Virus record (IMG/VR): IMGVR_UViG_3300009788_000180
Span: 1-41,221 of that record
Reading direction: 5' to 3' (one strand)
DNA length: 41,221 nt
Source: a virus
Each line of letters starts with the position of its first letter. The first letter of the stretch is position 1. The notes under the pieces are model-generated. The model did not search any database. It saw nothing but the letters and a program-made list of their open reading frames with translations, and was not told the origin of the DNA. Both the position numbers and the translations under genes were made by a program. This document shows positions 1 through 41,221 of the stretch, in pieces.

Positions 1-48
1 GTCGTTGGATTAGTATAAGCACAACGCCTTGATAAGCGTATGAATGGC

Positions 49-71
49 GGGACTGAAGTTTAGTCCCTTTT
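49..71 (+). terminator. Rho-independent terminator in left leader
   Basis: A 6-bp perfect stem (GGGACT at 49-54 with AGTCCC at 62-67) and a 7-nt loop are followed directly by TTTT at 68-71. It would end transcription arriving from the left edge before the first gene. The T-run is short, so efficiency may be moderate. Confidence 0.55.
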
Positions 72-76
72 GATTT

Positions 77-136
77 CGGCTCCTGAGCCGACCCAGATCA
101 ACCAATTGATCGACCCGCCCGGTAATTATCAACGGG
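77..136 (+). promoter_or_regulatory. Leader with three consecutive inverted repeats
   Basis: Between the terminator and the first start codon lie three dyads in a row: CGGCTC/GAGCCG (77-82 and 85-90), GATCAA/TTGATC with a 4-nt centre (96-101 and 106-111), and CCCG/CGGG (118-121 and 133-136). The middle one has the shape of an operator. No convincing -35/-10 pair was found between 72 and 157, so the promoter of the left operon may lie outside the window. Function is inferred from position only. Confidence 0.35.
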
Positions 137-157
137 AGTCGAATTCAAAGGGGATTT

Positions 158-484
158 ATGAAAGTCCGTAAGAAAGTCACCATAGTCGAATGCCCTGTTT
201 GCTATGACCAATTAGTGCACGTTCGATTAAACACCGGGCACGAATTCATCAAATGCAAAAGCAATTGCGATCCGATATCGATAAACCTAAGAATTGCCGC
301 AAAGTATAAATTACCCAAACCCAAGAAACTCAAAGAGGTAGCATTCGGTCAATTTTTCCTCGATGTAATTAGTCACGCCAGGAGTATCGGAAAGCAGATA
401 TCAAACGAGGACAAGGAGCAGGAGCGGGTTATTTGGCAGCGAATGAGGCTGTTAAAATCAGCCCAAGGATCAGGTATTCGATAA
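158..484 (+). CDS. Small zinc-ribbon-like protein, unknown function
   Basis: 108 residues. The N-terminal third has a CPVC pair at residues 12-15 and a CKSNC pair at about 33-37, spaced like a zinc ribbon or primase-type zinc finger; the rest is basic and helical. The ATG follows a GGGG-type ribosome binding site. Its stop overlaps the next start (TAATG at 482-486), so it is probably translationally coupled to the replication gene. A role in DNA replication or regulation is plausible from position, but I do not recognise a named family. Confidence 0.7.
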   Translation: MKVRKKVTIVECPVCYDQLVHVRLNTGHEFIKCKSNCDPISINLRIAAKYKLPKPKKLKEVAFGQFFLDVISHARSIGKQISNEDKEQERVIWQRMRLLKSAQGSGIR

Positions 485-1299
485 TGTATTTTTATCAATT
501 CAACATCGAAGGATACAGGAAATATACCAGTCATCTTTCCTATCTTGAGCACGGAATATACAGGGCATTAATCGACACATATTACACTCACGAACAACCG
601 CTTAATCCAGACAAAAAAGCTCTTATGCGGGCGCATTCAATTCGATCTGAAGAAGAAAAGGACGCCTTTACCGAAATATTAAATGAATTCTTTATCGAGA
701 CAAAAGAAGGCTATAGACATCTTCAATGTGATGAAGCGCTCAACGAAATATATGAGAAGTCCGAGAAGGCCAGGCAGTCAGCAAAGACTCGCTGGGATAG
801 GAAAAAACAGGCTGACGAATTAGCCAAGAAGCACGAATCTGACCCAGAAAATAGCTCAATGGAGAAATTACCTCTCTTTGATGGAATCGACGAGAATAAT
901 GCGAACGCATGTTTAAGTGATGCGAACGCATTAAATCCTGATGCGAACGCAAGTGAAACGCATGCAAATTCAATGCTACCTAATACCTATAACCTAGGAC
1001 GCACCACCGAAGAAAAAAACACTGTCTCTTTTGATGATTTCTGGAAGGTATTTAAAACCACATATGGAGCCAAGGGGTCAAAGAGAAAAGCAGAAGATCA
1101 ATTCAAGAAAGTTGACCACTCTATTCAACAATGTCTTATCAGTATAGTGACCAATCAGTTACAGGAAAAAAGGCGCGCTCAGGCGGAAAATAGATTCTTC
1201 CCAAATTTCCCCCATGTCGAACGGTGGTTGCGTGATGAGCGATGGAATGACGAACTTGATAATAATGACAATAACCCAGAGACGGAATACCTCGTATGA
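484..1299 (+). CDS. DUF1376 replication initiation-like protein
   Basis: 271 residues from the ATG at 484; a longer reading from a TTG at 433 is disfavoured because this family begins with the aromatic motif seen at residues 2-6 (YFYQF) and 484 couples to the upstream stop. Residues 1-110 match the DUF1376 pattern: HLSYLEHGIYRALIDTYY, a helix-turn-helix-like region, and AKTRWDRKK at 100-108. Members of this family act in phage replication initiation, usually just upstream of a helicase or helicase loader, as here. The centre holds a low-complexity DANA-rich stretch that coincides with DNA direct repeats at 900-972. The C-terminal part is a separate, probably helical, domain. Confidence 0.8.
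   Translation: MYFYQFNIEGYRKYTSHLSYLEHGIYRALIDTYYTHEQPLNPDKKALMRAHSIRSEEEKDAFTEILNEFFIETKEGYRHLQCDEALNEIYEKSEKARQSAKTRWDRKKQADELAKKHESDPENSSMEKLPLFDGIDENNANACLSDANALNPDANASETHANSMLPNTYNLGRTTEEKNTVSFDDFWKVFKTTYGAKGSKRKAEDQFKKVDHSIQQCLISIVTNQLQEKRRAQAENRFFPNFPHVERWLRDERWNDELDNNDNNPETEYLV
900..972 (+). repeat. Iteron-like direct repeats inside the replication gene
   Basis: TGCGAACGCA occurs perfectly at 900-909, 921-930 and 942-951, and a degenerate copy (TGCAAATTCA) follows at 963-972. The period is exactly 21 bp, two helical turns, so a bound protein would sit on one DNA face. Iterons inside the initiator gene are known from the lambda O gene, where they form the origin. Each unit is itself nearly palindromic (TGCG..CGCA). 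The repeats also encode the DANA residues, so amino-acid repetition is the alternative explanation. Confidence 0.55.
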
Positions 1300-2267
1300 A
1301 TATAATTCCAGGCATAAATTACAACGACCGAGAGCTGATGAACTTCATTGGCAACCAGGAAGCTCAATCAATCCAATCAACCTTGTTTTATCGTGAACAG
1401 GTAGAGCATCGACTTAAACATGGCTGGCAGCTTCGAGGCGATCCGTTGCCGTGGACAAAAACACACAACCTGATCAAGTTCGGACCGGGACAGGTTACGA
1501 TATGGGCTGGCATCAACGGCCATAAAAAATCGTTACTGTCCGGAATGGTGATGCTGTGGCTTGCCCAATATACAAAGGTCGGTGTCGCATCCTTCGAGAT
1601 GCCAGTCATCGATACAATGGAAAGAATGATTTCCCAGGCTGCTGGGTGCATGCCCTCACCGGACTTTGGTCAGCAGTGGCTGCAGTGGGGCCAAAACAGG
1701 CTATTTTTCTACGATCAACTGGATTCTGTACCAACCGAGCGAGTATTAGGCGCGCTGTACTACATGGCACACGAATGCGGCTGCACGCATGTGATGGTCG
1801 ACTCATTGACAAAATGCGGACTTAGAAGCGGCGATCGAGATGCAGAGAAAAAATTCCTCGATACATTGGCCGCGGCTGCAAAGGCACTCGGTATTCATAT
1901 TCACCTGGTTGCCCACGTAAGAAAACCACCACAAGGGGGTGATGAGCATATACCCGGGCGCTTTGATGTTCGTGGTGCTGGTGAAATCACAGACATGGTT
2001 GATAACGTTTTAATCGTCTGGGCAGATAAGAAAAAGGACAAGTTAAAAAACAAGGTTAATGCCGGTGTATCTCTCAGTGATCCGGAGCAGGAATATTTCG
2101 ACAACAGGCCAGATCAGCGATTAATCGTTGCTAAACAAAGGTTTGGCCGGTGGGAAGATACGATCGCATTATGGTTCGATTCTGAATCAATGCAATTTAC
2201 TGGCGATAGTTTCAATAACATACTTCCTTTTGATGTAAACCCGTCTCAGGAGCTTAATTATGGATAA
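1296..2267 (+). CDS. RecA/DnaB-fold replicative helicase-like ATPase
   Basis: 323 residues, overlapping the previous gene by 4 bases (ATGA-type junction). It has the core of a DnaB/Twinkle-type RecA-fold ATPase without a primase domain: a Walker A-like loop at residues 72-79 (GINGHKKS), a SFEMP segment at 99-103 with the usual glutamate, Walker B HVMVDS at 165-170, and a HLVAHVRK strand near 203-210. Residues 221-245 (RFDVRGAG...) correspond to the region holding the arginine finger in this fold. It probably unwinds DNA at the phage origin with the DUF1376 protein. The Walker A loop carries lysine where glycine is expected (GxxxxKKS instead of GxxxxGKS). It could also act as a helicase loader. 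Confidence 0.8.
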   Translation: MNIIPGINYNDRELMNFIGNQEAQSIQSTLFYREQVEHRLKHGWQLRGDPLPWTKTHNLIKFGPGQVTIWAGINGHKKSLLSGMVMLWLAQYTKVGVASFEMPVIDTMERMISQAAGCMPSPDFGQQWLQWGQNRLFFYDQLDSVPTERVLGALYYMAHECGCTHVMVDSLTKCGLRSGDRDAEKKFLDTLAAAAKALGIHIHLVAHVRKPPQGGDEHIPGRFDVRGAGEITDMVDNVLIVWADKKKDKLKNKVNAGVSLSDPEQEYFDNRPDQRLIVAKQRFGRWEDTIALWFDSESMQFTGDSFNNILPFDVNPSQELNYG

Positions 2268-2511
2268 GACGCAAGTACTCGAGTGGTCACAAAAGCTAAA
2301 TTCATTCCGAAAGCGGTCAATGTCCACGATGATTGAGTGTAATTTGAGCTCATTTCGAGGTGATGTGATATCGGATTATGTACCAATTTGCATTGGTGAC
2401 AAAGAGATGTGCGACAGGGCTGCAGGCGTCTTCAGAGATCGACTGAAGGACAGGGATGATTGCCGCGGTCCTGATTCAATCCAAGCTCATAGACGGAAAA
2501 CAAGGCAATGA
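2260..2511 (+). CDS. Hypothetical protein
   Basis: 83 residues, starting 8 bases inside the helicase gene, so it belongs to the replication operon. The sequence is mixed and rather basic at the C-terminus, with no membrane segment or recognisable motif. The overlaps at both ends (2260 and ATGA at 2508) support it as a real gene. Function unknown. Confidence 0.6.
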   Translation: MDKTQVLEWSQKLNSFRKRSMSTMIECNLSSFRGDVISDYVPICIGDKEMCDRAAGVFRDRLKDRDDCRGPDSIQAHRRKTRQ

Positions 2512-2693
2512 ACGTCGCCGATATCAAAACCGGCATATTCCAAATGGCTGATAAAACAGAGCTGTACAAATATATGGAAGCCCTGGCCGCCGCTGAATTT
2601 CAGAACAAGATTGAACTAACCGAATCCGAAAAGAATGAGATTTACCGTTTCATTCAGGATACTGACCGGGCTTTACGAAGCCCAACACACTAA
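2508..2693 (+). CDS. Hypothetical small helical protein
   Basis: 61 residues with an ATGA overlap to the preceding gene. The product is acidic and predicted helical by eye (KTELYKYMEALAAAEF and a second helix near residues 38-55). No catalytic motif. It is kept because of tight packing in the operon. Function unknown. Confidence 0.55.
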   Translation: MNVADIKTGIFQMADKTELYKYMEALAAAEFQNKIELTESEKNEIYRFIQDTDRALRSPTH

Positions 2694-2707
2694 CCGAGAG
2701 GTTTATT

Positions 2708-3067
2708 ATGGCTGAGGATGGAGAAATGAACGAACAGACACAAGGTATTTCAACGACAACAACTGACCAGGTGGAGGATCCTGACAAGGTAGTAAATATC
2801 AATGTCGACAAACTCCACAATGTCGATGATCAAACGATTATCGATGCATGTAAGGAAATGGTCGAAATCGACGAAAGCCGATCGGGACTGAATGATTCGG
2901 CCTCCAACGTCAGATCACGGCTTAGAAAATTAGGCGTTCCCACCGCGGCATTCAACGCGGCCTATGCACGCTTTAAGAAAACCGAAAAGCAGCGCAGCGA
3001 ACAAGATGCCGGTTATGCGAAATGCTGCAAGGCCATGGGTGTTCAGTACCAGGATGGCTTGTTTTAA
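2708..3067 (+). CDS. Hypothetical phage protein
   Basis: 119 residues, preceded by GAGAGG at a good distance from the ATG. The N-terminal 45 residues are acidic, threonine-rich and probably disordered. The second half is a basic helical region with RSRLRKLG followed by an FKKTEKQRSEQD stretch. The layout vaguely resembles small DNA-associated phage proteins, but I cannot assign a family. Operon position suggests a role around DNA replication. Confidence 0.6.
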   Translation: MAEDGEMNEQTQGISTTTTDQVEDPDKVVNINVDKLHNVDDQTIIDACKEMVEIDESRSGLNDSASNVRSRLRKLGVPTAAFNAAYARFKKTEKQRSEQDAGYAKCCKAMGVQYQDGLF

Positions 3068-3107
3068 TTAATCCAGGCCAAGGATGGCGCAATTTTAGGA
3101 GTAGATC

Positions 3108-3323
3108 ATGTCACAAAATTTAAACGACCATTTTGAGGATAAGTATTTCGGAATCGTTGAATTGGCCAAAAGACTGCAGATGATCAAGGATCATTTCTCA
3201 TGCAAAGAGGCCGAAAAGAATTATCGTAAATTCTTCTGCGCGAAATGCGACAAGGAATACACATTGCCACTCGATGTTGGTAGCTGTCGGGTTTGTGGCA
3301 CTGTAGAAACTGCCCCGGCGTGA
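3108..3323 (+). CDS. Small zinc-ribbon protein
   Basis: 71 residues with a strong AGGAG site before the ATG. The C-terminal half has two CxxC pairs (CAKC at about 44-47 and CRVC at about 60-63) separated by 12 residues, the layout of a compact zinc ribbon. The N-terminal half is helical and may dimerise or bind DNA. Such proteins are usually small regulators or nucleic-acid-binding accessory factors; the specific role is unknown. Confidence 0.65.
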   Translation: MSQNLNDHFEDKYFGIVELAKRLQMIKDHFSCKEAEKNYRKFFCAKCDKEYTLPLDVGSCRVCGTVETAPA

Positions 3324-3448
3324 TCAATCCAACCTCATCTCAAATCGAAAAAGCGGAAATGATGGGCTGGGAGTATCAAGGCATGGGCTTATTTTTCCGG
3401 GACCAGGTTGTCGGGTATTTCACTGCTGATGGGTTTGTGAAGGAATAA
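3320..3448 (+). CDS. Very small hypothetical protein
   Basis: 42 codons from a GTG that overlaps the upstream stop (GTGA at 3320-3323), ending with TAA at 3446-3448. The product contains MGWEYQGMGLFFRDQVVGYF, which looks like a small folded beta hairpin rather than random sequence. The overlap suggests translational coupling to the zinc-ribbon gene. No family recognised; the small size keeps confidence moderate. Confidence 0.5.
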   Translation: MINPTSSQIEKAEMMGWEYQGMGLFFRDQVVGYFTADGFVKE

Positions 3449-3482
3449 CATTACCATCAGATTACATCTTTGTAATGTGAAC
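3448..3482 (+). promoter_or_regulatory. Operator-like element upstream of cytosine methyltransferase
   Basis: ACATTAC at 3448-3454 and GTAATGT at 3472-3478 form a perfect 7-bp dyad. Inside it ATTACA/TGTAAT (3461-3466 and 3471-3476) forms a second one. ATTAC also repeats directly with a 6-bp gap (3450-3454 and 3461-3465), a spacing shared with elements at 39197-39231 and 40205-40239. It lies 57 bases before the methyltransferase start. A TAGTAT at 3496-3501 could serve as -10. A regulator binding here is inferred. Confidence 0.45.
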
Positions 3483-3538
3483 AAAATAGCCCTTTTAGTA
3501 TGCGATACTTGGCTTTAGTTGAACAATTGGACAGATTA

Positions 3539-4276
3539 ATGAACGAACTTAGCCTTTTTAGCGGTGCTGGTGGTGGATTACTTGGCACCAAATTACTTGG
3601 ATTTAAACCTATTGGATATGTGGAGTGGAATGAATACTGTCAACAAGTTATCGCCCAAAGAATCAAAGATGGAATCCTTGATAAAGCCCCAATCTTCACT
3701 GACGTGTGTGAGTTCGTTCAGTCCGGTGCAGCTCGACAGTACAGAGGATTTGTTGACGTACTTACAGCAGGCTTTCCCTGCCAACCCCACAGTAGAAGTG
3801 GAAAGCAGCTTGGATCGAGTGATGATAGAGATATGTGGCCAGCAACGGAGTCCACGATTAGGGTGGCTAGACCACGATTCGTGCTGCTGGAGAACAACCC
3901 AGGCATCATTGATTTCGGATACGCCGGACGAGTTGTCGCAGGGCTGGCCAAAATGGGCTACGTGGGACACCAAATATCTTTATCTGCGGCCAGACTTGGA
4001 GCGCATCACCTACGCGAAAGGATATGGTGGCTTGCCGTCGATACCAACGCCGATGGCCAACGACTACAAAGGTGGGACAACGGCGCTACGCGATGGGAAA
4101 GCAAGAACGGATCAATATCGACATTGGAACAAAGTATTGCATGGCCTGAAGTATCCAATCCCCATGCATATGGAAGCAACGATGGATTGGCCGATAGGGT
4201 GGAGCGCACTAGAGCCATTGGGAATGGACAAGTTCCAATTGTGGCAGCAACAGCATTCAGGCTTTTAACGCAATGA
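3539..4276 (+). CDS. C5 cytosine DNA methyltransferase
   Basis: 245 residues. It transfers a methyl group from S-adenosylmethionine to cytosine C5. Motif I is LSLFSGAGGG at residues 4-13; motif IV GFPCQP has the catalytic Cys81; motif VI is ENN at 118-120 (usually ENV); motif VIII is the HHLRER segment at 156-161; motif X is AIGNGQVPIVAATAF at 226-240. The ATG at 3539 is preferred over 3500 because this family begins directly before motif I. It is short for the family because the target-recognition region between motifs VIII and X is only about 60 residues. It probably protects phage DNA from host restriction. A long second frame overlaps it (see 3564-4268). Confidence 0.9.
   Translation: MNELSLFSGAGGGLLGTKLLGFKPIGYVEWNEYCQQVIAQRIKDGILDKAPIFTDVCEFVQSGAARQYRGFVDVLTAGFPCQPHSRSGKQLGSSDDRDMWPATESTIRVARPRFVLLENNPGIIDFGYAGRVVAGLAKMGYVGHQISLSAARLGAHHLRERIWWLAVDTNADGQRLQRWDNGATRWESKNGSISTLEQSIAWPEVSNPHAYGSNDGLADRVERTRAIGNGQVPIVAATAFRLLTQ
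3564..4268 (+). CDS. Possible overlapping gene in the +1 frame of the methyltransferase
   Basis: A 234-codon frame, open from a GTG at 3564 to a stop at 4268, lies almost wholly inside the methyltransferase gene. Its second half does not look like random out-of-frame sequence: WRTTQ at 109-113, GWPKWATWDTKYLYL at 127-141, PTPMANDYKG at 161-170 and MDWPIGWSALEPL at 207-219 resemble stretches I associate with phage proteins annotated as methyltransferase-related. These stretches are the shifted readings of motif VI, the post-motif VIII linker and motif X of the main frame. The start is uncertain (internal ATGs exist near 3621) and no ribosome binding site is clear. It could be a true overprinted gene, a frameshift product, or a shadow with chance resemblance. 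Confidence 0.35.
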   Translation: MLVVDYLAPNYLDLNLLDMWSGMNTVNKLSPKESKMESLIKPQSSLTCVSSFSPVQLDSTEDLLTYLQQAFPANPTVEVESSLDRVMIEICGQQRSPRLGWLDHDSCCWRTTQASLISDTPDELSQGWPKWATWDTKYLYLRPDLERITYAKGYGGLPSIPTPMANDYKGGTTALRDGKARTDQYRHWNKVLHGLKYPIPMHMEATMDWPIGWSALEPLGMDKFQLWQQQHSGF

Positions 4277-4494
4277 TCGATCAAATAGCACTTGGGGCCC
4301 TTGGAGCATCGGCCATATTACTAAGCCAGCACCCGGACGAATCAAGGCGTAGATTTGCTCCAATTCTCGGACTCATGGCGCAGCCATTTTGGCTCTACAC
4401 AACATACGTGCATCAGCAATGGTCAATATTTGTATTATCGTTTTTTTATGCCTATGCCTGGTGGACTGGATTTAAACAGCACTGGAGAAAATAA
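4273..4494 (+). CDS. Small inner-membrane protein
   Basis: 73 residues with two hydrophobic helices (about residues 4-18 and 32-65, the latter aromatic-rich). The ATGA overlap at 4273-4276 couples it to the methyltransferase. Small two-helix proteins of this kind often follow the cytosine methyltransferase gene in phages, as I remember them, but their role is unknown. The C-terminus is basic and probably cytoplasmic. Confidence 0.6.
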   Translation: MIDQIALGALGASAILLSQHPDESRRRFAPILGLMAQPFWLYTTYVHQQWSIFVLSFFYAYAWWTGFKQHWRK

Positions 4495-4709
4495 TGACAA
4501 AACTAGAACGAATCAAAAATCTGGCTGATCAGATAGTAAAAAATTCAGAGGCTGGTCCAGATGCAGTTGCCGCAGCTGCACAGACAATATCTGAAATAGT
4601 AGATACGATGTTGCTGGATGCTGATAGTGTGATGTCGACAATGGAGGAATTGCAGGCAATGTTGGTTGATATGTACCCTGCACGTATCGATCAGGACCAA
4701 CCAGGATAG
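4494..4709 (+). CDS. Hypothetical helical protein
   Basis: 71 residues, starting on the last base of the preceding stop codon (TAATG). Alanine-, aspartate- and methionine-rich sequence suggests one or two amphipathic helices and possible oligomerisation. No motif recognised. Last gene of the left operon before the promoter at 4712. Confidence 0.55.
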   Translation: MTKLERIKNLADQIVKNSEAGPDAVAAAAQTISEIVDTMLLDADSVMSTMEELQAMLVDMYPARIDQDQPG

Positions 4710-4711
4710 AT

Positions 4712-4740
4712 TTGACCATTATTGAGTTTAGGAATATATT
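4712..4740 (+). promoter_or_regulatory. Strong sigma70-type promoter
   Basis: TTGACC at 4712-4717, a 17-bp spacer and TATATT at 4735-4740. Both boxes are near consensus (5/6 each) at optimal spacing. It precedes the exported-protein gene at 4782 by about 35 nt of leader and probably drives it independently of the left operon. Confidence 0.7.
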
Positions 4741-4781
4741 TAATCCCTCAGTGAAAACTGACCAACAGAAGGAGATGTACC

Positions 4782-5150
4782 TTGAAAAGTAAAATCTTGA
4801 TTATTACCGGAGCTCTGGCCGTTGCTTTGTCGCAATCGCTAGTCTCGTTTGCGGGCGATGTTCAAATTGTGACGAGGGCAGAGGTTGAGGTGCCGGCGCT
4901 TGTGCTGGATATCAAAGACCTGAAAGCCATTCCGAGCTTTACCCCATCATACAAATTAATCGACAATGCAGAAATCCCGGTAGTCGCCGGTACCGATCAG
5001 TTTGGCGGTGCTGTTCTGGCTAATCTCGGTAATGCTGCGACTATGAACTACCACGGACCCACAGAGACAAAATTAACTCTCGCCCTGGTTTCCAGTGCCG
5101 ATACAATTCCGCAGCGCGCGAGGGCTGTACCGTTTCGTTGGCGGTTCTAA
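4782..5150 (+). CDS. Exported (periplasmic) protein with own promoter and terminator
   Basis: 122 residues from a TTG start, which is chosen because AAGGAG lies 7 nt upstream while the nearby ATG at 4775 runs into a stop within six codons. The N-terminus is a Sec signal peptide: two lysines, a hydrophobic core (ILIITGALAVAL), and a likely cleavage after SFA near residue 24. The mature part has no cysteines and no recognised domain. Promoter 4712-4740 and terminator 5176-5201 bracket this single gene, the classic layout of a phage moron. A role at the host cell envelope is inferred; it could also be a virion protein carrying a cleavable leader. Confidence 0.65.
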   Translation: MKSKILIITGALAVALSQSLVSFAGDVQIVTRAEVEVPALVLDIKDLKAIPSFTPSYKLIDNAEIPVVAGTDQFGGAVLANLGNAATMNYHGPTETKLTLALVSSADTIPQRARAVPFRWRF

Positions 5151-5175
5151 ACTCCCAAGACATCAAAAGGGAAGA

Positions 5176-5201
5176 AAGCCTGGTTAACGCCGGGCTTTTT
5201 T
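5176..5201 (+). terminator. Rho-independent terminator
   Basis: An 8-bp stem (5176-5183 with 5190-5197, one T-G wobble), a 6-nt loop and a T6 tract at 5196-5201. It ends the exported-protein transcription unit and isolates it from the structural operon. Confidence 0.8.
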
Positions 5202-5214
5202 ATGTCTTATCGTT

Positions 5215-5223
5215 TGCTATACT
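5215..5223 (+). promoter_or_regulatory. Extended -10 promoter for the structural operon
   Basis: TGCTATACT at 5215-5223 is an extended -10 element. No good -35 lies 17 bp upstream (CTTTTT at 5195-5200), which extended -10 promoters tolerate. It sits just after the terminator and 26 bases before the ATG at 5249, so it is the likely entry point for the first structural genes. Confidence 0.5.
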
Positions 5224-5248
5224 GTGTGAATTATTATGTGAGGGATAT

Positions 5249-5551
5249 ATGATAACCCCAAAGCAAAAAGCCGTGCTGCTTAGAGATTTTTTGCACTCTG
5301 CTTACTACTGCGATCTTGATATACCCCGCAATCGTGAAGAGATAGAAACTATTCGCGATACGATGATTCAGTACAAAGAATGGTTTCAGGCTAACGTACA
5401 AAACCCTCCAGCCAAGTTAATCAATATGATGAACAAGGCGCAAGCAATGTATGTCGTTGCTCGGGATTTAATGATTTCTTATAATTATGATGATCTGACA
5501 GAGTTAAAAACGCAACTAGCCCTATCACGCACTGCGGCGGTTGATATCTAA
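5249..5551 (+). CDS. Hypothetical protein at head of structural operon
   Basis: 100 residues from the ATG at 5249, which has GAGGGA upstream. An in-frame reading from 5138 would cross the terminator and is rejected. The product is helical, without membrane segments, and its C-terminal part (residues 55-95) looks like a small helical bundle. The stop overlaps the next start (TAATG). Function unknown; position suggests a virion or assembly role. Confidence 0.6.
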   Translation: MITPKQKAVLLRDFLHSAYYCDLDIPRNREEIETIRDTMIQYKEWFQANVQNPPAKLINMMNKAQAMYVVARDLMISYNYDDLTELKTQLALSRTAAVDI

Positions 5552-6918
5552 TGGCTTTCCCAACAGTACAGTTTACAAACACCTCAGCAGAAATAGGTAA
5601 TGTTACGACGCATACTGTTAGCCTCCCCGCAACCGTTGCAGCGAATGACTTTCTTGTAATAGTCGCCTCTATCAACGGCACACCAACTATTACCCCTCCG
5701 TCTGGTTGGACTCTCATAAAAGAGATTACAGGAACAAATCATAAGTATGCGTCATTCAAAAAGTTAGCTGCTGGAACGGAGGGCGGAACAACGGTAACAT
5801 TTACTACTTCGGCTTCAGAGCAAAGTGCTCACATATCTTTGGCTGGAGATGCGTGGTCAGAGAATATAAGCGACATTGAGGTATCTACCGGAGCTATAGG
5901 GTCCACTGCGAATCCTGACTCTGACAGTGTAACAGCGTCTTGGGGTAGCGACGACAACCTATTTATAGCAACAACCGCAACCAGAAGGGGCGACAGGACA
6001 ACAAACAGCTATCCAGCAAACTACGCAGACAACCAGATTACAAGCGTTGGTGCGGTAACGAGCAGCGGGTCTGGGGCAATACTGGCAACAAGAGAGTTAG
6101 CCGCATCAAACGATGATCCCGGCACATTTGGTCTCAGTGGATCGACCCCTTGGTCAGCGGCAACAATAGTTATTAAGCCTAGTGCAGGCGGGGCAACAGC
6201 ATTAGTCGTCAACGACATGACACAAGGGCAACAACTAGGGCAGGTAACACTCACTCAGCAGCATGTGTTGGCAGCGAACGATTTAAATCAAGCCCAAGAA
6301 CTGTCGCAACCTACGATCACTCAACACCAGATTTTGACCGTGAGCGATCTGAATCAGTTGCAGCAACTATCAGAACCAACACTAACAGCGCATTCAGTTT
6401 TATCGGTCAACGATCTTGATCAATTACAGCAGATCGAACAGTCGACGCTAATCCAGCATAATATTTTAGTCGTTGATAATATCGACCAGGCGCAGCAGCT
6501 CAGCCAAGCCGGGTTAACACAACACAATGTTCTGGTGGTCAATGGCATGGTTCAGGCTCAAGAGCTTGGTGAGGTCACTTTGGGAGTAGCTGGAGTCCTC
6601 GATGTCAATGATATGAGCCAGGCGCAACAACTCACTCAGACAATAATTGACCAAATATTCGCGCTTTTGGTCAATGATATCGATCAAACACAGGAACTGA
6701 CATCACCGGTATTATCTCAACACCAGAGCCTTGTAGTTGACGACATGACGCAATCACAGCTATTATCATTGGTAAATCTTGGTGGTGCAGCTGTAGGGTG
6801 CATTAACGGCGTTGTCACTTTGGCATCAAAAATCAACGGCGTCGTTACTATGACACCTCTTACTGATGGTACAGTTTCGCTGATACCGGAAATCAATGGA
6901 ATAATCACAACTCATTAG
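5551..6918 (+). CDS. Fibre/spike-like structural protein with nine 22-residue repeats
   Basis: 455 residues in three parts. Residues 1-217 are serine/threonine-rich beta sequence like a jelly-roll or lectin-type adhesion domain. Residues 218-415 are nine consecutive repeats of exactly 22 residues, each near the pattern LxVNDLxQAQQLSQPTLTQHxV. Residues 416-455 contain shorter INGVVT-type repeats. Similar Q-rich repeats occur in phage minor structural and fibre proteins as I recall them. The regular length suggests a beta-solenoid or fibre shaft. Its place upstream of terminase, rather than with the tail fibres, suggests a head fibre or decoration protein. No signal peptide. Confidence 0.65.
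   Translation: MAFPTVQFTNTSAEIGNVTTHTVSLPATVAANDFLVIVASINGTPTITPPSGWTLIKEITGTNHKYASFKKLAAGTEGGTTVTFTTSASEQSAHISLAGDAWSENISDIEVSTGAIGSTANPDSDSVTASWGSDDNLFIATTATRRGDRTTNSYPANYADNQITSVGAVTSSGSGAILATRELAASNDDPGTFGLSGSTPWSAATIVIKPSAGGATALVVNDMTQGQQLGQVTLTQQHVLAANDLNQAQELSQPTITQHQILTVSDLNQLQQLSEPTLTAHSVLSVNDLDQLQQIEQSTLIQHNILVVDNIDQAQQLSQAGLTQHNVLVVNGMVQAQELGEVTLGVAGVLDVNDMSQAQQLTQTIIDQIFALLVNDIDQTQELTSPVLSQHQSLVVDDMTQSQLLSLVNLGGAAVGCINGVVTLASKINGVVTMTPLTDGTVSLIPEINGIITTH
6202..6795 (+). repeat. Nine tandem 66-bp coding repeats
   Basis: The repeats encode residues 218-415 of the fibre-like protein, with no insertion or deletion between units. DNA identity between units is modest while the protein pattern (ND, Q.QQL, TLTQH) is kept, which indicates old duplications under selection rather than recent slippage. 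Confidence 0.75.
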
Positions 6919-6925
6919 GTGATAT

Positions 6926-7294
6926 ATGGCAAAATCAATCAGTGATACGTTACTTGATGCGATGCTGACGTTGGCCGAAGGCGACCAGGTAAGCGTTTGT
7001 TCAGCGCAGCCGACGACCTACACGGAGGCAATAACAACCTTCAAGCTCGCCATTAAAACAGCCCTATCAGGGCAGTACACAAAAGCAAACGGAGATACTA
7101 GCGGGCGAAAAAGCACGTTGGCAGCGCAGCTTGCTGTCGATATAGACACATCTGGAACAGCGACGCACGTAGCTGTAACGAATCTAGGCGATACATCGCT
7201 GCGAAGAGTAACAACCTGCGCATCACAAGCTCTTGTTGACACTGGTACCGTAGACATCGGCGCACACAAGCACGAACTCAATGACCCCACATAG
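6926..7294 (+). CDS. Conserved phage virion-associated protein
   Basis: 122 residues with an AGGTG site before the ATG. The pattern CSAQPTTYTEA near residue 25, a middle GDTSGRKSTL segment, and a C-terminal TTCASQALVDTG beta stretch match a family of small phage proteins usually encoded among virion structural genes. The exact role is not known; a small beta-sandwich capsid or tail accessory protein is likely. Confidence 0.55.
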   Translation: MAKSISDTLLDAMLTLAEGDQVSVCSAQPTTYTEAITTFKLAIKTALSGQYTKANGDTSGRKSTLAAQLAVDIDTSGTATHVAVTNLGDTSLRRVTTCASQALVDTGTVDIGAHKHELNDPT

Positions 7295-7301
7295 GTGACA
7301 A

Positions 7302-7523
7302 ATGACTGACGAAACCCGACAAATTGAGTGGACTGAAGTGCCTCATTATATGCTTGGTAGAAATCCACGCTTCCCGGGCGACCGCGATACACTGCCAAAG
7401 GCCGAGGCTGACACCTACGTCGAAATCGGCGTCGCAATGGACCCGGCCACAGGCGAGAAAAACGAGCGAAAGCCTGGACAACATTCGATTGTTGTTGATG
7501 ATATAACCCAGCAAAACAGGTAG
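7302..7523 (+). CDS. Hypothetical protein
   Basis: 73 residues with AGGTGA upstream. Hydrophilic, with many D, E, P and R residues and no membrane segment. A second reading frame in the same stretch (7324-7506) is taken as a shadow. No family recognised; operon position suggests a small structural or assembly protein. Confidence 0.5.
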   Translation: MTDETRQIEWTEVPHYMLGRNPRFPGDRDTLPKAEADTYVEIGVAMDPATGEKNERKPGQHSIVVDDITQQNR

Positions 7524-7530
7524 TTCCTAA

Positions 7531-7863
7531 ATGGCCGTTACAGTTCGCGGAAAATTTGCAGTATTTGCAGACAATGACACGTGCATAAGCGCGGTGCTTG
7601 AAGATGAAGATGAAGTACCTGTAACTGGCGGCACGGTCACTGCAACGCTTCAAAAAGCCAGCGTAGATGTAACGGGGCAGGTATGGCCCCTTGCAATGCC
7701 CGAAACAGCGACTCCAGGCACTTACGAAGCTACACTATTGAGCACATTAGGCATTGATGACGGTGACACAATTTCTGTACAGGTCGATGGTATCGGCCCA
7801 ACGGGAGCGGTTTACAGGTCATTTGATGACGAAGTAAAGGTAATCAACAAGCCATTAAGCTAA
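7531..7863 (+). CDS. Ig-like beta-sandwich structural protein
   Basis: 110 residues of alternating hydrophobic and polar residues: GGTVTATLQKASVDVTGQ, then PGTYEATLLSTLGIDDGDTISVQVDG, typical of an immunoglobulin-like or BppU-like beta sandwich in phage virion proteins. It lies between the fibre-like genes and terminase. It could decorate the capsid or assist fibre attachment. Fold assignment is by eye. Confidence 0.55.
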   Translation: MAVTVRGKFAVFADNDTCISAVLEDEDEVPVTGGTVTATLQKASVDVTGQVWPLAMPETATPGTYEATLLSTLGIDDGDTISVQVDGIGPTGAVYRSFDDEVKVINKPLS

Positions 7864-7929
7864 ACCTAATCGATGCCAGTGGCGTCGGTTGCAGATAAGG
7901 CTAATCGAGGTTCGATAGCCGGTGAGATA

Positions 7930-8493
7930 ATGAGCCAGAGAACACCTACCAAGGCAGAAATCAATAGGTATGCTGAAAATTACGTTCTATATGGGGATAA
8001 AACAAGGGCCGCGAGGGTTTCGTTCCCCAAGACAAAAGCATCGAAAGCGACAGTAAACGTGCTCGGATCAACCCTATATGCCATGCCAAAGGTACGCAGA
8101 AGGATTGAAGATCTCCAAATAACAAAGCATGAAATAGCCGACAAAGAATTCAACATCAATGCCAAATACGTTCTTGGCAGGCTTCACGAAATAGACACGC
8201 TCGACATTCTCGATATCATCAATGATGACTTTTCAGCGTTCAAAAAATTATCCGACTGGCCAAGATCCTGGCGAATCTCTATCAGCTCGATCGACCTTAA
8301 GCGCATTATCTCAAGAGAAGGAAAAGAGAATATTGAGTCTCTTGTCCAAAAAATACGCTGGCCAGACAAAACAAAGAATCTCGAGCTGCTGGGTAAGCAC
8401 GTTTCGATCGGCGCTTTCAAGGACGACAATCAGGAACCTGCACCGGATTTAGCAAAAGCCTTGTATGTACTAGCGCAGAAACTACCTGGATGA
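7930..8493 (+). CDS. Terminase small subunit
   Basis: 187 residues from the ATG at 7930 (GGTGAG upstream); an in-frame ATG at 7873 would add 19 residues but lacks a binding site. The N-terminal 70 residues look like a helix-turn-helix DNA-binding domain (TPTKAEINRYAENYVL...TRAARVSFP...), and the C-terminus is a helical oligomerisation and large-subunit-binding region. It overlaps the large-subunit gene by 4 bases. It would recognise the packaging site and recruit the large subunit. Confidence 0.75.
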   Translation: MSQRTPTKAEINRYAENYVLYGDKTRAARVSFPKTKASKATVNVLGSTLYAMPKVRRRIEDLQITKHEIADKEFNINAKYVLGRLHEIDTLDILDIINDDFSAFKKLSDWPRSWRISISSIDLKRIISREGKENIESLVQKIRWPDKTKNLELLGKHVSIGAFKDDNQEPAPDLAKALYVLAQKLPG

Positions 8494-9803
8494 ATGCCGC
8501 GCTAGATCGCCAGATGGAGCGTTGGTATCCGCTAAGGGATCACCCTGTTCAGCTATCGTTGGTTGCCGCCATATCAAGAGGCATTAGGTTTCCAGTAGTG
8601 CCAAGCGGTCGACGCAGCGGAAAAACTGAGCGCGCAAAGAGGTTCGTTGCCAAGCAGGCAATGATGAATTCCAATGAAAAATACTTCCTTGCAGCACCTA
8701 CCCGGGCACAGGCGAAAAAGATATTTTGGGATGATATCAAGCTATTAACCCTTTCAGCATGTCACATCAAACCACCAAGTGAATCAGAGTTAATCGTATT
8801 CCTTCCAAACGGCACAGAGATACACGTATTGGGGCTCGATAAGCCCGCGCGGTTCGAAGGTACCAATTGGACGGGCGGCGTGATCGATGAAATTGCGGAT
8901 ATCAAAGAGGACTCGATCGATGAAAATATCATGCCGGCGCTTGATACTGTCGACCCGAGGCGCCCTGATTATCGCGCCTGGTGTTGGTTTATCGGCGTAC
9001 CTGATGGGCTTGGCAAATATTACAGAATGGCTACCTATGCTGAATTTAGTGGCGATGAATTATGGGAGCTTTTCCATTGGAAGTCTGCAGAGATATTGCC
9101 AGCTGATGTCATCGACGCGGCAAAGCGCAGAATGTCGAAGCGTCAATTTCAGCAGGAATATGAGGGCAGCTTTGAAACGGCCACCGGTAAAATATATGAT
9201 GACTACAACAAGGAAAATGCCACCGATGCAGCCATATTGCCACACGAAGAAATCCACTGGATGCACGATCAAAACTATACTCCGTTATCATCCGCCATCG
9301 GCGTTATCAGGGATGACAACATTTATCTGCTCGATGAGATTGTGCTAATCTCTGCAATAAGCCGACAGTCTGCGATGGAGTTTGTCGAAAAATACGCTGA
9401 TCACGAAAACAAGATATGCAATTTGTATGGTGATCCCGCGGGCAGGGCAGGCGAAAAGCATGGCCACGAGTCAGACTACACCGAGATTAAAGACGTATTG
9501 GGGAGCCATGGCTGGGAGGTTGTCGACATGGTTCAAATGAGCCACCCGGCGATAAAGGATCGGCAGAATGCAGTAAGGGCCAAGATATGCACCGCGGCGG
9601 GCGACCGGTCATTATTCGTCAACCCAGTAACTGCGCCATGGTGTCACGAGGGCCTGGCCACAGTTCAATTGATGGAAGGATCCACATACCAGGAAGATCA
9701 ACGGAATAAATACCAGCACATAACCACGGCGATAGGCTATTGTATAGATACGCTATACCCGACCACCGGCGAATTCTTTGCGCCACCAGTTAGAAGGGCT
9801 TGA
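8490..9803 (+). CDS. Terminase large subunit
   Basis: 437 residues. It pumps DNA into the procapsid and cuts it. The ATPase domain has Walker A at about residues 39-46 (GRRSGKT) and Walker B VIDE near residue 132. The nuclease half carries an aspartate after HWMH (HDQNYTP, about 252-258) and a second at GDPAGRAG (about 313-320), as in RNase H-fold terminase nucleases. Length is normal. The start overlaps the small subunit (ATGA at 8490-8493). Confidence 0.9.
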   Translation: MNAALDRQMERWYPLRDHPVQLSLVAAISRGIRFPVVPSGRRSGKTERAKRFVAKQAMMNSNEKYFLAAPTRAQAKKIFWDDIKLLTLSACHIKPPSESELIVFLPNGTEIHVLGLDKPARFEGTNWTGGVIDEIADIKEDSIDENIMPALDTVDPRRPDYRAWCWFIGVPDGLGKYYRMATYAEFSGDELWELFHWKSAEILPADVIDAAKRRMSKRQFQQEYEGSFETATGKIYDDYNKENATDAAILPHEEIHWMHDQNYTPLSSAIGVIRDDNIYLLDEIVLISAISRQSAMEFVEKYADHENKICNLYGDPAGRAGEKHGHESDYTEIKDVLGSHGWEVVDMVQMSHPAIKDRQNAVRAKICTAAGDRSLFVNPVTAPWCHEGLATVQLMEGSTYQEDQRNKYQHITTAIGYCIDTLYPTTGEFFAPPVRRA

Positions 9804-9804
9804 T

Positions 9805-10074
9805 ATGACACTTAAACACTATACAGACGCTCAGTTAATCGCCGAATTAATCAACCGGAATAAAGTTGTCGATTCTCCAAGGTCGACGAGCTATGGCTAC
9901 GGCATGAGGATTGTCGATATCGGCCTAGGGAAAGACGAAATTGCTACAATTGCAATACATGATAATGGTATCGATTATGTAAAAAAATACTCATCGCCCG
10001 CGGCCAGAGTTCTTCGAGACAAAGGGCAATCGAAAGCCGTTAAAACAGCCAGAGGGAGCGCGTTGACTCAATGA
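9805..10074 (+). CDS. Hypothetical protein after terminase
   Basis: 89 residues from the ATG at 9805, just after the terminase stop; an upstream in-frame TTG at 9778 is rejected because it lies inside the terminase gene without a binding site. The product starts with a short helix (YTDAQLIAELINRNK) followed by beta-rich sequence. No family recognised. The end overlaps the next gene by 4 bases. Confidence 0.5.
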   Translation: MTLKHYTDAQLIAELINRNKVVDSPRSTSYGYGMRIVDIGLGKDEIATIAIHDNGIDYVKKYSSPAARVLRDKGQSKAVKTARGSALTQ

Positions 10075-10505
10075 CAACAATCGCATGGGATGGAAAGACG
10101 CTAGCTTGCGACTCGCAGGCAACTTGTAACGACGTAGTAATGTCGAGCACAACAAAAAAGATATTCAAAAATGTTGGACCATATGCTGCCGTCGCAGGTG
10201 CTGGTAGCCAGGGGCAGGTCGTGGAGTGGATTTCATGGATTAAATCCGGAAAGAATGGAGACGCGCCAGAGACCAAGGTAACAATGCTCTGCATAAAACC
10301 AAACGGCAGGGGCGTGGTAATTTTTACAGGTCAGTCTCAAGAAGAAATTACGCTAACAAAAAATTCTGCAGAGGGCTCGGGTATGGACATAGCTATCGGT
10401 GCCATGGATGCAGGTAAGAGCGCGATTGAAGCTGTTAAAATCGCAATCAAGCGCGACATTCATAGTGGTGGAAAAGTTCAATCATATACCGTTAGGACTG
10501 TTTGA
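10071..10505 (+). CDS. Proteasome/HslV-like Ntn-hydrolase
   Basis: 144 residues. The protein begins MTTIAWDGKTLACDSQAT, which parallels the N-terminus of proteasome beta subunits and HslV after removal of Met: nucleophilic Thr, then Asp (D14) and a Lys pair at about 29-30 in the positions expected for the catalytic Asp and Lys. AGAGSQGQ follows, as in the Gly-rich loop of the fold, and the C-terminus (GAMDAGKSAIEAVKIAIKRD) matches its final helices. Small proteins of this type occur in phage structural regions. They may process a virion protein or a host protein; the substrate is unknown. Confidence 0.65.
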   Translation: MTTIAWDGKTLACDSQATCNDVVMSSTTKKIFKNVGPYAAVAGAGSQGQVVEWISWIKSGKNGDAPETKVTMLCIKPNGRGVVIFTGQSQEEITLTKNSAEGSGMDIAIGAMDAGKSAIEAVKIAIKRDIHSGGKVQSYTVRTV

Positions 10506-10506
10506 T

Positions 10507-10785
10507 ATGGGTAACGTAATACACGCAAACTTCGACCAATCCGATGATGGAACAGGTTATCTCCTGGAGGATGTCGAAGGCGGGAAAAAGAAAATAACTG
10601 GGGTTTATGTTGGCGATATATCAGCAGCTTCTGACGGTGACAATATAATGATTGGTGCAAAGGTCGAACAAGGAATTGATCATCCAGTATTTTTAACTAT
10701 GGAAGAAATGAACCAATTCTGCATTATGTGGCTATGCATATTCAATCCAGAAGTTATTGCCGAGGATATAATGGATGAAAAGTGA
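10507..10785 (+). CDS. Hypothetical protein
   Basis: 92 residues from the ATG at 10507, one base after the preceding stop. Acidic, starting with a beta-rich half and ending in a hydrophobic helix (FLTMEEMNQFCIMWLCIFN) that is probably buried rather than membrane-spanning. No motif recognised. Position suggests co-expression with the Ntn-hydrolase. Confidence 0.5.
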   Translation: MGNVIHANFDQSDDGTGYLLEDVEGGKKKITGVYVGDISAASDGDNIMIGAKVEQGIDHPVFLTMEEMNQFCIMWLCIFNPEVIAEDIMDEK

Positions 10786-10809
10786 ATCATATACTTTCGG
10801 GAGTTGAAC

Positions 10810-11319
10810 GTGATCATAAACATAAAGGCAAGGCTTACGCTAAAAAATATATTGCACCATGGATTTGTTTCTTGTCACGTTAATGGGTGCTATATGGACG
10901 GAGTGATATCCGCAGACTCTTTGAAAGGGGTGGTTATCGTGCATCAGACCGACTCCGATGGAAATGTTCTACTGAACAGGGATCGGGACGCGGTGGCTAC
11001 AAAAACATTATACGGCCCGACTGTTATAAAATGGAGCCCTTCTGTATTCATAGATTCCTATTTTGCATATCTTCTTGCAAGAATCAGAACACGAAAATCA
11101 AGAGCCGAGTTTAAAAGACACATTGCCCGCGCTAAAAAAACTTATGTGGTTGGTGTTAAAGTGGCATGGTGGTTCAAATATTTTTATTTTCCAATGATAG
11201 TAATTACTGCTTATTTGATCCGTTCGCTTGGTGGTAATCCGGTACTAAACGAAAAGAGGTTAGAATATTGGGTAAAAAAGGCAGTAAAGCTAGGTCATGT
11301 TGAGGTTGTCGAAAAATAA
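10810..11319 (+). CDS. Hypothetical protein with one membrane segment
   Basis: 169 residues from a GTG at 10810, chosen because GGGAG lies 7 nt upstream; a TTG at 10804 would be too close. The first 90 residues are beta-rich and soluble; basic residues follow (about 95-110) and one transmembrane helix lies near residues 127-143 (FYFPMIVITAYLI). The stop overlaps the MuF gene start. A membrane protein inside the head-gene block is unusual and may be an accessory gene. Function unknown. Confidence 0.5.
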   Translation: MIINIKARLTLKNILHHGFVSCHVNGCYMDGVISADSLKGVVIVHQTDSDGNVLLNRDRDAVATKTLYGPTVIKWSPSVFIDSYFAYLLARIRTRKSRAEFKRHIARAKKTYVVGVKVAWWFKYFYFPMIVITAYLIRSLGGNPVLNEKRLEYWVKKAVKLGHVEVVEK

Positions 11320-12548
11320 TGGCTGATTCAGTACTCGACGCAGAAATACGGCGTGATGTCCAGCGGCAACGGTTCGGCACCGGTATTGTGCGCAATGAAA
11401 TCAGGCCTACAGCACAAAAGCTAAGCCGTTCTCTGGTTCGCATCATGTCAGATTTCGATACCGACGACATGACAAATACAGATCTGAAAAAGCTCACAGC
11501 TGAGATTCGTTCAGAATTCAAGGGCGATTGGTCTGCAATGTGGGAAGATATCACCGAGGAATTGACCGACATGGCTGTACTTGCCGGGGAGGACACCGCG
11601 GCGGTATACAACGACCTTACACCTGACAAAATGGCGGCGCCCACAGCCAAGTCGATTGAGACTGGCGTAAGAACAGCTGAAATGACACTGACCACACAAA
11701 CCCCACAGACTGGCGTATGGTCTCAGTTCACCGCAACCAATATTGACTCCACTTCAAAGGCCGTTGTCGGTGTGATCCGTGATGGGTTCAATAACAACTT
11801 ACCTCTATCCGAAATAACCCAGCAGCTGCGCGGTAAATTTAACCGTCAAACAAAACAATATGTGGGTGGCGTGTTGAATGGGGTTTCTAGGTCCAGGGCT
11901 GAGGCTCTAGCCAGAACTGGGATATCTCATCATGCCAATGTTGCCCGGGACAAGTTTGCTGAAACCAACAAGGACATTATCGAGGCAAGGATACTATTCG
12001 CGACATTGGACAACGTGACAACAACGATCTGCTTTCGCCGGCACTTGAACGTGTACAAAACTGGTGAGCGCTTCCCGCCACTGCCATTCCATTACAACGA
12101 ACGATCGCAGTACGTTTTCAAGACTGCAAACTTTGACCCACTTGATACTGATCGGCCTGCTGTCGGCGGCCAAGAGGGCGATGAAGCTGAAGAGGAATTC
12201 AACAAACGGAAATCTAGGCAAGATAATCTGCGCGCAAATCGAGCTGAAAAACGGGCAGACGGCGAGACAACGCCAGAGACAAAATCAAAGGTCACATTCC
12301 GCGGTAGGAAAGACACTGATATCTTTGATGTCGAGCAGATCAGCGCCAAAAAAACATCAGATGCCTGGCTCCGGGACCAACCCAAATGGTTTGTAGAATC
12401 ATCTTTGGGAAAAAGTCGTGCTAAACTATTCATCGATGGTGATTTACATATCGACAAGTTCACAGACATGACCGGGCGCCAGTTGACGCTCGACGAATTA
12501 AAACAAACCAGCGCAGGGTCTGCAGCATTCGCCAAGGTGGACAAATGA
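11319..12548 (+). CDS. MuF-type head morphogenesis protein
   Basis: 409 residues. The region around residues 195-265 matches the MuF (SPP1 gp7-like) domain: RAEALARTGISHHANVARDKF, then a beta stretch ATLDNVTTTICFRRH and a P-rich FPPLPFHYNERSQYVF segment. The N-terminal half is helical, and residues 285-320 are charged and probably disordered. MuF proteins are minor capsid proteins that bind portal and go into procapsids. It precedes portal here, whereas portal-then-MuF is the usual order. Confidence 0.75.
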   Translation: MADSVLDAEIRRDVQRQRFGTGIVRNEIRPTAQKLSRSLVRIMSDFDTDDMTNTDLKKLTAEIRSEFKGDWSAMWEDITEELTDMAVLAGEDTAAVYNDLTPDKMAAPTAKSIETGVRTAEMTLTTQTPQTGVWSQFTATNIDSTSKAVVGVIRDGFNNNLPLSEITQQLRGKFNRQTKQYVGGVLNGVSRSRAEALARTGISHHANVARDKFAETNKDIIEARILFATLDNVTTTICFRRHLNVYKTGERFPPLPFHYNERSQYVFKTANFDPLDTDRPAVGGQEGDEAEEEFNKRKSRQDNLRANRAEKRADGETTPETKSKVTFRGRKDTDIFDVEQISAKKTSDAWLRDQPKWFVESSLGKSRAKLFIDGDLHIDKFTDMTGRQLTLDELKQTSAGSAAFAKVDK

Positions 12549-14008
12549 GCACAACAAATATTTTCAATACTCATCATTCCGATTATGACGACACGATCGA
12601 GGCTGTAAAAACGACTCGCGACACAATCGAGGGTTCGAACAGAATCAAAAATGGACCGCGCGCAGCAAAATATCTACCGGATCCCTACGGATGCGATGAA
12701 ACCAAAAACTTAAATACTGGCATAAGCCAGAGATACACAGTTTATAAGTCTCGCGCAGAATATGACAATTTCCCAGGCAAAACACTTTCCAGCTATCTCG
12801 GGTCGATAAACGCCATCCCACCAAGCGTTGAAGAGATACCTTCAGAGGTTGAATACCTGATCAACAACTCAGATGGAAATTCTACGCCACTGACTGAGTC
12901 GATCGAAATTACTCAATCAAATTTGTTACAAGTAAAATATCACGGTCTTTTATCTGATTTTACTGGTCTATCGGATAACAACGTTGCTATGACAAAGGCC
13001 CAAGCCAAAGAACTTGGCCTTATGTCGACTATCAAGCATTACCCCAGGGAATCTATTGTTGATTGGGAATTCTCCGAAGCGAACGGCAAAATACAGCTGA
13101 CATTCGTCAAGCTTGCTGAAAGCACGAGCGAAATTGACAAGACAACCTATCAGCGAATCGAAAAAGAAAACCAGTTGATCTTGTCGCTCGACGCAGCCGG
13201 CAAATACAATCAGAAGCAGGTCACCAAGGACAAGGATGGCAATGAGGTTGTATCCGAGCCGCTCTACCCAGAGAATCGCGATGGCTTGATGGATTTCATA
13301 CCGTTCTGCTTCGTCATAGATCAAAAATCCGAGTCGTTCTCCATTCCCCGGGGTCTTGGAATTGTTTACCCGATATCACTGAAGGCGATTTCTCGGTACC
13401 AGGTGAATGCAGACCTGAAAGAATCGTTACATGAGGGTGCATCACCAACATCATATTCATCTGGATGGACTGAAGCAAAATGGAATCTCTACAAAAAAAT
13501 GACAGGTCGAGACAGTATCGCTCTCGGTGTCAGGGCTCACAATCCACTACCTGAAGGATCTGTTTTCGACTTTGCGCAATGGAACGCAAACGATAACGGA
13601 CTGTTCAAATACATGGACGAAAATCAAAAAGAGGCAAAGGCACTGGGTGCACGGTTCGACACATCTGATGCGAGGGATGAGGCTGTTGGTGTTGCTGAAA
13701 TACGCAGCGCAGAAGAACAGGCCGCCTTTATCAACATTCAAACATCGACTGAATCAGCCTACAAGAAGGTTGTTTTCTGGTGTTACTTGTTCATGTCAAC
13801 AGGGACAGAAGAACCAGAAATAGAAATCAAGCTCAACAAAGATTTCACGGAAATTAAATTGTCAGCTCAAGATCAGGCAGAAATCAGAAGCAATGTTCTT
13901 AATGGCATTTTCGACCGGGAAGAGGGCTTGAGGCAGCTACAGCTTGGTGGAGTCCTAACCGAGACTGCTAGAGTGCTACTTGACAGGCTTGAAATAAACG
14001 GGCTATAG
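12545..14008 (+). CDS. Portal protein (DUF4055-like)
   Basis: 487 residues, overlapping the MuF gene by 4 bases. The N-terminal half has the DUF4055 pattern: IEGSNRIKNGPRAAKYLP, YKSRAEYDNFPGKTLSSYLG, an ITQSNLLQVKYHGLLSDF region and IKHYPRESIVDWEF. The C-terminal half has the helical stem and wing pattern (KYMDENQKEAKALGARF near 355-371). It would form the dodecameric ring at the capsid vertex through which DNA is packaged. Length fits the family. Confidence 0.8.
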   Translation: MSTTNIFNTHHSDYDDTIEAVKTTRDTIEGSNRIKNGPRAAKYLPDPYGCDETKNLNTGISQRYTVYKSRAEYDNFPGKTLSSYLGSINAIPPSVEEIPSEVEYLINNSDGNSTPLTESIEITQSNLLQVKYHGLLSDFTGLSDNNVAMTKAQAKELGLMSTIKHYPRESIVDWEFSEANGKIQLTFVKLAESTSEIDKTTYQRIEKENQLILSLDAAGKYNQKQVTKDKDGNEVVSEPLYPENRDGLMDFIPFCFVIDQKSESFSIPRGLGIVYPISLKAISRYQVNADLKESLHEGASPTSYSSGWTEAKWNLYKKMTGRDSIALGVRAHNPLPEGSVFDFAQWNANDNGLFKYMDENQKEAKALGARFDTSDARDEAVGVAEIRSAEEQAAFINIQTSTESAYKKVVFWCYLFMSTGTEEPEIEIKLNKDFTEIKLSAQDQAEIRSNVLNGIFDREEGLRQLQLGGVLTETARVLLDRLEINGL

Positions 14009-14020
14009 TCAATTCAACGT

Positions 14021-14035
14021 CGCCAATGTTTGGCG
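14021..14035 (+). other. Intergenic hairpin between portal and scaffold genes
   Basis: CGCCAA and TTGGCG form a perfect 6-bp stem with a 3-nt loop. No T-tract follows, so it is not a simple terminator. It may be an mRNA processing or stability element before the highly needed scaffold and coat genes. Confidence 0.35.
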
Positions 14036-14071
14036 CAATATATTTCATAAACAACCAGTTAGGGTCTAACA

Positions 14072-14827
14072 ATGCCGATTGAATTTGCAAGCGAGTCCGA
14101 CATTCCAGTGGAGTCTCGGGAAGAATTTGTAGAGTTTACCAGGGACGACAAAACAGTTTTTATGCATAAGGATTATGCGGAATCTTTAAAATCAGGGTTT
14201 CGAATGCAGGGAAATTTAACGAAACTGCAGACAGATTTTGATAGCTTTAAAACATCTGCAGACAAGCAAAGAACGGATGATGCTGCCAAGGCAGTTGCTG
14301 ATCAAAAGGCGGCTATCGAAGAGCAGATTCTCAAGCTAAAAGGAGAGGGCAACCACTCCGAGATACACAAGCTTGAACTTCAGCAGCGGGATGATCGTAT
14401 TTCATCCATGACTGAAGAAAATGATACACTGAAAACCCAGTTCGGCGAGCTTAAAACCTCAATGACTGAAAAAGAAAATCAAACACTGGCTATCAGCATC
14501 GCCAGTCAATATGTACCTGCAGAACTCGTCGAGTCTTTTAGCAAGTTGCTAATGATGGGACATATCAAAAATGTTGACGGAAAGTCAGTTTTTACTAATG
14601 CCAGTGGCGAAGCAGTAGACAATGACATGGCGCGAATCGTTGAAGTTTTAAACAAGGATCCGCAGCTAAAACATTTTGCTAAATTCCCTGGTTCAAAAGG
14701 GGGTTATGGAGGCAAAGGTGGTGCTGACAATACTGATGGGAAAGTTGTTTCCCGTAAGGATTACGAGGCCAAAACACCAGCCGAAAAAGCCACTCTGATG
14801 GAGGCCGGGGTCCAAATTATTGATTAA
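14072..14827 (+). CDS. Capsid scaffolding protein
   Basis: 251 residues directly upstream of the coat gene. A long charged coiled coil spans about residues 45-140, followed by a mixed domain, a glycine-rich linker (GSKGGYGGKGG near 210) and a basic C-terminal tail with KDYEAKTPAEKATLMEAG. Composition and position are typical for scaffolds of the GPO/phage scaffolding type, which nucleate procapsid assembly and then leave. The binding site is a short AGGG. Confidence 0.75.
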   Translation: MPIEFASESDIPVESREEFVEFTRDDKTVFMHKDYAESLKSGFRMQGNLTKLQTDFDSFKTSADKQRTDDAAKAVADQKAAIEEQILKLKGEGNHSEIHKLELQQRDDRISSMTEENDTLKTQFGELKTSMTEKENQTLAISIASQYVPAELVESFSKLLMMGHIKNVDGKSVFTNASGEAVDNDMARIVEVLNKDPQLKHFAKFPGSKGGYGGKGGADNTDGKVVSRKDYEAKTPAEKATLMEAGVQIID

Positions 14828-14841
14828 ATAGGACACCACCC

Positions 14842-15984
14842 ATGGCTAATACATTAACTCGACTGATTCCCGATGCATACGCTGCAGCGCGACAAGTATC
14901 ACGCGAAATGGTGGGGTTTATTCCTGCCGTTGGTGCAAACTTCAATGACGAGCGCGTAGCTGTCGGAGAAGCAATCGTTATCCCTATCGCGCCTGCAGCA
15001 ACTGCCGGTGACATTGTTCCTTCGATGACGCCCTCAACCGCAGACGACCAGACTATAGGCAACACTACAGTAACTATCACGAAGTCACGTTCCGCTCAGT
15101 TTGCTTATACTGGCGAAGAGCAAATGGGGCTTAGGAATGGCCCCGGCCATCTCACCATACAGGCCAAGCAGATTGCCCAGGCAATGCGGACGCTCGTCAA
15201 CGAAATCGAAACCGATGTTGCTATTGAGGCACAGGTTAGTGCTTCCCGCGCTTTTGGCACTGCCGGTACAACTCCCTTCGCTTCCGATCTGTCTGATACT
15301 GCAAATATATTGCAAATTCTGAAAGATAACGGCTCGCCTCAAGGCGATCTGCAGCTGGTTATCAACTCAACCGCAGGGACAAAAATGCGGACGTTGACCC
15401 AGTTAACCAAAGCGAATGAGGCAAATAGTGACGATACGTTACGAAAAGGTGTATTGCTTGATGTCCACGATTTTGATATTCGCGAGTCTGCAAAAAACGT
15501 TTCCGTAACAAAGGGTACTGGGACTTCATACACAACCGACACTGCTGGTTATGCCATCGGAGATACAGTGATAACGCTTATCACTGGTTCAGGCACTGTT
15601 GTTGCCGGTGACGTTGTTACATTTGCCGGAGACATCAATAAGTACGTTGTCGCGGCCGGTATTGCAGCTCCTGGTGCTATTACTCTGCAGGCTCCTGGCT
15701 TGGTTGAGGCAATTGCTGCAAGCGCTGTCGCCATGACAATCGGTGGTGATTATTCTGCCAACGTCGGCTTTGACCGCGATGCAATTCAGCTAGTTACTCG
15801 AGCTCCAGCAATGCCAGAAGAAGGTGATTTGCGGATTGATAGCACTATGATCACAGATCCCGTTTCTGGGCTGTCTTTCGAGCTCTCAGTATGGGCCGGT
15901 GCTCGCATGGTCAAGTATGAGATTGCGATGGCATGGGGTGTTGACGCAGTTCATCATGCACACATCGCCATACTGCTGGGCTAA
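14842..15984 (+). CDS. Major capsid protein (P22 coat-like)
   Basis: 380 residues. The N-terminus (DAYAAARQVSREMVGFIPAV at 11-30) and the segment TITKSRSAQFAYTGEEQM match P22 gp5-type coat proteins with the HK97 fold. Residues about 220-308 form a beta-rich insertion like the P22 I-domain. The C-terminal WAGARMVKYEIAMAWG is typical of the family. It forms the icosahedral shell. A terminator follows immediately. Confidence 0.88.
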   Translation: MANTLTRLIPDAYAAARQVSREMVGFIPAVGANFNDERVAVGEAIVIPIAPAATAGDIVPSMTPSTADDQTIGNTTVTITKSRSAQFAYTGEEQMGLRNGPGHLTIQAKQIAQAMRTLVNEIETDVAIEAQVSASRAFGTAGTTPFASDLSDTANILQILKDNGSPQGDLQLVINSTAGTKMRTLTQLTKANEANSDDTLRKGVLLDVHDFDIRESAKNVSVTKGTGTSYTTDTAGYAIGDTVITLITGSGTVVAGDVVTFAGDINKYVVAAGIAAPGAITLQAPGLVEAIAASAVAMTIGGDYSANVGFDRDAIQLVTRAPAMPEEGDLRIDSTMITDPVSGLSFELSVWAGARMVKYEIAMAWGVDAVHHAHIAILLG

Positions 15985-16007
15985 TATCTACTCGTATCAT
16001 CGCTAGG

Positions 16008-16033
16008 AAGGGAGCCAATCGGTTCCCTTTTTT
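16008..16033 (+). terminator. Terminator/attenuator after the coat gene
   Basis: A stem (16008-16016 with 16021-16029, one G-T wobble), a 4-nt loop and a T6 tract. Its place right after the coat gene would make coat mRNA more abundant than downstream connector mRNA, with partial read-through. Confidence 0.8.
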
Positions 16034-16058
16034 CTAATTTAATCAAGAGGTTAATACC

Positions 16059-16289
16059 ATGGGATGTCCTACAGTAAAAGTTAAGTGCGAGAATGATCAG
16101 GGTTTCATGATTATCAATGAATCTGATTTTGATAAAGAATCTCACGAAATCTTCAACGAAGAAGATGCCGCTCCAAAGGAAGGATCCAAAGGGTGGCACG
16201 CTTTAAAGCTAACCGAGCTTGGTATTGAGTTTGACCCTGCTCAGTCAGCAAAAGAATTGAAAGAGCTTTTTGAGTCGAATGGAAAATAA
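16059..16289 (+). CDS. Small protein after coat gene, HeH/LEM-like C-terminus
   Basis: 76 residues with AAGAGG before the ATG. The N-terminal part has the pattern VKVKCENDQGFMIINESDFD found in small phage proteins placed right after the coat gene. The C-terminal LTELGIEFDPAQSAKELKEL resembles a HeH/LEM helix-extended-helix motif. Role unknown; possibly a capsid-associated or linker protein. The stop overlaps the next start. Confidence 0.6.
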   Translation: MGCPTVKVKCENDQGFMIINESDFDKESHEIFNEEDAAPKEGSKGWHALKLTELGIEFDPAQSAKELKELFESNGK

Positions 16290-17650
16290 TGACTAGAAGC
16301 AAGTTCGAAGACAGGACGCTAGCGCCCGGAATCCCCACAGATGCGTGGGAGCATGACGGAGATAACGGCAGCTCGCTTGGTAGTAAACCAAAGCTCTCAG
16401 TTAATAACCCTGACGGCGTAGTAATTACCGATGACTCTGGTCGCCATGCCATGGTGTCAATGACTGGCGAGTTACAGACTGGATTCAAGGTCGATGATAT
16501 TTCTGTCAACTTCCAATATGGAATAAGCACCAACGATGTCGTTGATGCCGGTGTTGTTACCGGTACCGGTGTTATTGATACTGACAAGTCAATGGCGACT
16601 GTTTCAAGCGGTACAGGTGCCGGTCTCGCACAAGTTGAATCCGTTGATGCAGTGAGATACAGGGCGGGCCACGAATGCCAATTTGCTCTTTCGGTTATAT
16701 TCGGCACACCAGAGGCCGGTGTTAATCAGTACGCTGGACCTCTTAACGGCGCCGATGCATGGTGCCCGGGGTACCAAGGCCTTGATTTTGGCATCTGGTT
16801 TATTGAAGGCGGCAACGTAAATTTCATTACTCGAGCGAATTTCAACATCGACAAGCTCGACGGTAGCGGGCCAAGTTTATATGATATGGACCCGCAGAAG
16901 GGCCAGTTATATCGACCGACTTATACGTGGCACGGATTTCTTGACATGGTTCTCGAGGTGAGAACCAGTGATTCAAGATGGGTTCCTTGTCACCGTGAAG
17001 TCTTCGTTAATACCGCGATGGAAGCGCACCTTGAAAACCCCAACCTGCCCATTACTGTAAAGGTCGAGCGACTATCTGGCACCGGTGCTGATGTCGAGAT
17101 TAAAACAGGATCATGGCGCGGCGGTGTTATTGCCGGGGTCGAAGAAAACAACCGCAGCGATCGATGGTTTCCTTTTTTTAACATTGAGGTTCCTGTTATA
17201 GCTACAGCAAATACAGGGACTCATCTATTGTCGCTGCGCTCGAAGTCGACATTTGCAGGTAAAGTAAACCACATCAAATCAGTGGTGAAAATACTCGTTT
17301 CTACAAGCTCTCATAATAAAGATTTAATTGTTGCTGCCATACCGACCGCGATACTGAGGGCGAATGACCCAGCTTTTGCGACGCTTCTAGACGCAGCCTA
17401 TAATGATGTGAGTACACTAAACTCAGTAATGGAGGTAGCCAAAACACCGCCTCTGTCGGTTGATTTGGACGGCATCACTGAGGATCAATTTGCAGATGTC
17501 GCACTGGTTAAGGCTGCCGGTGTGCGTGAAAACTTGGACGTACAGGGATTTGACATATATCCGGCAAATGAATTAAGTTTTATTGTAGATCCACCTGGCT
17601 CTGGAACTGGTGAAATGAGCATACAAGGAAACTTTAAGGAGCTGCACTAA
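16289..17650 (+). CDS. Virion structural protein, likely head fibre/decoration
   Basis: 453 residues, mostly beta-rich. Residues about 60-290 resemble a class of capsid fibre or minor head proteins: a VSSGTGAGLAQVESVDAVRYRAG segment, aromatic strands around GLDFGIWFIEGGNVNF, and NPNLPITVKVERLSGTG before a WRGGVI strand. The C-terminal part (300-453) is a separate domain. It lies between coat and connector genes, so it is probably exposed on the capsid. Confidence 0.6.
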   Translation: MTRSKFEDRTLAPGIPTDAWEHDGDNGSSLGSKPKLSVNNPDGVVITDDSGRHAMVSMTGELQTGFKVDDISVNFQYGISTNDVVDAGVVTGTGVIDTDKSMATVSSGTGAGLAQVESVDAVRYRAGHECQFALSVIFGTPEAGVNQYAGPLNGADAWCPGYQGLDFGIWFIEGGNVNFITRANFNIDKLDGSGPSLYDMDPQKGQLYRPTYTWHGFLDMVLEVRTSDSRWVPCHREVFVNTAMEAHLENPNLPITVKVERLSGTGADVEIKTGSWRGGVIAGVEENNRSDRWFPFFNIEVPVIATANTGTHLLSLRSKSTFAGKVNHIKSVVKILVSTSSHNKDLIVAAIPTAILRANDPAFATLLDAAYNDVSTLNSVMEVAKTPPLSVDLDGITEDQFADVALVKAAGVRENLDVQGFDIYPANELSFIVDPPGSGTGEMSIQGNFKELH

Positions 17651-18168
17651 TGGCATTCACAGTTGAAGATGGAACCGTAGTTGCCGGCGCGAACGCATAC
17701 GAAACGGTTGCAGAATTCAAAGCATATTGGACTGATCGCAACGTCACTTTTGCGCAAGATGATGCTGTAATACAGGCTGCAATAATTATCGCCACTCAAT
17801 ATGTGGACCTCAATAATTCCTGGAAGGGCTGGATAGTAATCGACTCTCAGTCACTCGACTGGCCAAGAAATGGTGTAGTTGATGACGAATGTCGTTATCT
17901 GGCAAATGACACAATACCCCAACAGCTAAAAGATGCGGTTTCAGAATACACATCCAGGCAGCTAACATCAGACATTCAGCCGGACGTATCGACAGACGGC
18001 ATTATCATCGAGACAAAAAACAAAGTTGACGTCATTGAGGAAACAATCAAATATGCCGAGGGTTCCGGGTATTTCGGGCTTGCAGCATATCCGCTTGCAG
18101 ACAATTATCTGATTGGATTGATCACTGGCGGCGTTCTTGGTAATTTCGGTGAGGTGGTGCGCAGATAA
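17650..18168 (+). CDS. Head-tail connector, DnaT-like fold
   Basis: 172 residues, TAATG overlap upstream. The pattern GANAYETVAEFKAYW, then WKGW, LDWPRNGVVDD and IPQQLKDAVSEYTSRQL matches the phage DnaT-like (adaptor) family found between coat and head-closure genes. It probably forms the ring joining portal to tail. The name DnaT-like reflects family annotation; a connector role is inferred from position. Confidence 0.7.
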   Translation: MAFTVEDGTVVAGANAYETVAEFKAYWTDRNVTFAQDDAVIQAAIIIATQYVDLNNSWKGWIVIDSQSLDWPRNGVVDDECRYLANDTIPQQLKDAVSEYTSRQLTSDIQPDVSTDGIIIETKNKVDVIEETIKYAEGSGYFGLAAYPLADNYLIGLITGGVLGNFGEVVRR

Positions 18169-18521
18169 TGTCTACTTTCGATTATGCAGGAATGCGGGCA
18201 ACGGCGATCAAACTTCTAACCAAGTTTGGCAACCCGGTACTGCTAATCAGAGAAAATATTGCGCCTGCCGACTACAATCCTGTTGGTGGAGACTTTGACG
18301 CAAAGCCTGATACTGATGTCAATGGCGTCGGTGTTCTAGTAAAGTACAAAAACAAAGAGATTGACGGCGACACGATCAGGGCCACAGACAGGAAGCTTTT
18401 GTTCCAGGGCGATGAGATTCTGATCAACGACAAATACAATGGTTTCAGGGTGAACGATATTGATAACATTGACCCTGACGAATCAGGTACTATTCTCACA
18501 ATAGCAAATATGAGGAAATAA
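18168..18521 (+). CDS. Head closure/joining protein
   Basis: 117 residues. Starts FDYAGMRATAIKLLTKFGNPVLLIREN, then GDTIRATDRKLLFQGDEILINDKYNGFRV, a beta-barrel pattern typical of small head-closure proteins (HK97 gp7- or SPP1 gp16-like). The position between adaptor and tail-completion genes fits. Stop and start overlap with neighbours (TAATG). Confidence 0.65.
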   Translation: MSTFDYAGMRATAIKLLTKFGNPVLLIRENIAPADYNPVGGDFDAKPDTDVNGVGVLVKYKNKEIDGDTIRATDRKLLFQGDEILINDKYNGFRVNDIDNIDPDESGTILTIANMRK

Positions 18522-18523
18522 TT

Positions 18524-18883
18524 ATGGCTACTATCCCAACAACACAGCGTACCGCTTCTGAAACTACGGTTTCAGTATTGGATTTAAGCGGTGGTCCTCA
18601 CGCATTCGTTTATGACGTTGCCGGCGAGCAGACTCTGTATGTCGACAACCAAGAAGCAGGAAACCTCACGGTAAACCTATTGGGTGACGCTGTTGTGTCG
18701 TTTCCCTGCGATGGTATCGAAGACATCGATGTCAGTGGCGGGTATGACTTTGTTCTAGCTACCGGCATTCTAAGCTTTCTACGGTTGAAAGAACGTTCCG
18801 GCTATCTCGGCGATAGTGGTAATAGCGTTGTCGTGACCATTACCGGAGCAACAGGATCATCGACCGCTTGGATTACCAAATGA
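18524..18883 (+). CDS. Hypothetical structural protein
   Basis: 119 residues, AGGAAA before the ATG. Beta-rich (VYDVAGEQTLYVDNQEAGNLTVNLLG), with a C-terminal VVVTITGATGSSTAWITK strand. It has the look of a small virion beta-sandwich protein, possibly a decoration or neck protein. No family recognised. Confidence 0.55.
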   Translation: MATIPTTQRTASETTVSVLDLSGGPHAFVYDVAGEQTLYVDNQEAGNLTVNLLGDAVVSFPCDGIEDIDVSGGYDFVLATGILSFLRLKERSGYLGDSGNSVVVTITGATGSSTAWITK

Positions 18884-19275
18884 GCCAGTCAAACGTAAGT
18901 GCAGCTCTAGATAAGCATTTGTATGAAATGCCCGATAGACCAGAGGTAGCATGGGAAGATACTGCTTTTGATCAGACCGATGAACTGTATTATGAGCAAA
19001 CTATTTTCCCGGTCGAGCCCACATCTGTGGGTATTGAGTCAGGCGGCACTGATGTGCTTGCAGGCATTTACCAGATAATGATTAATGCGCCGAAAGGTGC
19101 CGGCAAATCTAGCTATCTGGTTGAAGTCGAAAAGATAAAGTCCAGATTTACCAGAAGCCAGGTATTAACTTTTGATGATACAAGGGTTGTATTGCAAAAG
19201 GTCTGGAGTAATTCGGCGGTGCCTGACGCAACGTTTTACAAAATACCTGTTTCGATTCGATATCGCGGCATATGA
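18880..19275 (+). CDS. Tail terminator (DUF4128-like)
   Basis: 131 residues from the ATG at 18880, which overlaps the upstream stop (ATGA). Pattern: ALDKHLYEM, PEVAWEDTAF, YYEQTIFPVEP, GIYQIMINAPKGAGKSSYLVEVEKIKSRF, then YKIPVSIRYRG at the C-terminus, as in DUF4128 and lambda gpU-type proteins that cap the tail tube and join it to the head. GAGKS here is part of the beta-hairpin region of this family and not an ATPase P-loop. Confidence 0.7.
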   Translation: MSQSNVSAALDKHLYEMPDRPEVAWEDTAFDQTDELYYEQTIFPVEPTSVGIESGGTDVLAGIYQIMINAPKGAGKSSYLVEVEKIKSRFTRSQVLTFDDTRVVLQKVWSNSAVPDATFYKIPVSIRYRGI

Positions 19276-19658
19276 GCTTTGGTTCTGATATCAGGAAGTA
19301 CGCAGAAGCGAAAAAGATTTCAATGTTTGAGGCTGCAACGGTGGCTTTGGTCAATACCAGTTCGAAAGTTGTTATTAAGACCCCGGTGTTAACAGGTGTA
19401 CTGGCAAACAGCTGGACACCTACGAAAGATATACCTGAAGATGCTATAATTGTTTCACCTGGTAGGGAAGCTCAATTGAATAGCATTGAAAAAACAGTGG
19501 CGGCCTCGATTGGGGCAGTATACTATTTGGTAAATAATCAGCCTTATGCTAAAAGGGTTGAATTTGAAGGTCATTCTTCGAAAGAGCCCGGTGGGATGTT
19601 AAGAATAGCCATAGAAGAATTCCAACAGGAATTAGACAAAGCAATTAACAACCTTTGA
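19272..19658 (+). CDS. HK97 gp10-like tail completion protein
   Basis: 128 residues, ATGA overlap. Residues 20-50 (AATVALVNTSSKVVIKTPVLTGVLANSW) match the conserved VxxxTPVxTGxLRxSW-type motif of HK97 gp10/lambda gpZ family proteins, and YAKRVEFEGHSSKEPGGML is the matching downstream segment. It acts in neck and tail completion. Confidence 0.75.
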   Translation: MSFGSDIRKYAEAKKISMFEAATVALVNTSSKVVIKTPVLTGVLANSWTPTKDIPEDAIIVSPGREAQLNSIEKTVAASIGAVYYLVNNQPYAKRVEFEGHSSKEPGGMLRIAIEEFQQELDKAINNL

Positions 19659-19668
19659 GGGTTAGATT

Positions 19669-20118
19669 ATGACAGTCCAAACAAACGCAAGTACAGCAAT
19701 GGCTATTTTTGCTGGTAGCCCTGCAACTTATGACATAGCTGGCTTTGATGCGCTAAGTTATGTCGCTGTGGCAGAAGTGGTATCAATTGGTGAACATGGC
19801 GGCACAACGGCATTAGTCACGCATAACCCGCTATCAACTCGCCGTACAGCTAAATTCAAGGGCTCTATCAATGATGGCTCTATGCCGGTTGGTTTGGGTA
19901 TGGATTTGACTGACGTGGGCCAACAAGCATTGATAGCTGGTGCACTTGGCGCAAATATTGATGTCGATCACTCTGTACGAATTACTTATCAAGATGGTTC
20001 TATTGAGTATTTCGAAGCTAAAGTTATGTCTTACTCTCGTAACCCTGGTACTGTCGACCAAATTGTTGCAGCCAACACGGTACTCGAGCTAGTTAATGAC
20101 ATTGTTGATAAGCCATAA
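19669..20118 (+). CDS. Major tail tube protein
   Basis: 149 residues, GAGGG binding site. It lies exactly where the tail tube gene is expected, between the completion proteins and the tail chaperone. Beta-rich with a DALSYVAVAEVVSIGEHGGT start and a FKGSINDGSMPVGLGMDLTDVGQQAL helix segment, typical of short siphovirus tube proteins. It would polymerise into the tail tube with length set by the tape measure protein. A terminator-like hairpin follows. Confidence 0.7.
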   Translation: MTVQTNASTAMAIFAGSPATYDIAGFDALSYVAVAEVVSIGEHGGTTALVTHNPLSTRRTAKFKGSINDGSMPVGLGMDLTDVGQQALIAGALGANIDVDHSVRITYQDGSIEYFEAKVMSYSRNPGTVDQIVAANTVLELVNDIVDKP

Positions 20119-20132
20119 ACCCTGAACGGGTA

Positions 20133-20160
20133 GGGGTGCCGGTCTTATCAGCGGTGCCCC
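20133..20160. terminator. Terminator-like hairpin between convergent genes
   Basis: A 9-bp stem (20133-20141 with 20152-20160, two G-T wobbles) with a 10-nt loop. The T-rich flank is weak on both sides. It separates the tail tube gene from the opposing lipoprotein gene and may act on either strand. Confidence 0.45.
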
Positions 20161-20164
20161 GACT

Positions 20165-20416
20165 TTACCTATAGGTTGAAATGATTATATTTTTATCGTT
20201 GAATTTATAGGCGGGTAAATAGCCACCATACTCATAGGTTGCTACACACGATTTTAATCTAGCCGATTCATAACACTTTACTGAATATGGCTCACTTCCA
20301 ATCTTACCCACCATCACTTCATAACTATCCCCGACATTAACCGATCTTACTTTATCGAAAAACGTAGGTTGATTTGTTGCGCACCCGGAAAGAATAAGAA
20401 CAATCAATAATCGCAT
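20165..20416 (-). CDS. Small lipoprotein, antisense to the tail operon
   Basis: 83 residues with AAGGGG upstream of the ATG. Residues 1-12 form a short lipoprotein signal with lipobox LSGC (Cys12). The mature part has two further cysteines in KCYESARLKSC, and otherwise resembles small host outer-membrane-assembly lipoproteins in size (GDSYEVMVGKIGSEPYSVKCYE is close to an SmpA/OmlA-like turn pattern). The only minus gene in the plus-strand block, so it is probably expressed separately, perhaps during lysogeny or early infection. A surface or exclusion role is inferred. Confidence 0.7.
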   Translation of the reverse strand: MRLLIVLILSGCATNQPTFFDKVRSVNVGDSYEVMVGKIGSEPYSVKCYESARLKSCVATYEYGGYLPAYKFNDKNIIISTYR

Positions 20417-20431
20417 TGGTAACCCCTTATT

Positions 20432-20459
20432 TTGATAATCACATATTGAGTGCTAGAAT
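20432..20459 (+). promoter_or_regulatory. Promoter for the tail chaperone/tape measure segment
   Basis: TTGATA at 20432-20437, a 16-bp spacer and TAGAAT at 20454-20459 preceded by TGC (extended -10). It restarts plus-strand transcription after the antisense lipoprotein gene. GATAAT (20434-20439) and ATTATC (20461-20466) flank it as a dyad that could be an operator. Confidence 0.55.
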
Positions 20460-20492
20460 CATTATCGTTATTAACTGATAAGAGTAAAGATT

Positions 20493-20864
20493 ATGTTTGA
20501 AGAATTAGCTATTGGAAAGTCTGCAAAACTAGCCAAAAAATTCACACCCGTTCACCCTGATCCGAAAATTGGCAAGAAACACGGCGTATCATTAATGCTG
20601 TACGGAAAGCATAGCTCTGAATACCAGAATGCTATAGCTGCTACGATCCGCGCCAGGCAAGATGGTGAAATGACACTGGATGAGGGAATCGAGCAAGCAG
20701 CTAAATTAATTGTTGCATGCTGTGCTGGTTGGGCAAACACGAAAGCAGAATCTGAAATAAAATATGACCCTGAAAAATTACTGGAAATATTAGTCAGTCC
20801 GGACTACAAATGGATGCGGTTGCAGGCTGATCGTTTCATCCAACAGGACGACAATTATTTTTAG
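20493..20864 (+). CDS. Tail assembly chaperone, upstream frame (G-like)
   Basis: 123 residues. The first part (FTPVHPDPKIGKKHGVSLMLYGKHSSEY) is beta-rich, followed by a helical region (TLDEGIEQAAKLIVACCAGWAN) typical for tail chaperones preceding tape measure genes. The stop TAG at 20862-20864 follows a T5 run, and an open -1 frame continues to 21295. The product binds the tape measure during tail assembly; the short form should be the major product. Confidence 0.7.
   Translation: MFEELAIGKSAKLAKKFTPVHPDPKIGKKHGVSLMLYGKHSSEYQNAIAATIRARQDGEMTLDEGIEQAAKLIVACCAGWANTKAESEIKYDPEKLLEILVSPDYKWMRLQADRFIQQDDNYF
20858..20862 (+). other. Probable -1 ribosomal frameshift site
   Basis: The 0-frame ends TAT TTT TAG. 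With TAG in the A site, the Phe codon TTT can slip one base back within the T5 run and translation continues with TTA GCC. The -1 frame has a stop at the TGA near 20829, so slipping must occur between there and 20864; this run is the best site. It is not a classical X XXY YYZ heptamer. Confidence 0.6.
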
Positions 20865-21295
20865 CCGCCAAGCAGGAATTAATTAAGTACGTTTCGCGCC
20901 TTGCTTGGCTAAATGCGCAAATCGAGGGTGACGTTTCAGGCAGGCGCGGCGATTTATTACCAGAAAGTAACCCTCATAAAGTCCTGCCACCTATCGATCG
21001 TGTACCCCATTTACTAAAATATTGCATGGAAGCCGGTTTATGTAAAAGCGGCGGAATGGGTATTGTCGCTATCGAGTGGACCGATGTTAAAGCCTGGTCA
21101 GAGCTCACGGAAACTGTCGTTCATCCGGAAGAAGCGCGACTAATGATAGCCGCTTCGTCTGCCTACGTATCGGTTTCTATGGTATCCAAAGAGCAGGATT
21201 CACCAGCACCATACCCTGACAAAGTGACAGAAACCCAATCCGGTGATAAGATTAAGCAACAAATGGCAAAGTTCAAGAATAGGCGTAGGCGATGA
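20861..21295 (+). CDS. Tail assembly chaperone, frameshift extension (T-like)
   Basis: About 144 codons in the -1 frame, open without stops from 20861 to 21295 and joined to the upstream protein by frameshifting. It has no start codon of its own until the ATG at 21026. The sequence LPPIDRVPHLLKYCMEAG...GIVAIEWTDVKAWSEL...HPEEARLMIAASSAYV matches the C-terminal domain of siphovirus tail chaperones. The GT-like fusion (about 267 residues) assists tape measure folding. It overlaps the tape measure start by 4 bases. Confidence 0.7.
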   Translation, partial: LAAKQELIKYVSRLAWLNAQIEGDVSGRRGDLLPESNPHKVLPPIDRVPHLLKYCMEAGLCKSGGMGIVAIEWTDVKAWSELTETVVHPEEARLMIAASSAYVSVSMVSKEQDSPAPYPDKVTETQSGDKIKQQMAKFKNRRRR

Positions 21296-24200
21296 CCGAC
21301 ATTTTTACCCTTGGGCTAAAAGCTGACACTACCGACATAGACCGCGGTGCAAAGTCCCTTGATAAATTTGCCGACAGTGCAGACGGCGCAGATAAATCTA
21401 CTCTAGACCTTCGTAAAGGCGTCAATGATACCGGTAAAGCTATAGCTGCCTTCGGTGTCACTACTATTGCAGCGCTTGGCGGCATATCGGTTGCGGCCGC
21501 CAATACTGCCAGGGAAATAACAAATCTAGCCCAGCTATCAAACCTTACAACTGAAGAATTCCAAAGGGCTGCATTTGCGGCCAGAGCCTACGGCATAGAA
21601 CAAGATAAACTTTCGGACATCCTGAAAGATACCCAGGACAAAGTCGGTGATTTCTTGACTACTGGCGGCGGTCCGATGATTGATTTCTTTGAGACAGTAG
21701 CGCCGTTGGTTGGCGTTACTGCTGAAGAATTCAGAGGATTAAACGGCAAAGATGCACTTCAGCTTTATGTAACCAGTTTGGAAAAAGCCAATCTGTCTCA
21801 GGCGGAAATGGTTTTCTTTCTGGAAGCTATAGCGAGCGATGCATCATTATTACAACCGCTGTTAGCAAATAATGGCGCTGAGTTTGAGCGTTTAGCAGAC
21901 AGGGCCGATGAGCTTGGCACGGTTCTTGACGATTTAGATATTAAGAATTTGCTGGAAATGAAGACAGCCATATCTGAACTCACATCGATATCAACAGGAC
22001 TATCAAATGTTATAGGTGCTACTCTGGCACCATTTGTCGCAGACTTAACCAACAGATTCAACGAGAACGCGATCGAGGGCCAGAATGTCAGGGATATAAT
22101 GACAGACCTTGTCGGCGTTGGTGTTACTGTCGCGGGGGTTTATGCTAATGCTGCCCGGACGTTTGAAATATTCGGCGAATCCCTTGCTGTTGTCGCTGTT
22201 GCTACCGAGAATTCAATTACTTTCATTGGCGCGCAGCTAGATATTCTCTCTTTAAAAGCCAAAGAAGCGAGTGGAGAAATTGGCCTGGCAATAGCAGAAG
22301 GCTTCAATGAAGGATGGATATTAGCGATAGAAGGTCTTGAGCAATTCGCAAACGCAACAAGCCCGCTGGTTTGGTTAGGAATAATCGATAAATGGGAGTT
22401 TCCAACACCAGAAATAGACACCGCTGGCTTCACTGCATCGACTGACGAGGTAAAAGAAGAACTTCTTTCCCTGCAAAAAATAGCAGATGAGGCATTTGAC
22501 CCACTTAAAGACGCCTTCGGAGAAATCAAAAAATCGTTAATGGAGCCCCTGCCGAGCAATGCGTTTGACGAATGGTTTGATTCGATTAACAAAATCATAA
22601 AACAGCAAAGAGAGCTCCAAAAAGAAATCGGTAAGACAGGTAAAACGGCAGACGACACGACTGGCAAGACATCAAAAGGAGAAACAGATGCGATATTCAA
22701 GAAAAGAAATGCAGAGCTATCCAGCTTTAAGGAGATTGCTCAAGGCGCGTCTCTGTTGTTCGATGAACAAAGCAAAGGCCGTGAGGCGCTCGCTAAGGCC
22801 GATGAAGCATTTACAGCTATTCAGTTGGCGCTTTCCTTTCAAAAAGCCAGCGCCAACGCGCTTGAGGCCGTTAGCTCTGCATTTGCAGCACCATTTCCTA
22901 TAAATTTCGCTGCGGGCGCGGCGATGATCGGAATCATGTCAGGGCTTGGCTTGTTTAGCGGTAGCGGTGGAGGTGGTGGAGGGTCTTCTGTTGCCAGCGC
23001 TGATGAACTGCAAAAGACGCAAGGAACCGGCTCTGTTTTTGGCAGCGATGACAAATCACAATCAATACTAAATTCGCAAGAACGTTTCGAGGACATATCG
23101 ATCGATCAGCTTTCAGAGCTGCGCGGCATTCGCGAATCAATGACTGACTTAGCCGATGTTATGAAACAGTTAACCAAAAGCATTGTTGGTGGTGCCGGTA
23201 TCGGCGAGTTTGCAGGAAGTAGAAAGGTTCACGATGAGGGTATATCATTTGTTAGTCAGTCCCTCGGTGATATTATTGATCAGGGCATAGTTGAGGCTGA
23301 GACATTCTTTACCGTCAGAAAAGGCGGCAAACTCAGGCTAAGACTTCAGGATCTTGACGATTCTATACAGCGTGAAATGGGAGGAATTTTTGAGCAGATT
23401 GGCGATGCCATCAATGTTGGGATTGACACGCTAGGCCTCGATACTAAAAACATTCTCGATGCGTTTATTGTTGATATAGGCCGAGTTAGTTTTGAGGGAA
23501 TGTCCGGTGAAGAAATTCAGAACGAGTTAAACGCAATATTCAGCACCCAGGCAGATTTGATTACTGAGTTTCTTGTGCCAAGCCTCACTGAATACCAGGA
23601 AATAGGCGAGGGCTTATTTGATACTCTTACCCGGGTAACCGAAGAGCAGGTAATATTCAACGATGCCATTGACAAAATGGGCAGAAGTCTTAGCGACTTA
23701 TCCAGCATTATTCAGATCGATATCGCACAATCAATAATAGAACTGACTGGCGGTGCTGAAAGATTTGCCGATTTAACCAACACTTTCTTCAAAGAATTCT
23801 TTAGCGAAGAAGAACAGTTCCAGTTTTTAACAGATTCTCTAAACGATGCTGTTGGCGACCTTGGCTTGTCGATGTTTGAGACCAGGGGACAATTCAGGTC
23901 GATGATTGAAGGCGCTGACGTAACGACAGAATCAGGCAGAATGCTATTTGCATCTCTCCTGGAGCTTGCGCCGGCAATGGATGATTTCTTTGATGTACTC
24001 GAATCTGGATCTGAAGACATAGTGGTTGCTGAAAATAGAATAACCGAAGCGAGAAACGAGACTTTGCGGTTATTGGGTGAAGAATCAAAAATAATCAAAT
24101 CCATGCAAAGAGATTTAGGCACAGAGCTAAAAACTACACTGAAGGGTATTTCTACAGACTTTAACGAACAAAGAAAGGCTGTTTCTGAACTTGAGCGCGA

Positions 24201-24990
24201 ACGTGTTTCTATGATGCAGCGCCAATTGTCCCTGGTTAATGGCAGGATATCCGAACTGGCAGGACTTTCGAGCTCATTGGATACGTCTATATCGAGCTTG
24301 TCAGGCTCCCAGAGAGAAGCAGCACGAAGCACTATTCAGTCAGCAATAATGTCAGGTCGGGCAGGGAGGACGCTAACAGGGCTTGATTTAGGTGGTTCAA
24401 TAGAGTCTCTAGCCAATATCGATGAAAGCAAATTCTCTTCAGAGTTTGAATTAAAAGCAGAGCGCGCGCGTACAGCTAACGAACTTAGGGAATTAAAGGA
24501 TTTAACCGAGGTGCAATTAACTGAGGCTGAAAAAAATGCCCTGTTGATCGAACAGCAAATTGAAACTATCAAGTCTGCATCTGATAGAGAAATTGAAGAA
24601 CTTAATAAATTACAAGCCGATGCAGAAGAAGATGCGCAGCGTAGATTTGACGAAGAGTTCCAGGTACTTGAAGACATTCTTGATGACTCAACGCTACAGG
24701 TTAATGCATTGCTAGGTATTGAGACAGGCGTCAATAGCTTGGCTGACGTTCAGGCTGATCTTGCGTTAGCCATAGACGCGCTACAGATACAAATAGCGGC
24801 CAATGCTATGGCGGTTGCAACAGCAGAGGCTAGTGAAAAATCACAGTCAGCGAGTACAGTGGCGCCTGAGACAGAAACTGAGAAAAAGAATCAGGAGCTG
24901 TTAACTTTCATCGCCCTGAAGACACAGGACAACAATGACTTGTTCGATGATTTCAGTCGTGAAGGCATGCCAGTAAGGGTTGTTTCATGA
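21292..24990 (+). CDS. Tape measure protein
   Basis: 1232 residues, the longest gene. It sets tail length and helps eject DNA. N-terminal 60 residues are charged and helical; a hydrophobic helix lies near 52-72; a second hydrophobic region with a Gly-rich run is near 540-570; coiled coils dominate about 940-1170. ATGA junctions couple it to neighbours on both sides. By the usual relation of tape measure length to tail length the tail would be roughly 180 nm. Several long antisense frames inside it are shadows. Confidence 0.88.
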   Translation: MTDIFTLGLKADTTDIDRGAKSLDKFADSADGADKSTLDLRKGVNDTGKAIAAFGVTTIAALGGISVAAANTAREITNLAQLSNLTTEEFQRAAFAARAYGIEQDKLSDILKDTQDKVGDFLTTGGGPMIDFFETVAPLVGVTAEEFRGLNGKDALQLYVTSLEKANLSQAEMVFFLEAIASDASLLQPLLANNGAEFERLADRADELGTVLDDLDIKNLLEMKTAISELTSISTGLSNVIGATLAPFVADLTNRFNENAIEGQNVRDIMTDLVGVGVTVAGVYANAARTFEIFGESLAVVAVATENSITFIGAQLDILSLKAKEASGEIGLAIAEGFNEGWILAIEGLEQFANATSPLVWLGIIDKWEFPTPEIDTAGFTASTDEVKEELLSLQKIADEAFDPLKDAFGEIKKSLMEPLPSNAFDEWFDSINKIIKQQRELQKEIGKTGKTADDTTGKTSKGETDAIFKKRNAELSSFKEIAQGASLLFDEQSKGREALAKADEAFTAIQLALSFQKASANALEAVSSAFAAPFPINFAAGAAMIGIMSGLGLFSGSGGGGGGSSVASADELQKTQGTGSVFGSDDKSQSILNSQERFEDISIDQLSELRGIRESMTDLADVMKQLTKSIVGGAGIGEFAGSRKVHDEGISFVSQSLGDIIDQGIVEAETFFTVRKGGKLRLRLQDLDDSIQREMGGIFEQIGDAINVGIDTLGLDTKNILDAFIVDIGRVSFEGMSGEEIQNELNAIFSTQADLITEFLVPSLTEYQEIGEGLFDTLTRVTEEQVIFNDAIDKMGRSLSDLSSIIQIDIAQSIIELTGGAERFADLTNTFFKEFFSEEEQFQFLTDSLNDAVGDLGLSMFETRGQFRSMIEGADVTTESGRMLFASLLELAPAMDDFFDVLESGSEDIVVAENRITEARNETLRLLGEESKIIKSMQRDLGTELKTTLKGISTDFNEQRKAVSELERERVSMMQRQLSLVNGRISELAGLSSSLDTSISSLSGSQREAARSTIQSAIMSGRAGRTLTGLDLGGSIESLANIDESKFSSEFELKAERARTANELRELKDLTEVQLTEAEKNALLIEQQIETIKSASDREIEELNKLQADAEEDAQRRFDEEFQVLEDILDDSTLQVNALLGIETGVNSLADVQADLALAIDALQIQIAANAMAVATAEASEKSQSASTVAPETETEKKNQELLTFIALKTQDNNDLFDDFSREGMPVRVVS

Positions 24991-25925
24991 AAATAATTAT
25001 CCCAACTGAAATAAACGATGCCAGGCTAACGAGCACGAACGTTGCTGAAGATAACGCGCCTGATGTCGATCCGCCTGAATGGCTCATAGGTACAGCTTAC
25101 GCTACAGACGAACAGGTTAAAGTAACCAACACAACAGAGCCAGATATACACAGGATATACCAAGCGGTACAGGCTACCACCGGCGATGAACCCTGGCTAG
25201 AACCGGATGAAGAAAACCCTGTTAACTGGGTCATAGTAGGGTCAACAAATGCGTGGCGCATGTTCAGAAGTGAAGCCAATGATATCACTATCAACGCTTC
25301 CACTATCGACGTAACCATTACCCCTGATGCGCGCATTACGTCAATGGCCTTCTTTCAGCTTGTCGCTTCAGAAATCCAGATTATCGTAACTTCTGTGACC
25401 GGTGGCGGTACGGTTTACGATGAGACTATCGATCTTAATAGCGCATTTGGTGTTAACTCTTGGTGGACTTGGTTGTGGACTCCATTGAGCAGAAAGCAAA
25501 CGCTTACTGTTTTTGATATACCTAATTTCAAAGACAATATCATCCGGGTTATCATCACAGGCGACCCAAATGCAGAATGTGGTATATTCGTTCTCGGTAA
25601 TCAGAAAGAAATCGGCGAATCTCAGTATGGTTTGAATGCAGGAATAAGAGATTTTTCTGTTAAGACTACAACCGATTTCGGTAAGGTAAAGGTGGTTCAG
25701 CGTGGGTTTTCTGACACCATACAGGATGCCGTGTTCTTACAGACAAACCGATTTGATGACGTTAAAAAAACATTAACAGCGATACGCGGAATTCCTGTTG
25801 TATGGGTATCATCTGAAGATTTTGAGGCAACAATTGTTTATGGGTTCTATAATAGATTCGACCCTATAATATCTAATCCATCAACATCTCTATGTAATTT
25901 AAAAATTGAAGGTATTGTTCAATGA
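24987..25925 (+). CDS. Tail tip/distal tail protein
   Basis: 312 residues, ATGA overlap with the tape measure gene. The N-terminal part (PEWLIGTAYATDEQVKVTNT) resembles a small carbohydrate-binding module, and NAWRMFRSEAND with following strands matches tail proteins with an added sugar-binding fold. The C-terminal KVKVVQRGFSDTIQDAVFLQTNRFDDVKKTL segment is typical of distal tail components. Probably at the tail tip, in adhesion or hub attachment. Confidence 0.6.
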   Translation: MKIIIPTEINDARLTSTNVAEDNAPDVDPPEWLIGTAYATDEQVKVTNTTEPDIHRIYQAVQATTGDEPWLEPDEENPVNWVIVGSTNAWRMFRSEANDITINASTIDVTITPDARITSMAFFQLVASEIQIIVTSVTGGGTVYDETIDLNSAFGVNSWWTWLWTPLSRKQTLTVFDIPNFKDNIIRVIITGDPNAECGIFVLGNQKEIGESQYGLNAGIRDFSVKTTTDFGKVKVVQRGFSDTIQDAVFLQTNRFDDVKKTLTAIRGIPVVWVSSEDFEATIVYGFYNRFDPIISNPSTSLCNLKIEGIVQ

Positions 25926-26695
25926 GTACACCAGCTGTACCAATAACACCGATTACACAAGTCAGAACAGCCATGTCGGATGCGCCTAACCGCGCCACCG
26001 ACGAAGAGAGTGTTTACTCTGACAAGGCAGATGTCTTTGCAGACGAGATAACGGAAATTCCACCAGAAGAAAATACTTTATCTTCCCAAATGAATGTCAT
26101 CGCTGACGAAATTAACCAAAACGCCACTATTAGCGAATCGAATGCGGATGACTCTCAAACCAGCGCGGATGATTCTGCCGTAAGCGCCACAGCATCAGCC
26201 GCCGCAGCCAATCTTGTCGGTAACTGGGCAGATCAAACAGGCGCGGCCGCCAAGCCCTACGGTGTCGCTCACGATGGCAAAACATGGGGATTGCTCAACA
26301 ACCTGGCCGATGTCACAACATCAGAGCCCGGCGTCACTGCTGACTGGATAGAGACATCTGTTAACCTTGAATACGCTGGTCCTTTAACTGGCACTGCTGA
26401 ATTGGTGCCGAAAGAGCCTTTTACCTATGATGCGACTGGCGGCAGCGAGACTAAAAACTTCCCCTCAACACTTGAGCAGGGTGATTGGTATAAGCTTAGC
26501 GTGTGGGATAGCGTGAACCCTACAACTTCACTGAATACTTTAACGCTGGGAAGAAATGGACATACATTGCTTGACCCTGACGGTGGAGAGCTTGATCCAA
26601 GTGGCGATGGCAATCTGAGACTATGCATCGGTAATTTCGTAGAAATGGTCGCAATAAGCACAACAGAATTGAAAATTACAGATTGGAGTTTATAA
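25922..26695 (+). CDS. Tail fibre-like protein, N-terminal part
   Basis: 257 residues, ATGA overlap. Residues 10-95 form an alanine/serine-rich helical stretch (ADEITEIPPEENTLSSQMNVIADEINQNA, then SQTSADDSAVSATASAAAA) typical of the tail-attachment and trimeric shaft region of fibres. The rest is beta-rich with no recognised receptor-binding domain. Likely a fibre or its tail adaptor. Confidence 0.6.
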   Translation: MSTPAVPITPITQVRTAMSDAPNRATDEESVYSDKADVFADEITEIPPEENTLSSQMNVIADEINQNATISESNADDSQTSADDSAVSATASAAAANLVGNWADQTGAAAKPYGVAHDGKTWGLLNNLADVTTSEPGVTADWIETSVNLEYAGPLTGTAELVPKEPFTYDATGGSETKNFPSTLEQGDWYKLSVWDSVNPTTSLNTLTLGRNGHTLLDPDGGELDPSGDGNLRLCIGNFVEMVAISTTELKITDWSL

Positions 26696-26696
26696 A

Positions 26697-27578
26697 ATGT
26701 CCGTGGATCTATCTAAAGCAGTAAACAAAGGTCTTGTTAGACCAAAAGATTTGGGCGCAGCTGCTTATTCTTCAATGAGCGATAGCAATCGCATCGAGGG
26801 GTATGCGGGTAATGGTGACTACATAGAGCTACCTATCACAGCCACAGGTGATATCGATTACTTTAATGCTGCCGGTGTATCTCAATCTGGCTGGCCTATT
26901 AGTATCGCCAATGTTTCTTCTGCTGTTTCAGGGTCTGTGACGAAATGGTACGGTCCAGGCTTTTATGGGACCGATCTAATGATGGCATGCCTAGACGCCT
27001 CGCCCGGTCCAGATACTGTATCCATTGTTACCATTGATTCTGCCGGGGCCATAACCCAAATCGGATCCACGGTTGCATGGGGAACCGATTTCCCGACTCC
27101 GAATGGTGGGTGGAGTGATGCATCTAGTGTCGGATCATCAAATATTTACAGGCTCAGCGATACAGGGAATGTATTTATTGTCCAAAGGGAGGCTGATTCG
27201 CTTTATGAGGGGGAAATAAACGCTACTACGGGCGCAGAAGTCACTCAGCCCACTAAAATTATCGATTTTTCTGACGGATTCGCCCCTGCGTATAAAACGG
27301 CAAACGGGTTATATATCGGGAGTTTAGATTATTCTACGTCTTTTGAATCAGCAGAATACCATTTCGGTGTTAAGAATGCCGAATCTGCGGCTATGACTAT
27401 TCCTGCGACGCAATTGCCAGGAACGTCGAATCCTACCGTAATTGTCCAGACAAAAGGCTATCGAACTTTGGTTACGCCAAACTCAAGCACTGCTGGATCT
27501 CTCGCTCGCCACTTTGATGCACTGGAGCTTGATACCGGGATGGAAGCACTTGCCAAGATGGGCGGTGTAACACCATGA
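26697..27578 (+). CDS. Tail fibre/receptor-binding-like protein
   Basis: 293 residues. It starts MSVDLSKAVNKGLVRPKDLGAAAY, a short attachment segment, followed by repeated beta blades (GDYIELPITATGDIDYF, PDTVSIVTIDSAGAITQIG, NVFIVQREADSLYEGEI) suggesting a beta-propeller or blade-like adhesin. Positioned last among tail genes, as receptor-binding proteins often are. Family not recognised. Confidence 0.55.
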   Translation: MSVDLSKAVNKGLVRPKDLGAAAYSSMSDSNRIEGYAGNGDYIELPITATGDIDYFNAAGVSQSGWPISIANVSSAVSGSVTKWYGPGFYGTDLMMACLDASPGPDTVSIVTIDSAGAITQIGSTVAWGTDFPTPNGGWSDASSVGSSNIYRLSDTGNVFIVQREADSLYEGEINATTGAEVTQPTKIIDFSDGFAPAYKTANGLYIGSLDYSTSFESAEYHFGVKNAESAAMTIPATQLPGTSNPTVIVQTKGYRTLVTPNSSTAGSLARHFDALELDTGMEALAKMGGVTP

Positions 27579-28312
27579 TCTTAAAGCAAATTTTATTAAT
27601 AACTGTTCTCGTCGTATTATCGGCATGCTCTGAGAGCGGCGCATCAGACAACCCGGTACAATCTGACCCTATGCCCGACAATGAATTACGTAGCGGAATT
27701 TATGACGGATATGAATACAACTACATTCACGCAGAAAGCCAAGTTGCATATTTGATATTGCACGGCGGCGGCTGGACTCATGGCGATATATCCGCAGGTA
27801 ATATAGAGAATATATGCAAAGAGCTATTCGACAAAAAAGGCCTGACTGTTGTTAATTTAAATTATCCCTTATCGACAGAGACCGTGCATAGTCGAGAAGT
27901 AATTGATTGGATCAACAAAGCCAGCGCAGATCTGAAGGTTGCATTTAATGTCAAGCGGTGGATTCTGGTGGGTACCAGCGCGGGAGCTAATTTAGGCGCA
28001 CTGATAGTGCCGCTAAGTCCTGAAAACTACCAAGCATTCTTTGGATTCTATGGCGTATACGACTTATCTGCCGGTGATGAGTTGAATGACACTGTTAACC
28101 AGAGAAAAGATATATTTGTTCCAGGCGGCGATTATTCTGAATACAGCCCTTCCAGGAAGTATTGGCCTGAAGTACCTGCCTATTTATGGCACGGCGATTC
28201 TGATTCTGTCGTTCACATTGAGCAATCCGAGGATTTCAGGGTGACAAGTGGCGGTGAGCTTACCGTGATGCATGGGCTCGATCATGGATTTAGAGTGGTG
28301 GATTATTTATGA
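27575..28312 (+). CDS. Lipoprotein alpha/beta-hydrolase (esterase/deacetylase-like)
   Basis: 245 residues. A lipoprotein signal ends in the lipobox LSAC (Cys18). The mature part is an alpha/beta hydrolase of the hormone-sensitive-lipase type: HGGGW oxyanion motif at 63-67, nucleophile elbow GTSAG with Ser135, an acid at Asp208 or Asp210 (HGDSD), and His237. It probably hydrolyses an ester such as an O-acetyl group on a surface polysaccharide, or a lipid, while anchored in the envelope. It sits between tail and lysis genes with ATGA overlaps. The lipobox argues for action in the host rather than in the virion. Confidence 0.75.
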   Translation: MILKQILLITVLVVLSACSESGASDNPVQSDPMPDNELRSGIYDGYEYNYIHAESQVAYLILHGGGWTHGDISAGNIENICKELFDKKGLTVVNLNYPLSTETVHSREVIDWINKASADLKVAFNVKRWILVGTSAGANLGALIVPLSPENYQAFFGFYGVYDLSAGDELNDTVNQRKDIFVPGGDYSEYSPSRKYWPEVPAYLWHGDSDSVVHIEQSEDFRVTSGGELTVMHGLDHGFRVVDYL

Positions 28313-28521
28313 CGAAGCGACAGACGCGCCGTAGAATAGCCTATTGGACGATGGGGTTAATTACTGCAGTATTGGCATGGTTGATTATGCCCGGCGATAT
28401 AGGCCCAATAGAGCAAGCCCTGGCCATTATTATCGTCCCTTCACTGGTTGGCATAGTGGCTGCGTTTATCGCTGGTGAGACTTACGGCGACCACTCACAT
28501 AGGAAGAACGGCGGTGATTGA
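28309..28521 (+). CDS. Small two-helix membrane protein, holin candidate
   Basis: 70 residues, ATGA overlap. Basic N-terminus (KRQTRRR) followed by two transmembrane helices (about 11-27 and 35-55) and a hydrophilic tail. This fits a class II-type holin or an accessory lysis protein. The next gene is also a holin candidate, so the split of roles is uncertain. Confidence 0.55.
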   Translation: MTKRQTRRRIAYWTMGLITAVLAWLIMPGDIGPIEQALAIIIVPSLVGIVAAFIAGETYGDHSHRKNGGD

Positions 28522-28957
28522 ATCTTTAATGGCGGTAATGACATCATCTGGATTCGGCGCTATCACTGGTGGGGTCTTTGGCTGGCTGAATCGCCGCGAA
28601 GATCGCAAGGCGCGCAGCGCAGACCAGGAGTTTGAGTTAAATCGCCTCTCGGCTCAGTCTCAGGCAGACACAGAGGCAAGCGAAGCCAAGGCCTTCGAAG
28701 AGTCCCAGATAACCAAGAGCGCTGTAGGTGGCGCTATAAAGTCAGCCGTGAGGCCTATCATCACCGGTGCATTGCTGTATATGACTTATGGTATTCTGAT
28801 GGAGCTCGAAAAGATAACGGGTGGTGTTGCTAAAATGCCACCAGGAGAGGCGGCTGCATTATACCGAGATATTACCCTGAATATTATTTGTTTGACGTCC
28901 ACTGCTGTTTCATGGTGGTTTGCAAGCAGACCAACTGCCATCAAGGTGGTCAAATGA
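28514..28957 (+). CDS. 3TM-type holin-like protein
   Basis: 147 residues from the GTG at 28514, which has AGGAAG 7 nt upstream; the longer reading from 28475 is not preferred. A glycine-rich hydrophobic N-terminus (TSSGFGAITGGVFGWL) is followed by a charged helix (RREDRKARSADQEFELNRLSAQ) and two hydrophobic segments (RPIITGALLYMTYGIL, and ICLTSTAVSWWFASR). This is the layout of 3TM holin-like phage proteins. It would form membrane lesions at lysis. Confidence 0.6.
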   Translation: MIESLMAVMTSSGFGAITGGVFGWLNRREDRKARSADQEFELNRLSAQSQADTEASEAKAFEESQITKSAVGGAIKSAVRPIITGALLYMTYGILMELEKITGGVAKMPPGEAAALYRDITLNIICLTSTAVSWWFASRPTAIKVVK

Positions 28958-29313
28958 GTTTTTCTATGAACAAATTATTTGAAAGCTGGAAGTCAATAGT
29001 ATCTGTGCTGGTGTTTATTGGAACTATTGCTGTTGGTGTCGCTGGTGGTGTATGGGCTGCAGACGAGAAATACGACCAGAGCAATGACGTCAAGGAGATA
29101 AAAAAGGAGGTCGTGGAGGTCGAGCAAAAGGCTGCCAGCGCACTTTCATCGGTGATTGTTATAATGCAGTCGCAGCGCATAGATGACCTAATGGAGAGAG
29201 TTGATGAGCTGGAAGCCAGGGCAAATAAATCAGAGCCTGAATTAAAAGAGTTGTTCAAAAAAAGGCGAAAGGTTGATTCTGCACAAAAAATGATTGATAG
29301 GTATGAAAAATGA
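28954..29313 (+). CDS. Membrane-anchored coiled-coil protein, spanin-like
   Basis: 119 residues from the ATG at 28954 (ATGA overlap). One N-terminal transmembrane helix (about 14-34) is followed by a periplasmic coiled coil (SNDVKEIKKEVVEVEQKA, then DDLMERVDELEARANK). This is the topology of an inner-membrane spanin (Rz-like). No nested Rz1 lipoprotein was identified, so the assignment is tentative. Confidence 0.5.
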   Translation: MSFSMNKLFESWKSIVSVLVFIGTIAVGVAGGVWAADEKYDQSNDVKEIKKEVVEVEQKAASALSSVIVIMQSQRIDDLMERVDELEARANKSEPELKELFKKRRKVDSAQKMIDRYEK

Positions 29314-29750
29314 AGCTTTTTGTTAAGCGCCACAAAACCACGGACGATGCCACAGGTGGACTATTAATGGTCGACGGAAGCGCCTTTGGCTTCACGTGCG
29401 AAGATGAACCAAGGGAAGAAAAAGTATCCGGTGAAACGCGGATCCCCGAGGGAATTTACAAGATAATTCTGCGCAACGAGGGAGGCATGACAAAGCGGTA
29501 TGCAAAAAGGTTTCCAGACTTTCACCGGGGCATGCTTCACCTTCAGGACGTTCCAGGCTTTGAATGGATATATATCCACGTAGGCAACAAGGAGTCTCAC
29601 ACAGACGGCTGTATTTTGGTCGGCTTCGGTGCCGACTGGTCCGGTGACCCAGTCGTTAGCAAATCAACCCAGGCATACACTGAACTCTATAAAATGTGCG
29701 CGGAAGCGTTCGACAACGATGAAAGTATTTATATAGAAATCAAAGATTAA
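29310..29750 (+). CDS. DUF5675 family lysis-associated protein
   Basis: 146 residues, ATGA overlap. Matches DUF5675: GFTCEDEPRE near 27-36, RIPEGIYKI near 44-52, FHRGMLHLQDVPGFEWIYIHVGN near 71-93 and the HTDGCILVG motif near 97-105. The HxGN...GC arrangement recalls the catalytic His/Cys of L,D-transpeptidase folds. Following the holin-like genes it may be, or assist, the endolysin. No other endolysin is seen in the window. Confidence 0.65.
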   Translation: MKLFVKRHKTTDDATGGLLMVDGSAFGFTCEDEPREEKVSGETRIPEGIYKIILRNEGGMTKRYAKRFPDFHRGMLHLQDVPGFEWIYIHVGNKESHTDGCILVGFGADWSGDPVVSKSTQAYTELYKMCAEAFDNDESIYIEIKD

Positions 29751-29815
29751 TGCATTTTCCCCGTATCGATTTAGCCATATTGTAGCCCGATAGTAGATTA
29801 ATCACCCTTTTTGGT

Positions 29816-29821
29816 TATAAT
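29816..29821 (+). promoter_or_regulatory. Perfect -10 box in gap after lysis genes
   Basis: TATAAT at 29816-29821 is a consensus -10 lying in the gene gap 29751-29863. The -35 region is poor (around 29793-29798). It lies 43 bases before the ATG at 29864 and probably starts transcription of the 29864-31021 group. Confidence 0.45.
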
Positions 29822-29863
29822 CATTGCACTGCATAAGCAGAAACAACCTAAAAGGAACGCAAT

Positions 29864-30025
29864 ATGCCCAGCGTAACGACTTCAGTAGCAAACCCCGATG
29901 GATCGATTACAGTCACGACGGTGACGACCCTGCCAAATGGAAAAACATTAACCAGTGAAATAACCACAACTCCAGATCAAGGCGGAATTTCTACCAATGC
30001 AGCTGGCATCGGCGGCGGCGATTAA
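29864..30025 (+). CDS. Small threonine-rich protein
   Basis: 53 residues, AAGGA 6 nt before the ATG, TAA at 30023-30025. The sequence is dominated by T, S and V (SITVTTVTTLPNGKTLTSE) and ends GGGD. It resembles short Thr-rich phage proteins next to lysis genes, but no function is known. The good binding site and promoter support a real gene. Confidence 0.55.
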   Translation: MPSVTTSVANPDGSITVTTVTTLPNGKTLTSEITTTPDQGGISTNAAGIGGGD

Positions 30026-30028
30026 TCC

Positions 30029-30631
30029 ATGCTTCATCTAGCGCTTATATTTCTCGCGTTCGTTGCTCTCAGTCTAAACACTGAACCGGGTAACCGGGCT
30101 ATCTGTAAGCGCTGGATTATTGTTTTTATTTCCGCAAGCCTAACGATCATCCTATTATCGAAATCACTGGCATTCGTCAATCACGATATAACCAGGGGCT
30201 TTATTATAGGCCTCGAGTATTATATCCCTGCATTAATGAACCTGGCTGTTGCCAGATTTATCATGAAACAAAAATTAACATATGACTATGATGCATTGAT
30301 TTGGCTGTTGGCCGCTGAGGGAATTGTTTATTCTAGCGTCATGCTTGAAAGGTCTATTTTATCAAGTGAAAATATTTGGATTATCCATCAGCCGATACTC
30401 GTAATACTTACCGTAATTGAACTTATCATACTTCTGGTGAACTCAAATGAAGTCAGGGATTACATGGTTAGGAACTACGGCGATAAAGGCATGTATTCTG
30501 GTATTTCTTCTAGCCGCTGGATCGATGTGCCTAGAATTAGATTTGGCAAAATGGTTACAAGCTACTATATCAACCGGCATTATCGCAAGCTCACTAAAGA
30601 TGCTGTGGTCGAGCAGGGAAAGGTTGCTTAA
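30029..30631 (+). CDS. Multi-pass membrane protein
   Basis: 200 residues with about five hydrophobic segments in the first 140 residues (LALIFLAFVALSL, WIIVFISASLTIILL, and later ILVILTVIELIILLV) and a soluble basic tail of about 55 residues. The ATG lies 3 bases after the preceding stop. No family recognised. Phage-encoded membrane proteins after the lysis genes often modify host membrane properties or block superinfection; that is inference only. Confidence 0.55.
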   Translation: MLHLALIFLAFVALSLNTEPGNRAICKRWIIVFISASLTIILLSKSLAFVNHDITRGFIIGLEYYIPALMNLAVARFIMKQKLTYDYDALIWLLAAEGIVYSSVMLERSILSSENIWIIHQPILVILTVIELIILLVNSNEVRDYMVRNYGDKGMYSGISSSRWIDVPRIRFGKMVTSYYINRHYRKLTKDAVVEQGKVA

Positions 30632-30656
30632 GTGGTTGACGAAGACGAAAAAATAA
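30447..30656 (+). CDS. Possible overlapping small membrane protein
   Basis: 69 residues in another frame over the 3' end of the 30029 gene. GGTGA lies 6 bases before the ATG. It has an N-terminal hydrophobic helix (AIKACILVFLLAAGSMCLEL), an ATISTGIIASSLKMLW segment and a basic C-terminus, more protein-like than a usual shadow, and resembles small phage membrane proteins. It also overlaps the start of the next gene by 25 bases. Either this or the 30029 C-terminus could be the frame under selection. Confidence 0.4.
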   Translation: MKSGITWLGTTAIKACILVFLLAAGSMCLELDLAKWLQATISTGIIASSLKMLWSSRERLLKWLTKTKK

Positions 30657-31021
30657 GCACCGATGACGAAATACACAAACTGTCGTCTGCCATTAAAGAT
30701 GCGGGCCACGGCGATATAGCCGACATGGTTCACGATCTACATGTTAAACGAGAAAGACGAAATGACATGGTTCTTCGCACTTTAAGGGATATACAAAACA
30801 ATATGACAATTGAAAGAAGTTTTGTTGAGGATTTATCCGCTGGATTCCCTGGCGACGACCCGAGGGGTCATAGAGAAGCGCATGAAGCCTGGATTCAAAG
30901 GGAGCTTTTGAACAAAGAATTGAAACGGTCCATCATTGACAAAAGCCTTGTCGCCCTAGTGGTTGCGGTAATACTTTTTATTTTAAAATCTGCATGGGCA
31001 GAAATAAAGTCCATCGTATAG
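30632..31021 (+). CDS. Hypothetical protein with C-terminal membrane anchor
   Basis: 129 residues from a GTG at 30632, directly after the preceding stop; the only upstream purine-rich stretch is AAAGG about 8 bases before. Charged helical N-terminal 100 residues and one transmembrane helix at about 105-123 (IIDKSLVALVVAVILFIL). Tail-anchored layout. Last plus-strand gene before the convergent gap. Function unknown. Confidence 0.5.
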   Translation: MVDEDEKISTDDEIHKLSSAIKDAGHGDIADMVHDLHVKRERRNDMVLRTLRDIQNNMTIERSFVEDLSAGFPGDDPRGHREAHEAWIQRELLNKELKRSIIDKSLVALVVAVILFILKSAWAEIKSIV

Positions 31022-31222
31022 ATATCGATTCCATTCTCTATTCTTCCCGTTTGATTAAACTGTGGTTTCGCATAATTTGGCCTCGTATTAAATCGCCAGC
31101 CTTTACTTTTTAGTAGCCCAGATTTCTAAGGGGGAAACTATTAAAAAGCATTATACGCTTGAAGTGTGAATACCACTTATCACCCTTAAGGAAGTGCCAC
31201 AGGAGTGGCGCGGCGAATCCCC
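31022..31222. other. Convergent intergenic gap with nested hairpins
   Basis: No gene is seen. On the plus strand TAAGGG (31127-31132) pairs with CCCTTA (31183-31188) around two hairpins, AAGC/GCTT (31146-31149 and 31157-31160) and AAGTG/CACTT (31162-31166 and 31174-31178), both with 7-nt loops. GCCAC/GTGGC (31196-31200 and 31205-31209) follows. No T-tract gives a clear terminator, although the position between convergent operons calls for one. Confidence 0.4.
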
Positions 31223-31354
31223 CTATTTCTCATTCTCGTATGGCCCTGTTATTGGATGCTTGATATCACTGTCTGGTGAATGCCTGGCAAAAAACACGAT
31301 GACAAATACGGCTATACAGAACCACGCTATAATTATGTGTGAGTTTTTAATCAT
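31223..31354 (-). CDS. Tiny membrane protein
   Basis: 43 residues, ATGA overlap with the upstream gene (31351-31354). One hydrophobic helix (HIIIAWFCIAVFVIVFF) follows a short basic start, and a hydrophilic tail completes it. Last gene of the minus-strand operon. Function unknown; single-pass miniproteins are common in phage early regions. Confidence 0.55.
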   Translation of the reverse strand: MIKNSHIIIAWFCIAVFVIVFFARHSPDSDIKHPITGPYENEK

Positions 31355-31554
31355 GCTTCGAACTCCATCGCCTTAGAATAAAGCCTGTTCCATATCTCCC
31401 TGTCGTCTGGTTCTAGACTCATGATTTGATTCCCTTTTTCATCTTTCATCGCCACAAACAGATATTTTATTCCATCGATTAAAGAATGCTGCATTAATTC
31501 AATAGACCACTTATCTAGCGGGTGCTGTTTCCAGGGTGGAGTTGATTGATGCAT
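31351..31554 (-). CDS. Hypothetical protein
   Basis: 67 residues from the ATG at 31554, with GGGGAT before it. A longer in-frame reading up to 31764 runs inside the neighbouring gene and is rejected. It contains PLDKWSIELMQHSLIDGIKYL and DREIWNRLYSKAMEFEA, both helical. No family recognised. Coupled to the genes on either side. Confidence 0.55.
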   Translation of the reverse strand: MHQSTPPWKQHPLDKWSIELMQHSLIDGIKYLFVAMKDEKGNQIMSLEPDDREIWNRLYSKAMEFEA

Positions 31555-31558
31555 TATT

Positions 31559-32074
31559 TTATCCCCACAGATGGTTGCCGTGGCAGCTGTCACTATCGCT
31601 CGAACATTCGCATATTTCACCAGCCTGATATTCATCAATCGCGCCACACTGAAGACAGGGTGATTCGTCATATCTCTGGATGTGATATCCATCGTGAAAT
31701 TCCTCGACTGAATCATAGTGCTGAACTTCGTCAAGGTGATGAAAAACGGTTTCCCTCGGGCCAATGATCGTTAGTATCTTGCCAAGCCCTAAGGCTATCC
31801 CGAACTCTATATGTCTTCCACCGCGAGTATTGCTGCGCGGTTCCTCCATTAGAGAAATCATCCAGTCGCAAGCTAAAACATCTTCGACGTCCTCCATAGC
31901 AAATCTTCGGCGCTCAGAATCAGCTGCCTGTTTAGACATGCCAACAGGAACAACATGATCGCTGTCAGGCAATACCCACCGACTTGTAATTTCATGGCCT
32001 TGTTGTTTTAAAAACTGTGCCAATTCATTGCAAATATGGCGCTTACTAAATCTTGCTGCTATGTAAATTTTCAT
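31559..32074 (-). CDS. DUF4406 / nucleoside deoxyribosyltransferase-like protein
   Basis: 171 residues. The N-terminus MKIYIAARFSKRHICNELAQFL, the middle VEDVLACDWMISLMEEP and GGRHIEFGIALGLGKILTIIG match the nucleoside 2-deoxyribosyltransferase-like fold (DUF4406), with the glutamate in HIEFG at the expected catalytic position. The last 40 residues add a Cys-rich tail (CLQCG...CEC...C) that could bind zinc. Such phage proteins may act in nucleotide metabolism or on nucleotide signals; the substrate is unknown. Confidence 0.7.
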   Translation of the reverse strand: MKIYIAARFSKRHICNELAQFLKQQGHEITSRWVLPDSDHVVPVGMSKQAADSERRRFAMEDVEDVLACDWMISLMEEPRSNTRGGRHIEFGIALGLGKILTIIGPRETVFHHLDEVQHYDSVEEFHDGYHIQRYDESPCLQCGAIDEYQAGEICECSSDSDSCHGNHLWG

Positions 32075-32085
32075 ATTCCATCCAA

Positions 32086-32589
32086 TTAATTATCAACGAT
32101 ATAAATTCCACGGTGTGACATTTTTTCCAAGGCGATCGCGCAGTACTCACCAAAGGCAAACATTACAGTTCCGGCGCCACCTCTGCTTCTCTTGTGTTGA
32201 TTTTCAATACCTGGAATGAAATCTATACGGCCACTTAGAAATAACATCGAATGGCAATTTCTCATCGCTTCCTGGCACCATAGCGTATCAGTCCGGCTAA
32301 ATACTAATGCTATGCCATTGTTGTGATTAACCATTCTGCTCATCCAGAACGGCGTTTCTTTTCCATATGGAGGGTTTAACCAAACGTTTCCCGACCATTC
32401 TTTGCTTAATCCATCATCGAAGACAGTGTATTTTGTTGCTGCAGGTACTTCCGATTCCATATCGTGAGGAGAGCACGGATCAAGATCGAACTCTATACCG
32501 AGCTCATCAAATATCCATGCAGGGGTGTACCACTCAACGCTCTTGTGCGTGTTTTTCTTTATTTTTTTGTCGGCGAATAATCCGTCCAT
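32086..32589 (-). CDS. Phage DNA N6-adenine methyltransferase (Dam family)
   Basis: 167 residues from the ATG at 32589, two bases after the upstream stop. Matches the phage Dam family (PF05869 type): EWYTPAWIFDELG near 19-31, FDLDPC motif near 34-39, catalytic NPPYG at 72-76, FSRTDTLWCQEAM near 97-109 and a C-terminal GIENQHKRSRGGAGTVMFAFG segment. It methylates adenine N6, commonly in GATC, and would protect phage DNA against restriction. Size is normal for the family. Confidence 0.85.
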   Translation of the reverse strand: MDGLFADKKIKKNTHKSVEWYTPAWIFDELGIEFDLDPCSPHDMESEVPAATKYTVFDDGLSKEWSGNVWLNPPYGKETPFWMSRMVNHNNGIALVFSRTDTLWCQEAMRNCHSMLFLSGRIDFIPGIENQHKRSRGGAGTVMFAFGEYCAIALEKMSHRGIYIVDN

Positions 32590-32591
32590 AA

Positions 32592-32783
32592 TCAGCAGCT
32601 CACCCGGGTGCGATAGTAAACCCAATCACGGATGGTGTCTTTTTTCTGTCCGATCGCCTTGGCAATATCTGCGATGTTCATTTTGTTTTCGTGCATTTCC
32701 CGGGCGCGCTCGACGATGGAGTACTCCGCACTGGCTTTGCCATGAGCGATACCGCACGGTGGACCAAATTGGTCGAGTCTCAT
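32592..32783 (-). CDS. Small helix-turn-helix protein
   Basis: 63 residues, ATGA overlap upstream. Residues 22-54 (SIVERAREMHENKMNIADIAKAIGQKKDTIRDWV) have the trihelical pattern of a homeodomain-like or resolvase-type HTH. Too small for an enzyme, so a DNA-binding regulator is likely. Immediately upstream of the Dam gene. Confidence 0.65.
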   Translation of the reverse strand: MRLDQFGPPCGIAHGKASAEYSIVERAREMHENKMNIADIAKAIGQKKDTIRDWVYYRTRVSC

Positions 32784-33220
32784 AATTTTTCCAGTGCAGG
32801 CAAAAGTTCAACGGCGCGCTCTGCCAATGTTCGCCCGTCGTTAGTGAGCATATATGGCATGAATACGCCCTCAAATGTGAGGATGCCCGTTTCTATGGCC
32901 GTCATCTGGCCTTTCACCCAGTCACGTATTATTGAATCGACAGCTATCATTCCCTGGTCGATGGCAAACTGTTCGTATTGGTGCTTTGTTCGCTTCATCC
33001 TGTGGGTGTATGGCGAGTCTTTGACGTAAGCATTGGCCCAGCCTTGAGCATTGGCGCGCATCTGTACGTTTCGGCCCATGTAGGTGAACTGAAGTATTAC
33101 AGTCTTGGTTTCAAATTCATCCATGTAGCCGACAGATTCAGCGCCGAACCTTCGAAGTATTTTTATTACCTCGTCGCGCGCTTTGCGTCCGCTTGTTGCT
33201 CCTGCGTATGGTATTGCCAT
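32780..33220 (-). CDS. Conserved phage protein of unknown function
   Basis: 146 residues; start overlaps the upstream stop (TAATG). Recognisable phage pattern: MAIPYAGATSGRKARDEVIKILRRFG, then GWANAYVKDSPYTHRMKRTKHQYEQFA, IRDWVKGQMTAIETGILTFEGVFMPYML and a C-terminal LLPAL. Similar proteins occur near recombination genes in Pseudomonas-type phages as I remember them, always without assigned function. Confidence 0.65.
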   Translation of the reverse strand: MAIPYAGATSGRKARDEVIKILRRFGAESVGYMDEFETKTVILQFTYMGRNVQMRANAQGWANAYVKDSPYTHRMKRTKHQYEQFAIDQGMIAVDSIIRDWVKGQMTAIETGILTFEGVFMPYMLTNDGRTLAERAVELLPALEKL

Positions 33221-33384
33221 TATTTTTTCCCCACAAAATCCACTTGTTTAGTCCTGTTGTACTCGTTAATCCAGGCGCCACGGTATGGATTCAATGGATA
33301 AGGGCAATGCGCCACTGATTTCGAAAGTCTGGCGTGAACCCAGCAATCTGTGAAAGGATTGCGCCGGGGCTTTTTGTCATTCAC
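33220..33384 (-). CDS. Small hypothetical protein
   Basis: 54 codons from a GTG at 33384 overlapping the upstream TAG, ending in a TAA that overlaps the next start (33220-33222). The product has NPYRGAWINEYNR near its C-terminus, a stretch seen in small phage proteins. Tight overlaps on both sides support it, though it is below usual length cut-offs. Confidence 0.6.
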   Translation of the reverse strand: MNDKKPRRNPFTDCWVHARLSKSVAHCPYPLNPYRGAWINEYNRTKQVDFVGKK

Positions 33385-33707
33385 TATCGATCACCGTTCA
33401 ACACATTCCTGAGATGATCAAGCACATGAAGCATTGCTGGCGGCTCTGGTATCTCATCTGGAGGTGGGCTACTAATGCCATGGTGAGCTATATAATTGCC
33501 GTAATAATCGAAGAAGGGGCAGTGTGTGGCGCGTATGGCCTCAATTGCGTCGAGTGCTTTAAGTGTCGTCCTTTGGGCTTCCCGCAAACCTTGATTCTCA
33601 GACAGCAATGTTTTATTTGACGAATTGAGTTGAGCAATATTTTCGCGAAGCCGCTGAATCTCCAAAGTGTTCTGTAAAATACTTGTTTCCAATTCACTTT
33701 TAAGCAT
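33384..33707 (-). CDS. Coiled-coil hypothetical protein
   Basis: 107 residues, AGAGGA upstream of the ATG. Residues 3-58 form a coiled coil (ETSILQNTLEIQRLRENIAQL). The C-terminal half has a Pro-rich linker (SSPPPDEIPEPPA) and a short helix. No catalytic motif. Function unknown. Confidence 0.6.
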   Translation of the reverse strand: MLKSELETSILQNTLEIQRLRENIAQLNSSNKTLLSENQGLREAQRTTLKALDAIEAIRATHCPFFDYYGNYIAHHGISSPPPDEIPEPPAMLHVLDHLRNVLNGDR

Positions 33708-33718
33708 GATAAATCCTC

Positions 33719-33904
33719 TTATTGATAAAATCCGCCGTAGTACAGGAGTGCAAAAATTACGATGAACCTGAACACAATGCCGAAAAGTCGTCCTTTCAGA
33801 TACAAATCACCTTTACCTTGCAGCGCGCAGAATATCGGTTCTTTTTTATATTCTGTCGTGAGCATGACTAGCAGCCAGATAGTTAAGGTAAATTGAATCA
33901 GCAT
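33719..33904 (-). CDS. Small membrane protein
   Basis: 61 residues with a strong GGGGAG site. Two hydrophobic helices (about 1-16 and 42-58) with a charged loop between. No family recognised. Possible operator dyad at 33933-33950 lies just upstream. Confidence 0.55.
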   Translation of the reverse strand: MLIQFTLTIWLLVMLTTEYKKEPIFCALQGKGDLYLKGRLFGIVFRFIVIFALLYYGGFYQ

Positions 33905-33932
33905 GTTATTTCTCCCCGTTCAATCAGTATGA

Positions 33933-33950
33933 CACCTAACTACAGGTGTA
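33933..33950 (-). promoter_or_regulatory. Operator-like inverted repeat
   Basis: ACACCT and AGGTGT (33933-33938 and 33945-33950) form a perfect 6-bp dyad with a 6-bp centre, 29 bases upstream of the small membrane protein start. It could be an operator or a hairpin in the mRNA leader. Confidence 0.35.
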
Positions 33951-33973
33951 TTATTAAAGTTTGTTAATGTTAG

Positions 33974-34378
33974 CTATGCCATGCCTTCGATTAGTCGCTT
34001 CAGCTGCCAGTTGTCTCGTAGCAGCTTGGCCACTCTATTCCTTTGCTCGTATGCCGGTTTGTTCTGAGCTTTATGATGGTCACTAAGCTCGCTTCTATTT
34101 TCGACTCCATTCCCAAGCGAGGAATAATATGTTTCCATGTTATCTTCATGCTGAAGCCATACTCGACTGAAGCCTTGATCAAATAGAAACTTAAGAATCT
34201 CTTTTGATAACCTGAAATCCTTGTGGCACCCGATAAGCTCTAGGCTTGAATCATACCAATCCCAAGTCCAATCACCGAAATTATCATCACCACATGCCTC
34301 CCAAATAGCATCAATAAGCTCATCTTCTGCGATAGCTATCGTTTGGTCGAATAGCCTATTCGCCAGTAATTCACTCAT
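33974..34378 (-). CDS. Hypothetical protein
   Basis: 134 residues with GAGGTGA before the ATG. Acidic, Trp-rich N-terminal half (DAIWEACGDDNFGDWTWDWYDSS), C-terminal basic helices (EQRNRVAKLLRDNWQLKRL). No family recognised. The composition suggests a small soluble protein, possibly a host-takeover factor. Confidence 0.55.
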   Translation of the reverse strand: MSELLANRLFDQTIAIAEDELIDAIWEACGDDNFGDWTWDWYDSSLELIGCHKDFRLSKEILKFLFDQGFSRVWLQHEDNMETYYSSLGNGVENRSELSDHHKAQNKPAYEQRNRVAKLLRDNWQLKRLIEGMA

Positions 34379-34441
34379 AAATCACCTCTTATTTAAATAA
34401 TAAAACTTCATAGAGCGTTTGTGCAGGGATGCATCACAGCC

Positions 34442-34642
34442 CTAAACTACCTGCATGTCCGCATCAAATCTCTGGAAACTGCAAATGCATACCGTGTCAT
34501 GTCCATGTTGTTTGGCTAGCTGAAGCTCTAATGAGCGAATCTTTTCTATTGAGGACAAGGATGATGGAGCCGCGATACCTACATTCGCATCTCCATGTCC
34601 TTCGCCTTTTGTATAAACATAATGAATAAAATAATTAACCAT
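34442..34642 (-). CDS. Small hypothetical protein
   Basis: 66 residues from the ATG at 34642, chosen for the AAGGAG site 7 bases upstream; the longer reading to 34669 starts within the hairpin-rich region. It begins MVNYFIHYVYTKGEGHGDANVG and ends DTVCICSFQRFDADMQVV, a compact alpha/beta pattern. First gene after the non-coding region; function unknown. Confidence 0.5.
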   Translation of the reverse strand: MVNYFIHYVYTKGEGHGDANVGIAAPSSLSSIEKIRSLELQLAKQHGHDTVCICSFQRFDADMQVV

Positions 34643-34654
34643 ATCCTTCTCCTT

Positions 34655-35349
34655 AATTGACAGTGACAATTCCCCCTCTATTCACACCATGGTATATCCA
34701 ACTGCTGGCCAATGGCTTTACCGAATAGCTGATTCACACCACCTCTATGAGGACTCTTAACAGCCTGTTACCGGCCAATCATTAAGAGCAGGTCTGTAAT
34801 TTCTACAGCCAATACGTGACCAAGTTGACAGGGGTCGGTCAGAGCTTGGATTTGTTCGGTTGCGTTTTGACTAGTATCAACCTGATTACTGAATGTAACT
34901 AGGTAGACGGGAATCTGCATTGAAGAGAACAGGACTGAGGTATATCGCCAATCTTGGCTCGAATCTGCAAAGGTGTACCATCGCCCCTTGCAGTATTCCG
35001 GAATTAAACCGGAACCCTCGTTAAATGAGTTTGTTTAATAGGCGGTTCACTCCGCGCTTGTCACCTGTTTTAAAGGTCGGGAACACTGGATATAGCCCCG
35101 CTCTCATCAATGCAGACTCTATAACTTGCTTAGAAGATGGGGCTGTATACGGATTTGAACCGTCTACCTCGCGCGATGGCTGTCCCTCGGTTTCTCCCAC
35201 TCAAAGCCGCTAAGCAATGAGCTGATATTTCCTAGACTACAACGCCATCATCTAAACAAGCTATAAGGAGGCTTTAGAAAGGATTTGTGCGGGATCGACC
35301 TAAATCAGTTTTAAGAGTTGGACGTAACCACCCATTACTCTCCGCGCAC
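34655..35349 (-). ncRNA. Stem-rich gene-free region, candidate large structured RNA
   Basis: No protein gene is visible. Stems on either strand's reading include AATTG/CAATT (34655-34671), CTCTTAA/TTAAGAG (34754-34788), CTGTA/TACAG (34794-34808), GGTTG/CAACC (34858-34882), GCCA/TGGC (34947-34958), TGCAAAGG/CCTTGCA (34966-34992), TTCCGG/CCGGAA with a 7-nt loop (34996-35014), GCGG/CCGC (35042-35055), ACCT/AGGT (35063-35077), ACGG/CCGT around a T-arm-like loop (35149-35163), a 16-nt long-range stem (35125-35140 with 35245-35260) and TTTGTGCG/CGCACAAA (35284-35291 with 35345-35352). One mismatch of the 16-nt stem is a G-U wobble on the minus strand, favouring that strand. Phage-borne large ornate RNAs such as GOLLD or ROOL are the nearest known analogues. 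Confidence 0.4.
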
Positions 35350-35377
35350 AAAAAAGGGCTCTTATGAATCGAAGCCC
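35350..35377 (-). terminator. Rho-independent terminator of the candidate small RNA
   Basis: On the minus strand GGGCT (35377-35373) pairs with AGCCC (35360-35356), extended by one T-G pair, followed by T6 (35355-35350). The loop is 10 nt or more, longer than typical. Confidence 0.55.
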
Positions 35378-35489
35378 TGACAGTTGGGGCGGAATCGACA
35401 AGTAGGAATATTAAACCTTACCTGCCAAAACCTCGATACATAAAAACCCTTAACTGTCGATTCCTTTTCAGCGTTCCTACACGCCTACA
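35350..35489 (-). ncRNA. Candidate small RNA with promoter, pseudoknot and terminator
   Basis: A promoter (35496-35523) would start RNA near 35489 and a terminator ends it at 35350, giving about 140 nt with no reading frame. Two perfect helices cross each other: GTAGGAA/TTCCTAC (35474-35480 with 35402-35408) and GGAATCGACA/TGTCGATTCC (35455-35464 with 35391-35400). A third pairing, GACAGTT/AACTGTC (35452-35458 with 35379-35385), competes for part of the second. Alternative folds of this kind suggest a regulatory RNA. Confidence 0.5.
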
Positions 35490-35495
35490 TCCAGT

Positions 35496-35523
35496 ATTAT
35501 GTTCCTCCTTCGTTAAATGTCAA
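35496..35523 (-). promoter_or_regulatory. Strong minus-strand promoter
   Basis: TTGACA at 35523-35518 (consensus -35), a 16-bp spacer and CATAAT at 35501-35496 (5/6 of -10). It lies 31 bases downstream of the 35555 gene's stop and points into the gene-free region, so its purpose is to transcribe the non-coding RNA and perhaps the genes beyond. Confidence 0.65.
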
Positions 35524-35554
35524 GCCCAATTAGCTATAAGACGGTTCTATATCG

Positions 35555-35851
35555 TTAATGCTTAACAGGATTGCTAACTCTGAACGTATGGCCACCATAA
35601 CCACTGAATGTCAGCCAGCCATCCTCACCTCCGGTTATTCCTCCGTACTTCACATCGAAACCGCACGAAAAATCCTCGCCATCAATTGTGAAATATGCGG
35701 AGTCATCACCATTCGGACGAAGAGTTATGCCGGTTACAGTGGTTTTTCCGTCGATTCCCATCTCGGAATCCTCCAGAATACGCCCAATAAACTCATCAGA
35801 TTTTTCGACAAATTGACTCCAAAGCGGATATTCTTTCCCATTAATAACCAT
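35555..35851 (-). CDS. Hypothetical protein
   Basis: 98 residues from the ATG at 35851, 7 bases after GGAG; a TTG at 35863 is rejected. Beta-rich C-terminal two thirds (TTVTGITLRPNGDDSAYFTIDGED, then DGWLTFSGYGGHTFRV), acidic overall. No family recognised. Last gene before the non-coding region. Confidence 0.55.
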   Translation of the reverse strand: MVINGKEYPLWSQFVEKSDEFIGRILEDSEMGIDGKTTVTGITLRPNGDDSAYFTIDGEDFSCGFDVKYGGITGGEDGWLTFSGYGGHTFRVSNPVKH

Positions 35852-35852
35852 G

Positions 35853-36161
35853 TCACTCTCCAATTAATTCGTTTGTTTTATCCAGCAAATATTGCTCTGT
35901 CGCATATGTTTCTTCGAATAGTGCCTTTCCGGAAAACTTGCCCGGTGCGTGACGGTTAACCCATTCTCCTGTATTTGATGGTACCTGGTGGTGACGACTG
36001 CAAAGAGGAATGGTTAACTGGTGACAGCCTTTTTTTGTCTGGCCGTCCAGATGGTGTATTCCGCAAGGCGTGAACACATCCAAATACAGCAGGCATATTA
36101 TGCAACCCAAGTCATCGAGCTTTCTGCCCCGGGCTTTGTCGGCTTTGGTTAGTGCTCTCAC
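35853..36161 (-). CDS. Ref-like HNH-family nuclease
   Basis: 102 residues, ATGA overlap. A Cys/His-rich core fits the Ref (RecA-dependent nuclease) and related HNH family: CIIC at 20-23, PCGIHHLDGQTKKGCH at 32-47, IPLCSRHH at 51-58, and RHAPGK followed by LFEETYATEQYLL. P1 Ref is longer at its N-terminus, so this is the compact phage form. It probably cuts DNA in recombination or repair, consistent with the neighbouring RecT genes. Confidence 0.75.
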   Translation of the reverse strand: MRALTKADKARGRKLDDLGCIICLLYLDVFTPCGIHHLDGQTKKGCHQLTIPLCSRHHQVPSNTGEWVNRHAPGKFSGKALFEETYATEQYLLDKTNELIGE

Positions 36162-36658
36162 TGATCATCCCACCGGCTAACAATTTTATGTATGCCGTAG
36201 TCCTTGTTTTTTACACAATATTTATTGTAATTATTGCTCGGGTCATTGTTTGCTAGCCAATAACTAACAACCTCTTTATCGATATAGCAGCTATAAAATA
36301 CATTGCAATCATTAAGCCCCTTTATGGTCCCTACACCGTGCTGATAAACAAGATCTGAATAATCAGCAGGCATCCCGTCCCACCATTGGCCTTTGGCTTC
36401 AATGTCATCCTCATATTTCATTTTGATAGTAAATTCACGACCAGCAAAAGCCTTAAACTCTTGTGACGGAGGGCTATAATAATAAAAGTTGAAAAATCCG
36501 GAATCTTCAGCAACGAGGCTATTTCCTATCCGCTCATAAACAAATTCAGGTGCCCTATCTAGCACAAAAAATGTTTGCGTGAATCTCTGGTTTCTATGCT
36601 GGATAATATCAATGATCGATATTGGATTTAAATTCAGGTCTTTCTGTAAATTATTCAT
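36158..36658 (-). CDS. Hypothetical protein
   Basis: 166 residues from the ATG at 36658, which follows GAGG; a GTG at 36664 is less likely. Rich in Y, F, N and D (ESGFFNFYYYSPPSQEF-like segment, YNKYCVKNKDYGIHKI), low in GC relative to neighbours. No family recognised. Possibly a late acquisition in the operon. Confidence 0.5.
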   Translation of the reverse strand: MNNLQKDLNLNPISIIDIIQHRNQRFTQTFFVLDRAPEFVYERIGNSLVAEDSGFFNFYYYSPPSQEFKAFAGREFTIKMKYEDDIEAKGQWWDGMPADYSDLVYQHGVGTIKGLNDCNVFYSCYIDKEVVSYWLANNDPSNNYNKYCVKNKDYGIHKIVSRWDDQ

Positions 36659-36665
36659 AATCACC

Positions 36666-37142
36666 TCAATATCGATTGCTCATTTCTTCATATTCCTGCA
36701 TACGCTTATCTGGAAAAGGGACAGACACTCCCATCAAATCGCTTGTGTGCCTATTCAGTACATCGTGAACCTTTGAGACATGATCTGTTTCCAGTTCGGT
36801 TGTGCTGGTTGTATTGAACATAGCCTCTTGAATTGGAAACCACAGCAAATCCTTAACTCGGTCCTTCGACCAAGGAAGTGATACCTCTTTGAACGCCATG
36901 ACTTTTTGAACATCTAGGCCCATGTCGGTAAAAGCGTCTGCTAAAAGCTGAAAGTATTTATACAAAGCCTTATTCTGCTTAAATGTCCGCAAGGCCTTCT
37001 CGGTCCAGGTCAACGTGCAAACAATCTCACAGTCAGGTATTTTGTCGATGTCCTCTTTCAGCGGTACCAGAACCGGTTCATTCCACCCAGCGCGAACCAG
37101 TTCGTCGATACTTTTCTTAATGAGGATAATCTTTTCAGACAT
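36666..37142 (-). CDS. Conserved phage recombination-region protein (NinB-like features)
   Basis: 158 residues. The segment TLTWTEKALRTFKQNKALYKYFQLLADAF recalls the RSxxQNxxLW region of NinB/Orf-type recombination mediators, followed by SLPWSKDRVKDLLWFPIQ and a C-terminal VHDVLNRHTSDLMGVSVPFPD. It lies between the coiled-coil and Ref-like genes in the recombination operon and overlaps the former by 8 bases. A role with single-stranded DNA is plausible; the NinB match is only partial. Confidence 0.5.
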   Translation of the reverse strand: MSEKIILIKKSIDELVRAGWNEPVLVPLKEDIDKIPDCEIVCTLTWTEKALRTFKQNKALYKYFQLLADAFTDMGLDVQKVMAFKEVSLPWSKDRVKDLLWFPIQEAMFNTTSTTELETDHVSKVHDVLNRHTSDLMGVSVPFPDKRMQEYEEMSNRY

Positions 37143-38115
37143 CGTAATTAATCGTTACGTGATTGATTTTACCCAAAACCAATTCAGTGACGAACGCTTG
37201 AGCCTTGTCGTTTTCCATGCCGGTCAATTCAATTACCCGGGCAAGAATGTACTGATTGATTTTGCGCTTGTTCTCGCGATTAACGTCTGGTGCGACGCGC
37301 CTAATTGGCGCGGGATCTCGTACCGGTGCGACCTGCTCTAAAATTGCTTCTTGAGTAAGGTCAGCTGTGACAAGTTCCGCCGAATCGTCTTGAGCATCAT
37401 CAAGTGGCGCGTGAAATGGCTCGTTGTGATCTTCTGGCAAGCCGTCATCGAGTAAGCCATCGTCGATCGCATCTGAGACAGTCGTCAGCTCCATTTCTGG
37501 CTCAGGAGTTTCGGTCAGTTTGTCTGCTGCTTCTTTCTCGCGCAACCGGGTAAGCTCTGCCTGGTCGGATTCATACTTCAATCGCTTGTCGATCGCGTCT
37601 TGAAGATATTCTTTGGACGCGGATTTCTCGTCTGTGGCCTTTTTGACAAATTCAGCAAAATTTTCTTCGGTGATTTCAATGGCATTCAATTTGCTCATTT
37701 GCTCAACTAGCGCAGCGGATCCAAGCTGTTCGTTATCGGGACCAATATAATTGCTCAGCTGGACAATATCTTTAATCTTCAACTTGATGTCGTCAATCCG
37801 CTTGCCCTCGGTTTCTTCCCAGTCTGTCAGTGGCTTGCGGAATTCTGTCTGGTATTCAGAAAACAATTCGTCACGTTTATTTTTATTGGTCTGGATTGAT
37901 GCCCGGATATCCTTGCCCATATCATCGAGCAACTTGCGAGACTTCCCAATTTTGGCTGCATTCGATGCGATTAATTTGCGGCCTTTGTTGGTGGTGATAT
38001 CTGGCACGAAGTCTTTCAGGTGCTCTTTGACTGCGTCCAGCGCCTTTTGTGCACCATCGGTGCCGAAGTACTCAAGCTCTTTGGTTTTGTCGATTACGAT
38101 CAATTCAGTGGCCAT
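37135..38115 (-). CDS. Coiled-coil protein of the recombination operon
   Basis: 326 residues with GAGGAAA upstream. Residues 15-130 follow a pattern common beside RecT genes: VPDITTNKGRKLIASNAAKIGKSRKLLDDMGKDI, then DELFSEYQTEFRKPLTDWEETEGKR. The middle (about 195-255) is acidic and probably disordered. The C-terminal 50 residues (NREnKRKINQYILARVIEL...AQAFVTELVLGKINHV) form a separate small helical domain. Role unknown; likely accessory to phage recombination. Confidence 0.6.
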   Translation of the reverse strand: MATELIVIDKTKELEYFGTDGAQKALDAVKEHLKDFVPDITTNKGRKLIASNAAKIGKSRKLLDDMGKDIRASIQTNKNKRDELFSEYQTEFRKPLTDWEETEGKRIDDIKLKIKDIVQLSNYIGPDNEQLGSAALVEQMSKLNAIEITEENFAEFVKKATDEKSASKEYLQDAIDKRLKYESDQAELTRLREKEAADKLTETPEPEMELTTVSDAIDDGLLDDGLPEDHNEPFHAPLDDAQDDSAELVTADLTQEAILEQVAPVRDPAPIRRVAPDVNRENKRKINQYILARVIELTGMENDKAQAFVTELVLGKINHVTINYDV

Positions 38116-38130
38116 TTTATTTCCTCAATT

Positions 38131-38156
38131 AAAAAGCGCCCCCCTATCGAAGGGCG
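38131..38156 (-). terminator. Terminator/attenuator downstream of recT-like gene
   Basis: On the minus strand CGCCC (38156-38152) pairs with GGGCG (38141-38137), extended by two T-G pairs, then T5 at 38135-38131. It lies 15 bases after the RecT-like stop and just before the next gene's binding site, so it probably reduces rather than blocks downstream expression. Confidence 0.6.
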
Positions 38157-38170
38157 AAAACCAGACCTGG

Positions 38171-39148
38171 TTATTCAGCGGGTGGTTGCATGTCGAACAA
38201 TGTAGCGTCGATTTCCTTGCGCAATTTTTCAGATTCACCGGGTAAAAGCTTGGACCATTCTTCCATTTTATCCATGCTTCGAACCTGGTCAGGTGTTTCG
38301 GCCATGGACAATACTGTGTCGATCGTGGTGTAAGCCTCGCTTGGCTCATTAACAGTTTCTATATCACCGGCCTCGATGACTGTTTCAGATTCAGCCTGAA
38401 TTTCATCTTCTTTATCCTGCGCATCCTTTTGCTTGATCATTTCCTGGACAGCGCTGACTGTTTTCTCGGTGGTGGCGCCGGGCGTTATATCCTTCTCGCT
38501 GACGTCTGTAGCTTCGTCCGATGTCATCATGCCCATTGTGGCCTCTGGCGCGTTGATGCTGGCCCAGAATGAAGCTGCGCGATACGTTAGCATTAAGTCG
38601 GGGATTGTCTTCCATTTGGACCCTGTCTTGGTGTACCAACCCTCCTTGACCGCCATTTCAATACTGACCCAGGTTCCTTCAAGCTCAATATTTGTTTCAC
38701 GTTCTATGCCGACCGCCCGACACCGATAATCATGAATGTGCGCGGTACCTGTTGATCGCTGTTTGTTACCGTTGATCCATTCGGTATATTCGTATTCAAC
38801 ATCTTTTTCGCCAAGATCCTCAGTGACAAAACGAAGCCGGCCTTTCAAGATGTTCGATGTGTTGATTCTGGCGATCAGGTATTTTGATCTGAAGGTAGGA
38901 CGGCCGTGAATGACATCGAGGTTTTGCATGACTTCAATTTCGCCAACGCCAAGACGTCTCGCCATATCGATTGCAACCATGCAATTTGGCAGGTTGTTCT
39001 GATAGTCCTTTGGGATCAGGGTTGATTTTGATAGCGCTTGGCCCATTCTTTGATTGGTGACAAACTCACGCTCTACAATCATCATTTCCCGCTCTTGGGG
39101 ATTTGATGGGTTTAGGACTAATTCGGTGCTTACTTGATTTTCGCTCAT
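38171..39148 (-). CDS. RecT-family single-strand annealing protein
   Basis: 325 residues from the ATG at 39148, which has GGAG 7 bases upstream; the in-frame ATG at 39196 is rejected. RecT family pattern: GQALSKSTLIPKDYQNNLPNCMVAIDMARRLG, then MQNLDVIHGRPTFRSKYLIARIN, CRAVGIE, and KWKTIPDLMLTYRAASFWASINAPEATMGM. It anneals complementary single strands produced by the nuclease encoded upstream. An acidic C-terminal extension of about 90 residues (IQAESETVIEAGDIETV) follows the core. Confidence 0.85.
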   Translation of the reverse strand: MSENQVSTELVLNPSNPQEREMMIVEREFVTNQRMGQALSKSTLIPKDYQNNLPNCMVAIDMARRLGVGEIEVMQNLDVIHGRPTFRSKYLIARINTSNILKGRLRFVTEDLGEKDVEYEYTEWINGNKQRSTGTAHIHDYRCRAVGIERETNIELEGTWVSIEMAVKEGWYTKTGSKWKTIPDLMLTYRAASFWASINAPEATMGMMTSDEATDVSEKDITPGATTEKTVSAVQEMIKQKDAQDKEDEIQAESETVIEAGDIETVNEPSEAYTTIDTVLSMAETPDQVRSMDKMEEWSKLLPGESEKLRKEIDATLFDMQPPAE

Positions 39149-39170
39149 TGTTTTTCTCCAGGTAAAACTA

Positions 39171-39231
39171 ATTATATGCCTGTTTCTGCACTTCAAATGT
39201 TACGGTTTGGTTACAAAAAGTTAATGTTCAA
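39171..39231 (-). promoter_or_regulatory. Promoter and upstream element of the recT-like gene
   Basis: TATAAT at 39176-39171 (minus) is a consensus -10, 23 bases before the start codon. The -35 region is weak. The 35-bp element at 39197-39231 lies immediately upstream and contains GTAAC repeated with a 6-bp gap (39214-39210 and 39203-39199) plus a TTAAC one further turn away. The same element, at the same 21-nt distance from a -10-like box, occurs at 40205-40239. Confidence 0.55.
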
Positions 39232-40154
39232 ATAGATGGAAGTTTGGTTGCCCAGGGCAAAGTCCTGACCATTTCTGTTTTTGTGATATCAAGGCTGTAG
39301 CTTGGCCAGTCGTCTCGTTTTCCTTCGTGTATTAGCCGCATTGCTCTGCGAAACAGTTGCAGCCCATAAGCACGGTCTTCTTCTCCCAGTTCATATACTT
39401 TGACTTCGTGTGGTGGGTTGTTATCGACCACAATGTAAACAAATGCGTTGTAGGCAAAATGGCCTGTTTTATTGTGGAGCTCTTTGCACTGGTTCACGCC
39501 TTCCAAGTACATGGCTCCGGAAAGGTGGTAGTAATAAGTGTTCATTGCCTTTAAAAAAGCGGTTTCACCTGGATCATCTGCAGACTTTAGATCAACAACA
39601 ACTGGCATGCTGAAAGAAAGAAAATCAGGCCTGACTTTACACATTGTTTGGTATTCACCTGCATAATCATCCTCAAACTCAGTGGACTTATACCACCAGT
39701 AAATCGAGCTTTCTTTTACGCCGTCATCGATTAGAGCCTTTGCCACTGGATTCTTGCGGACGTTGTCTGCCATTTTGTTGGCTTTATCGAGCTGTACTTT
39801 TGTGATTATTGTTCGATTGCCAGCTTCCTTTTTAAATGCTTCCCAGTCTGCTCCTCGGCGTTGCTTGATTGATACCGGCCTTACAATGATATCTCTATCG
39901 AACTTTTCAGGCTCAAGAGTTAATGTGTGAAATGCAGTGCCGAGTGACTTTGTATCGGTCTCTTTATTCTCCGGATTATCACGATTATATTTGTAATTTT
40001 CCTGAGTTCTTTCCATTAAGATTTTGCAGGTGCTTGAGCTATCACCAGAGCTGCCGTGATATTTTTCGTTGTCCATGTCCAGGTACCACCCAGGCTTGAT
40101 CAGCTCGCGCCTTGGAACAACAATTTCACTTGGAGGCGTTATTATTTCAGTCAT
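39228..40154 (-). CDS. RecE-like PD-(D/E)XK exonuclease (DUF3799-like)
   Basis: 308 residues from the ATG at 40154; an ATG at 40169 would add five residues. It matches the phage RecE/Exo VIII-type nuclease domain: GTAFHTLTLEPEKF near 73-86, KVRPDFLS near 173-180, VVVDLKSADD near 186-195 (the D-x-K of PD-(D/E)XK enzymes), and a YYYHLSGAMYLEG helix near 207-219 with the conserved Tyr. It degrades one DNA strand to feed the RecT-like protein. Length is normal for the nuclease domain alone. Confidence 0.85.
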   Translation of the reverse strand: MTEIITPPSEIVVPRRELIKPGWYLDMDNEKYHGSSGDSSSTCKILMERTQENYKYNRDNPENKETDTKSLGTAFHTLTLEPEKFDRDIIVRPVSIKQRRGADWEAFKKEAGNRTIITKVQLDKANKMADNVRKNPVAKALIDDGVKESSIYWWYKSTEFEDDYAGEYQTMCKVRPDFLSFSMPVVVDLKSADDPGETAFLKAMNTYYYHLSGAMYLEGVNQCKELHNKTGHFAYNAFVYIVVDNNPPHEVKVYELGEEDRAYGLQLFRRAMRLIHEGKRDDWPSYSLDITKTEMVRTLPWATKLPSI

Positions 40155-40178
40155 GGAATTTTCTCTCATTAAAATTAC

Positions 40179-40239
40179 ACTCTACACCGGTAGCGCGCGG
40201 GAGAATGTTACGATTGGATTACAAATTGTTAATGTTAAA
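40179..40239 (-). promoter_or_regulatory. Promoter and upstream element of the exonuclease gene
   Basis: The 35-bp element at 40205-40239 is 29/35 identical to that at 39197-39231. A TAGAGT at 40184-40179 lies exactly as far downstream as TATAAT does in the other copy. The element contains GTAAT-N6-GTAAC and a TTAAC 10 bp away. It overlaps the stop codon of the upstream gene. A shared activator or repressor is inferred. Confidence 0.5.
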
Positions 40240-40582
40240 GAGCGAATTCTTCATCGAGGTCAGTTAGCGCTAAATCGAAATACAGATATTTGAAAAGACT
40301 GAAAGGCGTAATAGGGTCAATATCGCCATCTTCTCCGTGATCGAATCCAACGCCGTCAATTTCGTTCCATCCGATTACAATTGCGTGTCTGTGTTTGATA
40401 TTTCCGTATTCCATAAAAATATCGTACTCGATGGTTGTGTATGGATCATTTTCTGATGGCTCGCCAAGCATCGAATCACCGTGAACTACTGTAAATATCT
40501 TGGATGTACCGCCCGGCAAGGAAGAAATCGCATTATTTAAATCAAATGTCGCGAGACGGATTATTTCATTGACTGTTAGCAT
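40235..40582 (-). CDS. Hypothetical acidic protein
   Basis: 115 residues from the ATG at 40582; a GTG one codon earlier is possible, AGGA lies upstream. An NTF2-like or cystatin-like alternating pattern (PYTTIEYDIFMEYGNIKHRHAIVIGW) and a very acidic C-terminus (DHGEDGDIDP, LTDLDEEFAL). No family recognised; acidic phage early proteins sometimes mimic DNA, but nothing here proves that. Confidence 0.55.
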   Translation of the reverse strand: MLTVNEIIRLATFDLNNAISSLPGGTSKIFTVVHGDSMLGEPSENDPYTTIEYDIFMEYGNIKHRHAIVIGWNEIDGVGFDHGEDGDIDPITPFSLFKYLYFDLALTDLDEEFAL

Positions 40583-40599
40583 CACACTATTCCTGTCTG

Positions 40600-41061
40600 T
40601 TATTGGTGGTTAATGTTCAGTTCTGGCATATCTGACCCACGATCACCATTACATTTCTTGCACGCAAGCGTTCTATTGTTCGCATTATCAAGGCCACCGC
40701 GCGCCAGTGGTATGACGTGCTCTATCGTCGATGTATCGAGCGTTAACGGATCGTCACACCAGCAGCACTTAGTAATACCTTTTTTAATCATGGCCTTGCG
40801 TTGTCGCCTTGAGTGATTGCCTTTTCGTGGATCAGTTATTCCCTGATTAACTGGAACTTTATTACACATTGAAACGGCTTTTTCTGGCGATACGTTTTTA
40901 ATTGCCTTCGTGGTTCCTGCAACATAAGCCGTCTTGTTTTTACTATTCGGGTAATAACTGACCAACAGGGCGCCTTTTAAATGGATATGACCATCACCTT
41001 TATCTGTGTATTCGACACTTGCTTTTTGGGCCAATTGCTTTAATTTTGTTTCAGGGGTCAT
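40600..41061 (-). CDS. HNH endonuclease
   Basis: 153 residues, ATGA overlap with the gene upstream. The N-terminal 60 residues look like an HicA-like or dsRBD-like small fold (HIHLKGALLVSYYPNS). The C-terminal HNH domain has CCWC at 99-102, the catalytic EHVIPLARGG with His115, an N-rich loop (NANNRT) and CKKCN at 134-138. It cuts DNA, probably in a packaging, repair or homing-type role. The mixture of a strand-rich N-terminal domain with HNH is noteworthy. Confidence 0.8.
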   Translation of the reverse strand: MTPETKLKQLAQKASVEYTDKGDGHIHLKGALLVSYYPNSKNKTAYVAGTTKAIKNVSPEKAVSMCNKVPVNQGITDPRKGNHSRRQRKAMIKKGITKCCWCDDPLTLDTSTIEHVIPLARGGLDNANNRTLACKKCNGDRGSDMPELNINHQ

Positions 41062-41221
41062 CCCATTATTTCCTGTTCAGTGACCGGTAGTTTTTTAAAC
41101 TGCTGCCGTCCGTTGTAGCTATATGCAGAGTAGCCTTCCTTGCATCTCAAAAGACCTTCGCTATTGGGCCGGTATATCTCGATAGTCACGCCGTCAAAAC
41201 TTTTATCTTCATAATCTTTAA
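41058..41221 (-). CDS. Hypothetical protein, 5' end cut by the window
   Basis: Only the last 53 codons are present; the frame is open to the window edge and no start can be chosen. It ends with a TGA overlapping the HNH start (ATGA at 41058-41061). The visible part includes GVTIEIYRPNSEGLLRCKEG and a short basic C-terminus. Function unknown. Confidence 0.6.
   Translation of the reverse strand, partial: KDYEDKSFDGVTIEIYRPNSEGLLRCKEGYSAYSYNGRQQFKKLPVTEQEIMG

Follow-up and report, generated by a model that had tools for sequence, protein, structure and literature searches.

A putative large structured noncoding RNA of a class not in Rfam, encoded in the leftward recombination-gene block of a tailed phage

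Results

Genes and features of the locus

The window, i.e. the whole 41.2-kb stretch of DNA analysed here, is part of the genome of a tailed phage recorded in IMG/VR. Its structural genes are directed rightward, and a leftward block contains the genes of a RecT-like annealing protein, an exonuclease and HNH proteins. Judged by the capsid, the nearest named relatives are phages of proteobacteria (Acinetobacter, 55%; Rhizobium, 53%). Inside the leftward block lies a gene-free interval (Table 1), delimited exactly by the stop codon of the minus-strand gene 35555-35863 and the ATG of gene 34442-34642, which has the ribosome site AAGGAGAAGGAT. The absence of a credible gene, claimed in the first-pass annotation, was borne out, as the longest stop-free frame runs to 88 codons here and, in the homologous region of another phage (L002, described below), to 82. 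These two frames occupy unrelated positions, and no frame is kept open in common between the two RNA regions; a check for conserved protein coding gave a negative answer. Smaller gene-free gaps are present elsewhere in the window.

In all three phages considered in this work, a small HNH-type nuclease gene followed by one small gene is located upstream of the RNA. The nuclease is encoded at 35853-36161 in the window, 6691-6984 in L002 and 5644-5937 in the third phage, L026, and it belongs to the Pfam family RecA_dep_nuc in the window and to YbcO in the other two.

Table 1. Features of the interval, listed in the direction of the minus strand (P, predicted pairing probability; double changes are compensatory changes relative to the phage named)
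Feature	Position in the window	Strand	Remarks
Gene-free interval with large structured RNA	34643-35554	minus	912 bases, inside leftward recombination-gene block
P0 closing helix, 5' arm (TAATTGG, TGACA)	35518-35532	minus	with 34654-34668; P 0.87-0.93
Sigma-70-like promoter TTGACA-16-CATAAT	35496-35523	minus	11/12 consensus match
Small hairpin GGCGT-GTAGGA-ACGCT	35470-35485	minus	P 0.95; within conserved GTAGGCGTGTnGGAACG
P2, 5' arm AAGGGTTTTTATGTATCGA	35433-35451	minus	18 pairs, P 0.96; 4 double changes (L002)
P2, 3' arm	35354-35372	minus	followed by conserved six-T run
P3	35284-35352	minus	TTTGTGCGCGG 35342-35352 with CCCGCACAAA 35284-35293; P 0.92; 2 double changes
Near-invariant linker TCCTTTCTAAAG, then CCTCCT	35266-35283	minus	in 47-nt block 91% identical to L002
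P4, 5' arm	35238-35265	minus	26 pairs, mean P 0.97; 2 double changes at inner end
tRNA T-arm-like hairpin ACGG-TTCAAAT-CCGT	35149-35163	minus	
P4, 3' arm	35120-35147	minus	within CATCTTCTAAGCAAGTTATAGAGTCT, identical in L002
P5, 5' arm	35094-35118	minus	24 pairs, P 0.96; 6 double changes, none broken (L002)
P5, 3' arm	34912-34936	minus	partner of 35094-35118
H-type pseudoknot	34858-34902	minus	around conserved AAAACGCA, 3' of P5
Pseudoknot stem 1		minus	CTAGT 34898-34902 with ACTAG 34871-34875
Pseudoknot stem 2		minus	GGTTG 34878-34882 with CAACC 34858-34862
P9 hairpin CTCTTAA..GCC-GGTAACA-GGC..TTAAGAG	34753-34789	minus	4 double changes, 0 broken (L026)
P10 hairpin CCTC-ATA-GAGG	34742-34752	minus	1 double change (L026)
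P0 closing helix, 3' arm	34654-34668	minus	just upstream of next gene's ribosome site; also kept in L026

Folding strength and strand

The predicted fold energy of the minus strand of the interval was -308.5 versus -263 ± 8.9 for shuffled sequences (z -5.1, 20 shuffles), and the plus strand gave a z of -1.6 (20 shuffles). When the window was scanned in non-overlapping 300-nt stretches, with additional 100-nt steps around the RNA region, the lowest z, -6.3, was that of the minus strand at 34851-35150, the other stretches having a mean of 0 and a standard deviation of 1.2. The second-lowest value in the window, -4.1, fell on the plus strand at 30001-30300, a stretch overlapping the start of gene 30029-30631. 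For the L002 RNA, z was -6.1 on the RNA strand versus -4.0 on the opposite one. The many small stems noticed in the first-pass annotation are present, but such stems would be expected in any 900 bases; the case for a structured RNA is therefore built on the energy of the whole fold and on covariation, and these two lines strongly support the proposed large structured RNA on the minus strand.

Homologues in other phages

The L002 contig (IMGVR_UViG_3300027872_000003) was reached through a protein 77% identical to that of window gene 36158-36664, located two genes upstream of the RNA. Downstream of the homologue of this gene, L002 has a same-strand gap of about 1.1 kb, which contains the whole RNA in the equivalent location. 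The two RNAs share five blocks, of 91% identity over 47 bases, 94% over 33, 74% over 68, 78% over 45 and 88% over 32, and the 5' part is better conserved than the 3' part. Neither gene 35555-35863 nor the nuclease upstream of it is related in sequence to its counterpart next to the L002 RNA, and the Pfam families of the two nucleases differ; thus it is the RNA that has been retained, its immediate neighbours being unrelated. The L026 contig (IMGVR_UViG_3300037560_000145) belongs to a sister phage, the two capsids being 87% identical; of the RNA it retains no more than the 3' quarter (72% identity over 253 bases), without the large arms.

Exact and degenerate patterns of the conserved blocks revealed no IMG/VR contigs beyond these two (three DNA patterns led only to the L002 or the L026 contig, and one matched nothing), and protein queries of IMG/VR brought no additional copy of the RNA. 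Nine degenerate-pattern matches in genome contigs had no second conserved motif and were judged to be due to chance, while motif look-alikes in contigs L035 and L038 are located inside genes and were rejected. No blastn match was obtained for the window RNA in INPHARED, PLSDB and E. coli genomes, for the L002 RNA in phages and plasmids, or for the L026 piece in phages. The known members are two full-length RNAs (window, L002) and a partial one (L026).

Architecture of the predicted RNA

The arms P2, P3 and P5 were recovered in both the window and the L002 RNA when each was folded alone. P4 appeared in both predictions if folding was restricted to the core or the far 3' end was omitted; with the longer L002 transcript its pairing probability was spread over alternatives. 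This arm includes the 16-nt long-range stem of the first-pass annotation, which proved to be real and larger than had been reported (Table 1). The junctions between P3 and P4 (CACAAATCCTTTCTAAAG) and between P4 and P5 (CATCTTCTAAGCAAGTTATAGAGTCT) are identical in the two phages. Of the near-invariant linker, TCCTT is predicted to pair with 35462-35466 and CCTCCT with 35504-35509. The small hairpin preceding P2 keeps its pairing in L002 as GGCGT/ACGTC, and in L026 the P9 pairings CTCTTAA/TTAAGAG and GCC/GGC are replaced by CTATCAC/GTGATAG and GAC/GTC, respectively. As to kissing loops, the loop complementarities in the window and L002 RNAs do not correspond. A conserved run of six T residues (35350-35355, minus strand) occurs directly after P2 in both phages; it is terminator-like and internal to the RNA.

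Covariation

Compensatory base changes, by which the first-pass annotation had suggested that the structure be judged, were found. In the aligned helices (P2-P5, the pseudoknot and two 3' hairpins, with helix arms aligned by hand), 30 of the 36 changed pairs still pair, 26 through double compensatory changes and 4 through one-sided ones, and 6 are broken. Sliding the partners by 1-3 positions left 0-3 double changes, and when the changes of the 3' arms were placed randomly, the mean was 4.2 and the maximum 13 in 20,000 trials. Across the three phages, stem 1 of the pseudoknot has four double changes and no broken pair, and stem 2 has two of each; stem 1 covaries in all three (CTAGT/ACTAG, TCGGT/ACCGA and CCAGT/ACTGG, the third aligned by hand). 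This pattern of change argues, at the level of sequence, for a large conserved structured noncoding RNA.

A check independent of the hand alignment was provided by RNAalifold, run on plain MAFFT alignments with column-shuffled controls. The energies obtained were -77.6 kcal/mol versus -45.2 ± 5.8 in controls for the 5' part, and -42.1 versus -24.8 ± 4.1 for the 3' part. As to double changes, their number was above that of the controls in the 3' part alone; in the 5' part there were 20 versus a control mean of 21.6, because MAFFT misplaces P2 and this part is only 48% identical overall.

Ends of the RNA

The consensus promoter listed in Table 1 had been regarded as that reading the minus strand. 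Its match to the consensus and its conservation stand, the aligned L002 site being TTGACA-16-TAGAGT, and the promoter may be real. It should not, however, be taken as the start site of the RNA, since in both phages the same bases, a TAATY..TTGACA segment, are predicted as the 5' arm of a closing helix whose other arm is formed by the end of the gene-free region, and what resembles a -35 box may be the P0 arm. Promoter and P0 are incompatible in one transcript, since transcription initiated at this promoter would not include the P0 arm. An equivalent 5' arm is predicted to close the L002 RNA (7356-7377 with 8344-8364, arms located by folding and not by sequence alignment) and shows one double change, TAATT/AATTA in the window becoming TAATC/GATTA. 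Perhaps P0 closes the RNA between its two ends; if this model is right, the RNA body probably spans 34654-35532. At the 3' end of the RNA there is no clear ordinary terminator and the ribosome site of the next gene follows directly, so that a role in cis, or processing from a longer message, is conceivable.

Comparison with known RNA families

The suggestion that the RNA might be GOLLD or ROOL was not supported. The covariance models of GOLLD (RF02032, curated cut-off 150 bits) and ROOL (RF03087, curated cut-off 99.1 bits) were silent at E<=10 in the three phage records; the ROOL model was also silent in 14 control genomes, among which there was no known GOLLD or ROOL phage. Neither family was listed by cmscan of the window and L002 RNAs. 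The search of these two RNAs for other large RNAs was likewise without a match, as all 4,227 Rfam families gave nothing above chance at the gathering score or at E<=10, the models of OLE, raiA, HEARO, group I and II introns, tmRNA and phage pRNA included. ARAGORN detected neither a tRNA gene in the three phage records nor a cloverleaf; a degenerate tRNA cluster, suggested by T-arm-like hairpins, was ruled out by this result and by the fold. The evidence favours an undescribed class, an option that the first-pass annotation had allowed for.

Discussion

The sequence suggests that the minus strand of the interval specifies a noncoding RNA, about 0.85-0.9 kb long, belonging to a class not in Rfam. 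We would place it among the large 'ornate' phage RNAs as an uncatalogued class, set apart from GOLLD and ROOL by the covariance models. Its body would consist of the long branched arms P2, P3, P4 and P5 joined by near-invariant segments, followed by the pseudoknot and a separable 3' domain, and maybe closed end to end by P0. Such an RNA would be made during infection as a part of, or within, the leftward recombination-gene operon, and would act in trans as a stable structural particle, like phage GOLLD and ROOL, its role being neither that of a message nor that of a leader of one gene; it might oligomerise and might benefit the phage. We consider a trans-acting large structural RNA produced during infection somewhat probable. 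That it represents a distinct giant phage RNA class with its own architecture, unrelated to GOLLD and ROOL and acting in trans as a particle or a catalyst, has in our opinion slightly less than an even chance.

Chief among the competing explanations is a giant leader belonging to the next gene, i.e. a very long 5' region which, as a leader or attenuator, would control in cis transcription or translation of the small downstream gene. Possible modes of action include processive antitermination of the put type and a switch between P3 and the terminator-like P2 with its six-U run. The RNA is co-directional with the flanking genes and ends at a ribosome site with no 3' terminator, its conserved U run after P2 is partly paired by P3, and L026 keeps just the stretch adjoining its downstream gene. 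Put-type antiterminator RNAs and phage leaders resemble it in being co-directional with a phage operon and in having a terminator-like hairpin and a U run. However, put-like elements are shorter than 100 nt, the window RNA being ten times larger, and 0.9-1.0 kb with a dozen long helices far exceeds known leaders. The genes that such a leader would serve are not conserved either, as they differ across the three phages (in L026 a Lar restriction-alleviation gene, in the window and L002 genes without a Pfam family). We consider this explanation unlikely. If the interval were a decayed gene or a GC-rich stretch that contains stems by chance, the loss of most of the RNA in L026 would be accounted for, but blocks more than 90% identical in a phage with unrelated neighbouring genes, together with the 26 double compensations, leave such a non-functional origin hardly credible.

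Another possibility would involve a decoy or inhibitor RNA directed against host defence or translation by means of tRNA-like T-arm hairpins. Hairpins of this type with at least 4 pairs number one in the window RNA and two in the L002 RNA versus 0.05 on average in shuffles, and evasion of tRNA-targeting defences by phage tRNAs has been reported (PMC10264068). On the other hand, the T-loops of the window and L002 are at different positions, one of the L002 pair competes with P5, none occurs in L026, and no cloverleaf is seen by ARAGORN. In large RNAs, T-loops commonly serve for tertiary docking, and the hairpins found here may have this function; we regard a decoy as rather improbable. A highly divergent GOLLD or ROOL, missed by the Rfam models, would share with the window RNA an equal size, a similar kind of host genome, and several arms with pseudoknots. 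The lone 3' domain of L026 also recalls GOLLD, in which the 3' domain is conserved and the 5' domain looser (PMC12286853), whereas between the window and L002 it is the 5' part that is better conserved. With both models silent in three records, albeit in a search lacking a known-positive control, and with no tRNAs, we think this origin very improbable.

Like GOLLD, the window RNA is a multi-arm phage noncoding RNA of more than 800 nt with separable 5' and 3' domains, but, to the extent that this can be judged, the two RNAs differ in helix order. GOLLD is often, though not obligatorily, found near tRNAs, whereas the window RNA has none nearby. ROOL, an RNA of phages or prophages, is likewise large, noncoding and pseudoknotted; the difference is that the window phage has no tRNA island. 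GOLLD forms a 14-mer and ROOL an octamer, both of them homo-oligomeric RNA cages. The closest precedent for an RNA of this kind comes from Vibrio phage ICP1, which has no tRNAs: its most abundant transcript is an RNA of about 800 nt, encoded in an ORF-less gap of 1 kb (PMC7567579). This RNA, from the gap gp139/gp140 (naming of PMC7567579), resembles the window RNA in the ORF-less gap of about 1 kb and the lack of tRNAs; it differs in having an ordinary terminator at its end and in its location near lysis genes, not recombination genes, and no sequence relation between the two was found. The ICP1 region (L049 6098-7108, equal to NC_015157.1 80097-81107, minus strand) has no Rfam match at the gathering score (release 15), and its RNA appears to be an uncatalogued class too.

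Very few RNAs of comparable size and order are known, and how common cage formation is among large natural RNAs has been stated to be an open question (PMC12286853). The RNA described here, like that of ICP1 without a family at the gathering score, suggests that there are more such phage RNAs than Rfam lists. For cryo-EM, a new class represented by a pair of full-length homologues and one natural truncation, and possessing a defined pseudoknot domain, would provide a ready comparison. In the truncated form (L026 4938-5364, minus strand), the 3' pseudoknot domain is joined to a different 5' part with the stems GGGTGTA/TACACCC and AACCGGCC/GGCCGGTT; this short version could represent either an RNA reduced in size or a remnant.
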